In this document: positions 1 through 64,000 of the stretch, in pieces
Numbering within the stretch: the first letter of the stretch is position 1
Layout of the letters: every line of letters starts with the position of its first letter
Source: an uncultured Alphaproteobacteria bacterium
Lineage (GTDB): Bacteria > Pseudomonadota > Alphaproteobacteria > RF32 > CAG-239
DNA length: 64,000 nucleotides
NCBI GenBank assembly: GCA_944390355.1
Contig: CALXPT010000002.1
Coordinates: forward strand, 1 to 64,000
Reading direction: 5' to 3'
Translations under genes and position numbers: made by a program
Notes under the pieces: generated by a model
The model's input: only the letters and a program-made list of their open reading frames with translations
Told to the model about the DNA's origin: nothing
Databases searched by the model: none

Positions 1-431
1 AATGGCGGTTCGCAGGTCTTGTAATCACTCGGACAGTCCTGTACGCATTCGGCAAAATATTTGTTATCTAACGGACAAAACTTGCTCGGCGTATAATTCT
101 CGGGGCAAGAGGTTTTGTCATAGCCCATTTTGATGCAGTTTTCACCAGCCCCAGGGGGAAGAACGTCCGGTGTGCCACCTTCTAAATCCGTACCGACAAA
201 ATCCGCCCCGCCGCAATCTTTGGTATCCGTAATAAAGCAAACCTGCGCAACCTTAATCTCTTGCCGCGCACTAAAACTCGGCGGAGACAAGTAAACTTCA
301 GAAAAGAGGTGTGTGTGAAGTGTGTGAACAAATGTAATTTTTTCTGAAGGAAGGGAAATACCGGCTCTCACATCCGGCACAAAAATCGCAACCGAAGATA
401 ACAGCCCAAACAATAAATAAACCTTGTTCAT
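1..431 (-). CDS. Secreted Cys-rich surface protein, 3' part outside window
   Basis: The start ATG is at 429-431, preceded by AAAGGA eight bases upstream; the gene runs off the left edge after about 143 codons. It begins with a signal peptide (MNKVYLLFGLLSS...). Next comes a segment shared with the proteins at 34938 and 55928 (core KVAQVCFITDT, then a Cys-Gly-Gly motif, then a Cys-containing region ending near FCPLD). From 66 leftward-to-start, the DNA is nearly identical to 56411-56776, so the two genes are recent duplicates or have undergone gene conversion. The partners suggest a Cys-rich exported protein, perhaps with a C-terminal DUF1566-like domain, but that part is not visible here. No enzymatic function is recognised; a surface or adhesive role is inference. 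Confidence 0.75.
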   Translation of the reverse strand, partial: MNKVYLLFGLLSSVAIFVPDVRAGISLPSEKITFVHTLHTHLFSEVYLSPPSFSARQEIKVAQVCFITDTKDCGGADFVGTDLEGGTPDVLPPGAGENCIKMGYDKTSCPENYTPSKFCPLDNKYFAECVQDCPSDYKTCEPP

Positions 432-535
432 GATAAAAGTCCTTTCGATATTACTTATCTCCACGACTCGTATTATACCACAAGAAAAAAATCCTTTCAA
501 TAGAAATTTTCGAGGCTGGACAAGGCTTTGCACGA
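66..535 (-). repeat. Long direct repeat, copy 1 (with 56411-56880)
   Basis: The 470 bp here align without gaps to 56411-56880 at an offset of 56345, with roughly 18 mismatches counted by eye (about 96% identity). Both copies lie on the minus strand and cover the promoter, leader and 5' coding part of the Cys-rich surface genes. Most mismatches fall in the coding part; the promoter has almost none. Confidence 0.85.
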
Positions 536-546
536 ATTATTTGCAT
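446..546 (-). promoter_or_regulatory. Surface-protein promoter cassette, copy 1
   Basis: On the minus strand the -35 TTGAAA (495-500) and -10 TATAAT (472-477) are 17 bp apart, a consensus-grade sigma-70 promoter. The block is almost base-for-base the same as 34815-34914 (plus strand) and 56791-56891 (minus strand). Conservation extends about 45 bp upstream of the -35, which suggests an activator or repressor site in addition to the polymerase contacts. It drives the Cys-rich gene starting at 431. Confidence 0.8.
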
Positions 547-586
547 AAAAAGTAACCCACCGGCTAAGCCGGTGGGCTACTTTTTT
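545..586 (-). terminator. Terminator of gyrA (works both ways)
   Basis: A long GC-rich stem (AGTAACCCACCGGC paired with GCCGGTGGGCTACT, loop TAA) at 551-581 is flanked by A-runs and T-runs, so it could end transcription in both directions. It lies downstream of the gyrA stop and beside the promoter cassette of the next minus-strand gene. Confidence 0.8.
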
Positions 587-613
587 GATTAAACTTTTAA
601 GCAAGATAAAAGT

Positions 614-3445
614 TTATTCCTCCTCGGTTTCGACTTCGGGCTCGGTTATCTCATCCGAAAAATTATCTTCCGCATCAGATACACTTTCACCTAAAACCTC
701 AGAACCGGTTTCTTCTTCCAACTCCTTATCATCGCCTTCATCGGCTTCCAACTTGGTAACGGAAACAACCTTTTCGTTATCCGCCGTTCTGAACAAAATA
801 ACGCCTTGGGTCTTGCGTCCGGCAATACGAATATCTTCAACCGGCATACGAATAAGTTTTCCGCCGTCGGTTACCATCATAATCTGCTGATTATCATCAA
901 TCGGGAAGGAGCTGGCCACCTCTTTGTTGCGTGCTGACATCTCCATATTGGCAATACCTTGTCCGCCGCGTCCGGTTATGCGATATTCATAAGATGAACT
1001 CCTCTTGCCGTAGCCGGTTGTTGTAACGGTTAAGATGAATTGCTCTTTTTCTTTCATTTCTTGATATTTTTCGGCAGTCAAAGCCTGCAGGGCAACACCT
1101 GTTTCTTCCAACTTGATGTCGCTGTCATCACCGCGCTCGGCCTGTATTCTCTTGATAGCGGAGCTGATGCGTGAATATTCGTCTCTTTCCTCTGAAGTTG
1201 CATCAACATGGTCTAATATCGACATAGAGATAACCTCATCCCCTGAGGCCAACTTGATGCCTCTTACTCCGGTAGAGTTTCTGCCGACAAACATTCTGAC
1301 ATCATCGACAGGGAAACGAATACATTTGCCGCTCTTGGCAGCCAACATGACGTCTTCTTCTTCGGTGCAGATACGGACATTAACAAGCTTATCCCCCTCA
1401 TCAAGTTTCATGGCGATTTTGCCGTTTGACTGAACATTAACAAAGTCCATCAAAGAGTTGCGGCGGACGTTGCCTTGAGCGGTTGCAAACATAATGGACA
1501 TATTCTCGCACTCAGCCTCGTTCTCCGGCAGTTTCATAATTGTGGTGATGTTTTCACCGTCGCTCAAAGGCAACAGATTAATAAACGGCTTGCCCTTTGA
1601 TGTGGGTGAACCAAGCGGAAGTTTATAAACTTTCATTTTATAAACCTGTCCCTTGGATGAGAAGAACAACACCGGCGTGTGGGTTGACGCCACAAACAAA
1701 CGGGTAACAAAGTCTTCATCCTTGGTCGTCATGCCGGATTTTCCTTTGCCGCCTCTCTTTTGCGCTTTATAGGCATTAAGCGGAACACGTTTGATATATC
1801 CGGCTTCCGTAACGGTAACGACCATTTCTTCCCTTTGGATGAGGGATTCGATATCGGTATCATACTCAATATCTTCAATCTTGGTGCGGCGAGGTGTGGC
1901 GTATTCGTCTTTAATGGCAATAAATTCATCACGCATAATGGCAAAGAGTTTTTCGCGGCTAGCCAAAATTTCGAGACAACGCTTAATTTCATCACCGAGT
2001 CCGAGGAGTTCTTGGTGAATTTTATCTCTTTCAAGACCGGTTAAGCGTTGTAATTTCAAATCCAAAATGGCACGAGCTTGGTCTTCTGACAAATGATAGA
2101 ACCCGTTTTCGACTTTTCGATCAGGTTCATCAATAAGTTGGACGAGAGCCTCGACTTCACCGGCGGGCCAAGCGCGGCTGATTAAAGCATCTTTAGCCTC
2201 TTGCGGGTTAGGCGCGGTACGGATTAATTCGATGACGGGATCCAAGTTTTCAACCGCGATTGCCAAGCCGACCAAGACATGCGCTCTGTCACGGGCTTTG
2301 TTGAGTTCAAAGATGGTGCGGCGGCGAACAACTTCTTCGCGGAAGTTCACAAAAGCGGAGATGATATCTTTTAGATTCATCATCATCGGCCGTCCGGCAT
2401 TGATTGCGAGCATATTCATACCGAAGCTGGTCTGCAGCGGAGTGAATTTATAGAGTTGGTTTAACACGACATCCGGCTGAAAATCGCGTTTTATTTCAAT
2501 CACCACGCGGACGCCCTGACGGTCGGACTCATCTCTGATTTCGGAAATACCCTCGATTTTCTTATCTTTCACCAGCTCGGCGATACGGGCAATCATTGCG
2601 GCTTTGTTAACCTGATAAGGAATTTCATGGACGATGATGGCCTCTTTGTCCTTATGCAGTTCTTCAATGGTGCATTTAGCGCGCATCATCACCGAACCTC
2701 TGCCGGTGTAGTAAGCAGACTTAGCACCGCCATAACCAAGGATTAAGCCTCCGGTCGGAAAATCCGGCCCTGGGACGATTTTAATTAAATCTTCGATAGA
2801 AATATCGGCATTGTCAATATAAGCGCAGCAAGCATCAAGCACTTCGCCCAAGTTGTGCGGCGGAATATTTGTGGCCATACCGACGGCGATACCGTTTGCG
2901 CCGTTAACGAGCAGGTTAGGGTATCTGGCAGGCAAAACCGAAGGTTCTTGGAGTGTTTCATCATAGTTTGGAACAAAATCAACCGTGTCTTTGTCGATAT
3001 CCTCAATCAAAGCATGGGCGACTTTTTCCAAACGCGCTTCGGTATAACGCATGGCGGCGGCACTGTCGCCGTCCATAGAGCCGAAGTTTCCTTGTCCGTC
3101 GACCAACGGCAAACGCATTGAAAACGGCTGTGCCATACGCACCATAGATTCATAAATAGCGGCATCGCCATGCGGGTGATATTTACCCATAACATCACCG
3201 ACGATACGCGCTGATTTTCTGTAAGGTTTGTTATAATCATAACCGTTTTCAAACATACCGTAGATAATGCGGCGGTGCACGGGTTTCAAGCCGTCTCGAA
3301 CGTCCGGCAAGGCGCGAGCGACAATAACGCTCATGGCATAATCCAGATAGGAGCGTCGCATTTCATCCGAAATTTCGACCGGCATAATACCTTCGGCATT
3401 GCTGGGAGCCAAAACTTCTTCATCTTGATTTAATTCATCAGTCAT
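614..3445 (-). CDS. gyrA: DNA gyrase subunit A
   Basis: GyrA is the DNA-cleaving subunit of gyrase, which introduces negative supercoils. The 943-residue protein has the normal order: winged-helix/tower breakage-reunion domain with catalytic Tyr134 in [10 protein letters not shown], then the GyrA box QKRGGKG (562-568) that opens the six-bladed C-terminal beta-pinwheel, then an acidic tail (residues ~900-943). The start ATG has AAAGGA five bases upstream. The quinolone-determining stretch reads [11 protein letters not shown], so the positions matching E. coli Ser83 and Asp87 are Ala95 and Glu99. The gene stands alone, followed by an intrinsic terminator. Identification is secure. Confidence 0.98.
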
Positions 3446-3648
3446 ATCATTCCTTTAACAACATAATTTTAACTAAAGATGAGGATAGCAAATTTTAGAT
3501 ATTCGCTCCAGCGTTTTTGCGGACTTATAAACAGCACTTTGCTCTCTATGGGCAAAAAAAGTGCCTTAAAATTGATTTTGAAAATTTTGCTCCAGTCAAA
3601 AGTTAACGCAAAATCTAAAATTACCCCGTTTAATCGGTTTTTTTTGCA

Positions 3649-3690
3649 TACTAAAAAAGAGAGAAAGCTCCCCTTCTCTCTTTTTTAGTA
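3649..3690 (-). terminator. Terminator of ssb
   Basis: A near-perfect inverted repeat (TACTAAAAAAGAGAGAA ... TTCTCTCTTTTTTAGTA) lies just beyond the ssb stop codon. On the minus strand the right arm ends in a T-rich run, as expected for an intrinsic terminator. The rest of the gyrA-ssb gap (3446-3648) holds the gyrA upstream region; no gene is seen there. Confidence 0.75.
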
Positions 3691-3702
3691 CAACTTATAC
3701 AC

Positions 3703-4170
3703 TTAAAACGGAATGTCATCATCCAAGTCAGCGGATGGAGCAGGAGCAGCCGCATCCCAACCTGCGCCTGACGGAGCACCCGAAAACACATCGTTGCCGC
3801 CGGCCGGAACACCATCACCTTTACCGTCAAGCAAAGTCAAATTACTTGAAAAATTCTGTAACACCACCTCGGTCGTATATCTCTCGGCACCGGTATTGTC
3901 AGACCACTTGCGGGTTTGGAGCTGTCCTTCAATATAAACTTTAGAGCCTTTGCGCAAATATTTTTCGGCAATATCAGCCAATTGAGGGTTAAAAATCACC
4001 ACGCGGTGCCACTCGGTGCGGTCTTTGCGTTCACCGGAAGTCTTGTCTCTCCAAGTATCGGTTGTTGCCACACTCAAATTCACGATTTTAGAACCGCTTT
4101 GTGTATTTCCGACTTTGGGGTCAGCACCCAAATTTCCGACTAAAATAACTTTATTTATGCTTCCTGCCAT
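3703..4170 (-). CDS. ssb: Single-stranded DNA-binding protein
   Basis: SSB coats single-stranded DNA during replication, recombination and repair. The 155-residue protein has the N-terminal OB fold (residues ~5-110, starting AGSINKVILVGNLGADP, with the WHRVV strand), a short Pro/Ala/Gly-rich linker, and the canonical acidic tip DDDIPF that recruits partner proteins. Length and layout are normal for bacteria. It is a single-gene unit with its own terminator downstream. Confidence 0.97.
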   Translation of the reverse strand: MAGSINKVILVGNLGADPKVGNTQSGSKIVNLSVATTDTWRDKTSGERKDRTEWHRVVIFNPQLADIAEKYLRKGSKVYIEGQLQTRKWSDNTGAERYTTEVVLQNFSSNLTLLDGKGDGVPAGGNDVFSGAPSGAGWDAAAPAPSADLDDDIPF

Positions 4171-4263
4171 AGTTTCATACCTTAAGAATTAATTAAAAAC
4201 TCTCTTCACTATAAACGTTTTATTTTTTTTTATAAAGCAAAATTTTATCATAACGCTTCATTG

Positions 4264-5391
4264 TTAATAAATTTGTGTATATTGTCCTTTTTGACGGATA
4301 TAAATACTATAATGGAACAGATGCTGCGGCACGCCGTCATCAAAGCCGATATTCCCCCACGGGAAAGAGGTTGTACCGCTTTTAATCGCTTGCACGACTT
4401 TGGCATAGTCAAAGGAGGCCGCTTTTTTAACGAGAGCTTCCCAGAATTTAACCGATAAATAGCCATACATTCCGAGTCCCTCAGGTTCAAGACCTTTAAG
4501 ACGTAAATTAACGATAGTCTCGGCCATTTCGGGCAAATCTTCCATCGAATGCAATCCGAGATAAAAAATCGTATCGGCATAACGCCCCATAATTTCGTCA
4601 TAATCTTGTTGAGCTTTATATTTGTTGGCAAATATGGGAAAGTGAACATTTTCGCTTTTAATCAGGCTGGCGACTTCGGCGGTTTGCTGCGGTGTACCCA
4701 AAATATAAGCGACTTCGTTTTTTTCCTCCAAAACCTTATCGACCAAGTCATCATAGTCATCATCAAAAGAAGCGTAATTATAAGCTTTTATGTACTCAAT
4801 TTCATCATGAGATTTAAATTCTTGTTGAATGGCATAAGCCAAATCGACCAAATCGCGGCTCAAACTGTCATAAATCAAAGCGACCTGCTTGCCGTCAAAC
4901 AAGCGTTTGTAAAAATGATAAAAATCTTCGCTTTGGCGTTCTTTATAACCGGCAAGTTTAATCAACCCCTCGGGAGAAGATTCACTGCTTTGGGGTTTAG
5001 AAACGGCAACCGGAACGATTTGAATAATTTTAGCCTTGGAATAAATTTCACTGACCGCTTGCAAATTATTGGAGCAATAAGGTCCGATAATCAAAGATAT
5101 TTTGTCTTTGTCGGAACTATTTTGCGCAAGCATATTGGCAACGGTCAACGCACCGGAATCATCACAAGGGTCATTAACCGTAATCATGTTGATTTCCTGC
5201 CCGTTCAGCCCGCCGTCATGGTTGATAAGCTCAACGGCACTTTGCACGCCTTGAACGATTTGTTCGCCGAAAATTTTATATTCACCGTCCAAAGGAACAA
5301 CCACGGCCACATTAACGGCCGCATAAACAAATTGCGGCCAAAAAAACATCACGCTCCACAAAGCGAATTTCCGAAAATTTTTCAAAGTCAA
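4264..5391 (-). CDS. LivK-type periplasmic binding protein (Peripla_BP_6)
   Basis: The 375-residue protein starts with a signal peptide ending near VYAAVN. Two alternating alpha/beta lobes of the type I periplasmic-binding fold follow, with family wording such as VVVPLDGEYKIFGEQIVQG and INHDGGLNGQEI, and a YGYLSVKFWEALV stretch near the C-terminus. Such proteins bind branched-chain amino acids, amides or related small ligands for an ABC importer. No ABC permease or ATPase gene lies beside it, so it may serve a distant transporter or act as a sensor. The ligand cannot be read from the sequence. Confidence 0.8.
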   Translation of the reverse strand: MTLKNFRKFALWSVMFFWPQFVYAAVNVAVVVPLDGEYKIFGEQIVQGVQSAVELINHDGGLNGQEINMITVNDPCDDSGALTVANMLAQNSSDKDKISLIIGPYCSNNLQAVSEIYSKAKIIQIVPVAVSKPQSSESSPEGLIKLAGYKERQSEDFYHFYKRLFDGKQVALIYDSLSRDLVDLAYAIQQEFKSHDEIEYIKAYNYASFDDDYDDLVDKVLEEKNEVAYILGTPQQTAEVASLIKSENVHFPIFANKYKAQQDYDEIMGRYADTIFYLGLHSMEDLPEMAETIVNLRLKGLEPEGLGMYGYLSVKFWEALVKKAASFDYAKVVQAIKSGTTSFPWGNIGFDDGVPQHLFHYSIYIRQKGQYTQIY

Positions 5392-5493
5392 TAACCCGTT
5401 TGATAATATTTGCTTATTATTCTTAAGCTTATTCTACATTTTTTATCTAAAAAAGCAACAATTTATATCCAAACGATTTTTCATACTTTTTTG

Positions 5494-5522
5494 TTGCAAT
5501 TTTGTTCTGTTTTCGATATATT
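5494..5522 (+). promoter_or_regulatory. Probable uvrA promoter
   Basis: TTGCAA (5494-5499) and TATATT (5517-5522) are separated by 17 bp, and the uvrA start lies about 22 bp beyond. A GGAG ribosome-binding site overlaps 5530-5533. No convincing alphaproteobacterial LexA direct repeat (GTTC-N7-GTTC) is seen, so SOS control is not supported. Confidence 0.55.
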
Positions 5523-5544
5523 GCGAACTGGAGAAAAAATAACA

Positions 5545-8355
5545 ATGGCAAACGATTTTATCAAGATAAAAGGTGCGCGTGAGCATAACCTTAAAAACAT
5601 AGATATCAATATTCCGAAAAACAAATTAACGGTTATCACGGGACTCTCCGGTTCGGGCAAATCATCTCTGGCTTTTGACACGATATACGCCGAGGGACAG
5701 CGTCGTTATGTGGAGAGTTTGTCGGCCTATGCCCGCCAGTTTTTGGAGTTAATGAAAAAGCCGGATGTGGATTCGATAGAAGGATTATCGCCGGCCATAT
5801 CAATCGAGCAAAAAACCACATCGCACAACCCGCGCTCCACGGTAGGAACGGTAACGGAGATTTATGATTATATGCGTTTGCTCTGGGCGCGCGCCGGCAC
5901 GCCTTATTCGCCGGCGACGGGCTTGCCGATAGAATCACAGACCGTTTCGCAAATGGTAGATAAAATAGCGGCATTTCCCGAAGGCACAAAACTTTTGCTA
6001 CTGGCACCGATAGCGCGCGGCAAAAAAGGCGAGTTTAAAAAAGAAATTGAGAGTTTGCAAAAACAAGGCTACCAACGCATAAAAGTGGATGGAGAAATTT
6101 ACGAGATAGAAGAAGTTCCGCCGTTGGCCAAAACAATCAAACATGACATAGAGGTTGTTGTTGACCGAATAGGCGTTAAAGCAGGGATTGAAGAACGATT
6201 GGCTCAGTCGGTAGAGACGGCATTAAAATTAAGCGGCGGTCTGTTGTATGTTGAAGATTATACGAGCAAAGAGCGGAGCATTTTTTCTTCGAAATTTGCC
6301 TGTCCTGTTTCAGGCTTCACGATTGAGGAAATTGAGCCTCGCTTGTTTTCGTTTAACAATCCGTTCGGCGCATGCCCGCATTGCGACGGAATAGGCGCAA
6401 AGCTGTATATGGATCCGGATTTGGTTGTTCCGAACGAAAATCTTTCGCTGAGTCAAGGTGCGATTGCCCCGTGGAATACCGGAAAATCAGCATTTTATAC
6501 CCAAACGGTTAATTCATTGGCTGATTTTTTGCATATTTCCACCACGACGCCATGGAAAGAATTGCCCGAAGAAGCTAAAAAAATCATACTGTATGGTTCG
6601 GGAAATGTTTGTGTTCCGATGTATTTTTCGCGTTTTATGACCGACAAGCCCTTTGAAGGCGTTATCCCGAATATGGAGCGTCGTTTTCTGGAAACGGATT
6701 CATCTTGGGTCAGAGAAGAATTTGCCCGCTATCAATCGGCGGCACCATGTGAATTTTGCCACGGCAAACGCCTAAAACCGGAGGCTTTAGCCGTTAAGAT
6801 AAACGGATTCGACATTATGGATGCCTCAGAGCTTTCCATCAAACGAGCACTGGAGTGGTTTTCACATGTAGAAGAAACATTAACACCCAAAAAGGCTGAA
6901 ATTGCCCACCGAATTTTGAAAGAAATCATAGAACGATTGACTTTTTTGAATAACGTCGGGCTGGATTACTTGTCTCTGTCACGCCAATCAGGAACATTAT
7001 CCGGAGGAGAATCACAGCGCATACGCTTAGCCTCTCAAATCGGTTCGGGCTTGACCGGAGTGATGTATGTATTGGATGAACCGTCCATAGGTTTGCACCA
7101 AAGAGACAATGACCGTTTGCTTTCGACATTGACGCGCCTACGAGATATAGGCAACACGGTAATAGTCGTGGAACATGATGAAGATGCAATCCGCTCAGCC
7201 GATTATCTGGTAGACATGGGGCCTGCTGCCGGAGATTTAGGCGGCAATGTAACGGCAAGCGGCACGGTTGCCGAAGTTTTGGAAAACAAGAACAGCTTAA
7301 CGGCGCAATATCTGAACGGTATCAAAAAAATAGAAGTTCCTCAAAAACGCCGCAAAGGCAACGGCAAATTTATTGAACTGAAAGGGGCAAAAACCAATAA
7401 TCTGAAAAACGTAAATGTCAAAATTCCGTTAGGAACATTTACTTGCGTAACGGGAGTGTCAGGCGGAGGCAAGTCATCATTGATATTAGAGACATTGTTT
7501 AAAGCACTGGACAAGGAGTTGAACGGCAGCCGCATGCCTGCCGGCCGCTATGATTCCGTTATGGGCGTTGAAAATATAGATAAAATCATAGACATAGACC
7601 AATCTCCGATAGGCCGCACGCCGCGTTCCAATCCGGCAACATATACGGGCTTGTTTACGAATGTCCGCGACTGGTTTGCCGGACTCCCTGAAGCAAAGGC
7701 AAGGGGGTATAATGCCGGAAGATTTTCATTTAATGTAACGGGCGGCCGTTGTGAGGCATGCAAAGGCGATGGTGTAACCAAAATAGAGATGCACTTTTTG
7801 CCGGATGTCTATGTGGAATGTGATGAGTGCCACGGCAAGCGTTTTAATCGAGAGACATTGGAAATAAAATACCGAGACAAATCCATATCAGATGTTTTGG
7901 ATATGACGGTAGATGAGGCATATAAATTTTTTGAGGCGATTCCCTCAATAAAAAACCGTTTGGCGTTGTTGCAACAAGTGGGATTGGGGTATATCCACTT
8001 AGGCCAACAGGCGACAACATTATCCGGAGGGGAGGCACAGCGCATCAAATTGTCTAAAGAATTATCGAAGCGCGCAACGGGACGTACACTCTATATTTTA
8101 GATGAGCCGACGACGGGACTTCATTTTGAAGATATCAATAAACTGTTGCAGGTATTGCATACCCTGGTCGAGCACGGCAATACGGTTTTGGTAATAGAAC
8201 ATAATCTGGATGTGATTAAAACGGCGGACTATATCATAGATTTAGGCCCCGAAGGCGGAGACGGCGGCGGCAAAATCATAGCCAAAGGCACGCCGGAAGA
8301 AGTTGCAAAAGTGGCAACAAGTTATACGGCACGCTATCTGAAAAAATATCTCTAA
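5545..8355 (+). CDS. uvrA: Excinuclease ABC subunit A
   Basis: UvrA is the damage-sensing dimeric ATPase of nucleotide excision repair and loads UvrB at lesions. The chosen start ([19 protein letters not shown]) has GGAG eleven bases upstream; an upstream in-frame extension to 5410 would contain the promoter and is rejected. The 936 residues include two ABC modules (Walker A GLSGSGKS at 33-40 and GVSGGGKSS in the second half), signature LSGGESQRI and LSGGEAQRI loops, and two Cys zinc modules ([14 protein letters not shown]...CDECHGKRF). Length is normal. The convergent neighbour is an XRE/S24 gene only 32 bp away. Confidence 0.98.
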
Positions 8356-8387
8356 ACGCGTGCCGTAAACAAGAAGAAAAACGGACT

Positions 8388-9011
8388 TTATTGACTGGCC
8401 CAAATAATTCGGTTAAGGAGTTTAATATCTTGAACCTTCAAGACCGAAACATCTTTAGGATTATTAATAGATTGTAGTTTAACGACTTGCCCGTCGAAAA
8501 ATAAAAATTCTTTAATAAAAGTTTCACTTGACTTGGTGAGGATGATAACGCGATCCATAGAATTAATTTCCGAATATCGTTCCACAACCAGAGTTGCTCC
8601 GAGCGGGTAGAATGGTTCAAAATTTTTAGAATCCACATCGACGGCATAGGTGTTTTGCGGCAAGAAGGGCAAACAAGCCGTTTGCCAAGAAGAAGTATCG
8701 TTTTGCTTAGGAGAAAATTTTGCCGGATTTTTAATATTTGAGAGAGTAACGGAAGGAACGGTGAGATAATTTGAAATATGAGATTTATTTTCCGCCAAAT
8801 AATAAAAGTCAGCAAAATTCAAATGACAAGTATCTAAAATTTTATTTAAACTTTCAAGAGAAGGACAACGCTTTTTACCGTTAGGGCCGACACGCTTGCT
8901 TTTGTTAAAAGTCGTCGCATCTAAGCCGGATTTTTTAGCTAGACCGGAAAGAGACAAACCATTTTGCTTTGCAATCTTATCAATAGCTTGCCAAATTTGA
9001 TCATAATTCAT
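8388..9011 (-). CDS. XRE-family regulator with S24 (LexA/CI-like) peptidase domain
   Basis: The 207-residue protein has an N-terminal helix-turn-helix (residues ~15-60, GLSLSGLAKKSGLDATTFNK) and a C-terminal S24 domain. In that domain a Ser after Asp (VDVDSKNF, Ser128) and a Lys (FIKEF, Lys167) occupy the positions of the LexA/CI self-cleavage dyad. Stand-alone S24 repressors respond to DNA damage or act as general stress regulators; they are common in prophages but also occur as chromosomal genes in Alphaproteobacteria. No phage genes are nearby, so a host regulator is more likely. Its own upstream region carries a perfect palindrome (9037-9046) that could be its operator. Confidence 0.8.
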   Translation of the reverse strand: MNYDQIWQAIDKIAKQNGLSLSGLAKKSGLDATTFNKSKRVGPNGKKRCPSLESLNKILDTCHLNFADFYYLAENKSHISNYLTVPSVTLSNIKNPAKFSPKQNDTSSWQTACLPFLPQNTYAVDVDSKNFEPFYPLGATLVVERYSEINSMDRVIILTKSSETFIKEFLFFDGQVVKLQSINNPKDVSVLKVQDIKLLNRIIWASQ

Positions 9012-9036
9012 AATTTTTTCCTTAATATAATAAGTT

Positions 9037-9046
9037 ATGTTAACAT
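9037..9046. promoter_or_regulatory. Candidate operator palindrome of the S24 regulator
   Basis: ATGTTAACAT is a perfect 10-bp palindrome 26 bp upstream of the regulator's start codon, in an otherwise AT-rich 212-bp gap (9012-9223). The gap holds no other recognisable gene. Binding is inferred from position only. Confidence 0.3.
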
Positions 9047-9223
9047 CCTAGTCGAGTACATCTATAAAATTAAAAAAATAAAATTTACACACTTTTAATA
9101 TAATTATAAATATTAAAAATTGTCAATCAAAAATAATACTAATTTACGAGAGTGAGTTAATGCAAAAAAAATTAGTAGAAAATTAACTCTTAAAAAATAA
9201 AATACCGCGCGAAGGACAAGAGA

Positions 9224-9931
9224 ATGGAAATAACGGAAGAAATAGCACATATACAAGGAATGCCCAAGAAATTGGTCGTTTTTTTGCATGGCTATATAGA
9301 CTGCGCCCAAGGTATAGAAAAAACAATTTCAGATTATATACCGAGGTTGCACGATTGTGCTCTCCATATACCGCAAGCCCCGATAATCTGCGAGATACAC
9401 GAAAAACGTCGGCAGTGGTATTCGATGCACCGTTTTGATCCTGATGATGCACGCAAATATGTCCCGACCATGCGGGAGTGCGCATCAATATACAATAAGA
9501 TGACTTTAGGTTTCGAAGAATCCTTTGAATATCTTAATCCCTATCTGGATAACTTGTTGCAAGAGTATCAATTGGAAGATAAAGATTTATACTTATGCGG
9601 GTTTTCGCAAGGGGCAATGTTGGCGATATACACGGCCTTAATGAGAGAGAAGGAAATTGCCGGTTGCGTAAGCTTTTCGGGAATAATGGCACCATATAAA
9701 TATCTGGAACAACACGCAAAGTCAACACCGCCTTTTTTGCTGATACATGGTGATGCGGACAATCTGGTTCGATTTGCTGCGCTAAAATTTACAAAACAAA
9801 AACTGGAAAAGTTAGGAGCCGAAGTATCAACAGTGGCAATAAAAGACGGTTTACACCAAATAACGTCCGAAGGACTAGAAAAAGCCACATATTTTATCAC
9901 GACAGGCAAGCTCCCCGCCGACGAAGACTAA
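9224..9931 (+). CDS. Alpha/beta hydrolase, carboxylesterase/phospholipase family
   Basis: The 235-residue protein resembles the YpfH/carboxylesterase branch of alpha/beta hydrolases. A HG oxyanion motif (VVFLHGYIDC) precedes the nucleophile elbow GFSQGA, followed by the acid in HGDADNLV and the His in DGLHQI, so the Ser-Asp-His triad is complete. No signal peptide is seen, pointing to a cytoplasmic esterase. The start has GAAGGA seven bases upstream. It is convergent with the AapJ-like gene, 12 bp away. The substrate is unknown. Confidence 0.8.
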   Translation: MEITEEIAHIQGMPKKLVVFLHGYIDCAQGIEKTISDYIPRLHDCALHIPQAPIICEIHEKRRQWYSMHRFDPDDARKYVPTMRECASIYNKMTLGFEESFEYLNPYLDNLLQEYQLEDKDLYLCGFSQGAMLAIYTALMREKEIAGCVSFSGIMAPYKYLEQHAKSTPPFLLIHGDADNLVRFAALKFTKQKLEKLGAEVSTVAIKDGLHQITSEGLEKATYFITTGKLPADED

Positions 9932-9943
9932 AGACAATAATTT

Positions 9944-10975
9944 TTACAAGAAAGGTATGGGGTTAATGAGACCGCCGTCTTTAAGATAATTATTTTCGGC
10001 GCGGTCAAGTTTCAAAGAGCTGTTTTTGCCGAAATTTCGCTCATAAATTTCACCATAGTTTCCGACAAAGCTGAGAGCCTGCCGCACCCAAGTCGGATTC
10101 AAGCCGAAAGAGAGCCAAAGTTTAGAATCATCGCCGACCAAATTGCGCTGAGAAGAGTTTTTAAGCCCGATTTTGACTTTTGCATTAGCCGAAGAAATAC
10201 CGTATAAATCCGAAAGCTGTAATGCATTAACAATCCATCTGGCAATGGCTTGCAATTTGTCATTATCTTTAGCAACAAGGATATAAGAAGGTTTCAAAGC
10301 CACCGCTTCGGGCAAAAGCTGAACCTCACTTTCTTCTGGGTCATAATTTTCAAAACTTGTTTGTAAAACACCGTTAAGGAAGATTCTGTTTCCGGTCAGG
10401 ATTTTGCAGCGATTTAACAAAAAAGCCTGCTTTGCGCGTTCTTCGGAATTAAAAGGCAACAGGCTGAAATCCAAATCATAACGCAGACTAAAATCTTCAA
10501 CATTGCTGTAATCGGCGGTATTAGCAACGGCACAAACTTTTGCGCCTCTGAAATCTTCCATGGAGGAAGCCTCTTTATTTCCTCTGGCTAAAAAACCTTG
10601 CTGGTCATAATAAAGCAAAGTAGCGGGAGTATAAGAAGAGAGCATGTCAGCCTTAGCGGAAATATTAGCCCCGCCGAGCATAACATCAATTTTCCCGAGC
10701 CTTAAGGCTTTAGAAATTTCATTGGCTTTAATATCAACCATCTCAAATTTGTCGGGCTGTCCGAAAATCGCAAGAGAAAAAGCCTGACAAATATCGGCAT
10801 CAAATCCTTTCCAGCGGCCATCTTCAGTTTTAGAGACAAGGGCGGGAGCGGAGAGATTCGTACCGCACATAACTTTACCTCGTACGTTAATGACATGAAG
10901 TCCGTCAGCGGCACGGGCGTGGTTAGTCATAAATAACATAGCGCATAATAAAACTGAGAATAACTTAAATTTCAT
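9944..10975 (-). CDS. AapJ-like amino-acid ABC transporter binding protein
   Basis: Starting at 10975 gives a clean signal peptide (MKFKLFSVLLCAMLF...ARAAD) and 343 residues; a longer frame to 11032 would put the peptide internal and is rejected. The mature part matches the PBPb/AapJ family: GKVMCGTN at the N-terminus, WKGFDADICQAFSLAIFG, the YYDQQGFLAR strand, and the C-terminal VGNYGEIYERNFGK signature. AapJ delivers polar L-amino acids to the AapQMP importer. Neither permease nor ATPase genes are adjacent, so it may feed a remote transporter. It is divergent from mlaC with about 60 bp between starts. Confidence 0.8.
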   Translation of the reverse strand: MKFKLFSVLLCAMLFMTNHARAADGLHVINVRGKVMCGTNLSAPALVSKTEDGRWKGFDADICQAFSLAIFGQPDKFEMVDIKANEISKALRLGKIDVMLGGANISAKADMLSSYTPATLLYYDQQGFLARGNKEASSMEDFRGAKVCAVANTADYSNVEDFSLRYDLDFSLLPFNSEERAKQAFLLNRCKILTGNRIFLNGVLQTSFENYDPEESEVQLLPEAVALKPSYILVAKDNDKLQAIARWIVNALQLSDLYGISSANAKVKIGLKNSSQRNLVGDDSKLWLSFGLNPTWVRQALSFVGNYGEIYERNFGKNSSLKLDRAENNYLKDGGLINPIPFL

Positions 10976-11037
10976 TTTTTTTAACCAATTACGAAATATA
11001 TTAAATAAATCCATAGAGCTATAATAAGGCATTTAAA

Positions 11038-11745
11038 ATGAAAATTAAGTTTTTTTTGCAACTTATCATATTGAGTTTTGCATTCTTTTGGACGCAAGGG
11101 GCGTTTGCGGAAGTAAATATAACAAAAGAAGAAGTTTTTTCATGGGCAAACAAAAGGGGAGAAGAACTAATTAATGCCTTGTCTGAAGAAGATTTAACGG
11201 CGAAGTATCAAAAATTGGATTCTCTGTTCGGAGAATATGTCGATTCTGAATACATCGCCCGTTTTGCCGTTGGCAAATATTGGCCGAAGTTCACCCCGAA
11301 TGAGCAAAAACAGTACCAAACATTGTTTAGGGACTATATTTTGGGGTTGTATAAGACATATCCGCTGAGAATTAATCGGAGTAATATAAGTTATAGGGTG
11401 TACCGAGTTGAGATTAAAGACAATAATCGAGCCGCAGCCTATATAACGATAAATCGGCGGGATGTAGAAGAATCAGATCCGCTTAAGAATATAATAATCG
11501 AACTTGAAATAAAAAAGGATAAAGGGGAGAAGAAATTAACGGATGTAAAGATAGCGGAAAGCAGCCTGCTTCAAGTGTTAAGGGGAAAATTTTATAAAAT
11601 TTTGGCGCAAAATGACGGTGAAGTTTCATGGTTTTTGGAAGACTTGTCCGCAATGGTAAAATCGCTTAAGGAACAAGCGATTCTTGAGACAAATGAGTTT
11701 GAGGATGAAAATATAATAAGGAATGAGAATGAATATATTCAATAA
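11038..11745 (+). CDS. mlaC: MlaC-family periplasmic phospholipid-binding protein
   Basis: The 235-residue protein has a signal peptide (MKIKFFLQLIILSFAFFW...AFAEV) and then the MlaC/Ttg2D fold, with ARFAVGKYWPKFTPNEQKQYQTLF as the family hallmark (residues ~77-101). MlaC shuttles phospholipids between the outer membrane MlaA complex and the inner membrane MlaFEDB transporter, keeping outer-leaflet asymmetry. The other mla genes are not here. The C-terminus carries an extra acidic tail (residues ~210-235). The Shine-Dalgarno is weak. gltX follows 72 bp downstream. Confidence 0.85.
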   Translation: MKIKFFLQLIILSFAFFWTQGAFAEVNITKEEVFSWANKRGEELINALSEEDLTAKYQKLDSLFGEYVDSEYIARFAVGKYWPKFTPNEQKQYQTLFRDYILGLYKTYPLRINRSNISYRVYRVEIKDNNRAAAYITINRRDVEESDPLKNIIIELEIKKDKGEKKLTDVKIAESSLLQVLRGKFYKILAQNDGEVSWFLEDLSAMVKSLKEQAILETNEFEDENIIRNENEYIQ

Positions 11746-11817
11746 AAAATCTTGAATTTCAAAAAGGATAAGTCTATTATCCTCAAACAAAACATAAAAT
11801 AAATGAAAGAAGTAATG

Positions 11818-13131
11818 ATGAAAGTAAGATTCGCCCCGAGTCCGACGGGATTTATGCATATCGGCAATACGAGAACGGCACTGTTCAATTGGTTATTGGC
11901 CCGCAAGATGGGAGGAGATTTTATGCTCCGTATTGACGATACGGATACACTGCGTTCAAAAAAAGAATATGAAGACGCGATAAGAGATGCGTTAAAATGG
12001 TTGCATTTGGATTGGATGGAAGAAGCTCGCCAAACGGCACGCCGTAATCGGTACGAAGAAATCACCGAAGAGTTAAAACGCAAAGGCCGGATATATGCAT
12101 GTTATGAAACGCCCGAAGAACTGGAGTTTATGCGTAAGAGGTTGCTGGGTAAGGGGCTGCCGCCGATTTACGACCGCTCGGCACTGGAGCTGACGGAGGC
12201 GCAGATAGCCAAGTATAAAGCCGAAGGGCGCCGCCCGCATTATCGTTTTAAGCTGGAAGAAGGGGATATAGTATGGCATGATTTGGTCAGGGGCGAGTGT
12301 CGCTATTCGGAAAAGAATTTGAGTGATCCGGTGATTATTCGCGCGGATGGCACATTTTTATACCACTTGCCTTCGGTCATAGACGATGTGGATTTTGGGA
12401 TTACGCATATTGTGAGAGGCGAAGACCATGTAACCAACACGGCGGCACAGATTCAAATGTTTGAAGCCATCGGAGGTAAGGCACCGGAATTTGCCCATTT
12501 GCCGCTTTTAACCGGAAAGGAAGGAAAATTATCAAAGCGGTTGGGAAGCATGGGTGTCAGAGAATTGCGTGCCGAAGGCGTTGAGGCAATGTCCATATGC
12601 TCGTTTCTGGCAAAATTAGGCACATCGGATGCGATTGAGCCATTTTATAATTTAGATGATTTGGCCAAAACTTTAGATTTTTCAAAAATCGGACATGCGC
12701 AACCGAAATTTGATGTGGAAGAACTCAAAAAGTTCAATACGCACTTGGTACACGGATTGCCTTATGAAAAGATAAAACAACGCTACGGCGTAAAAGAAGA
12801 ATTTTGGTCAGCGATAAAAGGGAATATTAGCGTTGCGGATGACATTAAAATTTGGCGTCAAATATGTGAGGAAAAGGTCTCACCTAAAGTAGAAGATACA
12901 GATTTTTTGAAAGAAGCAGCAAGTTTATTGCCAGCAGAGCCATGGGATGAAAATACGTTTAGCCAGTGGACGTCGGAGCTCAAAGCAAAGACAGGCCGAA
13001 AAGGCAAGGATTTGTTTCATCCGATACGATTGGCAGTGACGGGCGTAGAAAATGGTCCTGAGTTAAAATTATTGCTTCCGCTAATAGGTAGAGAAAAAGT
13101 TTTTTCGAGATTAAACGGAGAAACAGCCTAG
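11818..13131 (+). CDS. gltX: Glutamyl-tRNA synthetase
   Basis: Class I synthetase that charges tRNA-Glu; in Alphaproteobacteria a GltX often also charges tRNA-Gln for GatCAB amidation. Motifs: FAPSPTGFMHIGNTRTALF with the HIGH-type signature and KLSKRLGS (KMSKS-type). Three ATGs are in frame (11803, 11815, 11818); 11818 is preferred because AAAGAAG sits five bases upstream and the protein then begins MKVRFAPSP as in homologues. The 437-residue length is slightly short of the usual 460-470. Alphaproteobacteria often have two GltX copies, so this may be the second type. Confidence 0.93.
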   Translation: MKVRFAPSPTGFMHIGNTRTALFNWLLARKMGGDFMLRIDDTDTLRSKKEYEDAIRDALKWLHLDWMEEARQTARRNRYEEITEELKRKGRIYACYETPEELEFMRKRLLGKGLPPIYDRSALELTEAQIAKYKAEGRRPHYRFKLEEGDIVWHDLVRGECRYSEKNLSDPVIIRADGTFLYHLPSVIDDVDFGITHIVRGEDHVTNTAAQIQMFEAIGGKAPEFAHLPLLTGKEGKLSKRLGSMGVRELRAEGVEAMSICSFLAKLGTSDAIEPFYNLDDLAKTLDFSKIGHAQPKFDVEELKKFNTHLVHGLPYEKIKQRYGVKEEFWSAIKGNISVADDIKIWRQICEEKVSPKVEDTDFLKEAASLLPAEPWDENTFSQWTSELKAKTGRKGKDLFHPIRLAVTGVENGPELKLLLPLIGREKVFSRLNGETA

Positions 13132-13160
13132 GAAACAAACATACAAAGAAGAACAAAAAG

Positions 13161-13199
13161 ATATAACCCCTGTTTTGAATAACGAACGGGGGTTATAAT
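13161..13199 (+). terminator. Hairpin after gltX
   Basis: ATAACCCCTGTT pairs with AACGGGGGTTAT around a short loop. The stem is strong, but only a weak T-run follows, so termination may be partial. No sigma-54 -24/-12 element was found between this hairpin and fliF. Confidence 0.5.
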
Positions 13200-13292
13200 T
13201 GTGTGGATATCGTGATAATAATGGTTAATAAATTATGAAAAGTGTTTTATGTAAAAAAAAGGGGAAATTTAAACTAACGATTGGGGAAACTC

Positions 13293-14912
13293 GTGAGTAA
13301 TTTTATTCAAAGTATTAAAAATATGTCGGCAGGCCGTTTAATAGCTCTGGCAGCCGTAGTACTGTTTTTAATAAGCTTTTTTGTATATCTGGCCACACAA
13401 TTAAACTCGACCAGTTATTCTGTATTATATACCGATTTGGAATTAGAAGATGCCAAGCAGATTGTTGAGCGACTTGAGAGCTCGAATGTCAAGTATAAGT
13501 TGGCCAAGAACGGGACGGAGATTTTAGTTCCGACGGATGTAGTGAATAAAATGAGAGTTGACACGGCAGAGTTAGCATTGGCCTCCAAAGGTTCAAACGT
13601 AGGCTATGAGCTTTTTGATAATACGGATGCGTTGGGTTCGACCAATTTTGTGCAGAATGTGAATTTGGTACGAGCATTGGAAGGCGAGTTGGCGCGGAGT
13701 GTTCGTAGCGTCGATAATATAAAGAGTGCACGGGTACATCTGGTATTGCCGAAGAGAGAAATGTTTTCGAGAGAAGAGCAAAAACCGAGTGCCTCGGTAG
13801 TGATACGAACGATAAACGGTCCGTTGAGTGAACAAAGCGTTTCAGCAATACAAAAATTAATAGCAGCATCTGTACCTAAATTGTCAGTTAAAGATGTTGC
13901 GATAGTTGACAGTTCGGGCAACTTGTTAACCGAAGAAAAGAATAAAAAGCTTCAAGACATCAGCCGCAACGAAGAGATACATCGAGAGCTGGAACAGCAA
14001 ATGACGGAACGTCTGCAGCTATTGTTGGATAAGAGTTTGGGATTAGGGACATCACGGGCGCAAGTCTATTTGGAAATGGATTTTGATCAGGTTGTAACCA
14101 ATGAAGAAATCTACGATCCTGATGGACAGGTTGTTCGTTCAGAGGCAAGTAGTAGCGGAACATCGGCAACAACGGACCAGAATGCACCAGTAACGGTAGC
14201 ACAAAATATTCCAAACGGAGACAATGTGCTTGAAGGAGAGGGAAGTTATACACAAAGTACAAATGATGAATCAACAGTTAATTACGAAATTTCAAAGATA
14301 GTGAGAAACAAAATCAAAAACAACGGCACGATTAGCCGAATGACGGCGGCCGTGATAGTTGACGGCATTTATGAGCGAGATTCGGAAGGCAAAATAGTCT
14401 ATCGCCCGCGCACCGAGGAAGAGATGCGCAAATTAAGCGATTTGGTAAAATCGGCGGTAGGATATAATCCGGATAGAGGAGATATGGTTGAAGTAAAAAA
14501 TCTTCAATTTGCAAGAGAAGATTTGAAACCGGAGAAGGTAGAAGAAATTTTGATTTTAGGCTTCACCAAAGCAGAGGTCATAAGAATAGCGGAAGGCATA
14601 GGCGTTGCATTGGTTGCTATATTGGTAATACTGTTGGTGATACGTCCGCTGATAAACAATGCATTTGATGTATCGAATAAAGGCTCAGACATCCGACTTC
14701 TGGGAGAAAATGCGGAAGAAGACAATCTTCTCTTATCAAATTTCTTGAATGAGGAAACGGATACGCAAACGGAGATGATAAATTTAAATAAGATAGATGG
14801 ACGAGTCAAAGCCTCCTCCGTTAAAAGGATTAACGAAATTGTTGAAAAGAACCCCGATGCCGCTGTAAATATAATCAGAGGTTGGCTCTATCAGAATGAT
14901 AACAATGGATAA
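13293..14912 (+). CDS. fliF: Flagellar MS-ring protein FliF
   Basis: FliF forms the membrane MS ring on which the motor and export gate are built. The GTG at 13293 is chosen because GGGGA lies six bases upstream; TTG at 13281 is the alternative. The 539-residue protein has an N-terminal membrane helix (AALAAVVLFLISFFVYLA region), the YscJ/FliF ring-building domains (RALEGELARSVRSVDNIKSARVHLV), a low-complexity periplasmic loop, a second helix (VALVAILVILLVIRPLI), and a cytoplasmic tail that contacts FliG. It is the first gene of a tight flagellar operon running to 25226. Confidence 0.96.
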   Translation: MSNFIQSIKNMSAGRLIALAAVVLFLISFFVYLATQLNSTSYSVLYTDLELEDAKQIVERLESSNVKYKLAKNGTEILVPTDVVNKMRVDTAELALASKGSNVGYELFDNTDALGSTNFVQNVNLVRALEGELARSVRSVDNIKSARVHLVLPKREMFSREEQKPSASVVIRTINGPLSEQSVSAIQKLIAASVPKLSVKDVAIVDSSGNLLTEEKNKKLQDISRNEEIHRELEQQMTERLQLLLDKSLGLGTSRAQVYLEMDFDQVVTNEEIYDPDGQVVRSEASSSGTSATTDQNAPVTVAQNIPNGDNVLEGEGSYTQSTNDESTVNYEISKIVRNKIKNNGTISRMTAAVIVDGIYERDSEGKIVYRPRTEEEMRKLSDLVKSAVGYNPDRGDMVEVKNLQFAREDLKPEKVEEILILGFTKAEVIRIAEGIGVALVAILVILLVIRPLINNAFDVSNKGSDIRLLGENAEEDNLLLSNFLNEETDTQTEMINLNKIDGRVKASSVKRINEIVEKNPDAAVNIIRGWLYQNDNNG

Positions 14913-14917
14913 CGGCG

Positions 14918-15940
14918 ATGAAACAAAATGTGATTGATGATTACAACTTATTAACGGGTCAACAGAAGGCCGCAATTTTGATGATGTCTCTGGAAGAGGA
15001 AAAGTCAGCAATATTGTTTTCCTTAATGGATGACGAAGAGATAAAGGAACTCTCGGTGATAATGGCCTCGTTAGGAAAAGTTAATTCCAATGTAGTGGAG
15101 CAGCTTTTTTCGGAATTTAATGAAAAGCTTTCGAACACGGGAGCTTTAATCGGAACATATGAGACAACGGAAAGGTTGCTGTCAAAATCGATGGATAAAG
15201 ACCGCGTAGCCTCAATCATGGAAGAGATAAGAGGACCTGCGGGACGTACCATGTGGGATAAATTGGGCAACGTGAACGAACATGTTTTGGCAAATTATCT
15301 GAAAAACGAATATCCGCAAACCATTGCTGTAATTTTATCAAAAATCAAACCGGAACATGCGGCCAAAGTTATAGCCTTGTTGCCGGAGAATTTTGCAATG
15401 GAAATTATAATGAGAATGTTGCGAATGGATTCGGTACAAAAAGAGGTATTGGACGGATTGGAAAAGACATTGCGAAAAGAATTCATGAGTAATCTATCGA
15501 AGTCGACACACCGCGATTCTCATGAGCTTATTGCCGATATATTCAATTCCTTGGATCGCAACACGGAAGCACGTTTTATGGATGCGTTGGAAGACCGCAA
15601 TCCGGAATCGGCCGATCGCGTCAAGTCTTTGATGTTTACGTTTGAAGATTTGGTCAGAGTGGATTCGCAAGGTATTCAAATTTTGCTGCGTAATATAGAT
15701 AAAGACAAGCTTTCTGTAGCTCTCAAAGGCGCATCCGAAACAATTAAAGAACTCTTCTTTAGCAATATGTCCACACGCGCCGGCAAGATTATCAAAGAAG
15801 ATATGGAAGCGATGGGGCCTGTACGTTTGCGTGATGTTGAAGAAGCGCAGCTCTATATTGTTAATACGACCAAAGAATTGTCAAATTCAGGAGAGATAGT
15901 CATTAGCGAGGGTAAAGACAGCGACGAGCTGATATACTAG
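14918..15940 (+). CDS. fliG: Flagellar motor switch protein FliG
   Basis: FliG couples stator force to rotor rotation and connects FliF to FliM/FliN. The 340-residue protein shows the three armadillo-like domains; the middle domain carries EYPQTIAVILSKI (the EHPQ-type motif), and the C-terminal torque domain carries SLMFTFEDLVRVDSQGIQ, with the charged residues used in rotor-stator contacts. It starts five bases after the fliF stop, consistent with co-translation. Confidence 0.96.
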   Translation: MKQNVIDDYNLLTGQQKAAILMMSLEEEKSAILFSLMDDEEIKELSVIMASLGKVNSNVVEQLFSEFNEKLSNTGALIGTYETTERLLSKSMDKDRVASIMEEIRGPAGRTMWDKLGNVNEHVLANYLKNEYPQTIAVILSKIKPEHAAKVIALLPENFAMEIIMRMLRMDSVQKEVLDGLEKTLRKEFMSNLSKSTHRDSHELIADIFNSLDRNTEARFMDALEDRNPESADRVKSLMFTFEDLVRVDSQGIQILLRNIDKDKLSVALKGASETIKELFFSNMSTRAGKIIKEDMEAMGPVRLRDVEEAQLYIVNTTKELSNSGEIVISEGKDSDELIY

Positions 15941-15965
15941 AAGAACGGAGCTAAAACGAGTATCG

Positions 15966-16790
15966 ATGGCAGAATATGAAAAATTTTTATTTGATAATTT
16001 TGTAATAGAAGACAAGGATGAATTGCCTCCTCTTCCGGAAGACTTATCTGCGCCGTCAACGGATACTGCATTGATTATACCGGAAGGAGCGGATATCTCG
16101 GAAGCAGATGTTGAAATCAAACCGGATTCTACGGAAGGGAAGGATTCGGAAGAAATAGAACCGGAAACTACAGAGAAAACAGAAGAAATAGCACTTGAGG
16201 AAGAAACCCCTCCTGAACCGCAAGAAGAGCTCAAAGAAGAAGACGATGAATTGCCGGTTGTGATAACTTATACCGAAGAAGAAGTAGCGGAAAGAGTAGA
16301 ACAGGCAAAAAAAGAAGCATACAACAAAGGTATAACAGATGCCGCCAATTCGTCTCAGGCACAAATACAACATTTGTTGACGGAAATAGATAAGCTGTTA
16401 CAGGAAAAACTATCGGAAATGTCAACGATAAAAGAAGAGTTGAGCAAAGGATTCCGCAGTATGGGAATAAGTCTTTTAGAGACTTTGGTGCCGAGTTTGA
16501 TTAAGGAGCAAGCCGTAGAATTATTAAATAATTTTTTAAGACAGAACTTTGAAAATTTTGTAAAAGAGCCGAAACTGACATTTTATTTTAATCCGGAAAT
16601 ATTGGTGAAAACGCAAGAAATGTTAGGGGCACTAGCCCATAAAAATGATTATGAAGGCAAGATAGTCTTGCATAAAGACCAAAATTTGGCTATAAGTGAA
16701 TGTCGGATAGAATGGGAGAACGGCGGGGTAGAATATAATACAACGCAAATGTTGGAAACAGCAAAAGCATTAATAAAAGAGGGAGAATAG
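15966..16790 (+). CDS. fliH: Flagellar export regulator FliH
   Basis: FliH binds and restrains the export ATPase FliI and docks it at the C ring. The 274-residue protein has a long Glu-rich N-terminus (residues ~15-100), a central helical stretch typical of FliH/YscL (EEEVAERVEQAKKEAYNKG, then KLLQEKLSEM), and a folded C-terminus with LTFYFNPEIL and CRIEWENGGVEYNT, which is diagnostic of the family. Its position between fliG and fliN supports the call. fliI is not in this window. Confidence 0.88.
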   Translation: MAEYEKFLFDNFVIEDKDELPPLPEDLSAPSTDTALIIPEGADISEADVEIKPDSTEGKDSEEIEPETTEKTEEIALEEETPPEPQEELKEEDDELPVVITYTEEEVAERVEQAKKEAYNKGITDAANSSQAQIQHLLTEIDKLLQEKLSEMSTIKEELSKGFRSMGISLLETLVPSLIKEQAVELLNNFLRQNFENFVKEPKLTFYFNPEILVKTQEMLGALAHKNDYEGKIVLHKDQNLAISECRIEWENGGVEYNTTQMLETAKALIKEGE

Positions 16791-16794
16791 TAGC

Positions 16795-17148
16795 ATGAGT
16801 GAGAACCTAAATTTAGAAGAAATCGGAGACAGTCAGGTTAATGACGACGAGCCGATTTTGAAGAAAGAAAGTGCGATAGATAATTTTGATATACCAAGTT
16901 CCGTGTCGGATCTGGAACCGGTATATGAAATTCCGGTAAAAGTATCTGCGGTTTTGGGCAAAGCGAGGATGAGTGTTTCGCAGCTTTTAAAGTTGAACAA
17001 GGGAGCGATAATAGAGCTTGACCGCAAAATCGGAGAGGCAATAGATATATATGTGAACAACAATCTGGTAGCCAGAGGAGAAGTCGTTGTCGTAGAAGAC
17101 AAACTCGGCATAACCATGACGGAAGTTGTTAAAAACACGGGAAAATAG
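16795..17148 (+). CDS. fliN: Flagellar motor switch protein FliN
   Basis: FliN forms the base of the C ring and helps direction switching and export. The 117-residue protein has an acidic N-terminus followed by a SpoA domain (residues ~40-115: VSAVLGKARMSVSQLLKLNKG, then IDIYVNNNLVARGEVVVV). Start four bases after fliH. No fliM gene is present in this cluster. Confidence 0.94.
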   Translation: MSENLNLEEIGDSQVNDDEPILKKESAIDNFDIPSSVSDLEPVYEIPVKVSAVLGKARMSVSQLLKLNKGAIIELDRKIGEAIDIYVNNNLVARGEVVVVEDKLGITMTEVVKNTGK

Positions 17149-17161
17149 AGGAAAGGTATAA

Positions 17162-18481
17162 ATGCAGCTTCTCATCATCGGAACATTGGAAGGACAAATC
17201 GGAGCCGCCAGCAAAATAGCTTTAGAGCAAGGGGGGCAAGTTTCCATAGCCGACGACATTGCGCCGGCAATGGAGATTTTGCGTTCAGGCAAAGCCATAG
17301 AACTGGTTATGATAGATGTCAAGCTGGATGTATATAAGTTTATTCAAACACTTGAAAATGAACGAATAAATGTATTAGTCGTAGCCTGTGGCGTAGCAAA
17401 CGATTCGTCATTGGCGGTAAAAGCGATTAAAGCCGGAGCCAAGGAATATATCCCTCTTCCGCCGGATCCGGAGTTAATCGGAGCAGTTTTGGCCGCAGCC
17501 ACCAGAGAAAATCATGCCTTAATTTACGGCGACAAAAAGACCGAAAAAATCTTAAAGATGGCAAAACAAATCGCCCCCTCGGAAGCCAATGTTCTGTTAA
17601 CCGGAGAATCAGGGACGGGTAAAGAAATTTTCTCGCGATTTGTACATGATAATTCGAAACGAGCCAACAAAAAATTTGTGGCGGTTAATTGCGCGGCCAT
17701 TCCGGAAACATTGCTGGAATCAGAACTTTTCGGATATGAAAAAGGAGCGTTTACGGGAGCGGTAGCGCGCCGTATCGGCAAGTTTGAAGAGGCGAGCGAC
17801 GGAACGTTGCTGCTGGATGAAATATCGGAAATGGACATTCGCATTCAAGCAAAGTTATTGAGAGCAATACAAGAAAAAGAGATAGACCGTATCGGAGGAA
17901 AAACGCCGATAAAGGTAAATACGAGGATAATAGCAACCTCAAACCGCAATCTGGCAGAAGCTGTGAGACAAGGGACATTCAGACAAGACTTGTATTATCG
18001 CTTGAATGTCGTCAACATAAACATCCCGCCGCTAAGAGAGAGACAAGACGACATAATGGTTTTGGCGAAGCATTTTGTAAAAAAGTATTCAGAGTTAAAC
18101 GATATCTCATTAAAACCGCTGGATAAAAGTTCGGAAGAAAAATTATTAAATTATCTTTGGCCGGGAAACGTTCGCGAGTTGGAAAATACGATTCATCGCG
18201 CGGTTTTGATGAGTGTCGGCGAAACAATTTCATCAGATGCAATTATTTTGGATGATGAAAATTCGGTGATAAACAAGCCCGAAATCGGAGAAGAAATGAG
18301 CGGGTCGGAATTTGTCGGTCGAACGGTAGCGAATATGGAGCGCAATTTGATAATAGATACCCTAAAGCACACGCTGGGAAATCGGACAATAGCGGCAAAC
18401 ATATTGGGAATATCGATTCGTACATTGCGAAATAAGCTCAAACAGTATGAAGAAGAAGGGATAGATATTCCGCAAGGCTAA
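17162..18481 (+). CDS. flbD: Sigma-54-dependent flagellar regulator FlbD
   Basis: FlbD is the NtrC-type activator of late flagellar genes in Alphaproteobacteria. The 439-residue protein has a diverged receiver (1-120), a sigma-54 AAA+ domain with Walker A GESGTGKE, the sigma-54 contact loop GAFTGA and the Walker B LLLDEIS, and a C-terminal Fis-type helix-turn-helix (NRTIAANILGISIRTLRNKL). In the receiver Asp52 is kept, but the usual acidic pair near residues 8-10 is absent (IIGTLEG), so classical phosphorylation is doubtful. A strong AGGAAAGG site precedes the start. Its location inside the operon matches other Alphaproteobacteria. Confidence 0.93.
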   Translation: MQLLIIGTLEGQIGAASKIALEQGGQVSIADDIAPAMEILRSGKAIELVMIDVKLDVYKFIQTLENERINVLVVACGVANDSSLAVKAIKAGAKEYIPLPPDPELIGAVLAAATRENHALIYGDKKTEKILKMAKQIAPSEANVLLTGESGTGKEIFSRFVHDNSKRANKKFVAVNCAAIPETLLESELFGYEKGAFTGAVARRIGKFEEASDGTLLLDEISEMDIRIQAKLLRAIQEKEIDRIGGKTPIKVNTRIIATSNRNLAEAVRQGTFRQDLYYRLNVVNINIPPLRERQDDIMVLAKHFVKKYSELNDISLKPLDKSSEEKLLNYLWPGNVRELENTIHRAVLMSVGETISSDAIILDDENSVINKPEIGEEMSGSEFVGRTVANMERNLIIDTLKHTLGNRTIAANILGISIRTLRNKLKQYEEEGIDIPQG

Positions 18482-18521
18482 CAAAATAAAACCAAGGGGA
18501 AATTAGGGGATAGAAAAATAA

Positions 18522-20648
18522 ATGGCCAAACAAACACAAAAAAAGAGTGCGGCGGCATTTAATGCCAAGTCAGTAAAGGGCGCGATAGTATCATCACTGC
18601 ACCGAGGAGATTTGTTGTTTGCATTCAGCATTATTTTGATGCTGGTTATATTGATAATGCCGATGCCGGCATGGTTGTTGGATATTGCTTTAGCCTTGTC
18701 GATAACGGTTTCTTGCCTAGTATTAATGACGGCCATTTTTATCGAAAGACCAAATGAGTTTAACGCGTTTCCGCTGATTTTGTTAATAACCACCTTGTAT
18801 CGACTATCGCTGAATTTGGCTTCAACGCGATTGATATTATCGAAAGGATATACGGGTCCTGATGCGGCGGGAGAGGTAATAAAGGCATTTGGCGGATTTA
18901 TAATGGGCAATAACTTTATAATCGGCGTAATTGTTTTTGCCATATTGGTAATAGTAAATTTTATCGTCATAACCAAAGGTTCGGGACGTATAGCAGAGGT
19001 TGCCGCCAGATTTGCATTGGATGCCATGCCCGGAAAACAAATGGCGATAGATGCGGATTTATCATCGGGATTAATCACCGAAGATGAGGCGAGAGCGCGT
19101 CGCGAAGAATTATCAAAAGAAAGTTCATTTTACGGAGCTATGGACGGTGCCTCAAAATTTGTAAGAGGAGATGCCATAGCCGGCTTAATAATTACGTTCA
19201 TAAATATCGTAGCCGGAATGATAATCGGCATGGCGCAAAACCATATGAGTTTTGCCGAAGCGGCGGAAACATATACGAGATTGACCGTAGGAGACGGGTT
19301 GGTTTCACAAGTACCTGCACTGATAATTTCAGTTTCGGCAGGTATATTGGTATCCAAAGCAGGCATGACGGATTCGACGGATAAAGTATTGTTTGCACAA
19401 GTTTCAAATTATCCGAAAGCATTGGGAATGAGTTCATTTTTGGCGGTGTGCTTAGGCATGCTCCCCGGAACACCGACATTGCCGTTTGTGATGTTGGCGG
19501 CATTAACCGGTGTAACGGCATATTATTTGAATAAGCAGCAACAGGTAGCCCAAGAGCGTTTGGCAGAAATGAAAGAGGAAGAGAAAAAACAAACCGCAAT
19601 AGCCAAAGCCGCCGATGAGCCGATAGCCAATGCGTTAAAGATAGACTTGATTCGCCTTGAGATAGGCTATGGTTTATTGCCGTTGGTAAACGAGCAAAAC
19701 AATCGCAAATTAACGGATCAGATAAAAGCCTTGAGACGCTCGTTGGCGGTAGAGTTGGGATTCGTGATGCCTTCGATTCGCATTCAGGATAATATGCAGC
19801 TTCCGCCGAATGAATATAATATATACATCAAAGAAGTAAAATCAGGCAGAGGCGAACTTCGTCCGACCCAGTTGTTGGTTATGGACCCGAGAGGAGAACC
19901 GATATCGCTCCCCGGAGAAAATACGTTTGAACCGACATTCGGGTTGAAGGCGATGTGGATAAACCCCTCCTATCGAGAAGAAGCAATGTTTAGGGGCTAT
20001 ACGGTGGTTGATCCGGCCACGGTCGTAACGACGCATATCACCGAGTTAGTTAAAGATAATATGCCGGAACTGTTATCCTATGCCGAAACGCAAAAACTTC
20101 TGGATGAAATGGATAAAGAACAGCAAAAACTCATAAAAGAGCTTGTTCCGAACAAAGTAACGATAGGAGCGATTCAGCGCGTATTGCAAAATTTATTGCA
20201 GGAACGAGTTTCAATACGCGATTTGCCGACCATTTTGGAAGGAATTTCGGAAGCCGTAGCCTCGACGCGGAGCTTGATGATGATAACCGAACATGTCCGC
20301 ACCCGTCTTGCCCGTCAACTTTCAAATGCGAATACCAATGAGGCAGGAATTATCCCGCTGGTAACGCTATCGCCGCAGTGGGAGCAAGCTTTTGCCGAAG
20401 CAATCGTCGGCGAGGGAGATGACCGCCAACTGGCAATGGCGCCGACAGCCTTGCAGGGGTTTATAGGTAAAGTTCGTAGCGTAATGGAAGATTTGGCGAT
20501 AAAAGGAGAAACGGGAGTTTTGCTGACCAGTCCGAATATTAGGCCGTTTGTGCGCTCAATTATAGAGCGTTTTCGCCCGATGACGGTGGTAATGTCGCAA
20601 AACGAAATTTATCCGAAAGCCAAAATTAAAACAGTCGGACAAATATAA
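18522..20648 (+). CDS. flhA: Flagellar export gate protein FlhA
   Basis: FlhA is the large gate subunit of the flagellar type III export apparatus. The 708-residue protein has about eight N-terminal membrane helices (residues ~25-330) with the conserved cytoplasmic FHIPEP-type loop (FALDAMPGKQMAIDADLSSG), then a four-subdomain cytoplasmic region that docks chaperone-cargo complexes. Length matches the family. Preceded by AGGGG about 15 bases upstream; it follows flbD by 40 bp. Confidence 0.97.
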   Translation: MAKQTQKKSAAAFNAKSVKGAIVSSLHRGDLLFAFSIILMLVILIMPMPAWLLDIALALSITVSCLVLMTAIFIERPNEFNAFPLILLITTLYRLSLNLASTRLILSKGYTGPDAAGEVIKAFGGFIMGNNFIIGVIVFAILVIVNFIVITKGSGRIAEVAARFALDAMPGKQMAIDADLSSGLITEDEARARREELSKESSFYGAMDGASKFVRGDAIAGLIITFINIVAGMIIGMAQNHMSFAEAAETYTRLTVGDGLVSQVPALIISVSAGILVSKAGMTDSTDKVLFAQVSNYPKALGMSSFLAVCLGMLPGTPTLPFVMLAALTGVTAYYLNKQQQVAQERLAEMKEEEKKQTAIAKAADEPIANALKIDLIRLEIGYGLLPLVNEQNNRKLTDQIKALRRSLAVELGFVMPSIRIQDNMQLPPNEYNIYIKEVKSGRGELRPTQLLVMDPRGEPISLPGENTFEPTFGLKAMWINPSYREEAMFRGYTVVDPATVVTTHITELVKDNMPELLSYAETQKLLDEMDKEQQKLIKELVPNKVTIGAIQRVLQNLLQERVSIRDLPTILEGISEAVASTRSLMMITEHVRTRLARQLSNANTNEAGIIPLVTLSPQWEQAFAEAIVGEGDDRQLAMAPTALQGFIGKVRSVMEDLAIKGETGVLLTSPNIRPFVRSIIERFRPMTVVMSQNEIYPKAKIKTVGQI

Positions 20649-20661
20649 GGGGAAAGAGTAG

Positions 20662-21636
20662 ATGCGCTTAAAGCCCTTTATTGCAGCCAATATGAGTGAA
20701 GCCCTGCTGCTTGTCAAAGAGAGCCTTGGGTCTGATGCCATTATCCTAAATACCGAGAAGCTGCCGGACGGCCAAGTCAAATTAACCGCCGCCATAGACG
20801 AAGAAGATTTTAGTTTTACACCCAAAGAAGAAGTAGAAAAAATTCCCTCAAAGAGTGTTTTTGACGATTCAGAGATTCGCGAGAGTCTAAACTACCATGG
20901 GGTAATAGAAACAAGTAAGGATAAAATATTATCGCGTATCAGAAAAGCCCATTTTCAAAACGGCGAGAGCGATTCGCTAAAGCTTTTGGCACGAGATTTG
21001 AATCAAAACATCGGATATTATAAGATGCTTGATCGCAGCACGCCGTTTAAGCTGTTTATGGGGGTATCGGGCAGCGGCAAATCCACAGCCATAGCCAAAG
21101 TCGCAACACAGGCAAAGTTCAAAAAGATTTCGGCCTGCATAATCAGCACGGACAACATACGAGCCGGAGCGAACAATCAGTTGGAATCCTTTGCCAAGAT
21201 TTTAGATACGCCGTTTATATTTGCGGGAGATGCAAATATGTTGTACAACAAGGCGGCGCAAAATGCTCAAAAATATAATCTCGTGTTGATAGACACCCCT
21301 GGGGTCAATCCGTTCAAAAAGGAAGAGGTTGATAAATTAAAACCGTTTATAAACGTTTTAAAAGCCGATAAAATAATGACCATGGATGCCGGTCGCAACG
21401 CCTATGACGCCGTAGAGATAGCAGAAGTATTTAAGAATATCGGGGCACAGCATATTTTTCCGACCAGATTAGATTTAGCGCGCCGCATAGGCGGAATTAT
21501 ATCGGTAGCAGATGTCTGCAAGCTCAAACTGGGAGCCGCAGGTATTAGTGCCTCAATAGTGCAGGGAATAGCCAAAATAGATGCCGCATCGCTAGCCAAA
21601 TTATTATTGCCGAAACACAAGCAAGAAGGAAAATAG
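20662..21636 (+). CDS. flhF: SRP-type GTPase FlhF
   Basis: FlhF is a GTPase of the SRP family that sets flagellar position and number together with FlhG. The 324-residue protein has a variable N-terminal B region (MRLKPFIAANMSEALLLVKESLG is the usual start) and an NG domain with P-loop GVSGSGKST (134-142), IISTDNIRAGA, and the DTPG motif. It is shorter than most homologues because the B region is compact. SD GGGGAAAGAG precedes the start. Confidence 0.93.
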   Translation: MRLKPFIAANMSEALLLVKESLGSDAIILNTEKLPDGQVKLTAAIDEEDFSFTPKEEVEKIPSKSVFDDSEIRESLNYHGVIETSKDKILSRIRKAHFQNGESDSLKLLARDLNQNIGYYKMLDRSTPFKLFMGVSGSGKSTAIAKVATQAKFKKISACIISTDNIRAGANNQLESFAKILDTPFIFAGDANMLYNKAAQNAQKYNLVLIDTPGVNPFKKEEVDKLKPFINVLKADKIMTMDAGRNAYDAVEIAEVFKNIGAQHIFPTRLDLARRIGGIISVADVCKLKLGAAGISASIVQGIAKIDAASLAKLLLPKHKQEGK

Positions 21637-21640
21637 CAAC

Positions 21641-22456
21641 ATGGAAGAGACAAACACAGCAACAGAAGAGTTAAGCATCACCCCGCGGGGCAAAATCCCA
21701 CAAGAGGCCGTACAGGGAAGAAACATGATAGCCGTAGCCTCGGGCAAAGGTGGAGTAGGAAAGACATGGTTTTCCATAACATTGGCACAGGCCTTATCGG
21801 GAATGCGTTGCAAAACATTGCTTTTTGACGGGGATTTAGGCTTAGCCAATGTTGACATACAACTAGGGTTAATGGTGCCCCATGATTTAGGGAGCGTCAT
21901 CACCGGAGAAAAAACGCTCAACCAAATTATCTCACACAGCAATACCGGTCGATTTGATGTGATAGCCGGTCGTTCGGGGTCAGCGGGCTTAGCATCCATG
22001 CCGATAGGACGATTACAGATATTGGGAGAAGATTTAAGTTTGATATCCAATAGCTATGATAAAGTTATATTGGATATGGGAGCAGGAGTAGAGAGACCGA
22101 TTCGCATGCTGTCCAGTCTGGCACGAAAAATAATAGTAATATGTACGGAAGAGCCGACATCTTTAACCGATGCATATGCCTATATAAAGATAATGACAAT
22201 GCAGTATCCCGAGCATGACATTAATATAGTAGTAAATCAGGCAAACTCGGAAAGGGAAGGACAAAGAACATACGAAACATTGTTAAAAGCATGCCAGAAT
22301 TTTCTGCACATAACCCCCCCGTTGTTAGGAATTATAAGAAGAGATACAAGAGTAAGAGATTCGATACGCAACCAGCTACCGTTAATAAGTCGTTATCCGA
22401 CTTCGGACGCGGCGGCTGATGTTATAAAAATAGCCAAACGCCTGCTTGCGGAATAA
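21641..22456 (+). CDS. flhG: MinD-like ATPase FlhG
   Basis: FlhG (FleN/YlxH) is a MinD/ParA-type ATPase that limits flagellar number by acting on FlhF and the regulator. The 271-residue protein has the deviant Walker A KGGVGKT (36-42), the LLFDGDLGLANVDIQLGL segment diagnostic of FlhG, and Walker B VILDMGAG. It starts five bases after flhF, so the pair is probably co-translated. Confidence 0.93.
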   Translation: MEETNTATEELSITPRGKIPQEAVQGRNMIAVASGKGGVGKTWFSITLAQALSGMRCKTLLFDGDLGLANVDIQLGLMVPHDLGSVITGEKTLNQIISHSNTGRFDVIAGRSGSAGLASMPIGRLQILGEDLSLISNSYDKVILDMGAGVERPIRMLSSLARKIIVICTEEPTSLTDAYAYIKIMTMQYPEHDINIVVNQANSEREGQRTYETLLKACQNFLHITPPLLGIIRRDTRVRDSIRNQLPLISRYPTSDAAADVIKIAKRLLAE

Positions 22457-22476
22457 GAAAAGAAAGGAACGTTTAC

Positions 22477-24072
22477 ATGAACAATATAATATCACCGATT
22501 ATTTCGGGAGAAATTAAACCAAACGTTCCGAGCCCAGAAAACGGAACCTTGTCGGGGGCAATAAAGCTTCCATCCCAAAGCCTAGGAGCATTGAATGTTA
22601 ATGATGTTTTGACTTTGCAGTTTATAAATACACTAAGCGCAACGGAAGGCAGCACACAAAATCCGACCCAAAGTACTTTCTCTAAAATATTGTTAACCAT
22701 GCCCGATAAGACAGAGATAGAGTTGCCGTTGAATGAAAATATAAAACTACCGCAGGCAGTAAACGATACGGGACAAGTATTGAGTGTTAAAGTAACATCA
22801 ATAAAGAATGGCGAGATAAATTTTCAAGTATCATCAATGAATCCCGAAAGATTAGAAACAACGGAAAAAGCACCGACATCTCAGCCACAAACATCATCTA
22901 AAGCAGAACCTCCGATAACGACGGAAATTAAAGAGAATATTCGGCTGCCGTTAGCACCGCTAAAGCTTTCAAATGTCGTTTCAACTTTGGCCAAAGAGCT
23001 AAAATTGCCCCCGACGACAACCGAGCAAATAATAAAAGCATTGCCCGAAGTAGAGATTAATTTTTCTCAAACGGTTAATAAGGCCGAAACCCTATCTCCG
23101 CAACAGTTTACAAATTTGTTGACACAGATAAAAAATACGCTATCGACACCAATACCGCCCGAGCAAATATCCAAACAAATCACTACTCTTTTGAATAATA
23201 TGGAAACATTACCGGCAACAACGGACAAGTACCCGTTGACAACAATTTTTAAGACCCCGTTGGGCAATGTTTTTCCGGAAGAAAAAATAGATTTGCCGAC
23301 GGGAATAAAAATGCTTTTAAATATTTCGGAAATTAATTTTAAAGATAAGACGCCGGATTTAAAAGAAATATTATCCGTATTGCAACCAAAAGATGATTTT
23401 CCCACGCAAAATATGAAGAGTATACCGCCCGAGACTCAAAAGGCATTGGTCAAAATTTTGCAAGCGACCCCCTTGATAGAAAATAAAATTCCGCAAGAGC
23501 CGAGCGCAAAAAATTTTATGTCTAATGTATTAGGATTTATCAAAGCCGTAAAGCAGCAGGACATATCGGCATGGCTTGGCAAAGCCGAGACCGCGGAGCT
23601 AAGAGCAACCCCGCAAGGACAAAATATCTTAAATACGGCGCAGGTGGTGGTAGATAGTTCTCATCGAGAAGTTGGACGTTGGCAGTTAATTGAAATACCG
23701 CTGGCAAGTGGCGAGCTGTCAGAAAATATCCGTCTGGCAATAAAGCAACAAGAGGAAGAAGAAAGCGAGAAAAAACAGCAAAATATAACAAGGAGAAAAC
23801 AAACGCGCTTCATAATGGAAACCACATTTTCACAATTAGGGAGTTTTCAGTTTGACGGTTTGGCAGTAGAAGAACAACGGCGTTTTGACTTGATAATCCG
23901 AACGGAAAAGACCTTGCCGGATGATATATATACACATATAATGAGACTGTATATGACCACATTGCAAAAATTTGATTATCACGGCACAATAAAAATAAAT
24001 CTTAAAGAAAATTTCATCAAACCATGGGAAAATGATTCGCAGGCAACACCAACGCAGGGAATTTTGGTATGA
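22477..24072 (+). CDS. Probable FliK-like flagellar hook-length protein
   Basis: The 531-residue protein is rich in Thr, Pro, Glu and Gln through residues ~1-400 and has a compact C-terminal domain (residues ~430-520) with RFIMETTFSQLGSFQFDGL and RRFDLIIRTEKTLPDDI. A long low-complexity region followed by a small C-terminal domain, in a flagellar operon, is the FliK/hook-length layout, and its place just after flhG fits a divergent alphaproteobacterial FliK. The classical Flg_hook motif is not clearly visible, so the call is inference. The stop codon overlaps the start of the next gene (ATGA). Confidence 0.5.
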   Translation: MNNIISPIISGEIKPNVPSPENGTLSGAIKLPSQSLGALNVNDVLTLQFINTLSATEGSTQNPTQSTFSKILLTMPDKTEIELPLNENIKLPQAVNDTGQVLSVKVTSIKNGEINFQVSSMNPERLETTEKAPTSQPQTSSKAEPPITTEIKENIRLPLAPLKLSNVVSTLAKELKLPPTTTEQIIKALPEVEINFSQTVNKAETLSPQQFTNLLTQIKNTLSTPIPPEQISKQITTLLNNMETLPATTDKYPLTTIFKTPLGNVFPEEKIDLPTGIKMLLNISEINFKDKTPDLKEILSVLQPKDDFPTQNMKSIPPETQKALVKILQATPLIENKIPQEPSAKNFMSNVLGFIKAVKQQDISAWLGKAETAELRATPQGQNILNTAQVVVDSSHREVGRWQLIEIPLASGELSENIRLAIKQQEEEESEKKQQNITRRKQTRFIMETTFSQLGSFQFDGLAVEEQRRFDLIIRTEKTLPDDIYTHIMRLYMTTLQKFDYHGTIKINLKENFIKPWENDSQATPTQGILV

Positions 24073-25226
24073 GAAATAAAGACACATCCGGTTATTACAA
24101 AATTTTGGAATTATCACCGGATGCGGAAGATAAAGAGATAAAAGAACATTATCGAGAACAGGCAAAAATTTGGCATCCTGACTATAATAAGACAGGCAAT
24201 GCGATGGAAGTATTCCAAAAAATATCTGTAGCGCATGATATATTAATTGATTCTCAAAAACGCCTAACCTATGACATGGCCTGCCTTGCCTACGGAGATA
24301 GCCCGTTGCCGGATATGTTTTCATTAAAAATTATAAGAAATACCAAAGGAGAAGAAGACATTAATTTGCGCTGTATAGAATATTCGGAGATGATAGGACT
24401 GGGTTTGGGCTATAAATTAAAAGAGCAGAAAATCTATTGTTCATATGCAGAGGCAAAGAGAGTTCTGATAAAGGCTTCGGTTATAAATTGGTTGCTAGGT
24501 TGGTGGTCAGTTAAAGGTTTTTTCAAAAATTTTGGTGTGATAAAATCGAATTTGAAAAATATAGATAAGAAACAAGAAGAAAATATAAAATTACTAGTAC
24601 ACAATGCTTTGGCCTATGCCCAAGAAAAAAAATATTCACAAGCGGCCGCCTGCGCGGAACAGGCAAAATCATACGTAACAGAGAGTGATAAGGTTTTATT
24701 GGATAGGTTTATTCATTCACTTCCGGTCTCGGAAAAAAAGATATTATTAAAACCATGGAAAACAGATAAACTAAAAAGCATTCAACTCAGCGTTCCCGTT
24801 CTGATTTTTCTGCTGATAATATTGCTGGGTATAGGGCAGATGATAGGAAAAATAAGACTGGACGATAGAGATAAAATCAATTACTATCAAATAGTCAAAA
24901 CAGAGAGCGGGCACAATAGTGTCGATGACATGATTGTCTCAAAAGTTTTTGATATACCGGTAGATGTATATGATACGAAGATGCTTTATCATATTAAGCA
25001 AGGGTATGTTGCCAAAATACTATACGGCCCTTCAGATAAGTTTGATGTATTGACCTATCTAGGTGATGAGAAAACGGTAAGAGTAACCGGATTAACACCG
25101 GACAAAGAATGGTATCGAGTAATGATAGATAACGGAGATATGGGTTTTATAAAGCAAGAAATGCTGAGCAAAGGCAAAGGAAGCGACATACCGCAAGACA
25201 GCAAAATATACAAATCCCAAAAATAA
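24069..25226 (+). CDS. Membrane J-domain protein with C-terminal SH3-like domain
   Basis: The start overlaps the previous stop by 4 bp, so translation is coupled. The 385-residue protein has an N-terminal J domain (residues ~6-72, with HPD at 36-38), which would stimulate DnaK. A mid region (~100-235) of unknown fold follows, then one membrane helix (~238-259), then a C-terminal extracytoplasmic part resembling a bacterial SH3 domain (~300-368: VDVYDTKM...DNGDMGFIKQEML). The order predicts the J domain in the cytoplasm and the SH3-like part in the periplasm. No standard flagellar gene has this architecture; a role in flagellum assembly is inferred from operon position only. Confidence 0.7.
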   Translation: MRNKDTSGYYKILELSPDAEDKEIKEHYREQAKIWHPDYNKTGNAMEVFQKISVAHDILIDSQKRLTYDMACLAYGDSPLPDMFSLKIIRNTKGEEDINLRCIEYSEMIGLGLGYKLKEQKIYCSYAEAKRVLIKASVINWLLGWWSVKGFFKNFGVIKSNLKNIDKKQEENIKLLVHNALAYAQEKKYSQAAACAEQAKSYVTESDKVLLDRFIHSLPVSEKKILLKPWKTDKLKSIQLSVPVLIFLLIILLGIGQMIGKIRLDDRDKINYYQIVKTESGHNSVDDMIVSKVFDIPVDVYDTKMLYHIKQGYVAKILYGPSDKFDVLTYLGDEKTVRVTGLTPDKEWYRVMIDNGDMGFIKQEMLSKGKGSDIPQDSKIYKSQK

Positions 25227-25272
25227 ACAAAGAATTATTTAGGCAAAAAACGCAACACAAAAGGAGGAGACC

Positions 25273-26154
25273 ATGGCAAAGCTAAAAATTCAACCGGCGG
25301 CAAACCGAGCGGAGTTATTATTCAAGCACAGTAATTGTGCATCCAAAGAAATCGGCCCTAAAGCACTATCTTTTACGAAACCGGAAGATGTATCAAAGAT
25401 TCTTTCGGCATTTGATGAAGCATATAAAAAAATAATAGATAAGGAAGAAACAGCGGAGCGAGTGGTTTTTTGCCTTCATGCGGATAAGTCAGTCGGAACG
25501 GAAGCGGTTGTCCCCTATGAAGTAGTTAATTCGGCGAGTGTATTTGAAGTAGTCAAACACTCCGGCACACGATTTAAAGCAACCATAAGAGTAGCATTAA
25601 TCGATAAAAAAGACATGCCGCGCACAAACTTGATACATGGTTTTTACGGCCCATACGGCGACAGCGGAGAAGGAGGTTTTTATGGCATGACCTATGGGGA
25701 GGCCAGATTGCCGTTTCCGAGAGATTTGCACGGAGATGAACCCGCGGCCTTAAGAGCGTTTAGCCGCAAATGTGAGGCCTATTGGCGAGGAGATAAAACA
25801 CATAAAGGACATGTATTTTTAGCCACGCCGGAAGAGTTGGAAGAAATATTAAATGAGATGAAAGCCAATAAAATACCAGTAAACGGCCAGCAGGCGAGAC
25901 TAAAAAGATTTAGGATGAGAGGATTGTCTCCGCTAAAGAAAACCTACAAATCGGAGCCGGCCGCAGATTCGATAGATTTGGGAAAAATAAAATTAAAAAA
26001 GAGTGCAACCGCGGCAACAACCAAAGCTAAAGCCCCAAAAACAACAGCAGGGGAGAAAGAAGGGAAAGGCAAAATCAAAGATAAAGGAGAGAAAAAAAGA
26101 GAAGTAAAAGCAAAGACAAAGTCAGTGGAGAAGAAAAAAATAAAAAAAATATAA
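25273..26154 (+). CDS. Unknown protein with Lys-rich C-terminal tail
   Basis: The 293-residue protein begins behind a near-perfect AGGAGG site six bases before the ATG, so it is probably well translated. The folded part (1-225) contains a Gly/Tyr-rich motif (HGFYGPYGDSGEGGFYGM) and an Arg/Lys-rich stretch (GQQARLKRFRMRGLSPLKK). From about 237 to the end it is mostly Lys, Ala, Thr and Glu, resembling histone-H1-like tails. No signal peptide or membrane helix is seen. I do not recognise the family. It lies 46 bp after the flagellar operon and may be read from it, and ends 55 bp before tRNA-Glu. Confidence 0.75.
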   Translation: MAKLKIQPAANRAELLFKHSNCASKEIGPKALSFTKPEDVSKILSAFDEAYKKIIDKEETAERVVFCLHADKSVGTEAVVPYEVVNSASVFEVVKHSGTRFKATIRVALIDKKDMPRTNLIHGFYGPYGDSGEGGFYGMTYGEARLPFPRDLHGDEPAALRAFSRKCEAYWRGDKTHKGHVFLATPEELEEILNEMKANKIPVNGQQARLKRFRMRGLSPLKKTYKSEPAADSIDLGKIKLKKSATAATTKAKAPKTTAGEKEGKGKIKDKGEKKREVKAKTKSVEKKKIKKI

Positions 26155-26209
26155 TTTTTTGCTTGACCTAAAGGAAAAATACCTGTATAAACCACATAGT
26201 CGACGCGAT

Positions 26210-26284
26210 GGTCCCATCGTCTAATGGTTAGGACATCACCCTTTCACGGTGGTAATATGGGTTCAAGTCCCGTTGGGATCACCA
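26210..26284 (+). tRNA. tRNA-Glu (UUC)
   Basis: The 75-nt gene folds into a cloverleaf: acceptor GGTCCCA pairs with TGGGATC, the anticodon loop CTTTCAC gives anticodon TTC, the T-loop is GTTCAAG, and CCA is encoded. A hairpin terminator follows immediately. The gap from 26155 to 26501 holds this tRNA, two hairpins and the next promoter; no protein gene is seen. Confidence 0.97.
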
Positions 26285-26324
26285 ATACAAAAACACTCTC
26301 CTTAGCGGAGGGTGTTTTTGTATT
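26284..26324 (+). terminator. Terminator of tRNA-Glu
   Basis: AATACAAAAACAC pairs with GTGTTTTTGTATT around an inner CTCC/GGAG stem. The arm contains its own T-run, as expected for an intrinsic terminator directly after a tRNA. Confidence 0.75.
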
Positions 26325-26387
26325 GATAAGAAACATTGCCGAGCAAAGTGAAAGCATTGTGTAGTCTCTTTGGAATTACAAAAGTTT

Positions 26388-26413
26388 AATCGCCTTAATC
26401 GGCGATTTTTTTT
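26388..26413 (+). terminator. Second hairpin terminator after tRNA-Glu
   Basis: AATCGCC (26388-26394) pairs with GGCGATT (26401-26407) with a six-base loop, followed by a T-run. Only 63 bp separate it from the tRNA terminator and no ORF lies between, so its transcript is unassigned: read-through backup or a very small RNA. Confidence 0.6.
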
Positions 26414-26428
26414 GCCCGCATAAAATAT

Positions 26429-26456
26429 TTGACAAATAAATGAAAAAGTGTATTTT
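26429..26456 (+). promoter_or_regulatory. Twin promoter, copy 1
   Basis: TTGACA (26429-26434), a 16-bp spacer and TATTTT (26451-26456) lie 45 bp before the start of the gene at 26502. The promoter and leader are almost the same as at 27485-27512, including the shared downstream string AACTATTATTGT. No Shine-Dalgarno precedes the ATG in either copy. Confidence 0.65.
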
Positions 26457-26501
26457 GATAGGCAATTAACTATTATTGTGTAACCCTAAAATTTTTATAT
26501 C

Positions 26502-27413
26502 ATGAAAACTATTATTAGAAAAGTTAAGGTCAAAAAAGTTGAGAAACACGATGATTACCAAGAGATTTTTTATGTGGAATTTTTAACGAGTTATCTTAAA
26601 TCCATTAAAATTTACAGTTTCAAAAAAGACATTGCGGCGATGCTGAAAAAATCTTTTTGGGGTAGGTGTAAGTCGGTTCTGGAAATTCATTCTTTGTGCT
26701 CCTTTCCGATTAAGGTTTATTTGGACGGGGAGTTGCTTTTGAACTTGGATGCGGAAAACTATCCGAAAAAACTTAAGCAGCTTATAAACGAAGAGAATGA
26801 ATTTAACCAAAATCTTCGTAAGCAATTTGAGGCTTTTTTGCCGAACTATCCTAAAAAAGACAATCTTGAAGCGGAGGTGTTTGCGCTTAACTCAATTTTG
26901 TTCAGAGCCTATGCCGGAGCAGTGCTTGAAAAGTTGACTGCATTGGGCAAAATCAGTGATGATTTGTGTCAGCGAAGATGTTCGTTATTGTTTGATTTGT
27001 TGAAATTTTTGGATGGCAATAAGGAATATCTATCAGCTCCTTTGTTGTGGCCGCCTATGTCGAATATAGAAGATTTTGGATGGTTGTGTTATCCAGAAAA
27101 TTTTCCGCAAATGTTGGCGCAAAAACTTGGTCTGGAAAAATTGCAAGGATTTGATAATCAGATACGAGTTTATTTAGCTTATTGGGCTGGAGAAGCTAAC
27201 GAACGGTTTCGTTCTGATGACAGGGGATTGTTTAGTTTTCTGTGTGAGCAGACAGGCATCTTTAGCGACAGGCAAGTGGATAGGCAACTTATTATTCAAT
27301 ATGATAAGCCGTTAGAAATCTGTCAGACTTGGGATGGCGTGCCGAATTTTTTGGTCGATGAGCCAATATCTGTGCCGGAGCTTAAGTGTTATCTTGCTAA
27401 GCAAAATTGGTGA
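26502..27413 (+). CDS. Unknown protein, twin-promoter gene 1
   Basis: The 303-residue protein has a basic N-terminus (MKTIIRKVKVKKVEKHDD), no signal peptide and no clear membrane helix; the later part is rich in Trp, Phe and Leu (LLWPPMSNIEDFGWLCYP; VYLAYWAGEANERF). I do not recognise a family. The gene has its own promoter, leader and terminator, and the next gene carries a near-copy of the promoter and leader, so the two are probably co-regulated. The start lacks a Shine-Dalgarno. Placement just after a tRNA suggests possible acquisition, but no integrase or repeated att site is seen. Confidence 0.65.
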   Translation: MKTIIRKVKVKKVEKHDDYQEIFYVEFLTSYLKSIKIYSFKKDIAAMLKKSFWGRCKSVLEIHSLCSFPIKVYLDGELLLNLDAENYPKKLKQLINEENEFNQNLRKQFEAFLPNYPKKDNLEAEVFALNSILFRAYAGAVLEKLTALGKISDDLCQRRCSLLFDLLKFLDGNKEYLSAPLLWPPMSNIEDFGWLCYPENFPQMLAQKLGLEKLQGFDNQIRVYLAYWAGEANERFRSDDRGLFSFLCEQTGIFSDRQVDRQLIIQYDKPLEICQTWDGVPNFLVDEPISVPELKCYLAKQNW

Positions 27414-27425
27414 ATGCCTTAATTT

Positions 27426-27473
27426 GAAAAAAAGCTGTGTTTGATAGGTATAACTATCGACACAGTTTTTTTA
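27426..27473 (+). terminator. Terminator of the gene at 26502
   Basis: A long two-part stem: AAAAAAAGCTGTGT against ACACAGTTTTTTT, with an inner TTGATAG/CTATCGA stem. It ends in seven T. Confidence 0.7.
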
Positions 27474-27484
27474 TATAAAAATAT

Positions 27485-27512
27485 TTGACAAATAAACAAA
27501 AAAGTGTATTCT
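27485..27512 (+). promoter_or_regulatory. Twin promoter, copy 2
   Basis: TTGACA (27485-27490), a 16-bp spacer and TATTCT (27507-27512) lie 43 bp before the ATG at 27556. The surrounding ~70 bp closely match copy 1 at 26429, although the downstream proteins share no obvious similarity. Confidence 0.65.
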
Positions 27513-27555
27513 AATGGCAATCAACTATTATTGTTTAACTTAAATTTTTGTGTAT

Positions 27556-28599
27556 ATGACAACATTTGTTTCATGGCGGTTTTCTCGTTTATCAAAAGGT
27601 GAAGCTTGGAAGAGAGCTTGTGATATTGAAGGCATCATATCTTTGTTATGTTTGCTGACAATAATGTTTTGTCTGCACTGGGGAACAATTCCTGGCAAAA
27701 CAGTGTATTGGTTTATGGTCGTTGTGGGTATAGGTTTTGCTTTGCTGATTTTGGACAAGGTGTTGGGAGCTGATGACTACTTTCAGGTTAAAACGATGAA
27801 TGGTCCTTGCAAAGTTTGGGTCTATGGCATTAATGGCGAGCGCATACAATATAAAATTGTTCTTAAAACCAAAGAATGGGAAAAAGTTTGTATTGCCAAT
27901 GCGTATGACCGAGGCATTTTTGCCGGAACAAAAGATGCATTCATCTTTAATCCTAATTTTGAGGGATTTTCCGATGCGTGGCGTTTTGTCGGAGAAGATT
28001 TTTCATCCGTGGAAACTATCGGTGTTCGGGTGAGCAAATATGTTTTTGCTGATTTGATACAAGATGAAGGCAAAATTACGCTGAATCTTCTGAACGGAAA
28101 TGGCATTAAAACCGTATCTGTTGATAGCTATGTTGCGGATAACATTTATGTTACAAGTGATGTATTTCTGAGCCCTGCTGATGATGGCGATGAACGTGGA
28201 TTTTGGGTTTATAATATTCATGATTTTTTAATCATGAAAAACGGCGGGCATTATTCCGTTTTGGGATTTGAGCAAAAGCCAAAACAAAATCCTAAATGTA
28301 TTGAGGTGAAAGTGCCGTCCATGGTCTTTCATGAAGGTAATGAAACGGTTATTCTGGCTTATGACGATGATAAGAAAGATTACCTAGAAATTTATCGAGG
28401 TATTGCCTTAGGGCGAAAGTCATCAACGCTGATTATTGAACAGATGAAAAAAAACGGGTTTGATGCTTTATACGGTCGAGTGCGCCGTTTTGACCCTGAA
28501 ACAAAAAAACTCAAAACGCTTTACGAAGGGGCTTTCACTGCTATCAATTTTGAAAACAGCGAGGTGCTGACAGCGGACGGACAAGAGTTTAAGCCTTGA
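27556..28599 (+). CDS. Unknown membrane-anchored protein, twin-promoter gene 2
   Basis: The 347-residue protein has two N-terminal membrane helices (residues ~26-43 and ~48-66: ISLLCLLTIMFCLHW; YWFMVVVGIGFALLIL) and then a soluble domain of about 275 residues rich in beta-strand-like, charged segments. It is not recognised. The ATG at 27556 is preferred over GTG at 27550 because it matches the leader geometry of the twin gene at 26502. The short N-terminus before the helix pair and the large C-terminal domain predict a cytoplasmic-facing body. It ends in its own terminator. Confidence 0.7.
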   Translation: MTTFVSWRFSRLSKGEAWKRACDIEGIISLLCLLTIMFCLHWGTIPGKTVYWFMVVVGIGFALLILDKVLGADDYFQVKTMNGPCKVWVYGINGERIQYKIVLKTKEWEKVCIANAYDRGIFAGTKDAFIFNPNFEGFSDAWRFVGEDFSSVETIGVRVSKYVFADLIQDEGKITLNLLNGNGIKTVSVDSYVADNIYVTSDVFLSPADDGDERGFWVYNIHDFLIMKNGGHYSVLGFEQKPKQNPKCIEVKVPSMVFHEGNETVILAYDDDKKDYLEIYRGIALGRKSSTLIIEQMKKNGFDALYGRVRRFDPETKKLKTLYEGAFTAINFENSEVLTADGQEFKP

Positions 28600-28618
28600 A
28601 AAATTATTCTTCATTTAT

Positions 28619-28650
28619 AAAAAAAGTCGACGATGTGTCGGCTTTTTTTT
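28619..28650 (+). terminator. Terminator of the gene at 27556
   Basis: AAAAAAAGTCGAC pairs with GTCGGCTTTTTTTT around a five-base loop (GATGT). Confidence 0.75.
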
Positions 28651-28727
28651 GCGGCTTAATTCTTTCCGCTTGATTTTTGCAGGTAAAAAAGTATTTTAAA
28701 TATGTATCAATTTTAGGGGAGGGATAT

Positions 28728-29345
28728 ATGCTGAAAATTATTTTATCTATCGTTGTTTTGGGTGCAATTATTGGGGCAGGTGTCGGCGGCGTACATCTTT
28801 ATAAAGTCGCACAACGCAATGCCGAAGAAATGGCTCCGTTTGAAGGAAAAGACGTTGTCGCTCGTCGGCTTCCGGGGCGGACGCTGATTGTTTATTATTC
28901 TCTGAGCGGACATACCAAAGATATTGCCGAGCGGATTCAAAAAATGACCGGCGGTGAGCTTTATGAAGTAAAAACCGCTGAGAAGATAAAACAAACACCT
29001 TGGTTCTATCTGACACTCAGAAAGCAACTTAAAGATAAAAATTATCCCAAGTTGAGTGGCTCTTTGCCTGATTTTCGCCAATATGACACGATTTTTGTCG
29101 GCGGGCCGGTTTGGTGGTATACCGCATCAACTCCGATGCGGGCTTTTTTGCAACAAGCCGATTTTAAGGGTAAAAAAGTTGTTCCGTTTACAACGCAAGG
29201 CAGTAATGTCGGAACTTATTTTGAAGATTTTGCGCAAATGGCTAAAAATGCCAAACTCCTCAAAAGCGCGTCTTTTAACAATATGCCCGAAAAGTACGAC
29301 CATGCGGTTGATAACAAAATCGCAACTTGGATTAATTCTTTATAA
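28728..29345 (+). CDS. Membrane-anchored flavodoxin, copy 1
   Basis: A GGGGAGGG site five bases upstream fixes the ATG at 28728 and gives 205 residues. One N-terminal membrane helix (residues ~3-20) is followed by a flavodoxin fold: the phosphate-binding loop YYSLSGHTKDIAE, then FVGGPVWWYTASTPM around the isoalloxazine ring, and a late FTTQGSNVG loop. It should bind FMN and act as a one-electron carrier or NAD(P)H oxidoreductase facing the cytoplasm. The next gene is a close paralogue, so the pair arose by tandem duplication. Confidence 0.85.
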   Translation: MLKIILSIVVLGAIIGAGVGGVHLYKVAQRNAEEMAPFEGKDVVARRLPGRTLIVYYSLSGHTKDIAERIQKMTGGELYEVKTAEKIKQTPWFYLTLRKQLKDKNYPKLSGSLPDFRQYDTIFVGGPVWWYTASTPMRAFLQQADFKGKKVVPFTTQGSNVGTYFEDFAQMAKNAKLLKSASFNNMPEKYDHAVDNKIATWINSL

Positions 29346-29363
29346 TAAATGATTGCTAATCAA

Positions 29364-29404
29364 AGACCTGTTCTCTAATAACAAGGAGAACGGGTCTTTT
29401 TTTT
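29364..29404 (+). terminator. Terminator of flavodoxin copy 1
   Basis: AGACCTGTTCTC pairs with GAGAACGGGTCT, followed by a run of eight T. Confidence 0.8.
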
Positions 29405-29517
29405 ACAAAGTCGAGTCGGGACAGAATTTTTTTTGCACAGAGCCAAAATTTTTTTCTTTTGCATAAGGAAGGTAAAGATTTATGATAAGCAAAAGAAAAG
29501 CTTAAAAGGAGAAAACA

Positions 29518-30135
29518 ATGTTAAAATTTTTGGGATACTTTGTCGTAACCGTTGCCGTTTTAGGCTTCGGATTTGCATACTATCACAATCATAAAGTTTC
29601 AAAAATGAACGAAATTGAAATGTCTCGGTACGACACGCCCGAAAAATATAAAAATCATCTAAAAGGCAAAACATTGGTCATATATTATTCTTTAAGTAAG
29701 CATACCCAAAAAATAGCCGAGAAGATACAAGAGTTAACGGGGGCAGATATCTATGAGATTGAAACCGAAGAACCGATAAAACACAATCTAATGGCTTATT
29801 GGAAGATTCGCCAACAGCTAAAAAAGAAAAACTATCCAAAGTTAAAAGAGAAAGCACCGGATTTGAGTAAATATACAACGATTATAATCGGCGGACCTGT
29901 GTGGTGGTATACGGTAGCAACCCCGATGATTTCATTTTTGAATGAGGCCGATTTTAAAGGCAAAAAAGTTGCGGTATTTTCAACACAAAGCAGTAATTAT
30001 GGGCGTTATTTTGAAGATTTTAAAAGCTTTGCAAAGCATGCGGATATAAAAACGACAATATCGTTTAATAACACGCCAGAAAAATATTCACAAGCAGAGG
30101 AAAATAAATTAATAAACTGGTTGAATAAAATCTAA
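29518..30135 (+). CDS. Membrane-anchored flavodoxin, copy 2
   Basis: The start follows AAAGGAG six bases upstream. At 205 residues it is the same length as the preceding gene and has the same layout: N-terminal membrane helix (~3-20), YYSLSKHTQKIAEKI loop, IIGGPVWWYTVATPM, and FSTQSSNYGRYFEDF. The phosphate loop differs (SLSK for SLSG). The two copies are diverged enough to be old duplicates. Each has its own terminator, so they may be separately regulated. Partner proteins are not evident. Confidence 0.85.
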   Translation: MLKFLGYFVVTVAVLGFGFAYYHNHKVSKMNEIEMSRYDTPEKYKNHLKGKTLVIYYSLSKHTQKIAEKIQELTGADIYEIETEEPIKHNLMAYWKIRQQLKKKNYPKLKEKAPDLSKYTTIIIGGPVWWYTVATPMISFLNEADFKGKKVAVFSTQSSNYGRYFEDFKSFAKHADIKTTISFNNTPEKYSQAEENKLINWLNKI

Positions 30136-30144
30136 AATAGTTAA

Positions 30145-30177
30145 TAAAAAAAGCTTCTGGATGCAGAAGCTTTTTAT
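30145..30177. terminator. Bidirectional terminator between flavodoxin and SemiSWEET fusion
   Basis: AAAAAAAGCTTCTG pairs with CAGAAGCTTTTTAT. It sits between convergent genes and would serve both strands. Confidence 0.75.
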
Positions 30178-30192
30178 CAACAAACAGAAGCT

Positions 30193-31164
30193 TTAACTCT
30201 TTTTCTTCGCTGCCTTAGACTTAACTTTAGCAACAGGAATAGAATGCTTGTTATCTTTATGAGTATTTTTTGCAACATTCTTTTGTTTAAAATCTGATTT
30301 AGAAACAACAGATTTAGCACGATAACTCCTCTGTTTTTTTTCATCAGCAACAGCCATGTCAGTACTATAAAAACCAATAGAATGTCTAGTTTGTGTCGTA
30401 GACAAAGCCAGTCGAGCTTTCTTAGTTAAATCATCCAAATCACTACCACAATCAGAAGAACAAACCCCAACAAGCAACTCAACGTTAGTCTTTTCTTTCT
30501 CAGACTTTTTTATTTCAATAGCGTGAACAGCTTCCCAAACGCGAGACACGACATTTTTTGCAAAGTCTTTATTTAAACTTGCAATATAGATGGCAAATTC
30601 ATTATCATCGATTCTCGCCACAAAATCATTACCACGCAAAGCATTTTCAAGAGCTTTAGCCGTACGTTTCAAAGTCCTGTTTTTATATTTGCCCCCCATG
30701 CTGTTATAAATAGTATCCAAATTTGCAATTTTGGCAGTTAAAATACAAAAAGGAACATTACGAGCACGAGACTCAGCCAAAACATCAGGAAGATAAGTAT
30801 TATAATAATCCCGATTGAAAACCCAAGTCAAAGGATCGCGTCTAAACCGTTCAATTTTATCTTCTTCATCATAATAGATAATCTGAAGCAAAATAGTAAA
30901 AGTAAAGAAAAACGTAATAAGGTTAGAAATAGCTAAAACCCAAGAGTCAATATAAACACCGTAAGCAAACCAACAAATCAAAGCCAAACTATACATAGTA
31001 TACATATAGCTGGAAAGCCCTGAAATATTTTTAGTGGTTAAAATTCTCAGACTTTGAATAACAAAAGCGGCAATAGTACCGATAGCAGCGGCATAGCCGA
31101 TATATTCAAACAAGGTACCATCGGCAAACAAGATATCCATAAATTTAGATAAAGATTCGAACAT
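30193..31164 (-). CDS. SemiSWEET-like (PQ-loop) membrane domain fused to degenerate GGDEF domain
   Basis: GAGGAA seven bases upstream supports the ATG at 31164, giving 323 residues; an extension to 31248 is not supported. Residues ~20-98 form three membrane helices of the SemiSWEET half-transporter type (KNISGLSSYMYTMYSL; CWFAYGVYID; ISNLITFFFTFTILLQ). Residues ~108-270 look like a GGDEF domain: DPLTWVFNRDYY at 110 matches the usual DPLTGLYNR entry, but the catalytic signature is RIDDNEF (184-190) instead of RxGGDEF, so cyclase activity is doubtful. The last ~45 residues are Lys-rich. A sugar or metabolite-sensing, c-di-GMP-related or purely regulatory role is inference. It ends in a bidirectional hairpin. 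Confidence 0.75.
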   Translation of the reverse strand: MFESLSKFMDILFADGTLFEYIGYAAAIGTIAAFVIQSLRILTTKNISGLSSYMYTMYSLALICWFAYGVYIDSWVLAISNLITFFFTFTILLQIIYYDEEDKIERFRRDPLTWVFNRDYYNTYLPDVLAESRARNVPFCILTAKIANLDTIYNSMGGKYKNRTLKRTAKALENALRGNDFVARIDDNEFAIYIASLNKDFAKNVVSRVWEAVHAIEIKKSEKEKTNVELLVGVCSSDCGSDLDDLTKKARLALSTTQTRHSIGFYSTDMAVADEKKQRSYRAKSVVSKSDFKQKNVAKNTHKDNKHSIPVAKVKSKAAKKKS

Positions 31165-31224
31165 TGCACTATTCCTCATAAAAAATAACATATATAAAAT
31201 ATACCTCAAAAGGTTAATATTTTG

Positions 31225-31263
31225 CAAAAAAATAAGACTCTCAAACAAGAATCTTATTTTTTT
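31225..31263 (-). terminator. Terminator of the glycine-zipper lipoprotein gene
   Basis: AAAAAAATAAGA and TCTTATTTTTTT flank a loop. It lies between the lipoprotein stop codon and the SemiSWEET fusion gene, separating the two minus-strand units. Confidence 0.65.
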
Positions 31264-31265
31264 AA

Positions 31266-31718
31266 TTAATTATAGGGAATAACGCGAGCTTGTTTTCCAT
31301 AGATAACCAAACACCTTTGTCCCGGTTGCATATAAATATCGCTTCCTTGAGTAACTGTAACCAAACCTCCTTGATCAAGTTGAACGGTATACTCATAACC
31401 AACTTGAGAAGAAATACCTTGCTCGGTCAAATCACCGACGACACCGCCGACCAAAGCCCCTCCTAACGCGCCGAGAACACCTGCAGTAGAACCACGGCCG
31501 ATTTGCGACCCCGCTACACCACCGGCAATAGTGCCGAGAGTAGCACCTGTATTGTCATTATTTTGAACATTAACTTGACGAACACTAACAATTCTGCCCA
31601 TTTTTGTAACATTAACTTGGTTAGCACTGGTTGTTGCATAATCGTTAGCTCCGATTCTGGGCGCGCAGGCCGAAAGCAAAGAAAGCGCGGCAAAGCAAAT
31701 ATAAAAAGACTTAATCAT
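31266..31718 (-). CDS. Glycine-zipper 2TM lipoprotein (SlyB/Pcp-like)
   Basis: The ATG at 31718 has AAGGAG nine bases upstream; the TTG at 31724 is too close to it. The 150-residue protein has a lipobox (LLSAC), so it is acylated and sorted to the envelope. A glycine-zipper block (residues ~56-98, GATLGTIAGGVAGSQIGRG and GALGGALVGGVVGD) follows, then a small beta domain. This is the SlyB/Rickettsia 17-kDa antigen type, which supports outer-membrane integrity. Confidence 0.85.
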   Translation of the reverse strand: MIKSFYICFAALSLLSACAPRIGANDYATTSANQVNVTKMGRIVSVRQVNVQNNDNTGATLGTIAGGVAGSQIGRGSTAGVLGALGGALVGGVVGDLTEQGISSQVGYEYTVQLDQGGLVTVTQGSDIYMQPGQRCLVIYGKQARVIPYN

Positions 31719-31879
31719 AAGCAAAAGCTCCTTAAAAAAGTAAAGTTCATAATACTAATAATTATACATAGCAAAAAAAATGTCAATGCTAGACAATTAA
31801 AACAAAATATAATATAGTAGAGCAAAAATGTTATTGGCAATACAAAAACAAATAAAAACATATTGAGGTAAAAGATAAA

Positions 31880-33268
31880 ATGTTAAAAAGAACAAAAGTG
31901 AAAGACCTCTTAGCACTGGATGGTGAAAAAGATGAGGTCTTGGTCAAAGGTTGGGTAAAGACAAGAAGAGACGCAAAAGATTTTTCGTTTATAGAAGTAA
32001 ATGATGGTTCATGCTTGAAGAACATTCAAATAATCGCCAATAATGACTTGAAGAATTATGATGAAATAAAAAAAATCACGACAGGTTCATCAGTAGCGGT
32101 AAATGGGCGGTTAGTAGCCTCGGTCGGCGGAAATCAAAAATACGAAGTTGTGGCAACGGAGATTGAAATTTATGGTTTGGCACCTGAGGATTTTCCCCTG
32201 CAAAAAAAGAAACACACGGACGAGTTTTTGCGGACAATAGCACATCTGCGTCCGCGGACAAACAAATATGGAGCTGCATTTAGGATACGCTCGGAATTAT
32301 CCTATGCCATACATAAATTTTTCCAAGGAAGAGGATTTAAATATGTGCATACGCCGATAATCACGGGTTCCGATTGCGAAGGTGCGGGAGAAATGTTTCA
32401 GGTAACCACACTTGATTTGAATAATATCCCGAGAACCAAGGATGGCAAGATAGATTACAGCCAAGACTTTTTTGGTAAAGAAGCACACTTGACCGTATCA
32501 GGGCAGTTGAACGGAGAGATGTATGCGACGGCTTTGGGCGACATATATACGTTCGGCCCGACATTTAGAGCCGAAAATTCCAACACGCCGCGTCATGCCG
32601 CCGAATTTTGGATGATAGAGCCGGAAATGGCCTTTGCGGATATTCATGATGATATGGATTTGGCAGAAGACATGGTTCGATTCTGTGTAAAGGACATAAT
32701 GGAAAATTGTGCCGATGATTTGGAGTTGTTTGAAAAGTACGTTGACCCGAACTTAAAAGCAACGTTAGATAATATCATGAACAATGATTTTGCCCGCATT
32801 ACATATAGCGAAGCAATAGATATTATGAAAAAGTCTGGCAAGAAATTTGAATATACCCCCGAATACGGAATAGACTTGCAAACGGAGCATGAACGCTTTT
32901 TGGCAGAGGAATATTTCAAAAAACCGGTTATTGTGAGAGATTATCCCAAAGAGATAAAAGCCTTTTATATGAAACAAAATCCGGACGGCAAAACAGTTGC
33001 GGCCATGGATGTTTTGGTTCCGAGAATAGGTGAGCTGATAGGCGGTTCTCAAAGAGAGGAGAGTTATGAGAAATTAACCGCCCGAATTAAAGAATTGGGA
33101 ATGGATGTTAAAGATTACGAGGGTTATTTGGATACGCGCAAATACGGAACTGTGCCGCATGCCGGATTCGGTTTAGGGTTTGAAAGAATGATGATGTTGG
33201 TAACGGGCATAAGCAATATCCGGGATGTATTGCCCTTTCCGAGAACACCGAATTCAATTAATTTCTAA
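31880..33268 (+). CDS. asnS: Asparaginyl-tRNA synthetase
   Basis: Class IIb synthetase charging tRNA-Asn. The 462-residue protein has an OB-fold anticodon domain ([22 protein letters not shown]) and a catalytic domain with motif 2 ([24 protein letters not shown]) and motif 3 ([15 protein letters not shown]). It is clearly AsnRS, not AspRS, by motif wording. GAGGTAAAAG precedes the start. Many Alphaproteobacteria lack asnS and use the GatCAB route, so its presence is informative. Confidence 0.95.
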
Positions 33269-33286
33269 TTAGAAGAGGAAGATTAT

Positions 33287-33763
33287 ATGCTGCTGAAAAA
33301 TAAATTTTTTTGGGTTATGGCACTTTTGCTGAACACAAAGTTTTCGGCGGCATATGAGCTCTCTTTGCCGGAATGCGACACACCGGAGCTGATTTCTCAG
33401 ATTCAAAATAAGATAATTGACTACCAGCGGATTCATCCGCAGAACAACACGCTGGAGTACAGGCGGCGCAAACTTTTAATCAAGAATTTAAGCAGGTTTG
33501 AAGAAGTACCGCTGGCAGAGATAAATCCCAAAGATAATTTTTTATTGTCGAGTCGCCTGATTGCGCTAAAAATCAATGAGGGATATGTAGATGAAGATTT
33601 TAGGGTTTGCCGGAATGCAGACATCGGCGGAAAATATAGCATATCTGTATTGATGTATAATGGAGATGATGACATCACGAGGGTAGAGCTTATAAATTTT
33701 TTGCCGCCGGAAAAGTCGGGAGAAACGTTTGGATTTAATTATACGGAAAATAAAAAAGATTAA
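33287..33763 (+). CDS. Unknown exported protein
   Basis: The 158-residue protein has a signal peptide (MLLKNKFFWVMALLLNTKFSAAYE) followed by a small domain with two Cys (LPECDTP at ~29 and VCRNADIGGKYSISV at ~107) that could form a disulfide in the periplasm. AGAGGAA lies six bases before the start. It sits 18 bp after asnS and may be co-transcribed with it. I do not recognise a family and no function can be assigned. Confidence 0.7.
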   Translation: MLLKNKFFWVMALLLNTKFSAAYELSLPECDTPELISQIQNKIIDYQRIHPQNNTLEYRRRKLLIKNLSRFEEVPLAEINPKDNFLLSSRLIALKINEGYVDEDFRVCRNADIGGKYSISVLMYNGDDDITRVELINFLPPEKSGETFGFNYTENKKD

Positions 33764-33769
33764 AGAGTA

Positions 33770-33797
33770 TTGCATTTGCGTCAAAAAATGCTAATAT
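33770..33797 (+). promoter_or_regulatory. Probable rpoH promoter
   Basis: TTGCAT (33770-33775) and TAATAT (33792-33797) are 16 bp apart and lie about 50 bp before the rpoH start. No heat-shock-type element is evident. Confidence 0.4.
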
Positions 33798-33845
33798 AAA
33801 TAGTTCTGTAGGAAATGCAGATAAATAAAAAAGAGGGAAAGTTAG

Positions 33846-34757
33846 ATGAGTAATTGCTCGGCACTTACGGTTGTTAATAACAAAAAGAATTTGCCCGCAG
33901 TTGTTGAAGAAAATTCTTTAATAACGTATCTTGAGCAGGTTCGCCAAATTCCGGTTTTAACGGAAGAGGAAGAAAGACAACTGGTTTACGACTTTAAGGT
34001 TAACGGCAATTTGGAGGCAGCGCAAAAGTTGGTAACATCGCACTTGCGTTTAGCTGCCAAAATAGCCATGACCTATCGACGTTACGGATTGCCGATGGCA
34101 GATATCGTGTCAGAAGGAAACATAGGCTTAATGCAAGCGGTCAAAAAGTTTGATTTAAGCAAGAATGTTCGTCTGGCAACATATGCGATGTGGTGGATAA
34201 AGGCTGCGATAAATGATTTTATTTTACGTTCATGGTCATTAGTTAAGATAGGAACGGTAGCGGCGCAAAAGAAGCTTTTTTATAATCTGAATCGAATCAA
34301 GGCGCGTTTAGGTATTTATGAAAACAAGGCATTAGAACCTTCGGTTGTTAAAGAAATAGCCAAAGAGTTGGTTGTTGAAGAGCGAGATGTCGTTGAGATG
34401 AACCAACGTCTGGGAGGAGATAAGTCGTTAAATGTTTCGGCCGGTGAAGATGAAGAAGATGAGAAAATAGACTTTTTGGTTGATACGCGGCAGAACATAG
34501 AGAACAGGCTGGCAAATAAGCAAGAGCAAGAGTTACGAACAAAGTTATTGAAGGAATGTGTTAATTCGCTAAAGGAGCGCGAGCGTTATGTGATTTTGAA
34601 CCGGATGTTAACGGAAGAGCCGAAGACATTGGAAGAAATCGGAGAGACGTTAGGCGTTAGCCGCGAGCGTGTAAGACAAATAGAAAAGAGTGCATTTAAT
34701 CATTTGTCAGCTTTGGTAAAAAGCAAAATGAGCACGATACTGGAAGCAGCCGAATAA
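33846..34757 (+). CDS. rpoH: RNA polymerase sigma-32 factor
   Basis: RpoH directs heat-shock transcription. The 303-residue protein has region 2 (LVTSHLRLAAKIAMTYRRYG, then EGNIGLMQAVKKFD and TYAMWWIKAAINDF), the RpoH box (QKKLFYNLNRIK, near 140), which distinguishes it from RpoD, and region 4 (LEEIGETLGVSRERVRQIE). A GAGGGAAAG site precedes the start. It is monocistronic with a strong terminator; the Cys-rich surface-protein cassette begins right after. Confidence 0.96.
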   Translation: MSNCSALTVVNNKKNLPAVVEENSLITYLEQVRQIPVLTEEEERQLVYDFKVNGNLEAAQKLVTSHLRLAAKIAMTYRRYGLPMADIVSEGNIGLMQAVKKFDLSKNVRLATYAMWWIKAAINDFILRSWSLVKIGTVAAQKKLFYNLNRIKARLGIYENKALEPSVVKEIAKELVVEERDVVEMNQRLGGDKSLNVSAGEDEEDEKIDFLVDTRQNIENRLANKQEQELRTKLLKECVNSLKERERYVILNRMLTEEPKTLEEIGETLGVSRERVRQIEKSAFNHLSALVKSKMSTILEAAE

Positions 34758-34776
34758 TTATAAGAAGAAAGAAGAT

Positions 34777-34805
34777 AGCCCCGCTATAAAGCGGGGTTTT
34801 GTTTT
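34777..34805 (+). terminator. Terminator of rpoH
   Basis: AGCCCCGC pairs with GCGGGGTTTTGTTTT around a six-base loop. The shared surface-protein promoter cassette starts about 10 bp later. Confidence 0.85.
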
Positions 34806-34814
34806 GCAAAATTT

Positions 34815-34914
34815 ATGCAAAAGGGTTCGTGCAAACCCTTGTCCAGCCTCGAAAATTTCTATTGAAAGGATTTTTTTCTTGTGGTATAATACGAGTCGTG
34901 GAGACAAATGTAAT
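34815..34914 (+). promoter_or_regulatory. Surface-protein promoter cassette, copy 2
   Basis: TTGAAA (34862-34867) and TATAAT (34885-34890) are 17 bp apart. The block from ATGCAAAA to GTGGAGA is the same as on the minus strand at 446-546 and 56791-56891, apart from a few bases in the first 25 bp. After the block the leaders diverge completely, so it was placed or maintained as a unit. Confidence 0.85.
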
Positions 34915-34937
34915 TAGAACTTTATGCGAGGTGTATT

Positions 34938-36527
34938 ATGATGAAAAAGGGTTGCCTTTTGCTGTGTGCAACAGCATTAAGCTTGGCTTGGTTGGATAAT
35001 CAAGCTCAAGCATCAATTGGTTTTAATCTGAAAGCACCTCCAGTTCCGAGCTATGCTAAATTACACACATCACACACTTCACACCTCATGGCTCGACATT
35101 TGTCTTCGCCGAGTTTTAGCGAGCGGCCGGAGGTTAAGGTTGCGCAGGTGTGCTTTATCACCGATACCGAAGATTGCGGCGGGGCGGACTTTGTCGGCAC
35201 CGATGGGACGACAGGGACACCGCCTGAGATTCTTCCTCCGGGGGGTGATGATTATAAAGAAAGCTGTACCGAAATGGGCTATGGCAAAACCTCATGCCCG
35301 ACAGGGTATAAACCAAACAAATTCTGCCCGTTAGATAACAAATATTTTGCCGAATGTGTGCAAGATTGCCCAACCGGTTGTAAAGAATGTGAAGAGCATT
35401 ATACCGGTATCGGTGAAGAATGCTGCCCCGGAAAATATATGGAATGCGAATGTAATGAGTGTAAAGGTTATGATTACACCGAAAACAATATTCCTGCTGG
35501 TTATATCAAAGGAGAATCTTGCGAATCTTGCAATGGTTGGAAATACAAAATCATTCCAAATCCCTGTACCGGATTTTTAGACTGTGATGGAAAATGTGCT
35601 ACCGGTTCAAAAACGTGTTTGTCCGGTGATAAAACCATGTGTGAAAAATGCCCGCCTTGTCCGAATGCCTGTACTTTAGCCGAATGTCCAGCCAATGCCG
35701 TTTGTGATAAAGAAGAATGCTCAGGCAAGTATTGCCGTACGGGGTGCGTGGATGGTTATGAGTGGGATAATGCTTCGCAGAGCTGTAAAAAGAAATGTGA
35801 AAACAAATGTTCATTATCCTCTTGTCCGGCCAATGCCATTTGTGAAAAAGAAGAATGCTCAGGCAGATATTGTCTTATAGATTGTGTGGAAGGGTATGAA
35901 TTAAAAAATAATAGTTGCGAGCCTAACAGAGCCACATGGGGCCAATGTACAGGTTATGCTGCTTATTGTGAAATTGGTGATATTGTTTATAGTGACGGAA
36001 TCTGTAACGGAAATATTGTTTCAGGAAAAACACCGATCGCTGTAGTTGTCTATAAGTCGGGCAATTGTGCTCAAGCGTTGGCATTAGCTCCAAGTACAGC
36101 AGGAAAATGGGCGCAAAAAAGAACAACGCTAGTTACGAGTTTACCTTATGTAGAAGACTGGGATGCAGCAGCAGCAGATGTTGGTAGCTGTGCTAATAGT
36201 AAAAAACTCTTGGCAGAAGGCGACGCTACAAAGTTCCCTGCAGTTTGGGCAGCACATAATTATAGTACGGCAGGAACAAAAGTTGGTGATTGGTGCTTAC
36301 CTGCAGCCGGAATCTTTACATCATACTATAATGAGCAAAATGCTGTAAACGCAGGATTAGCACGAGCCAATGGTGTTCCAATTACGGAACATGAATATAA
36401 TAAAACTTGGTCATCCACCTTATGGAGTGAATATAATGCTTGGTTAGGTTATTTTTACCAAGGTGATGGCTTGCGTTATGAATCAAAAGATGATGTATTC
36501 CTTGTACGTCCAGTACTTGAATTCTAA
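34938..36527 (+). CDS. Secreted Cys-rich surface protein with DUF1566-like C-terminal domain
   Basis: The 529-residue protein starts with a signal peptide (MMKKGCLLLCATALSLAWL...AQA); GAGGTG precedes the paired ATG codons at 34938 and 34941, and the second has the better spacing. A segment shared with the proteins at 1 and 55928 follows (KVAQVCFITDTEDCGGADF). Next come Cys-rich modules including two tandem 46-residue units beginning near 245 and 291 (PANAVCDKEECSGKYC; PANAICEKEECSGRYC). The C-terminal ~195 residues (IGDIVYSDG ... GDWCLPAAG ... VFLVRPVLEF) resemble DUF1566/Lcl-like domains. About one residue in ten is Cys in the middle, implying disulfides outside the cytoplasm. A surface or adhesive role is inference. 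Confidence 0.85.
   Translation: MMKKGCLLLCATALSLAWLDNQAQASIGFNLKAPPVPSYAKLHTSHTSHLMARHLSSPSFSERPEVKVAQVCFITDTEDCGGADFVGTDGTTGTPPEILPPGGDDYKESCTEMGYGKTSCPTGYKPNKFCPLDNKYFAECVQDCPTGCKECEEHYTGIGEECCPGKYMECECNECKGYDYTENNIPAGYIKGESCESCNGWKYKIIPNPCTGFLDCDGKCATGSKTCLSGDKTMCEKCPPCPNACTLAECPANAVCDKEECSGKYCRTGCVDGYEWDNASQSCKKKCENKCSLSSCPANAICEKEECSGRYCLIDCVEGYELKNNSCEPNRATWGQCTGYAAYCEIGDIVYSDGICNGNIVSGKTPIAVVVYKSGNCAQALALAPSTAGKWAQKRTTLVTSLPYVEDWDAAAADVGSCANSKKLLAEGDATKFPAVWAAHNYSTAGTKVGDWCLPAAGIFTSYYNEQNAVNAGLARANGVPITEHEYNKTWSSTLWSEYNAWLGYFYQGDGLRYESKDDVFLVRPVLEF
35670..35931 (+). repeat. Tandem 138-bp Cys-rich coding repeat
   Basis: Two in-frame units, at 35670 and 35808, each encode about 46 residues with the same Cys spacing and the shared stretch PANA-C-KEECSG-YC. 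Such repeats can change in number by slippage or recombination. Confidence 0.7.
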
Positions 36528-36530
36528 CAC

Positions 36531-36570
36531 AAATAAAGAACTGCTTTTATAAAAACAGTTCTTTATTTTT
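36531..36570. terminator. Bidirectional terminator between surface gene and recG
   Basis: AAATAAAGAACTG pairs with CAGTTCTTTATTT around a loop. It lies between convergent genes and would terminate both. Confidence 0.8.
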
Positions 36571-38651
36571 TATCCGGCCAAGTAGGTGCGCACGGCATCA
36601 TCTTGCTCAAAAAGATAGAGCAAAATTTTGAGGGCTTGCCCACGGGGAGAGGCAAGAGCGGCATCTTGAGCAACAATCATTTTGGCGTCTTTGTTGGCGG
36701 TATAAAGCAAATCTTTGTGAACGCTTAAATCAGCGATTTTAAATTCGGAAAAGCCTGATTGCCGATTACCAAGAATTTCGCCGCCGCCGCGGAGTTCCAA
36801 ATCTTTTTCCGCAATCAAAAATCCGTCTTCGGTCTCTTTCATGATGTTCAGACGTGCGTGCGATGTTTCGGATAACGGGTATCCATACATCAATATGCAG
36901 TTGGATGCTTGAAAGCCGCGTTTGATGCGCCCTCTGAGTTGGTGCAGTTGCGCCAAACCAAAACGCTCGGCATGCTCAATAATCATAATCGTGGCTTCCG
37001 GCACATTCACGCCCACCTCAATCACGGTTGTTGCAACAAGGAGCGAAATTTCGCCTTTTTTGAAACGCTCCATCACCGCGTCTTTTTCAGCTTCTTTCAT
37101 TTTGCCGTGAACCAAGCCTACTTTATCGCCAAAAATTTTTTTGAGACTTTCAAAACGCTCCTCGGCGGCGGCAAGGTCGATTTTTTCGGATTCTTCCACC
37201 AATGGGCAAACCCAATAAGCCCGACATCCGTGCTCTAATTTTCGCGCCAAGGCCTCAACCACGCCATTGAGCTTAGAAAGAGGCAACACGCTTGTTTCAA
37301 CAGGCTTGCGCCCTTTAGGAACTTCATCAATTTTGGAATATTCCATATCTCCGTACGCTGTCAAAACGAGCGTGCGGGGAATTGGTGTTGCCGTCATGAC
37401 CAAAATGTCGGTTTGCTTTCCTTTGTTTGAAAGAGACAACCTTTGTTGAACGCCGAATCTGTGTTGTTCATCCACCACAACAAAGGCCAAGTCTTGAAAC
37501 TCCACATTATCAACAAACAAAGCGTGCGTTCCGATAAGAATATTGATTTTGCCCTCCTTGAGGTCGTCCAAAATTTTTTGCCTTGCTTTGCCTTTAACGC
37601 GCCCAGTAAGGAGTTCGCAACGAATTCCGATTTTAGAGCAAAGCTCTTGCATGGTTTCCAAATGCTGCTTGGCCAAAATTTCAGTCGGAGCCATAATTGC
37701 TGCTTGTGCCCCGCATTCCACGGCATTAAGCATGGACAAAAGCGCAACAATGGTTTTGCCTGAGCCGACATCACCTTGGAGTAAACGCAACATACGAAAC
37801 GGTGCTTCCATATCGGCATAAATTTCAGTCAAAACGCGTTTTTGCGCATCGGTAAGCTCAAATGCGAGCAAAGACAATATTTTTTGCCGTAAATTCCCGT
37901 CGCCTTTCAAAACGCGTCCGGCTTGTTTTTTGACCTTTTGCCGCACGAGAGCCAAGGCAAGTTGGTTGGCCAAAAGTTCATCATAAGCCAAACGAATGTG
38001 TGAAGGAGACAAGGCCTCCGTGTCTTGAAGCTTTTTAGGAAAATGAGCGGCGATGAGAGCTTCACGAAAATTCATCAAACCTTTTTGAGCCTTAAAGTTC
38101 GCCTCTAACCATTCGGGATAATCCTGCACACGCTGCAACGCTTGATAAATAAGCTTGTGGAGCATCTTGTTGCTGACTCCTGCTGTCAGGGGATAAACCG
38201 GCTCAAAGCCGATAACCTTGGTGGCTTCTTCAAGCTTAACGATATAGTCTGGATGTGTCATTTGCTTTAAACCATTAAAGCTTTCAACTTTTCCTGATAT
38301 AAGGCGCATTTCCCCAATGGGCAGATTTTTTTTGATAGAGTCTTTATAAACTTTGAAAAAAATCAAAGCCATTTCGCCCGAAGAATCTTCAACCAAAACT
38401 TTGTAGGGCTGCTTTTTGCTTTGGGGTTCGATATGTTCTTTTACTTTAACTTTGATAGAGGCAATTTTTCCGTCCTGAGCAAAAGCTATTTTAGGTTGAT
38501 AGGTTCGATCAATCATGGAATAAGGCAAATGCCAAAGCAAATCAACCACCTTGTCGCCGCACAGCTTTTTGATGAGCTTTTCATAATTTGCGCCAACCCC
38601 TTTGAGCGAGGCGACATCAGTAAATAACGGGAACAAAACCTGCGGACGCAT
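36570..38651 (-). CDS. recG: ATP-dependent DNA helicase RecG
   Basis: RecG remodels stalled forks and Holliday junctions. The 693-residue protein starts at ATG 38651 (MRPQVLFPLF; GAGAA upstream), not at GTG 38669, which has no ribosome-binding site. It has the wedge domain (LKGVGANYEKLIKKL), Walker A GDVGSGKT, the DEQHRFGVQQR box and the C-terminal ELRGGGEILGNRQSG TRG-motif region. The length is normal. It is divergent from mfd with 99 bp between starts. Confidence 0.96.
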   Translation of the reverse strand: MRPQVLFPLFTDVASLKGVGANYEKLIKKLCGDKVVDLLWHLPYSMIDRTYQPKIAFAQDGKIASIKVKVKEHIEPQSKKQPYKVLVEDSSGEMALIFFKVYKDSIKKNLPIGEMRLISGKVESFNGLKQMTHPDYIVKLEEATKVIGFEPVYPLTAGVSNKMLHKLIYQALQRVQDYPEWLEANFKAQKGLMNFREALIAAHFPKKLQDTEALSPSHIRLAYDELLANQLALALVRQKVKKQAGRVLKGDGNLRQKILSLLAFELTDAQKRVLTEIYADMEAPFRMLRLLQGDVGSGKTIVALLSMLNAVECGAQAAIMAPTEILAKQHLETMQELCSKIGIRCELLTGRVKGKARQKILDDLKEGKINILIGTHALFVDNVEFQDLAFVVVDEQHRFGVQQRLSLSNKGKQTDILVMTATPIPRTLVLTAYGDMEYSKIDEVPKGRKPVETSVLPLSKLNGVVEALARKLEHGCRAYWVCPLVEESEKIDLAAAEERFESLKKIFGDKVGLVHGKMKEAEKDAVMERFKKGEISLLVATTVIEVGVNVPEATIMIIEHAERFGLAQLHQLRGRIKRGFQASNCILMYGYPLSETSHARLNIMKETEDGFLIAEKDLELRGGGEILGNRQSGFSEFKIADLSVHKDLLYTANKDAKMIVAQDAALASPRGQALKILLYLFEQDDAVRTYLAG

Positions 38652-38750
38652 AAACGATTCTCTTTTCACCTAAATTTAAGTTTTTTGTTGCTAATATGAG
38701 CATATTGTATATATTTTAGATAAAGATGTAAACATTTAAGAACATAAAAA

Positions 38751-41700
38751 ATGCAAATAGATATCAGCAAACTTGAAAGCATAACCCTGTCATCAGTAGC
38801 GGATGGCTACGATGCCTTTTTACTCAAGGACTTTGCACATTCACAAGAGAGGGATATTTTGTATATCACCAGTGACGGCTTGAGTATGGAGCACGCGGCG
38901 GAACTGTTGGCAAAAATCGCCCCCAAGATAAAAGTTTTGCGCCTACCTGCGTGGGATACGGTGCCTTATGACCGAGTGTCGCCGAACGCCAATATCGTGG
39001 CGGAGAGAATAGAAACTTTAGCAGAGTTGTCCGAAATTCCGGAAGCTAAAAAGCCGCGCGTGATAATAACGAGTATCGGAGCTGTTTTGCAAAAACTTCC
39101 GCCGAAGAAGATATTTTTAAATGCAATGCGAGAGATAAAAGTCGGCGGCAAGCTAAACTTTAATGACTTTATTCATTACGCGGTGATTAACGGCTATAAT
39201 CGTGTTGAGCAGGTTTATGAACCTGGGGAATACGCTGTCCGTGGTGATATATTGGATATTTTTCCAGTCGGAACCAAAGAGCCGTTGAGAATAGATTTAT
39301 TTGATGAAGAAATTGAAAAAATCCGCACCTTTGATGTGATGAGCCAACGCACCACCGGAGAGTTAAAGAGTTATTGCTTTCAGGTGATGAACGAGGTTGT
39401 AATAGATAACAACGCGGTTAAAACATTTCGTTCCAAATACAGAGAGTTGTTCGGTGCGGATGGATTAAAAGATGAGCTTTACGAGGCGGTTTCATCAGGG
39501 CAAAAATATATGGGTATGGAAAACTGGCTTCCTTTGTTTTATGAAGAAAATTTGCCCACGATTTTTGATTACCTGCCGAGAGCAAAAGTCGTGGTAGGCA
39601 AAAATGTTGAGGAGGCGGCGGTTTCCAAATGCGACAGTATCGCAGATTATTATCATGCAAGATTAGAGGCATTGAAAGTCAAATCGGTAGGCGAGGTTGA
39701 TACCTACCACCCCATACCGCCCGAATTATTTTATCTGGATGATAAGGCATTTACGGAAAAATTATCATTGAGAGGAGCGGTTTATTTCAGCCCGTTAAGC
39801 ACGCCGAGCGGCGATAAAGTGCTGAATGTCGGCGTTTTGCCGGGGAGAGATTTTTCGCACGCCAAGCATATTAATGCGTCTGAAGTTTATGAAGAACTAA
39901 AAAATTATCTAAACGAAAACAAAAAACTCAAACGGATTATTTGTTGCTATTCCGCCGGCTCAAGAGAACGACTTTTTTCTTTGATGAGCGAGCATGAAAT
40001 TTCGGATATGACCTTTGCCGAAAATTTTGAAGAAGCGATAGCCAAAGCTCAAAAGAAACAAGTCGTCTTATTTGTAATGAACTTGGAGCATGGTTTCAGA
40101 ACAGCGTCCGATATAAAGAACGGCGAGAATTGGTGTTTAATATCCGAGCAAGATATTTTGGGCGAACGCCAGCACCGCAAAACCCCGAAGGTAACTTCAA
40201 AGGACTTGATTGCCGATATCGGCTCGTTGAATATCGGCGAATTGGTCGTGCATATCGAACATGGTGTCGGGCGTTTTCTGGGGCTTGAAAATATCATGGC
40301 GGGAGGCGCGCCGCATGATTGCTTAAAGATTTTATATGCGAATGACGCCAAGCTGTTTGTTCCGGTAGAAAACATAGATGTTTTGTCGCGCTATGGTTCG
40401 GAAGATGACAATACCCAGCTTGATGTATTGGGGGGAATGGCATGGCAGGCCAAAAAAGCCAAGGTTAAGGAAAAAATCAAAGACATCGCCGAAAAGCTGA
40501 TTAAAATCGCGGCGGAAAGACACCTGAAAAAAGCAGAAATGTTCACACCGCCGGAAGGCTTGTATGATGAGTTTTGTGCCAAATTTCCGTTTAGTGAAAC
40601 CGAAGACCAGCAAAACGCTATTAATGATGTGCTGGGTGATTTGGCTTGCGGGATACCGATGGATAGACTGATTTGCGGTGATGTCGGATTCGGCAAAACC
40701 GAAGTGGCACTGAGGGCTGCGTTTTGCGTGGCGGCAAACGGCGGGCAGGTTGCTTTGATTGTGCCGACAACTTTGCTTGCGCGCCAGCATTATTATAACT
40801 TCAAAAAGCGTATGGAAAACTTCCCCGTAAAAGTCAAAATGCTTTCAAGATTAGTAACATCAAAAGAAGCCAAAGAAACCAAAGAAGGACTTGAAAAAGG
40901 CTCGGTTGATATAGTTATCGGTACGCACGCTCTGTTGGCCAAAGATATAAAATTTGCCAATTTACAGTTGCTGATTGTTGATGAGGAACAGCACTTTGGC
41001 GTTGCCCATAAAGAAAAAATCAAATCCTTAAAATCGGATATTCATGTTCTGACTTTAACCGCCACCCCAATTCCGAGAACGCTGCAAATGTCCTTAACCG
41101 GTGTTAAGCAGTTGAGTATTATCGCGACACCTCCGGTTGACAGATTAGCTGCCCGAACCTTTGTTATGCCTTTTGACAAGGTGATGATAAAAGAGGCCAT
41201 ATACAGAGAAAAATTCCGTAACGGCCAAACATTTTTTGTCTGCCCGCGCGTGTCGGATATTTTCGGCGTGGAGAAGGAATTGAGAGAGCTTGTGCCGGAT
41301 ATTAAGATATTGGTGGCGCACGGACAAATGCCTGTTGCAAAATTGGAAGAGGTGATGAACGCTTTTGCCGACGGCAAGGCAGATATGCTCTTATCTACCA
41401 CGATTATTGAATCGGGAATAGATATGCCGAGTGTGAATACCATGATTGTTCACCGTTCCGATATGTTTGGGTTGGCACAATTATACCAGTTAAGGGGACG
41501 TGTCGGCCGCTCTAAGGTCAGAGGCTATTGCTACTTTACGGTACCCAAGCAAAAGAACCTAAATCCGGTTGCGGAAAGAAGGTTGAGTATTTTACAAGCA
41601 TTAGATACATTAGGTGCGGGTTTTTCTTTGGCGAGCCACGATATGGATATCAGGGGCTCGGGCAATGTTTTGGGAGAGGAACAATCGGGCCATATCAAAG

Positions 41701-42251
41701 ATGTCGGAATAGCCTTGTATCAGCATATGCTTGAAGAAGAAATAGCAAGGATTAAAGCCGGTGAAGATACCATAAAAGAGGCTAAAGAAGAAATTCATGA
41801 ATGGTCGCCGCAAATCACCACAGGAATACCGATTATGATTCCCGAAACCTATGTCAGAGATTTGGGCGTGCGTTTGGGGCTGTATAAGCGCATTGGTGAT
41901 ATTCAAGATAAAGAAGGGCTTTTGAATATGCGTGAGGAATTAACCGACCGCTTTGGCAAAATCCCGCAGGAAGTTGAAAATCTGTTACAAACCGTAGAGA
42001 TAAAACAAATGTGCTATAAGGCCAATATCGCCAAGATAGATGCAGGAATGAAAGGCGTTTTAATAAGCTTTCATAACAATATATTCAAAAATCCGGATAA
42101 ACTCTTGAACTATATAACAAGGCAAGGCGGACAAATAAAAATACGTCCGGATCAAAAACTGTTTATGGAAAAGAATCTGGATTCTTATGCCTTGCGTATT
42201 GAAACGATAAAACGGTTTGTTGCAAAACTAACCGAGATGACGGAGAGCTGA
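38751..42251 (+). CDS. mfd: Transcription-repair coupling factor Mfd
   Basis: Mfd displaces stalled RNA polymerase and recruits UvrA/UvrB to the lesion. The 1166-residue protein has the UvrB-like N-terminus (PAWDTVPYDRVSPN), the RNA-polymerase-interaction domain (GELVVHIEHGVGRFLGLE), a RecG-like translocase with Walker A GDVGFGKTE, DEEQHFGV box, and the C-terminal TRCF domain. Length is normal. It is divergent from recG and followed four bases later by a TerB-like gene. Confidence 0.97.
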   Translation: MQIDISKLESITLSSVADGYDAFLLKDFAHSQERDILYITSDGLSMEHAAELLAKIAPKIKVLRLPAWDTVPYDRVSPNANIVAERIETLAELSEIPEAKKPRVIITSIGAVLQKLPPKKIFLNAMREIKVGGKLNFNDFIHYAVINGYNRVEQVYEPGEYAVRGDILDIFPVGTKEPLRIDLFDEEIEKIRTFDVMSQRTTGELKSYCFQVMNEVVIDNNAVKTFRSKYRELFGADGLKDELYEAVSSGQKYMGMENWLPLFYEENLPTIFDYLPRAKVVVGKNVEEAAVSKCDSIADYYHARLEALKVKSVGEVDTYHPIPPELFYLDDKAFTEKLSLRGAVYFSPLSTPSGDKVLNVGVLPGRDFSHAKHINASEVYEELKNYLNENKKLKRIICCYSAGSRERLFSLMSEHEISDMTFAENFEEAIAKAQKKQVVLFVMNLEHGFRTASDIKNGENWCLISEQDILGERQHRKTPKVTSKDLIADIGSLNIGELVVHIEHGVGRFLGLENIMAGGAPHDCLKILYANDAKLFVPVENIDVLSRYGSEDDNTQLDVLGGMAWQAKKAKVKEKIKDIAEKLIKIAAERHLKKAEMFTPPEGLYDEFCAKFPFSETEDQQNAINDVLGDLACGIPMDRLICGDVGFGKTEVALRAAFCVAANGGQVALIVPTTLLARQHYYNFKKRMENFPVKVKMLSRLVTSKEAKETKEGLEKGSVDIVIGTHALLAKDIKFANLQLLIVDEEQHFGVAHKEKIKSLKSDIHVLTLTATPIPRTLQMSLTGVKQLSIIATPPVDRLAARTFVMPFDKVMIKEAIYREKFRNGQTFFVCPRVSDIFGVEKELRELVPDIKILVAHGQMPVAKLEEVMNAFADGKADMLLSTTIIESGIDMPSVNTMIVHRSDMFGLAQLYQLRGRVGRSKVRGYCYFTVPKQKNLNPVAERRLSILQALDTLGAGFSLASHDMDIRGSGNVLGEEQSGHIKDVGIALYQHMLEEEIARIKAGEDTIKEAKEEIHEWSPQITTGIPIMIPETYVRDLGVRLGLYKRIGDIQDKEGLLNMREELTDRFGKIPQEVENLLQTVEIKQMCYKANIAKIDAGMKGVLISFHNNIFKNPDKLLNYITRQGGQIKIRPDQKLFMEKNLDSYALRIETIKRFVAKLTEMTES

Positions 42252-42254
42252 AAA

Positions 42255-42959
42255 ATGGAAAACAAAGAAAGCAAAACACCGGCCTCTTGCCCGTTGTCAT
42301 TTTATAACATCGACGCCCATATAAAGCTCAATCAACGTTTGAAAAAAGAAAACATTGCCGTCCGCGGAATTTGGCAAAAAGGGGATAATACCTATTTTAA
42401 GGTTTACTTTTATAGCACGAAAGAAACAAAAGCCCTCGACGCCCATTTCATTTATGACTTGTACGATAAGAACACGGAGCACTATTATAAAGACATCAAA
42501 CAGTTTGTTGCGGAATATCAAGAAATAATGGCAAGCCGAGAGAAGAATATTGCCAATGCCAAGAAATCGGTTCAAATAGAGCAAAATTTCACCACCTTGC
42601 AAACCATTCTGCCGGAAATAATAATTTTAATGTTTTTTACGCTGATGCGAACTGAGATGATAGAGGTTAAATTAAGTGTCGTAAAAGACTTTATCAAAAA
42701 GCATCAACCACAGGCGGCGCATTTGAGTGAACAATATATCGAAGCCTTTATCCGTGCCCAAACCATAAATGTAGATGCCTTTTATAAATCCATGGAACAA
42801 CTCATATATCATGATGAAAATATCTTAAACGACCTATTAACCGATGTCGTTAAAATCAGTGCAACGGATGGTGCAATCCACTATATTGAAAAACTCTACA
42901 TAGCAGAAATCATGCAGTTTTATCGCGATAAAAACATACGTTTTTCCGTTGAGGTTTAG
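42255..42959 (+). CDS. TerB-like helical protein
   Basis: The 234-residue protein has an N-terminal ~110 residues of mixed composition, with several charged helices (KDIKQFVAEYQEIMASREKNI). The C-terminal half (~118-230) resembles a TerB/DUF533 helical bundle (PEIIILMFFTLMRTEMIE ... VVKISATDGAIHYIEKLYI), the fold linked to tellurite resistance and membrane-stress proteins. The ATG comes three bases after the mfd stop, with GGAGAG overlapping the stop, so the two are likely co-translated. Its stop overlaps the convergent murE stop. The function is unknown. Confidence 0.6.
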   Translation: MENKESKTPASCPLSFYNIDAHIKLNQRLKKENIAVRGIWQKGDNTYFKVYFYSTKETKALDAHFIYDLYDKNTEHYYKDIKQFVAEYQEIMASREKNIANAKKSVQIEQNFTTLQTILPEIIILMFFTLMRTEMIEVKLSVVKDFIKKHQPQAAHLSEQYIEAFIRAQTINVDAFYKSMEQLIYHDENILNDLLTDVVKISATDGAIHYIEKLYIAEIMQFYRDKNIRFSVEV

Positions 42960-44395
42960 ACGTTTTTCAAAACCTCTTCATGGTCGCTGAAGTGGTGTGT
43001 AACCCCTTTGATAATCTGCCCCGGTTCGTGTCCTTTGCCGGCAATGATGAGTATATCACCGGATTCGAGTTCGGAGATTGCCTGCTTGATAGCCTCGGCA
43101 CGGTTGCCGATGTTGATACCTTTGGGACAGGCCGCCAAAATTTCGGAGCGGATAACCTCGGGCTCTTCGGAGCGGGGATTGTCATCTGTGATATACACCA
43201 CATCGGCAAGGTCGTCGGCTATTTTGCCCATGATAGGGCGTTTGCCTTTGTCTCTGTCGCCGCCGCAGCCAAAGAGGATTCGAAGCTTTCCGGAGCAATG
43301 CGGACGTAAAGCGTTGATAACATTTTCAATCGCATCTGGGGTGTGGGCATAATCCACATAGATTGCAGCTCCTTTGGATGTTTGCGCCACGAGTTCCAAA
43401 CGCCCTTTGGCACCACGAATTTTTTCAATGTATTTAACAACACCAAAAGGCTGTTGCGTAAGCTCAGCCAAAATTCCCAAAGCGCACAAAACATTCATAG
43501 CCTGAAATTCACCTGCCAAAGGAATATTGAGAGAAACATTTTTGCCGTAATAAAGCACATCAAGCTTTTGCCCATGCGCAAGAGGAGTGGCCTGAAGGAG
43601 CTTGAGTTGTTCTCCGTTACGTCCATAGGATATGACACGTTTTCCGGTGCTGACGCAGGCATTTTTTAGCCGCTTAAAAACATCAATATCGGCATTGAGA
43701 ACAGCCGCCCCATTGGGAACTAAAAACTCGGTAAAAAGAAGTTCTTTGGCTTGATAATAATTTTCCATGGTTTTGTGATAGTCCAAATGATCGCGGGTGA
43801 GGTTGGTAAAACCGGCTACTTTGAATTTAACGCCGCCGACCCGATATTGGCATAACCCATGGCTGGATGTTTCCATAATAAGATACTTAAAATTATCCTC
43901 GGCAAGGGAGCGGAGCGTTTTGTGGATGGTAAGGGCATCAGGTGTCGTCATGGCATATTGCGGTTCTTCGTTGTTCTTAATCAAACCGAGCGTGCCGAGG
44001 GAAGCTGCTTTTTCCCCCATCATGATGAGAACTTGTCGTGTAAAATCGGCAATGGAAGTTTTGCCGTTTGTGCCGGTGACGGCGGCAATATTGTCCGGTT
44101 GCTTGCCATAAAAGGCAGCAGCGAGAAGAGACAAATCGCGGTGGGCGTTGTCTGAAATCAATACAGCGGTGTTCGGAAATTTTTGTATCATTTCAGCGGA
44201 TTCGCATAACACGGCAACCGCCCCGTTTTGAATGGCTTGAGCGATAAATTCTTCTCCGTTGAAAGCCACACCTTTGAGCGCGGCAAAAAGATATCCTTTT
44301 TGAATTTTTCGAGAGTCGGATTCGATACCCGAAATTTCCAAGTCAGAAAAGTTTGTTGCAAGTTTAGTGTTATGAATAAGTTCCGCAAGTTTCAT
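42956..44395 (-). CDS. murE: UDP-MurNAc-tripeptide synthetase MurE (meso-DAP type)
   Basis: MurE adds the third residue of the peptidoglycan stem peptide. The ATG at 44395 (MKLAELIHNTKL) has AAGGAGAG five bases upstream; a longer frame to 44491 is rejected. The 479-residue protein has the Mur P-loop TGTNGKTS, the RDHLDYHKTMENY segment, and DDNPRSEEP, whose DNPR tetrad marks meso-diaminopimelate as substrate. No other mur genes are adjacent, so it lies outside the usual dcw cluster. Its stop overlaps that of the convergent TerB-like gene. Confidence 0.95.
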   Translation of the reverse strand: MKLAELIHNTKLATNFSDLEISGIESDSRKIQKGYLFAALKGVAFNGEEFIAQAIQNGAVAVLCESAEMIQKFPNTAVLISDNAHRDLSLLAAAFYGKQPDNIAAVTGTNGKTSIADFTRQVLIMMGEKAASLGTLGLIKNNEEPQYAMTTPDALTIHKTLRSLAEDNFKYLIMETSSHGLCQYRVGGVKFKVAGFTNLTRDHLDYHKTMENYYQAKELLFTEFLVPNGAAVLNADIDVFKRLKNACVSTGKRVISYGRNGEQLKLLQATPLAHGQKLDVLYYGKNVSLNIPLAGEFQAMNVLCALGILAELTQQPFGVVKYIEKIRGAKGRLELVAQTSKGAAIYVDYAHTPDAIENVINALRPHCSGKLRILFGCGGDRDKGKRPIMGKIADDLADVVYITDDNPRSEEPEVIRSEILAACPKGINIGNRAEAIKQAISELESGDILIIAGKGHEPGQIIKGVTHHFSDHEEVLKNV

Positions 44396-44517
44396 CGATT
44401 CTCTCCTTAATGGCAAAAAGAATAGCACGAATTTGCTAACAAACTCTTTAGCCTTGCAATTTAAATCAAAGACCATTAACATCACGAACAAATAATGATT
44501 AATGAAAAAGACTAAAA

Positions 44518-46365
44518 ATGATAGATATCAAAAACATCACGGTCAGAATTGGCGGGAAGGTTTTACTGGAGCAAGCTTCCGCCCATATTTCGGATAATCA
44601 AAAAGTCGGACTTGTCGGGTTGAACGGCTGCGGCAAAACTACGCTGTTTCGAATTCTGCAAGGGGAATATGAAACAGAGCTTGGGGAAGTGTATTTTCCC
44701 GCACACAGTAAAGTCGCCTATGTCAAACAAGAGATAAACGACACCACGGTGAAGATACTTGATTTCGTTTTGGCGCAGGATAAAGAACGTACGGAGTTGA
44801 TGAAAAAACTCCAAACAGCGGATTCTGTTGAGTTGGGTGAAATACACGAGCGGTTAAAAATGATAGAAGCGGATTCGGCACCGGCGAGAGCCTCCGCGAT
44901 TTTGAATGGCTTGGGTTTTGCTAATGATGATTTTGCAAGAACGGTTGCCGAATTTTCCGGCGGTTGGCGGATGAGATTAGCCTTGGCAGCGGCTCTGTTT
45001 CAGCCCTCAGATATTTTGCTTTTGGATGAACCGACCAACCACTTGGATTTGGAAGCCGCAATATGGTTGACCGCGCATTTGCAAAAGTATAAGGGAACAC
45101 TGTTGATAATCAGCCATGACCGAACAATTTTGAATGATGTCTGCGATTATATCATCCATTTTGATAATAAAAAATTGGTAACGTATAATGGTAATTACGA
45201 CCGCTTTTTAACCACGCGCGCCGAGCAAAAAGAAATGCTTGAAAGGACGTATAAAAAGCAACAACAAAAACGCAAACATCTGGAGAGTTTTGTGGAGCGT
45301 TTTCGCTATAAAGCTTCCAAAGCCAAGCAAGCACAAAGCCGTATAAAATTGCTTGAAAAAATGCCGACCGTAACATTATTGGAAGATGAAACTTCTATCG
45401 GATTCGACTTTCCCGAACCGCAAGAGATATCTTCACCGATAATCAATATGGAAGATGTTTCGACAGGATATGGAGATAAGGCGGTTTTGAAAAATCTGAA
45501 CTTGAGTATCGAAAAAGATGACCGCATAGCCTTGCTGGGCGCAAACGGCAACGGTAAGTCAACTTTTGCAAAGTTGTTGTCCGAAAAGCTAACGCCGATG
45601 ACGGGAACATTGCGCCGTACGCCGAAACTAAAAATAGGCTACTTTGCGCAACATCAAAGCGAGGAGTTGCCCTATGATAAAACCGCGACGGAATATATGG
45701 CGGAATTTATGCCGGATAAAACCGAAACGCAGGTGAGAGCATACTTGGGCCGATTTGGCCTAGTGCAAGAAAAATCTCAAACCAAAATAGCAAATCTTTC
45801 GGGAGGAGAAAAAGCAAGGTTGCTGATTGCTTCCATGAGTATAGACGCGCCTAATTTACTGATATTGGATGAACCGACCAACCATTTGGATATGGATTCG
45901 CGCGATGCTCTGGTGGAGGCGTTGAATGACTATAAAGGTGCGGTTTTATTGATAACTCATGATATGCATACCATAGAACTGGTGGCAGATGAATTGTGGC
46001 TGGTTAATAAAGGAACGTGCAAAGTTTATGACGGCGATTTGGAAGATTATAAAAAATTATTGCTGGAAAAAACAGAAAGCAAAGCCGAGAAAAAGAAAAA
46101 AGAGGCAGAAGAACAACAAAAAGAAATCATAAAAGCCCAAAAGCAAGAAAAGAAAAATAAAGACAAAGAGCAAAAGCAAAAACTCCGCAATTTGGAAAAA
46201 GAACTTTCTTTATTGGAGAAACGCAAAGCGGAAATAGAAAAGAGCTTTGAAACTTTTCAATCAGCAGAAGATACAATAGCCCTGCAAAAAGAGTTTAAGC
46301 AAATAGAAGAAAGAATAGCTGCAGCGGAAGAAGAGTGGTTGAAACTCTCAAGCGAAGAAGAATAA
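44518..46365 (+). CDS. ABC-F family ATPase (YheS/Uup-like)
   Basis: ABC-F proteins are soluble twin ATPases that act on the ribosome, in translation or in antibiotic resistance. The 615-residue protein has two ABC cassettes (Walker A GLNGCGKT and GANGNGKS; signatures FSGGWRMRLALAAAL and LSGGEKARLLIA; Walker B LLLDEPTNHLD and LILDEPTNHLD), an inter-domain linker with many Lys/Arg, and a Lys/Glu-rich coiled-coil tail (residues ~520-615). There are no membrane segments. The layout is closest to the YheS type, a housekeeping ABC-F; a resistance role cannot be shown. Confidence 0.9.
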   Translation: MIDIKNITVRIGGKVLLEQASAHISDNQKVGLVGLNGCGKTTLFRILQGEYETELGEVYFPAHSKVAYVKQEINDTTVKILDFVLAQDKERTELMKKLQTADSVELGEIHERLKMIEADSAPARASAILNGLGFANDDFARTVAEFSGGWRMRLALAAALFQPSDILLLDEPTNHLDLEAAIWLTAHLQKYKGTLLIISHDRTILNDVCDYIIHFDNKKLVTYNGNYDRFLTTRAEQKEMLERTYKKQQQKRKHLESFVERFRYKASKAKQAQSRIKLLEKMPTVTLLEDETSIGFDFPEPQEISSPIINMEDVSTGYGDKAVLKNLNLSIEKDDRIALLGANGNGKSTFAKLLSEKLTPMTGTLRRTPKLKIGYFAQHQSEELPYDKTATEYMAEFMPDKTETQVRAYLGRFGLVQEKSQTKIANLSGGEKARLLIASMSIDAPNLLILDEPTNHLDMDSRDALVEALNDYKGAVLLITHDMHTIELVADELWLVNKGTCKVYDGDLEDYKKLLLEKTESKAEKKKKEAEEQQKEIIKAQKQEKKNKDKEQKQKLRNLEKELSLLEKRKAEIEKSFETFQSAEDTIALQKEFKQIEERIAAAEEEWLKLSSEEE

Positions 46366-46368
46366 GAA

Positions 46369-46396
46369 AAAAGCTCGGTTCCAAAACCGAGCTTTT
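46369..46396. terminator. Terminator of ABC-F gene and of tRNA-Leu
   Basis: AAAAGCTCGGTT pairs with AACCGAGCTTTT around a four-base loop; it is symmetric enough to end both the plus-strand gene and the minus-strand tRNA. Confidence 0.8.
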
Positions 46397-46399
46397 GAT

Positions 46400-46485
46400 T
46401 GGTAGGGGTAGTCAGACTCGAACTGACACGGCCTGAGGCCACAAGATTTTGAGTCTAGCGCGTCTACCAGTTCCGCCATACCCCC
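46400..46485 (-). tRNA. tRNA-Leu (CAA)
   Basis: The 86-nt gene folds with acceptor GGGGGTA/TACCCCT (one G-T pair), anticodon loop CTCAAAA giving anticodon CAA, a long class II variable arm (GTGGCCTCAGGCCGTG region), T-loop GTTCGAG and encoded CCA. Confidence 0.95.
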
Positions 46486-46586
46486 ATCGAATACAGAAAG
46501 ATAGATATAATAAAAATTTTCATTCGTCAATAGTTTTTTTACTAAAAAATGATATTTTATGACAATATATTGTTAAAAGGCAAAAT

Positions 46587-47897
46587 ATGTTTGGATTAAA
46601 TAATAAAATAGACAAGGCATTGCAATCTTATGAGAACGGCGAGTATGAAAAATCATATCGACTATGCTGCAAGGTTTTAAAATCAGATTCTCAAAATACA
46701 TGCATATTAATCACGCTGGGCAATATTTTCTATATGCAAAATAAATATGAGGCAGCCGCCAAATATTATGAGCAGGCAATTAAGATAGCACCGGACAATT
46801 ATTCTGCCTTAATCAATTTGGCAAATTCATACTATGAAATCAAGCAATACGATAAGTCGATAGAATATGCCAACCGAGCCGCAATAATACACCCGAAAGA
46901 AAAAGTTGCCTACACGATTATGGGCAATTCCTACGGAGAAAAAGAGCAATATTCCAAAGCAATAGATTGTTTCAAAAAAGCCTTGGAAATAGACAATCAA
47001 GACGCGTGGTTATATAATTATCTATCCCAAAATTATCAAAAAAACGGTAGCTTTATTTCATCATTATCCTGCGCATGGAAAGCCGTGCGTCTGGGGCAGG
47101 GAGAAGATGCGCACCATATTAATTTAGGCTATTTGTTTTATGAAATTTCAACGGAAAAAGGTCTGGATTCGATATTAGAATGTTTGGAATTGTGGTATAA
47201 AGAATATGGCAAAAATCCGATAGTAGCATATACATATAACGCATTGTTGCATAATACGAAAATCAAGGTAGCAGATAGCCGTTATGTTAAAAACATATTT
47301 GATATTTTTGCCCCCGATTTTGAGAGTGTTCTGACTTCATTAGACTATCAAGCCCCGTTTTTAATTGAAGAAATGCTAAAAAAAATTTATACGAGCAAGA
47401 AGAAAAATTTGCGTATTTTGGATTTGGGATGTGGCACGGGATGGTGTGGTGTTTTTTTAAAAAATTACGCAAGGTCAAAAAGCTTGTATGGAATTGATTT
47501 ATCAGAAAAAATGTTATCTGTTGCGCAAGAAAAAAATATCTATTCCAAACTCATTAAAGGAGATATTATAAGCTATCTCAAAGCAACAACGGAAAAGTTT
47601 GATTTAATGGTATCATCGGATGTTTTTACATATTTCGGAGCATTGGAAGAACTCTTTGAAAACATCAATAAATGCCTAAGTGAAAATGGCCGTCTGGTAT
47701 TCACAATCAGCGAAAATAATATGAATAAAGATAATTATTTTCTGCACGCATCGGGACGTTTTTTGCATAGCTTGAACTACATCAAAAACATCTTGAAAAA
47801 AACATGTTTTGAAGTGGAAGAATTGGAACATAAAAAACTACGCAACGAGGGGGATAAAAAAGTTATGGGATATATAGTTTCCGCCCATAAGATTTAA
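46587..47897 (+). CDS. TPR-repeat class I SAM-dependent methyltransferase
   Basis: The 436-residue protein has four to five TPR repeats (residues ~7-170, such as NCILITLGNIFYM and AVRLGQ) followed by a linker and a Rossmann methyltransferase domain with motif I LDLGCGTG (278-285) and an acidic motif III region (FDLMVSSDVFTYFGAL). The pre-domain wording (NIFDIFAPDFESVLTSLDY) matches TPR-fused methyltransferases common in Alphaproteobacteria, which use TPR to hold protein or peptide targets. The substrate is unknown. AAAAGG lies upstream of the start. Confidence 0.88.
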   Translation: MFGLNNKIDKALQSYENGEYEKSYRLCCKVLKSDSQNTCILITLGNIFYMQNKYEAAAKYYEQAIKIAPDNYSALINLANSYYEIKQYDKSIEYANRAAIIHPKEKVAYTIMGNSYGEKEQYSKAIDCFKKALEIDNQDAWLYNYLSQNYQKNGSFISSLSCAWKAVRLGQGEDAHHINLGYLFYEISTEKGLDSILECLELWYKEYGKNPIVAYTYNALLHNTKIKVADSRYVKNIFDIFAPDFESVLTSLDYQAPFLIEEMLKKIYTSKKKNLRILDLGCGTGWCGVFLKNYARSKSLYGIDLSEKMLSVAQEKNIYSKLIKGDIISYLKATTEKFDLMVSSDVFTYFGALEELFENINKCLSENGRLVFTISENNMNKDNYFLHASGRFLHSLNYIKNILKKTCFEVEELEHKKLRNEGDKKVMGYIVSAHKI

Positions 47898-47913
47898 GAT
47901 AAAAACACAAAAT

Positions 47914-47945
47914 AAAACCTCGTTAAAGAAACGAGGTTTTATTTG
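47914..47945. terminator. Bidirectional terminator between methyltransferase and DUF2934 genes
   Basis: AAAACCTCGTT pairs with AACGAGGTTTT, with T-runs suited to both strands. Confidence 0.8.
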
Positions 47946-47972
47946 CAAATTCCGCGAGTAAAAAACCAAAAA

Positions 47973-48185
47973 TTATTTGGATTTTTTAGTGCTGGATTTC
48001 GAAGTAGATTTCTTGCAAGAAGTAGAAGATTTCTTGGAAGAACCGCTGCAAGAACAGTTGCAGCCTTTAGAAAGTTGTTCAACGGCCAAAGACCAAAAAT
48101 ATTCATCTTGACCTTGAGGGCAACCGGCATTTTGCCAGTTGTAGTAAGCAGCCTCTCTGACTGCATTTTCGTTTAATTTAACCAT
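47973..48185 (-). CDS. Small DUF2934-family protein with Lys/Ser tail
   Basis: The 70-residue protein starts at ATG 48185 (GGAG six bases upstream). The first ~40 residues match DUF2934 (AVREAAYYNWQNAGCPQGQ, then EYFWSLAVEQL). The tail is Cys/Ser/Lys-rich (CNCSCSGSSKKSSTSCKK). DUF2934 proteins are short and of unknown function. The neighbouring 240 bp (48186-48425) hold the glgB promoter and no other gene. Confidence 0.75.
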   Translation of the reverse strand: MVKLNENAVREAAYYNWQNAGCPQGQDEYFWSLAVEQLSKGCNCSCSGSSKKSSTSCKKSTSKSSTKKSK

Positions 48186-48342
48186 AACTAACTCCAAATA
48201 AAAAATGTTTGGTCAACACAATCACTATACAATCAAAAATTAATACGTCAATAAAAAATCTCATATTTTATCACAATTTTAAGCACATAAAAAAATGCAA
48301 AAAAAATCACCCACAAAAATGTCAAAAGATGAGTTTATTTTC

Positions 48343-48370
48343 TTGCAAAAAAATAAGGATAGATTATAGA
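48343..48370 (+). promoter_or_regulatory. Probable glg operon promoter
   Basis: TTGCAA (48343-48348) and TATAGA (48365-48370) are 16 bp apart and lie about 55 bp before glgB; GGGGG at 48414-48418 is the ribosome-binding site. Confidence 0.45.
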
Positions 48371-48425
48371 TAAAAAGACAAGAGTTTAATTAATTATTTT
48401 AGCAAGTCTTTTAGGGGGCATCCGA

Positions 48426-50624
48426 ATGGAAAATTTATTATCAAAAGAAGAGATGGAAGCAATCATCAACGGTGATCACGGCAATGCATTTGCAGTACTG
48501 GGAATACACCGCAACAAGGGTTCAAAAGAGGTTTTTATCCGCGCCTATCATCCCAATACCAAGTCAATAGAGGTGATAAAAAAATCAGATAATTCTTCAC
48601 TTGGATTTATGGAAAAATTAGATGAAAGAGGCTTCTATCAAAAGAACTTCGGAGCAGGGGAAGATTTTGCCTATAAATTCCGCATAGAAAATGATTTGGG
48701 GAACATATATGAAGCTGAAGATCCGTATCGTTTTATGCCGACATTGGGAGATATAGATATCTATCTTTTGGGAGAAGGCAATCACCTGAATATGTATAAG
48801 ATTTTGGGAGCCCACTTGCGAGAGATGGATGGAGTTAAAGGCGTGAGCTTTGCGGTATGGGCACCGAATGCGAAAAGAGTTTCGGTAGTTGGAGCATTTA
48901 ATAACTGGGACGGACGCGTTAACCCGATGCGCAAACATATCAGTTGCGGCGTGTGGGATATTTTCATTCCGAACATCACCGAAGGTGAGATGTACAAATA
49001 TGAAGTTAAAACGGATAATAATTATATTTTGACTAAAAGTGATCCGGTAGGATTCTATTCTGAAAAACGCCCGAAGACGGCTTCGATTGTATATAACATT
49101 GACCGCTATGTTTGGTCGGATGAAAACTGGATGAACTACCGTGAGGAGCACAATTCATTTGATAAACCGATGTCAATATATGAGGTGCATCTGGGCTCAT
49201 GGCGTCGTAAAGACAATAACGAATATTTGACGTACAGAGAACTAGCGGACACACTTGTTCCGTATGTAACAAACATGGGCTTTACGCATGTTGAATTTTT
49301 GCCTTTGGCAGAGCACCCGTTAGATGCCTCATGGGGTTATCAGGTTGTGGGAATGTTTGCCCCGACATCACGTTTTGGAACGCCGGATGACTTAAGGTAT
49401 TTGATAGATAAATTCCATCAGGCAGGAATAGCCGTTATCATGGATTGGGTGCCGGCACACTTCCCCAAAGACGGACATGGATTGGTCGAGTTTGACGGCA
49501 CACATTTGTATGAACACGCCGACCCGAGAAAAGGCGAGCATAAAGATTGGGGAACAAAGATTTATAACTATGGCAGAACAGAAGTTTGCAATTTCTTGTG
49601 CGCCAGTGCTTTGTATTGGCTAAAAGAATTTCATATAGATGGCCTAAGAGTTGATGCTGTTGCCTCAATGTTGTATTTAGATTATTCGAGAAAAGACGGC
49701 GAGTGGATTCCGAACCAATACGGCGGCAACGAAAATCTGGAAGCAATATCCTTTATCCGTAAGATGAACGAATTGGTCTATGGCCAATGCAAAGGAGCAT
49801 TCACCTGTGCGGAAGAATCAACGGCATGGCCGATGGTTTCCCGCCCGACCTCAATGGGGGGACTTGGTTTTGGCTATAAGTGGAACATGGGGTGGATGAA
49901 TGATACATTACGCTATATTTCACATGAGCCGATTCACAGAAAGTATCATCACGGAATGTTGACCTTTGGATTGCTATACGCATTTAATGAAAACTTTATT
50001 CTGCCGATTTCCCACGATGAGGTAGTTCATGGCAAAGGTTCTATGTTGTCCAAAATGCCCGGAGATGAATGGCAAAAATTTGCAAATTTGAGAGCTTATT
50101 ATGGCTTTATGTACACCCACCCAGGGAAGAAACTAATGTTTATGGGCTGCGAGTTTGGGCAAGATTGGGAGTGGAATTCCGAAGAAGGACTACGCTGGTT
50201 TTTATTGGATTATCCGATGTACAAAGGAATGCAAAATTGCGTTCGTGATTTGAACTTGATGTACAAGGGCAATCCCGCGCTTTATCAAATCGACTTTGAT
50301 TATCGAGGATTTGAGTGGATAGAACATTCCAATGCAAACGACAGCGTGATAACTTATATGAGAAAAGGCGAAAAGCCAGGGGATTATTTAATCGTGGCCT
50401 GTAACTTTACACCGGTAGTCAGACATGATTATCGTATCGGAGTTTATGAGAGCGGTCGTTATCAGGAAATCTTTAACAGTGATGACAAGAATTATTGGGG
50501 TAGCGGAATTAAGAACGAAGGATTTATGATGTCGGAAGAAATCGGCTGGAACGATAAGCCGCGTTCAATCAGATTAACATTGCCGCCGTTGTCAACCATA
50601 GTCATTAAATTAATCAGAGACTAA
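48426..50624 (+). CDS. glgB: 1,4-alpha-glucan branching enzyme
   Basis: GlgB makes alpha-1,6 branches in glycogen. The 732-residue protein has N-terminal CBM48 modules (KGVSFAVWAPNAKRVSVVGAFNNWDG) and the GH13_9 barrel: GYQVVGMFAPTSRFGTPDD, the nucleophile Asp in HIDGLRVDAVAS, the acid in CAEESTAWPMVSRP, and the late Asp-containing ISHDEVVHGKGS. Length is normal. First gene of an operon with glgX (24 bp) and malQ (9 bp). Confidence 0.97.
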   Translation: MENLLSKEEMEAIINGDHGNAFAVLGIHRNKGSKEVFIRAYHPNTKSIEVIKKSDNSSLGFMEKLDERGFYQKNFGAGEDFAYKFRIENDLGNIYEAEDPYRFMPTLGDIDIYLLGEGNHLNMYKILGAHLREMDGVKGVSFAVWAPNAKRVSVVGAFNNWDGRVNPMRKHISCGVWDIFIPNITEGEMYKYEVKTDNNYILTKSDPVGFYSEKRPKTASIVYNIDRYVWSDENWMNYREEHNSFDKPMSIYEVHLGSWRRKDNNEYLTYRELADTLVPYVTNMGFTHVEFLPLAEHPLDASWGYQVVGMFAPTSRFGTPDDLRYLIDKFHQAGIAVIMDWVPAHFPKDGHGLVEFDGTHLYEHADPRKGEHKDWGTKIYNYGRTEVCNFLCASALYWLKEFHIDGLRVDAVASMLYLDYSRKDGEWIPNQYGGNENLEAISFIRKMNELVYGQCKGAFTCAEESTAWPMVSRPTSMGGLGFGYKWNMGWMNDTLRYISHEPIHRKYHHGMLTFGLLYAFNENFILPISHDEVVHGKGSMLSKMPGDEWQKFANLRAYYGFMYTHPGKKLMFMGCEFGQDWEWNSEEGLRWFLLDYPMYKGMQNCVRDLNLMYKGNPALYQIDFDYRGFEWIEHSNANDSVITYMRKGEKPGDYLIVACNFTPVVRHDYRIGVYESGRYQEIFNSDDKNYWGSGIKNEGFMMSEEIGWNDKPRSIRLTLPPLSTIVIKLIRD

Positions 50625-50647
50625 TGCGAGGAAGGAGCGCAGAGTAA

Positions 50648-52726
50648 ATGTCGAAAGAAAGCAAGCCGACCCAAGGCAATCCCTATCCGCTAGGTTCACA
50701 CTATAACGGAGAAGGAGTAAACTTTGCGCTCTATTCGGCTCATGCCACGAAAGTTGAAGTATGCTTATTTGATAAAACCGGTTCGGAAGAACTAAAACGC
50801 TACCCGATAACCACGAACGACAACAATATATGGCATATATTTATCCCTGATATAGAAGTCGGACAGGTATACGGCTATCGTGTTTATGGTCCATATCAAC
50901 CGGAACAAGGGCATCGCTTTAATCCCAACAAGCTTCTAATCGACCCCTACGGTAAACAACTGGTTGGGAAATTGATATGGCATAAAGCAATATTTGGATA
51001 TGATGTAGACAGTCCTGACAAAGATTTGTCTTTCAGCCGCTTAGATAGTGCCCCCTACGTTCCCAAGTCAGTTGTCGTGAGCGATGAATATGACTGGGAA
51101 GGAGACAAGCATCCGCGTAGAAAGATGGAAGAAAGCATCATCTATGAGGCACATGTTCGCGGATTAACCAAGTTGCACCCTCTGTTGCCGGATTATGAGC
51201 GAGGCACGTTTGCCGGCATGAAGCATTATTCAATATTAAATTATTTCAAGTGGCTGGGAATAACGGCAGTAGAGCTTTTGCCGGTTCATGCTTTTTTCGG
51301 CAATCGACATCGCAAAGGCTGGATAAATGATAACTATTGGGGCTATGAAAGTTTCTCGTTTTTTGCACCGGAGCAGAATTATTTATCGGGCAGCTCGATT
51401 AATGAATTTAAGGACATGGTCAAGGCCATGCATAAAAAGGGCTTAGAGGTCATATTAGATGTTGTCTATAACCATACGGGCGAGGGCAACCAAATGGGAC
51501 CGACTTTGTGTTACAAAGGGATAGACAACGCCTCTTATTATACCCTAAGCAACGAGAACAAACGTTACTATTATGACAGCACGGGCACGGGGGCAAGTTT
51601 TAATGTTCAAAATCCCTATGTTCTGGAATTGGTAATGGATTCTCTGCGCTATTGGGTTGAGAAAATGCATGTCGACGGTTTCAGGTTTGATTTAACGCCG
51701 ACCTTGTGCCGCTATAAGACGGATTTCAAAAGAGACAGCGGCTTTTTATATGCCGTGAAACAAGACCCTGTATTAAGGAAAGTCAAATTAATTGCAGAGC
51801 CTTGGGATGTAGGGTATGCCGGTTATCAACTTGGAGCGTTTATGCCCGGTTGGAGTGAGTGGAATGATAAATATCGAGACACAATAAGGCGTTTTTGGAA
51901 AGGGGATACCTATCAAATTCCGGAGCTTGCAAGCCGTATCAGCGGTTCGAGTGATATCTTTAACCATGATAATCGCAATATTACAAGCAGTATTAATTTT
52001 GTAACGGTGCATGACGGATTTTGTTTAAGAGATGTCGTAAGTTTTAATACCAAGCACAATATGAGCAACGGCGAAGACAACCGCGACGGAACCAATTCGA
52101 ACTGGAGTTGGAATTCGGGTATTGAGGGAGAGGCGCATGATTCTGCGGTTTTAGCATTACGAATGCGGCGAGCCAAAGCGATGTTGGCCACGTTATTAAT
52201 GTCGTATGGAATACCGCAAATATTATCAGGAGATGAGTTTTTCAACCCGCAATTTGGAAATAACAATCCCTATTGTCAGGATAATATAATAACATGGTTG
52301 GTTTGGGAAGCGATAACCGAGCAAGACATGGAGATGCTGCGATTTATACGCCGTGCGATAACTGTTCGCAAAAAGTTAAAGATTTTTGAGCGATTAAAAT
52401 TTTTCGAAGGAAAATCCATCAATCATAAAGGCGATAAAGATTTATCTTGGTTTACGGAGAAAGGAACCGAATTCACGCAATCAGATTGGGACAACAACAT
52501 GAGGCGGAGTATTTCATATGCGATTTATGAGAATAAGCGTCATGTATATGTCATATTGAATGCGGAAGCAACAGACAAGAGCTGGCGTTTGCCTGCATTG
52601 GAAGGAGACACATGGGAGCTGATATTAAACAGCAGTGGAGAAGAATTTAACACCGAAAAGCTTTGTGCATATCAAATGATAAAAGTTCCGGCATGGAGTG
52701 TGCTTGTTTTTGAAATAAAGAAATAG
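50648..52726 (+). CDS. glgX: Glycogen debranching enzyme GlgX
   Basis: GlgX removes short alpha-1,6 branches from phosphorylase-trimmed glycogen. The 692-residue protein has a CBM48 N-terminus (GSHYNGEGVNFALYSAHATKVE), a GH13_11 barrel with YNHTGEGNQMGPTL, nucleophile Asp in VDGFRFDLTPTL, acid in LIAEPWDVG, and FVTVHDGF near the third acid. GAGGAAGGAG precedes the start. It works on chains that malQ and phosphorylase then process. Confidence 0.95.
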   Translation: MSKESKPTQGNPYPLGSHYNGEGVNFALYSAHATKVEVCLFDKTGSEELKRYPITTNDNNIWHIFIPDIEVGQVYGYRVYGPYQPEQGHRFNPNKLLIDPYGKQLVGKLIWHKAIFGYDVDSPDKDLSFSRLDSAPYVPKSVVVSDEYDWEGDKHPRRKMEESIIYEAHVRGLTKLHPLLPDYERGTFAGMKHYSILNYFKWLGITAVELLPVHAFFGNRHRKGWINDNYWGYESFSFFAPEQNYLSGSSINEFKDMVKAMHKKGLEVILDVVYNHTGEGNQMGPTLCYKGIDNASYYTLSNENKRYYYDSTGTGASFNVQNPYVLELVMDSLRYWVEKMHVDGFRFDLTPTLCRYKTDFKRDSGFLYAVKQDPVLRKVKLIAEPWDVGYAGYQLGAFMPGWSEWNDKYRDTIRRFWKGDTYQIPELASRISGSSDIFNHDNRNITSSINFVTVHDGFCLRDVVSFNTKHNMSNGEDNRDGTNSNWSWNSGIEGEAHDSAVLALRMRRAKAMLATLLMSYGIPQILSGDEFFNPQFGNNNPYCQDNIITWLVWEAITEQDMEMLRFIRRAITVRKKLKIFERLKFFEGKSINHKGDKDLSWFTEKGTEFTQSDWDNNMRRSISYAIYENKRHVYVILNAEATDKSWRLPALEGDTWELILNSSGEEFNTEKLCAYQMIKVPAWSVLVFEIKK

Positions 52727-52735
52727 GAGAAGGAC

Positions 52736-54892
52736 GTGGTTAACGAAAGACTAAAAGTATTAACCGATAAGTTAGGCATTTTGAGTGAGTTTTACGATGC
52801 CGGACAGGATAGAAAAAAATACGAGATAAGCGAAGATATCATGAAGTTTTTTGTATCCAAATTGGGGTATAAAGCGGAGACGGCGGAAGATATCGAGCGT
52901 TCGATAAAAAGGTTTGATAACCAAAGATACGAAACCACGTTATCACCGGTTTATGTCGTGGATGAGAATGAAAAGGTGATAGACATTGTAACCCGTTATG
53001 AAGACAGGGACACGATAAGATATATCAAGGCCAAGAGCCGTCAGGACGGCAAAGAGATGGATTTGAATTTTGAATATCAGGGCGGAGAAGAAAAAGACTT
53101 ATATTCAGGCAAGTTCACCTGCCAAAAATTCAAGATTCTTACGGATTTGGCGGTTGGGTATTATGACATGACGGTGTCGGCCGGCGGACAAGAATACAAG
53201 TCGGTGTTAGCGGTTGCCCCGAGAGAGTGCTATAAGAATAAAGATTTGGAAGAAGCAAAGTTGTGGGGGTATGCAACGCAGCTTTACGCAATGAAGAGCA
53301 AACGCAATTGGGGTGTCGGAGATTTTACGGACTTGAAAAATTTTGTGGATGTCTGCGCCAAGTGCGGAGCAGATGTGATAGGGCTAAATCCGTTGAATAT
53401 TTTGGAGCATAATTATCCTGAAAATGCCAGCCCGTATTTATCGGTCAGCAGATTGTATTTGAACCCGATATATATTGATATCGAGAACGTGCCGGAGTTT
53501 AAGAAAGAAGATTTACAAGGCGTTGAAGATAAGTTGAATGAATATCGCAACTCGGACATAATCCGGTATGAGGACATTTACCCGTTAAAAATGCGGTTTA
53601 TGGAAAAGTTTTATGAACGCTTTAAGGAAGGCAAGGATAAAAAACGTCAGGAAGAGTATAAGGTTTATTGTGAGCGGGAAGGTGCAGAGCTTGAAAAATT
53701 GGCTGTCTTTTTGGCAATGTATGAAGAGCGTTGCCACAGCGTATGGGGCGGCTGGCGTGCATGGGAAGAAAAATATCGTTCTCCGTCCAATCCTGCGGTA
53801 AAGGAATACGCTGAGGAGCATAAAGATAGAGTAGGGTTCTTCAAGTTTTTGCAGTTTGAGGCAGACAGACAGTTCAAAGAAGCCGCGGAAGAAGTCAAGA
53901 AAAAAGGCTTGAAAATAGGCTTTTACAGAGATTTGCCGGTAGGCGTCGGCCAAGATAGTGCAGAATCATGGAGCAATCCGGATATCTTCATTGCGGAATC
54001 AGGCGCGGGCGCACCGCCGGATGCTTGCTTCCCAGGGGGACAAAAATGGGGCTTGGGTGCATTTAATCCTTATGTGTTAAAGCAAAAGGCATATGAGCCG
54101 TTTATCCAAATTTTGCGTGCGAATATGAGAAACACGGGCGCATTGAGAATAGACCATGTGATGAGCTTGATGAGATTGTATGTGATACCAAACGAGGGCA
54201 CGCAGGGAACATATATCATGTATAACTTTGCCGATATGTTAAATATCGTGGCAATAGAGAGTTATCTGAACAAATGCGTTGTTGCCGGAGAGAGTTTGGG
54301 CAATGTACCGGACGGATTTTTGGAAGTGCTTGAAAAGAAAAACATTTATGCCTTGAGCGTATTGTGGGCAGAAAGAAACGGAGGCGGTGGCTGGAGCGGA
54401 GATTTCTTACCGCCGAAAGCATATCCCGAAAGGGCGTTTACATCAATAGGAACGCATGACATGGCACCATTAAAAATGTGGTGGTTTGGTTATGACATTG
54501 CCGATATGCGGAAAGCCGATATTTTGCCAAACGATGAGGTTATGAAGAACAATTACCACGAGCGAGAGCAAGACCGCTGGCGTTTGTTATGCGCATTGGA
54601 TGCCGCGGGCACATGGCCGAGAGATAAGTTAAGAAAGGGCAATTATCTTTACGGAGAAGCTTATCCTGAGGGTATGGCAGAAGCGGTGAATGCGTTTGTA
54701 TCATCAAGCCCGAGCAAAGTCTTTTTGGCAGAGTTGGAAAATATATTGGAAGTAGACAAGCGTCAAAATCTCCCTGGGGTAGATAGGGACAAACACCCGA
54801 ATTGGCGCCGCCGTCTTCCGATAGATTTGGAGAATTTGGAAAACAACGAGATGTTTAGGCGCAATGTTTCGGCGATTAAATCCACCCGTTAA
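52736..54892 (+). CDS. malQ: 4-alpha-glucanotransferase (amylomaltase)
   Basis: MalQ transfers glucan segments between maltodextrins. The start is GTG with GGAGAAGGA upstream. The 718-residue protein matches the E. coli-like, long MalQ type: SKRNWGVGDFTDLKNFVDVCAK, the nucleophile Asp in LRIDHVMSLMRL, an acid/base Glu in AGESLGNVP (usually EDLG; the next residue is Ser instead of Asp here), and THDMAPLKMWW containing the third Asp. It is last in the glg operon and ends in a strong terminator. Confidence 0.95.
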   Translation: MVNERLKVLTDKLGILSEFYDAGQDRKKYEISEDIMKFFVSKLGYKAETAEDIERSIKRFDNQRYETTLSPVYVVDENEKVIDIVTRYEDRDTIRYIKAKSRQDGKEMDLNFEYQGGEEKDLYSGKFTCQKFKILTDLAVGYYDMTVSAGGQEYKSVLAVAPRECYKNKDLEEAKLWGYATQLYAMKSKRNWGVGDFTDLKNFVDVCAKCGADVIGLNPLNILEHNYPENASPYLSVSRLYLNPIYIDIENVPEFKKEDLQGVEDKLNEYRNSDIIRYEDIYPLKMRFMEKFYERFKEGKDKKRQEEYKVYCEREGAELEKLAVFLAMYEERCHSVWGGWRAWEEKYRSPSNPAVKEYAEEHKDRVGFFKFLQFEADRQFKEAAEEVKKKGLKIGFYRDLPVGVGQDSAESWSNPDIFIAESGAGAPPDACFPGGQKWGLGAFNPYVLKQKAYEPFIQILRANMRNTGALRIDHVMSLMRLYVIPNEGTQGTYIMYNFADMLNIVAIESYLNKCVVAGESLGNVPDGFLEVLEKKNIYALSVLWAERNGGGGWSGDFLPPKAYPERAFTSIGTHDMAPLKMWWFGYDIADMRKADILPNDEVMKNNYHEREQDRWRLLCALDAAGTWPRDKLRKGNYLYGEAYPEGMAEAVNAFVSSSPSKVFLAELENILEVDKRQNLPGVDRDKHPNWRRRLPIDLENLENNEMFRRNVSAIKSTR

Positions 54893-54898
54893 AAAAAG

Positions 54899-54936
54899 AA
54901 AAAACCTCCGATAAAAAATCGGAGGTATTTTTTTTG
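54899..54936. terminator. Terminator after malQ, also facing the next minus-strand gene
   Basis: ACCTCCGAT pairs with ATCGGAGGT around a short A-rich loop, with A- and T-runs on either side. Confidence 0.8.
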
Positions 54937-54954
54937 TGAAGAAAAGACATAAAC

Positions 54955-55821
54955 CTAAAAAGCTAGGACTGGACGAACGTAATAGTCGTCATGCTTATAG
55001 TATTCGATCACATAATCAAGCCCATTACCATCAGTGAAGTACACCCTCCAAGCCTCGCTACTAGAAAGCTCGGAAGAAGACCAATGCATATCTGACGGTA
55101 GTTTTGTTCCGCCAATTTTCCCTAAAGCCGTGTTCAAAACACCCTTATTACCATATATGGCAATCAACTCTCCTACCGCTGGCAAATACCAATCTCCCGC
55201 TTTTGTTCCTACCGTTTGATAGCTATTCACATATTCAAATGCAGGACAACTTTTCCCATTCGTCTTGCAATATTCCAACACTAAACGCGTATTATGTTTA
55301 CCTTGCCAATCTGCTGTTACCGCTGATGATAAACTATAATGTGATAATGTCGGTACACCAAAATGTTCATCCGACCATGCTTTCTCTGCCGTATCCAACG
55401 CTATCGCTAAACGATTCCCTCGATCAAACACAACGCCGATTGGCGTTTTGCCTTTAACGACATCGAAACTACAACTCTTATCAGAATACAAGATATCGCC
55501 GATTATACAATTACTCGACGATGCTCCGCTTTCTATCGTTACAATTTTTTCCTCTATTGTTGTTATTTTATTGGTAATTTCCGTTATCTTATTCGTTTGT
55601 TCGGTTATTTTATTGGTTAGCTCCGTTATTTGAGTGCTTAAATCGCTTGCCGTACAGTTCCAAGCGTTGCCAAACGGGCATTTAACCCCTCCCGAACAAG
55701 AAGAACTTGAGGTATAACCCAAGCTTGAACAAGTCGGAGTTTGAATACACGCTGCATTTGCCGCCCCGCCGCTCATCGTAAAAGCCACCAAAATTGTTGA
55801 ATATAATAAAAACTTTCTCAT
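54955..55821 (-). CDS. Secreted coiled-coil protein with DUF1566-like C-terminal domain
   Basis: AGGAGAAAG upstream fixes the ATG at 55821; the longer frame to 55884 is rejected. The 288-residue protein has a signal peptide (MRKFLLYSTILVAF...AANA), a small Cys-rich stretch (CIQTPTCSSLGYTSSSSC), a coiled coil made of heptad-like repeats (TELTNKI, TEQTNKI, TEITNKI; residues ~62-95), and a C-terminal domain (IGDILYSDKSC ... GDWYLPAVGELIAIYG ... DYYVRPVLAF) homologous to the end of the protein at 34938. It sits 106 bp after the Cys-rich gene at 55928 on the same strand. Surface attachment by a trimeric coiled coil is inference. Confidence 0.8.
   Translation of the reverse strand: MRKFLLYSTILVAFTMSGGAANAACIQTPTCSSLGYTSSSSCSGGVKCPFGNAWNCTASDLSTQITELTNKITEQTNKITEITNKITTIEEKIVTIESGASSSNCIIGDILYSDKSCSFDVVKGKTPIGVVFDRGNRLAIALDTAEKAWSDEHFGVPTLSHYSLSSAVTADWQGKHNTRLVLEYCKTNGKSCPAFEYVNSYQTVGTKAGDWYLPAVGELIAIYGNKGVLNTALGKIGGTKLPSDMHWSSSELSSSEAWRVYFTDGNGLDYVIEYYKHDDYYVRPVLAF
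55541..55633 (-). repeat. Tandem 21-bp repeats coding for coiled coil
   Basis: At least three close 21-bp units (starting 55562, 55583 and 55604) plus diverged flanking units encode seven-residue repeats of the pattern TNKITE-. Copy number changes would lengthen or shorten the coiled coil in frame. Confidence 0.7.
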
Positions 55822-55927
55822 TTTCTTTCTCCTGTAGGCGGGGTCTACCGCCATCAATTTTGCATTGTGCCCAGACCGCCGCATTGTTAATAATTATGGT
55901 TATTTTTCCCTCTCTCTTGACTTTGAA

Positions 55928-56776
55928 CTATTGTTCAAAAGCACAATAGTCGCACCAGTCGGTACAACCAGACTTACAGCCGGTTACGATGTATAAATTC
56001 GAGCATTCTTCAAACGTGCAGACCGAGCACGGCGGGCATTCACTCTCCGTTCCCAAATTCGGACAAGACGGACAGGCCTCACATAAAACCTTGTTCCCCG
56101 ACAGACAGCTGTCCGCTCCCGTGGCGCAATCACCACCGCAGTCAATAAATCCCGTACAGTCTTTCTCTTTGATTTTGTATTTTTCCTTGATTTTCAATCC
56201 GCCCTCGTCGCATTCCTCACAAGGCGCACCATCGGCCTCATAACCGGCCGGAATTTCATCTAAGCTATATTGATATTCCGAGGAACAAGTCGGCGTACAG
56301 CAATCTTGATACAAACCGTCGCCGCAAACCTCGCCGACACCTTGCTGTGGTGATTGGCAAGTTTTATAACTACTCGGACAGTCAGACAAACACTCCGCAA
56401 AGTAGGAACTATCTAACGGACAAAACTTGCTCGGCGTATAATTCTCGGGGCAAGAGGTTTTGTCATAGCCCATTTTGATGCAGTTTTCACCAGCCCCAGG
56501 GGGAAGAACGTCCGGTGTGCCACCTTCTAAATCCGTACCGACAAAATCCGCGCCCCCGCAATCTTCGGTATCGGTAATAAAGCAAACCTGCGCAACCTTG
56601 ATTTCTTGCCGCTCCCTAAAACTCTCGGGAGACAAGTAAACTTCAGAAAAGAGGTGTGTGTGAAGTGTGTGAACAAATGTAATTTTTTCTGAAGGAAGGG
56701 AAATATCGGCTCTCACGTCCGGCGCAAAAATCGCAACCGAAGATAATAGCCCAAACAACAAATAAACCTTGTTCAT
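55928..56776 (-). CDS. Secreted Cys-rich surface protein without C-terminal domain
   Basis: AAAGGA eight bases upstream fixes the ATG at 56776; the in-frame extension to 56878 overlaps the promoter and is rejected. The 282-residue protein has the same signal peptide as the gene at 1-431 (MNKVYLLFGLLSSVAIF), the shared segment KVAQVCFITDTEDCGGADF, several Cys-rich modules and ends at CDYCAFEQ. Compared with the protein at 34938 it stops after one Cys module and lacks the DUF1566-like part, which is instead carried by the next gene downstream. This looks like domain fission or a module swap. The function is unknown. Confidence 0.85.
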   Translation of the reverse strand: MNKVYLLFGLLSSVAIFAPDVRADISLPSEKITFVHTLHTHLFSEVYLSPESFRERQEIKVAQVCFITDTEDCGGADFVGTDLEGGTPDVLPPGAGENCIKMGYDKTSCPENYTPSKFCPLDSSYFAECLSDCPSSYKTCQSPQQGVGEVCGDGLYQDCCTPTCSSEYQYSLDEIPAGYEADGAPCEECDEGGLKIKEKYKIKEKDCTGFIDCGGDCATGADSCLSGNKVLCEACPSCPNLGTESECPPCSVCTFEECSNLYIVTGCKSGCTDWCDYCAFEQ

Positions 56777-56880
56777 GATAAAAGTCCTTTCGATATTACT
56801 TATCTCCACGACTCGTATTATACCACAAGAAAAAAATCCTTTCAATAGAAATTTTTGAGGCTGGACAAGGCTTTGCACGA
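56411..56880 (-). repeat. Long direct repeat, copy 2 (with 66-535)
   Basis: Gap-free match to 66-535, about 96% identical by eye, same orientation, 56.3 kb apart. Recombination between the two would excise almost the whole window. Confidence 0.85.
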
Positions 56881-56891
56881 ATTCTTTTGCA
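56791..56891 (-). promoter_or_regulatory. Surface-protein promoter cassette, copy 3
   Basis: Minus-strand -35 TTGAAA (56840-56845) and -10 TATAAT (56817-56822), spacing 17. Same block as copies 1 and 2. It abuts the terminator of the unknown gene at 56937-57635. Confidence 0.85.
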
Positions 56892-56920
56892 TAAAAAAAC
56901 TCCCGTAATAAAACGGGAGC
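56892..56920 (-). terminator. Terminator of the gene at 56937-57635
   Basis: CTCCCGT pairs with ACGGGAG around a six-base loop; on the minus strand a run of seven T follows. Confidence 0.8.
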
Positions 56921-56936
56921 ACTATGAAAATACGGT

Positions 56937-57635
56937 TTACTTTAAGCTGATATGCATTTTCTTTTTGCGATAGGCAATTTTTAAATCACCGAACATAGTC
57001 ATTTTCTGGTTATTGCCGATAGAAATAAAAATACGTTGTTTTGAGAAATCACCGTTAATTTTGCCGTTAAAGACATTGAAATAATAGGCTTCTTCTCTGT
57101 TTTCAAAAATTTTATGAATTTCCCAAGCCGGAAAAACATCGCTCATTTTTTTGCCGAAAAGTCTGGGAACCAGCATATATTTAATTGGCTGTACTTTGGT
57201 TATTTTAGCAAAAAAAGCCTCAACGGCCTCCTTGTCGAGATGCCATGAAGGAATAAGCAATTGCTTTCCGTTGGGAGATAAAACAAGTTTGTAAGTCTGC
57301 CCAGCAATATCAATGGAAGTTTCCTTAACTTCAAATTGCAAATGTCCGAAAATTTCTTTGGGAACAACATAGCAAGAAGCATACAAATCTTCGACCTTTG
57401 CAGAAGCAGTAGCATAAAACAACCCACCTGTTTTCAAATTTTGCAATTGGGCAATCCACAAAGTATATGTTTCACCTTTTGAGAATAGTTTTCTGTCATT
57501 CTCAAATGTCAAAACATAATCCTGCAAACATTTAACGTGAGAAAACATGATTTTGTTTTCCAAAAGGGAATAATTGCGCAAAGACTGAAAAGCTTTCAAA
57601 ACTTCAGCTTCGCTGAGATTAATAATTTTTTTCAT
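56937..57635 (-). CDS. Unknown soluble protein
   Basis: The ATG at 57635 gives 232 residues without a signal peptide or membrane helix; an extension to 57689 would add a hydrophobic stretch but has no ribosome-binding site, and neither start has a good one. The protein is basic at its C-terminus (LKIAYRKKKMHISLK) and has regular beta-like segments (GQTYKLVLSPNGKQLLIPSW). I do not recognise a family. It is transcribed alone toward the surface-protein cassette. The gap 57636-57828 shows no other gene. Confidence 0.65.
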   Translation of the reverse strand: MKKIINLSEAEVLKAFQSLRNYSLLENKIMFSHVKCLQDYVLTFENDRKLFSKGETYTLWIAQLQNLKTGGLFYATASAKVEDLYASCYVVPKEIFGHLQFEVKETSIDIAGQTYKLVLSPNGKQLLIPSWHLDKEAVEAFFAKITKVQPIKYMLVPRLFGKKMSDVFPAWEIHKIFENREEAYYFNVFNGKINGDFSKQRIFISIGNNQKMTMFGDLKIAYRKKKMHISLK

Positions 57636-57828
57636 AAAAATATAAATTTTAGTAACACAATAGAAAATAAAACAAACAATGAATAGCACAAGAAAAAATA
57701 ATTTTCAAGATATTTTTGTCTATAAGGATGCTGTTAATAAGTGTATAAAATAGATTGTAAATTATCAAAAGCGTAATAAATATTGAAAAATAAATAATTT
57801 TTTGTGAGACTAAAGGACTTCTGACATC

Positions 57829-59400
57829 ATGTTGAAAATTTCATCAAAGAATCTAATATTAATATACTCTTTCATTTCAGTATTAATTTTTAATTGGGCT
57901 TTTTTCCATAATTTGTATATAGCCGAAGCAGGCATTGGCGGAAGTTTAGTCGCCATAATCTTATTGATATGCTTAAGCAATATATTATACGCGATTTTGT
58001 TTGTGCGTTATATTGCCAAGCCGCTTTTGATTTTGTTGATAATAGGCAATACGGTAGCACTTTACTTTATGAATACATATAATGCCGCAATTGATAAAAT
58101 AATGATAATCAATGCCCTGCAAACGGATAAGGGAGAAGTAGGGGAACTTTTGAGTTGGAATATGTTACTCTACGCCTTGTTTATTTTAGTAGCAGTAGTT
58201 TTTGTATTAAAATTAAGAATTAATTTTGCCCCGCTAAAGCAAGAGCTAAAGCAGCGGAGCATAATTATCTTGATTTCAACAATTTTGGGAGGTCTGATTT
58301 TCACGCCATTTTACAAAAAAATAGATGTTTTTATGAGCGAGAACAAGGAGTTGCGTTACTATATATTGCCATCGAATTATATCAGTTCTACCTTTTCGGT
58401 AATAAAAATGATGCACAAACATCCCGATAAGCTGAAGATATTAACGGAAAATGTATCCGTAAAGCCATATTGGCCGAATAACGGACGCAAAAATCTATTT
58501 GTATTTATTCTTGGAGAAACCGCGCGAGCAGCCAATTTTTCGCTTCACGGATACCACCGTCCCACCAACAAACCGTTGTCTCCTTACCAAAAAGATATGA
58601 TAGTGTTTGATAAAATGCAATCATGCGGAACATCGACAGCGATATCAGTACCATGTATATTTTCACCGTATCCGCGTAAGGAATTTAAGAACAAGCTCAC
58701 ATCATATAGTGAAAATGTGTTAGATGTTTTCAAGGAAATAGGCTATGAAGTTATCTGGAAAGATGCGAACTCAGGTTGCAAAGGCGTTTGCAATCGGGTT
58801 AAAACAGAAGTATATTGTGAATATGGAGTCTGTCAAGATATAAAGATGCACCAAAATTTTGCCGAACAAGTAAAAAAGGCAAATAAAGATATGTTCGTAG
58901 TTTTCCATCAAAGAGGAAGCCACGGACCAATGTACAGCAACCGTTATCCTTTGGAATTTGAACTTTACAAGCCAGCGTGCAAAGATGAAGATATCAAAAA
59001 TTGTCCGAAAGAAACAGTCATAAATGCTTATGATAACAGTATCTATTATACATCATATGTGATGGCAGATTTGTTAAAAGAAATAAAAACACTGGAAGAT
59101 GAATACAATATAGTGGTGTTTTACACCTCTGATCACGGAGAATCATTGGGCGAGGATGGAAAATACCTTCATGGCTCGGTTTATGAGAGTGCTCCCGCAC
59201 TTCAAAAAGAAGTTCCGTTTTTTGTCTGGATGCCAAAGTCAGCAAGCAAAGGACTAAGTTTGAACAGAGAGTGTTTGAACAAAAAAATACACCAACCAGT
59301 AAGCCATGATAATATTTTCCATTCATTATTGGGATTAGGCGGGATAAAGATACCCGAATATGACGAAAGTTTGGATATATTTGCGCACTGTCATCCATAA
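57829..59400 (+). CDS. EptA-like phosphoethanolamine transferase
   Basis: Enzymes of this family move phosphoethanolamine from phosphatidylethanolamine to lipid A or other envelope glycans. The 523-residue protein has about five N-terminal membrane helices (residues ~8-160) and a periplasmic sulfatase-fold domain. GET at 229-231 supplies a zinc-binding Glu, and SCGTSTAISVPC holds the nucleophile (Thr270) with a likely Cys266-Cys276 disulfide as in EptA/MCR enzymes. TSDHGESLGEDG is the second metal site. Lipid A as target, and thus polymyxin tolerance, is inferred from family membership. Single gene with a terminator. Confidence 0.9.
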   Translation: MLKISSKNLILIYSFISVLIFNWAFFHNLYIAEAGIGGSLVAIILLICLSNILYAILFVRYIAKPLLILLIIGNTVALYFMNTYNAAIDKIMIINALQTDKGEVGELLSWNMLLYALFILVAVVFVLKLRINFAPLKQELKQRSIIILISTILGGLIFTPFYKKIDVFMSENKELRYYILPSNYISSTFSVIKMMHKHPDKLKILTENVSVKPYWPNNGRKNLFVFILGETARAANFSLHGYHRPTNKPLSPYQKDMIVFDKMQSCGTSTAISVPCIFSPYPRKEFKNKLTSYSENVLDVFKEIGYEVIWKDANSGCKGVCNRVKTEVYCEYGVCQDIKMHQNFAEQVKKANKDMFVVFHQRGSHGPMYSNRYPLEFELYKPACKDEDIKNCPKETVINAYDNSIYYTSYVMADLLKEIKTLEDEYNIVVFYTSDHGESLGEDGKYLHGSVYESAPALQKEVPFFVWMPKSASKGLSLNRECLNKKIHQPVSHDNIFHSLLGLGGIKIPEYDESLDIFAHCHP

Positions 59401-59403
59401 AAT

Positions 59404-59443
59404 AAAAAAAAAGAACGGTGAAAAAAATCACCGTTCTTTTTTT
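59404..59443. terminator. Bidirectional terminator between eptA-like and antiporter genes
   Basis: AAAGAACGGTGA pairs with TCACCGTTCTTT with flanking A- and T-runs, between convergent genes. Confidence 0.85.
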
Positions 59444-59460
59444 GCGCGATATTGAGGATT

Positions 59461-60939
59461 TTAGATTTTAATAAGTCCGTGCGCAAAGGCATAAATTGCC
59501 CACAAGGCAATAATGATAATAAGAGCCGCTAACCATTTTTCACGAGAAGTAAAATAAGGCTCATTAGGGTGGTTATCTTTTCTGCCCCAAATAAACACGG
59601 GAATACCCAAGGCTAAAATAATAACGGCAAGCAAAAGATATTGCAAACCGGCGGCATAGATAAGCCAGAGAGCAAAAACGGAACCGGCGGCGGCAGAAAA
59701 CAAGGCACTAGAGCGTTTTTCAAGCATCTGAGCAGACGGATATTCACCATCGACGCACATTTTAAACAAATAGGCGCAAGATGTAAGATAAGCAGGCAAG
59801 ACCATGACGCTGGTGATACTGAGCATAGTATTCCAAGCATTGTTGGAAAAATAAACCAGAAGCAGGAAAAGTTGCATGGCGATGCTGGTAACGAATAAAG
59901 ATACCGAAGGTGAACCTTGATTATTTTCCCGAGCAAATGCCTTAGGGAAAGTTCCATCGATAGCGGCAGCTTGAGGAATTTGAGCCGTAACGATGGTCCA
60001 AGCGAGCCAACTGGTTAAAACGGAGATAACCAAGCCGACATTCATGAGCCAAGCCCCCCATTTTCCGACAACTTTTTCCAAAATACCTGCGGTAGAAGGA
60101 TTGGCAATATTAGCCAACTCGGCCTGATTCATAAAGCCGAAAGGAACAAGAGAGAGGAGAATGTAGATGATTAAGCAGGAAATAAAGCCCAAGAAGGTGG
60201 CTTTTCCGATGATATTAATGCTTTTGGCTTTGTTGGACATGACGACAGCACCCTCAATACCGATAAAGGCCCAAAGAGTAACGAGCATTGTGCTTTTGAT
60301 TTGCGTTTCCATACCGCCGAGGCGAGCACGAGCCGAAGCACTTTCTCCCCAGAAGTCAAAGTCGAATTTATCAGCGTTGAAGACAAACATCATAATGATG
60401 ACAAATAACACGAGAGGCACGATTTTAAGCACCGTACCGATAAGGTTAACAAAGCTGGCCTGTTTGATACCCTTAAGCACCATAAAGTAAAAGCCCCAAA
60501 TAATGATAGACCCGCCGATAATGGATGGAAAATTGTTTCCGCCTTGGAAGTATGGCGGGAAGAAATAATTAAGGGCATCCATGGTAATAACGGCATAACC
60601 GACATTTCCGCAGACTTGACAGAGCCAATAAGACCACCCGATGGTAAAACCGGTATATGCGCCGAAGCCGGCGCGGCTGTAGGAGTAGATACCAGTTGTC
60701 AAATCGGGTTTGGCGAGGGAGAGAATAGAAAAAGTATTAACAATAAAATAAATACCGATACCGGTAATAACCCAAGCGAGTAAAATGGCACCGGCGGAGG
60801 CACCGGCAGCCATATTTTGCGGCAAAGAATAGATACCTCCGCCAATCATGGAGCTGACCACGATTGCCGCCAAAGCAAAAACCCCAAGTCCGTTGGGATT
60901 ATCTTTAGGCAAGGAAGATTGAACAGATTTTTTTAACAT
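59461..60939 (-). CDS. Arginine/agmatine-type APC antiporter (AaxC/ArcD-like)
   Basis: The 492-residue protein is a 12-helix APC-superfamily basic amino-acid antiporter (helix 1 VVSSMIGGGIYSLPQN with the GGG ligand motif; helix 6 FIGIEGAVVMSNKAK). It follows a pyruvoyl arginine decarboxylase gene on the same strand, the gene order of the chlamydial aaxB-aaxC pair, so arginine-in/agmatine-out exchange is the most likely function; arginine/ornithine exchange is the alternative. AAAGGATAT precedes the ATG. A terminator-like hairpin lies between the two genes. Confidence 0.82.
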   Translation of the reverse strand: MLKKSVQSSLPKDNPNGLGVFALAAIVVSSMIGGGIYSLPQNMAAGASAGAILLAWVITGIGIYFIVNTFSILSLAKPDLTTGIYSYSRAGFGAYTGFTIGWSYWLCQVCGNVGYAVITMDALNYFFPPYFQGGNNFPSIIGGSIIIWGFYFMVLKGIKQASFVNLIGTVLKIVPLVLFVIIMMFVFNADKFDFDFWGESASARARLGGMETQIKSTMLVTLWAFIGIEGAVVMSNKAKSINIIGKATFLGFISCLIIYILLSLVPFGFMNQAELANIANPSTAGILEKVVGKWGAWLMNVGLVISVLTSWLAWTIVTAQIPQAAAIDGTFPKAFARENNQGSPSVSLFVTSIAMQLFLLLVYFSNNAWNTMLSITSVMVLPAYLTSCAYLFKMCVDGEYPSAQMLEKRSSALFSAAAGSVFALWLIYAAGLQYLLLAVIILALGIPVFIWGRKDNHPNEPYFTSREKWLAALIIIIALWAIYAFAHGLIKI

Positions 60940-60955
60940 TTAAATATCCTTTATG

Positions 60956-60992
60956 AAAAAAATGCCCGAATTGATAAGAGGCAATTCGGGCA
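60956..60992 (-). terminator. Intercistronic terminator/attenuator between decarboxylase and antiporter
   Basis: On the minus strand TGCCCGAATTG pairs with CAATTCGGGCA around an eight-base loop and a run of T follows. It lies after the decarboxylase stop and before the antiporter ribosome-binding site, so only part of the transcripts should continue into the antiporter unless control overrides it. Confidence 0.7.
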
Positions 60993-61007
60993 GGGAGATT
61001 AAATCAT

Positions 61008-61598
61008 TTATTTGACATCAACCGGCTCGGCATGTTCAAAATTCAAAAAGCCCATAGCGGTGAGGCAGTAACCGAATTGTTGAGTAATGTTGCAGTAGTT
61101 GTGCCACATCTGAAATTCGGAGTGTTTTTCGACGCCGCGTAAAGAAAGTTCATGGTTTAAAGATTTTTTGAGCCACATTTCGGCATGACCTTTGGCAATT
61201 TCATCATCAATTTGGGTGTCAAAATATTCGACATATTCGGCTGCCCAACCGCCGATGAGTTCGCCTTTTTTATTTTTGCCCCAGCAAACGCCGATGCCTG
61301 TAGCCAAAGCTTTATGCTCATCGCGGCTTGCCCCGTGTCCGGCCATAATCACTTCAAGTACGGCACCGTGTTTAAAATGGCTGACGATTTTGTTATTGAG
61401 AGGCACAATGCGTCCGAACAACTCTTTAGGTAAAACAGAGGTATATGGGACGATGTTAAAGTTTTCGATTTTAGCTTCCATCAAAGCGGAATCATAGCAA
61501 AAAGTTTCAAAAGGTTGAGGCGGAATACCGTCATCAGATTGACCGGCGCCGCCGGTAATAAAAGCAAAAGTAGGATAACGAACACCTTGAGTAGTCAT
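61008..61598 (-). CDS. Pyruvoyl-dependent arginine decarboxylase (AaxB-like)
   Basis: The enzyme converts arginine to agmatine, consuming a proton. GGAGG five bases upstream fixes the ATG at 61598 (the ATG at 61610 lies before that site). The 196-residue proenzyme has [16 protein letters not shown] at the N-terminus and the self-cleavage site [10 protein letters not shown], where processing between Thr53 and Ser54 would leave the pyruvoyl group on the alpha chain; the Thr-Ser pair is the chlamydial AaxB type. [17 protein letters not shown] follows as the family core. With the antiporter it forms an arginine-dependent acid-resistance or arginine-depletion unit. Confidence 0.9.
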
Positions 61599-61804
61599 AA
61601 ATTCCTCCATAAAAAAAGTTTAATTCGAGATTAGAACCTATAACTAATAGCAAGTTTAAAAAAATCAATATTACTATAAATAGAAATTAATCGAAAACGC
61701 GTAAATATACACATAAAAATAAAAATTTTTCATAAATATGGAAATTTCAAAAGTATATAGTAATTTATAAAAGGACAAGATTAATTTTTTATAAGGAAAA
61801 GATA

Positions 61805-63013
61805 ATGCTTACAGCAAAACAAATGTTAATAATGGCAACAGGCATATTAGCACTTGCCGCATGTAAAAAAAATGATACGGAAAATACGCAGGCAATACAA
61901 GCTCTACCGGTTGCAGCCATTAAAGTAACACCACAGACAATACCTTTGAGTTTTGAATATCCGGCCAGAGCAGTTGGGTCTAAGGAGGTACAGGTCAGAG
62001 CAAGAGTAGGCGGCATTTTGCAAAAAAGAAATTATATAGAGGGCAGCAAGGTTCAGGCGGGAGATGTATTGTTTGAGATAGATCCTGCGCAATTTGAGGT
62101 AGCTTTATCAAAAGCTAAGGCTCAGTTAGCACAGTCAAAGGCACAGTTACAATCCGCCAAACAAGACTGGAGTCGTATATCAAAATTATATAGCCAAAAA
62201 GTTGTAAGCGAAAAGTCCAAAGATGATGCAAAAGCAAGTTTAGATTCGGCCGAGGCGGCAGTGCAAATGGCGCAGGCACAGGTTGATGAGGCAGAATTAA
62301 ATTTGAGTTATACAAAGGTAACCGCGCCGGTAGCAGGCTTAACCAGTATGGAAACACAGTCAGAAGGCAGTTTGATAAGTGCAACGGGAAGCGATAGTCT
62401 GTTGACCAATATCACCCAGACCGACCCAATATATGTGATGTTCTCAACTTCGGAAGGGGAGATTGCATCACTAATGACAATGGGGTCCAAAGGGCTGATT
62501 CGAGCCGAAGAGGGCGATTGTGTCTCAGAATTTGATGAATCAGGCAATCGCAAAAAGTGCCGCGAAATTAAGGCTAAAGTCAAATTCAGTTCAGGAGATG
62601 TATATTCAGAAGCCGGCGATATAAATTTTATCAATCCGATGGTTGATGAGAAAACGGGAACATTGCAGTTAAGAGCAGTATTTCCAAATCCCAAAGACAA
62701 GATTAAACCGGGACAGTTTGTAAGATTGGTAATGGAAGGAATTGTCCGGTTAAATGCCTTGGTTGTACCGCAAGAAGCGATTATGCAGGGAGCAAACAGC
62801 TCATTTGTATATATTGTTAACGACAAAGGAGTGGCACAAGCGGTTAATGTCATAACCGGATTATCGACACAGGACGGCGGTTGGATAATTGATAGCGGAT
62901 TAAAATCAGGCGATGTTGTGATTACATCAAACTTGATGAAGGTACGCCCCGGAATGCAGGTAAAAGCCAATATAAGCGGTGAACAAGCGACCACGGCAGG
63001 CGTAGTGGAATAA
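61805..63013 (+). CDS. RND efflux periplasmic adaptor (AcrA/MexA-like)
   Basis: The 402-residue protein has a lipobox (ALAAC) and the membrane-fusion-protein order: beta-barrel/lipoyl halves (VQVRARVGGILQKRNYIEGSKV), a long alpha-hairpin (QLAQSKAQLQSAKQDWSRI), the second lipoyl half (LNLSYTKVTAPVAG), and a membrane-proximal domain. It links the pump encoded next door to an outer-membrane channel. AAGGAAAAG precedes the start. The outer-membrane factor is not in the window. The 206-bp gap upstream shows no gene. Confidence 0.95.
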   Translation: MLTAKQMLIMATGILALAACKKNDTENTQAIQALPVAAIKVTPQTIPLSFEYPARAVGSKEVQVRARVGGILQKRNYIEGSKVQAGDVLFEIDPAQFEVALSKAKAQLAQSKAQLQSAKQDWSRISKLYSQKVVSEKSKDDAKASLDSAEAAVQMAQAQVDEAELNLSYTKVTAPVAGLTSMETQSEGSLISATGSDSLLTNITQTDPIYVMFSTSEGEIASLMTMGSKGLIRAEEGDCVSEFDESGNRKKCREIKAKVKFSSGDVYSEAGDINFINPMVDEKTGTLQLRAVFPNPKDKIKPGQFVRLVMEGIVRLNALVVPQEAIMQGANSSFVYIVNDKGVAQAVNVITGLSTQDGGWIIDSGLKSGDVVITSNLMKVRPGMQVKANISGEQATTAGVVE

Positions 63014-63044
63014 AGCATAACAATTAAAAACTCAAGGAAGAGCA

Positions 63045-64000
63045 ATGTTTTCAAAATTTTTTATAGATAGGCCGATTTTTGCAAGCGTGATATCACTGGT
63101 AATAGTTTTGGCGGGACTTGTGTCGATGGAAGTGTTGCCGGTTGAGCAATATCCGAATATTGTTCCGACAGAAATACAAATATCGGCGCGTTATCCGGGG
63201 GCTACGGCGGAAGTTTTGGCTGATACGGTTGCCGCACCGATTGAACAAGAAGTAAACGGCGTAAAGAATATGATTTATATGTATTCAAACGCGACATCGA
63301 GCGGATATTTGACCATAGGTGTTGTGTTTGATATCGGAACAGATCCGGATCAGGCAACGATAGACGTGAACAACAAGGTTCAGGCAGCAACGCCGCAGTT
63401 GCCCTCCGAGGTAACCAAGAACGGCGTAACGGTAGAGCAAAAGTCAAATTCGATTTTGCAGGTTGTAACGATGCGCTCGACGACGGATAGGTATGACACA
63501 ATATATGTGTCGAACTACGCGTTGCTGAATGTTCTGGATGAAATAAAGAGAATCAAGGGCGTAGGAAGTGCCTCGCTGTTTGCCTCGCAGGATTATTCAA
63601 TGAGAATATGGCTCTCGCCGGATAAGTTGGCGGATCATAATTTGACATCACAAGATGTAACAAACGCGATACAAAGCCAAAATTCACAATACGCGGCGGG
63701 ACAGTTTGGTCAAGAACCGATGAAAGAGGTCCAGCCCTACACCTATTCAGTGAATACAAAAGGCAGGTTAGTTAGCAAAGAGGAATTCGGGAATATAATA
63801 TTGAACACGGATTCGAACGGCGCGATTTTAAGGCTGAAGGATGTCGCGAGAATAGAGCTTGGCGCGCAGGATTATAGCGTGAATGCGCGGTTTAACGGCG
63901 AGCCGGCAGTAGCGTTCGCCATATATTTGCAACCGGGGGCCAATGCTTTGGAAACGGCAGAATTGGTGAAAGCCAAAATGACCGAGTTGGCAAAAAATTT
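63045..64000 (+). CDS. RND multidrug efflux pump (AcrB/MexB-like), 5' part
   Basis: The start has AAGGAAG five bases upstream; the gene continues past the right edge after 318 codons. It begins MFSKFFIDRPIFASVISL, the canonical HAE1 start, with the first membrane helix, and then the porter domain (VLPVEQYPNIVPTEIQISA; GTDPDQATIDVNNKVQAATPQLP). It pairs with the adaptor 31 bp upstream as a tripartite drug-efflux system powered by proton flow. Substrates cannot be read. Confidence 0.95.
   Translation, partial: MFSKFFIDRPIFASVISLVIVLAGLVSMEVLPVEQYPNIVPTEIQISARYPGATAEVLADTVAAPIEQEVNGVKNMIYMYSNATSSGYLTIGVVFDIGTDPDQATIDVNNKVQAATPQLPSEVTKNGVTVEQKSNSILQVVTMRSTTDRYDTIYVSNYALLNVLDEIKRIKGVGSASLFASQDYSMRIWLSPDKLADHNLTSQDVTNAIQSQNSQYAAGQFGQEPMKEVQPYTYSVNTKGRLVSKEEFGNIILNTDSNGAILRLKDVARIELGAQDYSVNARFNGEPAVAFAIYLQPGANALETAELVKAKMTELAKN

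Follow-up and report, generated by a model that had tools for sequence, protein, structure and literature searches.

A promoter-leader without a Shine-Dalgarno sequence precedes unrelated genes in an uncultured alphaproteobacterial family and may mark a regulon

Effector or surface-protein regulons can be marked by one cis-motif, as with the PmrA boxes of Legionella, and protein S1 has a role in translation initiation without a Shine-Dalgarno (SD) sequence. Genes that lack an SD sequence show less structure around the start, as the excerpted text of one report has it (PMC5397173). In Borrelia burgdorferi, the UHB/erp system places one conserved promoter region before different surface proteins at many loci, which are co-expressed according to the excerpted text of two reports (PMC7002432, PMC9112904). 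According to the excerpt of the second, this system is carried by cp32 prophage plasmids and is controlled through a stretch of some 145 bp on the 5' side of the start site, to which BpaB, BpuR and EbfC bind (PMC9112904). Here, we describe a promoter-leader without an SD sequence that stands before unrelated proteins at many loci of an uncultured alphaproteobacterial genome.

The locus lies in the window, the whole 64,000-nucleotide stretch of DNA that was analysed, and all of its parts are on the + strand. A tRNA-Glu (TTC) gene at 26210-26284, detected by ARAGORN and Rfam, is the 5' neighbour of promoter 1, and the interval between them contains a terminator-like hairpin (26388-26407; pattern scan and folding). 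Promoter 1 (26429-26456; TTGACA, 16 nt, TATTTT) is followed by leader 1 (26457-26501), which is SD-less and carries the core ATTATTGTGTAAC at 26472-26484, 30 nt from core start to ATG. Gene 1 (26502-27413) encodes a soluble orphan of 303 aa and is closed by a hairpin and T-run at 27428-27472 (-21.7 kcal/mol, z -7.15). Promoter 2 (27485-27512; TTGACA, 16 nt, TATTCT) and the SD-less leader 2 (27513-27555; core ATTATTGTTTAAC at 27527-27539, 29 nt from core start to ATG) precede gene 2 (27556-28599), a membrane-protein orphan of 347 aa with an SWR..R.....AWK-type N-terminus, a helical hairpin and a beta-rich remainder. Its terminator, again a hairpin and T-run, lies at 28619-28649 (-14.6 kcal/mol, z -3.23). 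For gene 2, the ATG at 27556 is most likely the better start than the GTG at 27550, because it fits the leader spacing. The whole-unit model R3 and the leader-only model R2, both introduced below, matched 26428-26504 (44.9 bits) and 26460-26499 at the first unit, and 27484-27558 (44.4 bits) and 27516-27552 at the second. The string AACTATTATTGT, at 26468 and 27523, has its sole two exact genome-wide copies here.

A sequence-only reading of this DNA had proposed near-copy upstream regions with 16-nt promoter spacers, missing SD sequences, unrelated products and a terminator for each gene, and these proposals were borne out. Over 75 nt, the upstream regions share 87% identity (E 3.4e-18). Between 26280 and 28720, no promoter-like site on the + strand scores better than the two TTGACA promoters (10/12 letters). 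No SD sequence of at least 3 nt was found before gene 1 or gene 2, the two proteins fell into separate BLASTP clusters, and folding gave each gene its own hairpin with T-run, the pattern scan having listed only 26388-26407. Zero hydrophobic segments were predicted for gene 1 and two for gene 2, as expected of the soluble and two-helix products that had been claimed. Neither protein belongs to a Pfam or NCBIfam family. The structure prediction that had been recommended for both was informative only in part: the helical hairpin of gene 2 is visible at residues 24-70, and the AlphaFold models (gene 1, from one sequence, pLDDT 37.6; gene 2, from two sequences, a poor pLDDT of 41.6 overall) are too poor for fold comparison. 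A PDB profile search returned no match for gene 1 and, for gene 2, best matches of only E 0.12-0.73. Downstream of the locus, 28728-29345 and 29518-30135 encode tandem Flavodoxin_4 proteins that are 50% identical.

Searching with the upstream region of gene 1 revealed a third, weaker promoter-leader copy on another contig of the same genome (C12), before a third unrelated protein, a two-helix membrane protein of 143 aa adjoining rpsL. This copy changed the picture from a twin to a wider set: the resemblance of the two promoter-leaders is real, and what had been read as a pair is not private, being two of about thirty copies. The leader was also found before a gene-1 paralogue on contig C32 of the same genome (44% identity) and before gene-2 relatives in genomes G002, G007 and G013, one G013 copy carrying it only in part. 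Further gene-1 homologues occur in genus g40, and gene-2 homologues that bear the leader in genus g4, G002 and G007.

A sequence-only model, R1, was built from seven promoter-leaders (alignment A2, which took 7 of the 8 leaders of alignment A1). At E<=1, it matched 42 of 56 relatives; in the genus, all 11 genomes were matched, with best E from 2e-14 to 5e-3, and in the class outside the order 9 of 23 genomes were matched, none below E 0.08. Forty-two R1 matches were inspected, and the majority stop at the ATG of an ORF. From these, 11 matches, together with one of the first leaders, were removed manually because they were near-duplicates, short or poorly aligned. The 38 sequences kept gave 31 for alignment A3 and 32 for alignment A4, and served for the two further models, R2 (the leader only, without promoter and ATG) and R3 (the whole unit).

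In the 1.7-Mb own genome, R3 found 54 places at E<=1 and 30 at E<0.01; low-scoring R3 matches may be plain promoters. Twenty-nine of the 30 lead into an ORF of 60 aa or longer and the 30th is a 35-aa remnant; for two copies on C10 the script took a TTG start, and an ATG stands at the match end. The 29 proteins fell into 20 unrelated families by BLASTP clustering, done after removal of proteins shorter than 60 aa and of three weak places (L107, L129 and L130), so that the same promoter region stands before unrelated proteins at 30 places. Across the order, 67 of 83 sampled genomes had R3 matches at E<=0.001, with 1 to 24 per genome, most of them in genera g1, g4 and g40. R2, at E<=1, gave 29 matches in the own genome and 5-17 in each of 8 genomes of the same genus; outside the genus, one genome of the order gave 4 matches, all at E>=0.25, and three other genomes of the class gave 0, 0 and 1 (E 0.61). 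No description of the motif was found in the literature searched, and Rfam gave no match.

Viral sequences were searched as well. Promoter-leader 1 had no match in the phage collection. In viral contigs (L228-L246), 19 places have the exact 18-nt leader directly before an ATG, 16 of the 19 at one viral gene, and R3 scores the leader part at E<0.01 in 18 of the 19 contigs. None was seen with TTGACA at the spacing, and these copies are probably a coincidence.

The element has a fixed anatomy. A 13-nt core, ATTATTGTKTAAC, stands 29-30 nt before the ATG of both genes. Over 65 distinct sites, information content is 1.25-1.8 bits per column in ATTATTGT and in the AC of +11/+12, and 0.9-1.0 bits in the AA of +16/+17; TTGACA is visible, and the promoter spacer is mostly near 0 bits. 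G is nearly missing from core positions +10 to +21, and T stands directly 5' of the ATG in 57 of the 65 sites. Among 43 places, the distance from TTGACA to the core is 42-45 nt in 38/40 and that from core to ATG 27-32 nt in 39/41, spacings that are partly built in, since most sites came from R1 and R3, models that contain TTGACA and ATG. Exceptions in the own genome reach 34, 37 and 39 nt from core to ATG. When related pairs were compared, 5 of 143 core positions differed, as did 25 of 176 in the promoter spacer and 18 of 132 in the pre-ATG stretch; the comparison skipped 1 of 12 pairs and required at least 8/13 core and 5/6 TTGACA letters, and therefore favours the core and TTGACA columns.

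The leader-only model allowed the spacings to be measured on places outside its training, namely the 12 own-genome R2 matches at E<=0.1. TTGACA stood 42-45 nt before the core in 10/12, an ATG opening a frame of 60 aa or longer 27-34 nt after it in 11/12, and both at the spacing in 9/12. The corresponding rates were 2.7%, 3.3% and 0.12% at random positions, and 3.4%, 3.9% and 0.5% at AT-rich random positions. The set is not fully independent, since four of the 12 places, one on C2 and three on C9, have a paralogue among the training members.

An SD sequence of at least 4 nt was present in 0 of 17 leader genes, compared with 24 of 34 other window genes, the latter being a small control with starts picked by hand; the leader genes checked thus lack SD sequences while most of the other genes compared use them. 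The consensus fold of the leaders contained 0 predicted consensus base pairs, and a folded RNA leader was rejected for want of a conserved fold. Structure in the leader regions is only marginally weaker than at other starts (median MFE -4.2 vs -5.3). Rfam covariance models run over the window gave two tRNAs only at gathering score, and the best match below threshold (E 0.24) lies at the gene 2 terminator.

That one SD-less promoter-leader with fixed spacings precedes 20 unrelated families is best explained by a regulon signal. The explanation that we hold with somewhat more belief than doubt is a family-wide SD-less promoter-leader regulon, which would include genes 1 and 2 and whose core would act in the mRNA. 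The own genome would then contain about thirty single-gene units, with genes 1 and 2 as two members, each unit having a sigma70-like promoter, an untranslated leader of ~37-40 nt and, to judge from the window locus alone, its own terminator. The leader, of fixed layout, is A/U-rich, nearly devoid of G past the core and without a conserved fold. The core lies about 8-9 nt past the expected transcription start, and in most copies 28-31 nt separate it from the ATG. In the mRNA it may replace the SD sequence as a landing signal for the ribosome, and/or be bound by a trans-acting factor (a protein or a small RNA) that would switch the whole set together. The coding parts are lineage-specific and sometimes multiplied in tandem, with members gained and lost and the expression signal retained. 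The transcription start, the SD-independent initiation, the co-regulation and the trans-acting factor are all inferred from sequence. Action in the mRNA is favoured because the core keeps its distance to both ATG and promoter and stands where the SD sequence is missing. Core-to-ATG distances of 34, 37 and 39 nt speak against a landing signal, which should hardly tolerate such a stretch.

Since the core keeps as rigid a distance to the promoter as to the ATG, a DNA operator, on which a transcription factor would bind the first transcribed bases and control initiation, with the lack of an SD sequence as a side effect of the AT-rich site, fits nearly as well. It is the main alternative, and we regard it as a serious possibility, if not a likely one. 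The coupling of the core to the promoter at 42-45 nt (38/40 overall and 10/12 held out), the absence of a conserved fold and the core-to-ATG distances that extend to 34-39 nt all agree with an operator, as does the near-palindromic second half of the consensus, TTTAACTTAAA (10/11 letters), a symmetry that individual sites, leader 1 among them, do not retain. The most strongly conserved stretch, ATTATTGT, shows on the other hand no palindrome (the 18-nt consensus has 8/18 letters in register), and an operator gives no reason for the mostly fixed ATG distance or for the missing SD sequence in 17/17 genes. A CtrA-type TTAA-N7-TTAA site was also considered and was rejected, as the spacing does not fit.

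The products of the leader genes were then considered as a group. The Pfam cut-off was passed by 1 of 22 own leader proteins, 1 of 15 from other genomes and 8 of 14 other window proteins; the 7 of 29 own proteins outside the scan are each a paralogue of a scanned one, the 15 were chosen from 29 loci (L144-L172), and the 14 controls were picked by hand. The two positives are an Asp/Glu racemase (L123, own genome) and the OMP decarboxylase PyrF (L170, G027), which are ordinary enzymes, and the leader set is therefore not purely orphan. Hydrophobic segments were predicted in 12 of the 29 own leader proteins; one membrane-protein family has six members, five with five predicted segments and one with four. 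Three own leader proteins cluster and share a lectin-like tail (Lcl_C E 0.008, below the cut-off; phrog_4245 4e-8 for one).

The lectin-tail leader genes lie at L125 1885-2577 (-) and at L126 2750-3472 and 3603-4283 (-), the latter two in tandem. In the window, secreted-looking and partly Cys-rich proteins are encoded at 34938-36527 (+), 54955-55884 (-), 55928-56878 (-) and 1-533 (-), which we take to be possible targets of a diversity-generating retroelement. Those at 1-533 and 55928-56878 have near-identical N-termini, and those at 34938 and 54955 have lectin-like C-terminal tails (WSS...VRPVL.F).

Some leader genes stand in tandem, on C9, C10 and C19 of the own genome, as two gene-1 homologues in G114 and as three near-identical genes in G081 (C13). 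Tandem copies, and a leader that travels with the gene-1 and gene-2 families, are what would be expected if the promoter-leader had simply been copied with duplicating genes whose coding parts diverge faster, with no dedicated regulator. We consider such descent improbable: the promoter spacer and the first transcribed bases have drifted while the core and the spacings were kept, and the 20 families are unrelated, one of them a known enzyme. The leader on PyrF in G027 may moreover hint at independent acquisition by an old single-copy gene. The three near-identical tandem leader genes of L176 (1099-5333, -) encode an internal GYPFYxYxDGTCGK-like repeat and have relatives in L180 and L182.

It is very improbable that strongly expressed genes of the clade simply have this leader as their ordinary promoter and 5' UTR. 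Its hexamers do correspond to the sigma70 consensus, and PyrF and the racemase carry it; the mostly conserved 64-kb window, however, yields only two R2 sites (E 1e-7 and 2e-7; next best E 0.75), and the other window genes mostly have an SD sequence.

The distribution of genes 1 and 2 in relatives bears on their proposed partnership. Among 82 genomes of the family, the gene-1 profile matched 12, of which 4 strongly (8 places), and the gene-2 profile 13; both genes were strong in the own genome only (1/82), or present in 3/82 when weak, partial gene-1 matches are counted. Of the strong gene-1 places, 7 of 8 are preceded by the leader (in one case at E 0.09), as are 14 of the 18 gene-2 places (in one case at E 0.03); several of these leader-bearing places had been in training sets. 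The 18 include G007, but neither a remnant on C18 nor a further row for a G058 gene already counted. Each gene is inherited with its own leader and not with the other gene. The part of the sequence-only reading that saw accessory genes of unknown product is upheld, here under a common control signal, with gene 1 in 1/56 and gene 2 in 4/56 relatives. Relatives of the two genes sit near rpsB/tsf, and in G013, G081 and G099 gene 2 has an ABC-F ATPase on one side and DsbA-like genes on the other. Synteny, which had been suggested as a check, is retained in so far as gene 2 adjoins flavodoxin in G002, in a copy whose frame is interrupted by stop codons; the block itself is not kept together.

The tRNA neighbour, to which meaning had been attached, looks incidental, because no tRNA 12-mer recurs elsewhere in the window, as would mark a tRNA-integrated island, and because the relatives of both genes sit elsewhere. 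No integrase was noticed among the window ORFs read by eye. Gene 1 gave nothing in the genome-contig and viral-contig collections, nor did gene 2 in plasmids. Supposed viral relatives of gene 2, which have 39 residues in common with a short viral ORF, nothing beyond that and no leader, were attributed to chance. PADLOC gave no usable match (gene 1 best E 0.05, gene 2 none), and PADLOC, Pfam and NCBIfam placed neither product in a known family of defence proteins or toxins; either could still belong to an undescribed one. That genes 1 and 2 form a two-part module for defence, toxin/immunity or sensing beside a tRNA is hardly credible, even with adjacent, co-oriented genes for one soluble and one membrane product of no known family: no examined locus besides that of the window has both, the paralogues stand alone, and that the homologues are never side by side elsewhere argues against such a module.

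Several neighbourhoods of relatives were recorded in passing. On contig C18 of the own genome (L007, about 4328-4654), a gene-2 paralogue remnant with an in-frame stop adjoins an autotransporter-like gene, and by eye a resolvase-like serine recombinase (L038 1804-2394, -) lies just 5' of the decayed gene-2 copy of G002. A DNA-methylase-like gene and a partner ORF (L174 4240-5861, -; by eye) adjoin the gene-1 homologue of G109 and are perhaps a restriction-modification pair. A commoner family matches about residues 50-170 of gene 1 in eight genomes, one copy adjoining a flavodoxin gene in G008. R3 detected no leader at the weak gene-1 relatives L197 and L199.

We tentatively suggest that a private factor reads the 13-nt word in the SD-less leader, which would amount to a dedicated translational or post-transcriptional channel of this uncultured alphaproteobacterial family. 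If so, fast-turning lineage-specific proteins would be expressed as one programme, into which new genes are enrolled by gaining the leader. Dozens of unannotatable genes per genome would become a single testable set with one handle, and the leader would be a candidate for sequence-specific, SD-free control of the start in bacteria that otherwise use SD sequences.

Among the described systems, general non-SD initiation involves, to our knowledge, no gene-set-specific 13-nt word at a fixed distance, whereas in the present genome, which mostly uses SD sequences, a minority of genes carries such a specific word. The leader genes resemble those under PmrA boxes in being unlinked orphan genes, in single units, with one common control motif, but motifs of that type sit 5' of the promoter. 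With UHB, as the excerpted sources describe it, the present element shares the placement of the same promoter region before unlike proteins at many loci. It differs from UHB/erp in that the conserved core is downstream of the promoter, in the leader, that the members are scattered over many contigs, and that soluble and membrane proteins are mixed. Membership of the Borrelia system by descent finds no support in the alphaproteobacterial contigs, the leader proteins without Pfam families or the search of the phage collection, which gave no match for promoter-leader 1, a judgement made from these features. UHB/erp appears to be the closest parallel, alike in its working and with no sign of common descent.

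What the first reader, a model, noticed from the sequence alone, without database searches (positions are those of the whole stretch)
30193..31164. SemiSWEET half-transporter fused to a degenerate GGDEF domain
Three PQ-loop-type helices are followed directly by a domain with a GGDEF-type entry motif (DPLTWVFNR) but RIDDNEF in place of GGDEF, then a Lys-rich tail. A sugar-carrier fold acting as sensor for a (pseudo-)diguanylate cyclase would be an unusual signalling design. I am not aware of a described example.
Basis: partly seen in the sequence, partly recalled or inferred. Interest (0 to 1): 0.75.

Follow-up and report, generated by a model that had tools for sequence, protein, structure and literature searches.

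The report
SemiSWEET-fold protein fused to pseudo-GGDEF receptor
In a family of gut Alphaproteobacteria, a three-helix sugar-carrier fold has been joined to a dead signalling enzyme domain that has lost its catalytic residues but kept its binding site for the second messenger c-di-GMP, so it probably works as a membrane sensor or receptor, not as a sugar pump or an enzyme.

Summary
The ORF at 30193-31164(-) (323 aa) is a genuine SemiSWEET-fold + GGDEF fusion by Pfam, phmmer and Foldseek. It is no one-genome artefact: 27 of 152 genomes of the same family encode it, its GGDEF half has one origin, and I found no such fusion elsewhere. The GGDEF half is not a cyclase: essential catalytic residues are lost throughout the family. 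However, the c-di-GMP inhibitory-site triad (R177xxD180 + R208 = PleD R359xxD362 + R390) is 27/27 invariant, while 26 other degenerate GGDEF domains from the same and sister genomes keep it 0/26. The SemiSWEET half keeps the pocket Trp (27/27) and Asn (26/27), but its PQ-hinge proline is gone in 27/27; 36/40 unfused alphaproteobacterial SemiSWEETs keep it. Best reading: a membrane c-di-GMP receptor whose sugar-carrier fold became a sensor/dimerisation module, comparable to the KDEL receptor's loss of its TM1 PQ motif. The genome has one canonical cyclase, one HD-GYP phosphodiesterase and no PilZ hit, so this is a leading receptor candidate. Ligand binding, dimer state and output are inferred. 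New variant of a known kind (degenerate-GGDEF I-site receptors), in an architecture I found in no paper searched.

The parts
30193..31164 (-). SemiSWEET-pseudoGGDEF fusion gene, 323 aa, ATG at 31164, stop included
   Evidence: 27 homologues
31172..31177 (-). Shine-Dalgarno-like GAGGAA
   Evidence: sequence
31033..31116 (-). TM1 (residues 17-44)
   Evidence: AlphaFold model
31054..31059 (-). I36-Q37, at the place of the SemiSWEET PQ motif; proline absent in 27/27 fusions
30952..31020 (-). TM2 (residues 49-71) with pocket Trp W65
30970..30972 (-). W65, conserved SemiSWEET pocket Trp (27/27)
30841..30942 (-). TM3 running as one helix into the GGDEF linker (residues 75-108; invariant Y97 Y98 D99, E101 D102, E105, R108)
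30922..30924 (-). N81, conserved SemiSWEET pocket Asn (26/27)
30394..30840 (-). degenerate GGDEF domain (residues 109-257)
   Evidence: Pfam; VIA-align Z 24.7 to 4urs
30625..30636 (-). I-site RxxD (R177-G-N-D180); R and D invariant 27/27
30595..30615 (-). RIDDNEF (residues 184-190) in place of RxGGDEF
30541..30543 (-). R208, third I-site residue (PleD R390), invariant 27/27
30196..30363 (-). variable Lys-rich C-terminal tail (residues 268-323)
   Evidence: low pLDDT towards the end
30146..30175 (.). bidirectional terminator-like hairpin between the convergent flavodoxin gene and the fusion
   Evidence: sequence

Best explanation
A membrane-bound c-di-GMP receptor. The SemiSWEET-fold half anchors and probably dimerises the protein, as SemiSWEETs do, and no longer runs a normal transport cycle because the hinge proline of TM1 is gone; it may still bind a sugar-like ligand through the kept Trp/Asn. 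TM3 continues as one helix into the cytoplasmic GGDEF domain. That domain cannot make c-di-GMP but binds it at the preserved inhibitory site. A ligand in the membrane half and c-di-GMP on the cytoplasmic half would then influence each other through the TM3 helix, and the output would be a protein-protein contact. Shown: domain make-up, family-wide loss of catalytic residues, invariant I-site triad, loss of the proline, continuous TM3 helix in the model. Inferred: c-di-GMP binding, dimerisation, membrane ligand, coupling, partner.
For: Catalytic positions in 27 fusions: D327 0/27, K332 1/27, N335 0/27, G369 0/27, K442 0/27; I-site R359, D362, R390 each 27/27 (I-site make-up from PMC7288161). 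The fusion clade is deep (branch lengths sum to about 11 changes per column, my addition), so invariance is not recency. Control: 26 other degenerate GGDEF domains from the same and sister genomes have the three residues 0/26, 0/26, 0/26 while keeping the neighbouring R366 26/26. Of 45 columns invariant in 16 family cyclases only 10 stay invariant in the fusions, including all 3 I-site and none of 10 catalytic columns (P about 0.001 if kept at random). Proline 0/27 in fusions versus 36/40 unfused SemiSWEETs of the class and present in all 5 unfused ones looked at in the family and in L120. All 27 fusion genomes also carry the canonical cyclase (P about 1e-4 without correction for relatedness). 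G000 has one canonical cyclase, one HD-GYP protein with intact motif, no PilZ hit and only EAL-like proteins without an EAL motif. Precedents: PopA, degenerate A-site with RxxD receptor (PMC12564702); KDEL receptor, PQ-loop fold lacking the TM1 PQ motif (PMC7561476).
Against: No binding data. The fourth I-site contact, the arginine from the partner domain (PleD R313 / DgcR R163), is not conserved, so PleD-type cross-linking is not predicted, although the family's active cyclases lack it too. An arginine at the R390 position is conserved in GGDEF domains in general (PMC7288161). One fusion (L008) has Met in place of the pocket Asn. The gene stands alone with no conserved neighbours, so no partner is suggested. 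Patchy distribution shows that it is dispensable. Other c-di-GMP receptor classes (MshEN, CRP-like and so on) were not searched for.
Confidence: 0.6

Rival explanations
1. c-di-GMP-gated sugar carrier: the SemiSWEET half still transports, and c-di-GMP bound at the pseudo-GGDEF opens or closes it.
For: Pocket Trp 27/27 and Asn 26/27, PQ glutamine 27/27, SemiSWEET fold at 1.0 A to 4qnc; I-site invariant.
Against: Hinge proline absent in 27/27; in AtSWEET1 replacing an intrafacial-gate TM1 proline (P23A/P23T) abolishes activity (PMC5742349), and the proline is described as enabling TM1 bending in SemiSWEETs (PMC7561476).
Confidence: 0.15
2. Pseudo-enzyme partner of the family's single canonical cyclase: it forms heterodimers with it and tunes its activity or feedback inhibition; c-di-GMP bridges the I-sites.
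For: Its GGDEF is the sister group of that cyclase's GGDEF (83/59, moderate) and all 27 fusion genomes have the cyclase.
Against: 85 family genomes have the cyclase without the fusion; no linkage of the genes; secondary I-site arginine not conserved.
Confidence: 0.15
3. Residual scaffold: the I-site residues are kept for folding, the domain binds no nucleotide, and the protein is a sugar-dependent or purely structural membrane scaffold.
For: Other degenerate GGDEF domains of these genomes lost everything yet persist, so such domains can live without c-di-GMP.
Against: Precisely those controls show that R359/D362/R390 are not needed to keep a GGDEF-like domain (0/26 each).
Confidence: 0.07
4. 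Active but unorthodox diguanylate cyclase.
For: Some degenerate GGDEF motifs are active, e.g. AGDEF of VCA0965 (PMC3974145, abstract listed).
Against: Not just the motif: metal Asp, phosphate Lys, base Asn and the C-terminal Lys are missing across the family.
Confidence: 0.02

Closest known systems
PopA (Caulobacter crescentus)
   Same: GGDEF paralogue of an active cyclase with dead A-site and intact RxxD I-site, a c-di-GMP receptor (PMC12564702)
   Different: PopA is a soluble response regulator; here the partner domain is a SemiSWEET-fold membrane module
PelD (Pseudomonas aeruginosa)
   Same: membrane protein whose degenerate cytoplasmic GGDEF binds c-di-GMP (PMC7288161)
   Different: PelD serves Pel polysaccharide export and (from general knowledge) its membrane part is not a SemiSWEET; here there is no conserved operon
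SemiSWEET sugar transporters (4qnc, 4x5m, 4rng)
   Same: three-helix fold, pocket Trp/Asn, PQ glutamine
   Different: PQ proline lost in every fused copy; GGDEF domain appended to TM3
KDEL receptor
   Same: PQ-loop/SWEET fold used as a receptor after loss of the TM1 PQ motif (PMC7561476)
   Different: eukaryotic 7-TM trafficking receptor, no second-messenger domain
5TMR / S-component-fold receptors
   Same: transporter fold joined to cytoplasmic signalling domains, GGDEF among them (PMC11109136)
   Different: a different membrane fold (ECF S-component); the GGDEFs are named there as c-di-GMP-producing

Membership tests
SemiSWEET transporter | three-TM MtN3_slv fold | tested here: met
   Pfam 7e-6 over cut-off; model vs 4qnc target-TM 0.93, rmsd 1.0
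SemiSWEET transporter | PQ motif (hinge proline in TM1) | tested here: not met
   I/L in 27/27; P in 36/40 unfused alphaproteobacterial SemiSWEETs
SemiSWEET transporter | pocket Trp and Asn | tested here: met
   W65 27/27, N81 26/27
SemiSWEET transporter | homodimer that moves sugar | not testable with these tools
   only single-chain models can be made here
Diguanylate cyclase | GGDEF-fold domain | tested here: met
   Pfam 1.3e-19; Z 24.7, rmsd 1.5, 159 aligned to 4urs
Diguanylate cyclase | catalytic GG(D/E)EF, metal Asp, GTP-binding K/N/D, K-R pair | tested here: not met
   D327 0/27, K332 1/27, N335 0/27, G369 0/27, K442 0/27
Degenerate-GGDEF I-site c-di-GMP receptor (PopA/PelD kind) | dead active site | tested here: met
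   by residues
Degenerate-GGDEF I-site c-di-GMP receptor (PopA/PelD kind) | RxxD I-site plus R390-position arginine | tested here: met
   27/27 each; 0/26 in degenerate controls
Degenerate-GGDEF I-site c-di-GMP receptor (PopA/PelD kind) | binds c-di-GMP | not testable with these tools
   needs ITC/DRaCALA
PleD-type cross-linked inhibited dimer | secondary I-site arginine from the partner subunit (R313 PleD or R163 DgcR) | tested here: not met
   no conserved Arg at either position; K/R within columns 33-36 in 9/27 (PMC8041772)
Transceptor (transporter fold acting as receptor) | transporter fold, no transport, ligand-dependent signalling | not testable with these tools
   only the loss of the hinge proline and the appended signalling-type domain are shown

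The most novel reading that the evidence does not exclude
A SWEET-fold bacterial transceptor in which a sugar in the membrane pocket and c-di-GMP on the pseudo-GGDEF are allosterically coupled through TM3, so that one protein reads nutrient and second messenger together.
Probability: 0.35. Interest if true: 0.8.

Novelty: new variant of a known kind. Interest (0 to 1): 0.6.

Why it matters
Transporter folds turned into receptors are reported as rare, and the one described as widespread in prokaryotes uses a different fold (PMC11109136). This family gives 27 natural copies of a minimal 3-TM sugar-carrier fold wired to a c-di-GMP-site domain, in genomes with a very small c-di-GMP circuit, and the three invariant residues and the missing proline make the idea directly testable. 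It also offers a candidate answer to how gut Alphaproteobacteria without PilZ proteins read c-di-GMP.

Tried and rejected
Active cyclase: rejected on residues. Assembly or frameshift artefact: rejected by 27 homologues. Operon context as a clue to the partner: no conserved neighbours in 27 loci. Independent SemiSWEET-GGDEF fusions elsewhere: none seen among roughly 90 SemiSWEET hits in 385 genomes of the class; the three longest other frames checked (L160-L162) show no GGDEF in the SemiSWEET frame. The genome-contig scan used junction and TM2 peptides, so a distant independent fusion would have been missed. EAL domains as the phosphodiesterase: both G000 EAL-like proteins score below or near cut-off and lack an EAL motif. 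In the whole-chain structure comparison GGDEF chains filled the list, so the membrane half was modelled and searched alone. Paper searches for SemiSWEET+GGDEF and PQ-loop+GGDEF gave none; only open-access text is held. The Lys-rich tail was dropped as a functional part because it is not conserved.

Full report
What is there. The minus-strand ORF 31164-30193 encodes 323 residues. Residues 21-101 match Pfam MtN3_slv at 7e-6 and 109-257 match GGDEF at 1.3e-19. NCBIfam SemiSWEET_2 reaches 1.7e-15, under its own curated cut-off; phmmer finds solved SemiSWEETs at 7e-11. AlphaFold with 27 sequences gives TM helices 17-44, 49-71 and 75-108, the third running unbroken into the GGDEF domain, most of which is modelled at pLDDT above 90. 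The membrane half modelled alone (pLDDT 91) matches SemiSWEET 4qnc at target-TM 0.93 and 1.0 A; the GGDEF half matches 4urs at Z 24.7, 1.5 A over 159 residues.

It is a conserved family. In 152 genomes of the same family, 27 carry a full-length fusion. A scan of the 84,980-species collection found 26 fusions, all in uncultured Alphaproteobacteria or proteobacterium MAGs, one named 'Azospirillum sp. CAG:239', several with gut or rumen sample names, plus one unfused relative. That this is the GTDB CAG-239 family, and that it is gut-associated as a whole, is my inference. The fused GGDEF domains form one clade (98/100), sister to the GGDEF of the family's canonical cyclase (83/59, moderate). The gene tree cuts across genera (G000 of g1 groups with G107 and G102 of g12), neighbours are not conserved, and in same-genus genome G002 the flavodoxin and lipoprotein genes that flank the fusion in the window lie about 87 bp apart with no fusion between them. 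So the gene is patchy: gained, lost or exchanged within the family.

The GGDEF half looks dead as an enzyme but keeps the c-di-GMP site. PMC7288161 gives the I-site as RxxD (R359, D362 of PleD), R390, and an arginine from the neighbouring domain. I mapped PleD numbers by motif spacing, with PleD's sequence recalled from memory; the stretch between the metal Asp and GGDEF is ungapped against the family's own canonical cyclase. In 27 fusions R359, D362 and R390 are invariant, whereas D327, N335, G369 and K442 are lost in all and K332 in 26. This is not the fate of degenerate GGDEF domains in these genomes: 26 others from the same and sister genomes have 0/26 for each I-site residue but 26/26 for the neighbouring R366. 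Of 45 columns invariant in 16 family cyclases, ten are invariant in the fusions: all three I-site columns and none of ten catalytic ones (P about 0.001 if drawn at random). The partner-subunit arginine is not conserved, so I do not claim a PleD-like cross-linked dimer.

The SemiSWEET half looks converted. The pocket Trp is 27/27, the pocket Asn 26/27 and the PQ glutamine 27/27, but the proline is Ile or Leu in all 27. Unfused SemiSWEETs of the same family and the close unfused relative L120 have PQ, as do 36 of 40 unfused ones sampled from the class. The proline is described as the hinge of the transport cycle, and mutation of an intrafacial-gate TM1 proline of AtSWEET1 (P23) abolishes activity (PMC5742349; PMC7561476). 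In the KDEL receptor, a PQ-loop-fold protein turned receptor, the TM1 PQ motif is likewise absent.

Cellular setting. G000 has one canonical membrane-PAS-GGDEF cyclase, one protein with an HD-GYP domain whose HD and HHExxDGxGYP residues are present, two further degenerate GGDEF proteins, two EAL-like proteins without an EAL motif, and no PilZ hit. All 27 fusion genomes have the cyclase, a correlation not corrected for relatedness. A c-di-GMP receptor is therefore expected, and the fusion is the best candidate seen, though other receptor classes were not searched.

Mechanism. I favour a membrane c-di-GMP receptor with a non-transporting SemiSWEET-fold sensor or dimerisation module, signalling through TM3. 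Shown by sequence or model: architecture, lost catalytic residues, intact I-site triad, lost proline, continuous helix. Inferred: binding, dimer, membrane ligand, coupling and partner. Rivals are a c-di-GMP-gated carrier and a pseudo-enzyme partner of the cyclase (about equal), then a ligandless scaffold, then an unorthodox cyclase.

Novelty. No paper in the held library mentions SemiSWEET or PQ-loop together with GGDEF, a limited test. Dead-GGDEF I-site receptors are known (PopA, PelD), and transporter-fold receptors with GGDEF domains are known for the ECF S-component fold (PMC11109136). The combination here is new as far as I could check, hence 'new variant of a known kind'.

Noticed in passing
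G000:C8:45344-47234 (L093:841-2121, L092:715-2046): Two adjacent paralogous proteins with EAL-like C-terminal halves but no EAL motif; possible pseudo-EAL receptors in the same genome.
   Followed up: partly
L078:1556-2734, L079:1804-2856 and homologues among L121-L157: Further conserved families of proteins with degenerate GGDEF domains that lost both active site and I-site, in nearly every genome of the genus; what they do is unexplained.
   Followed up: partly
L163:564-2273 (G000:C6): HD-GYP protein with a long insertion between the HD and HHExxDGxGYP parts; the only intact-looking c-di-GMP phosphodiesterase found in this genome.
   Followed up: partly
window 28677-30135: Two tandem flavodoxin-like genes with N-terminal hydrophobic segments next to the fusion; a flavodoxin-like gene also lies near the unfused SemiSWEET in L120 (4622-5194) and near the fusion in L094.
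   Followed up: partly
L167 (G002:C42) versus window 30135-31266: Flavodoxin-lipoprotein-asnS order is kept without the fusion: an empty site for the gene.
   Followed up: yes
L182, L208, L212, L063: A divergent group of unfused SemiSWEET-like proteins in other Alphaproteobacteria with FQ or LQ in place of PQ.
   Followed up: no
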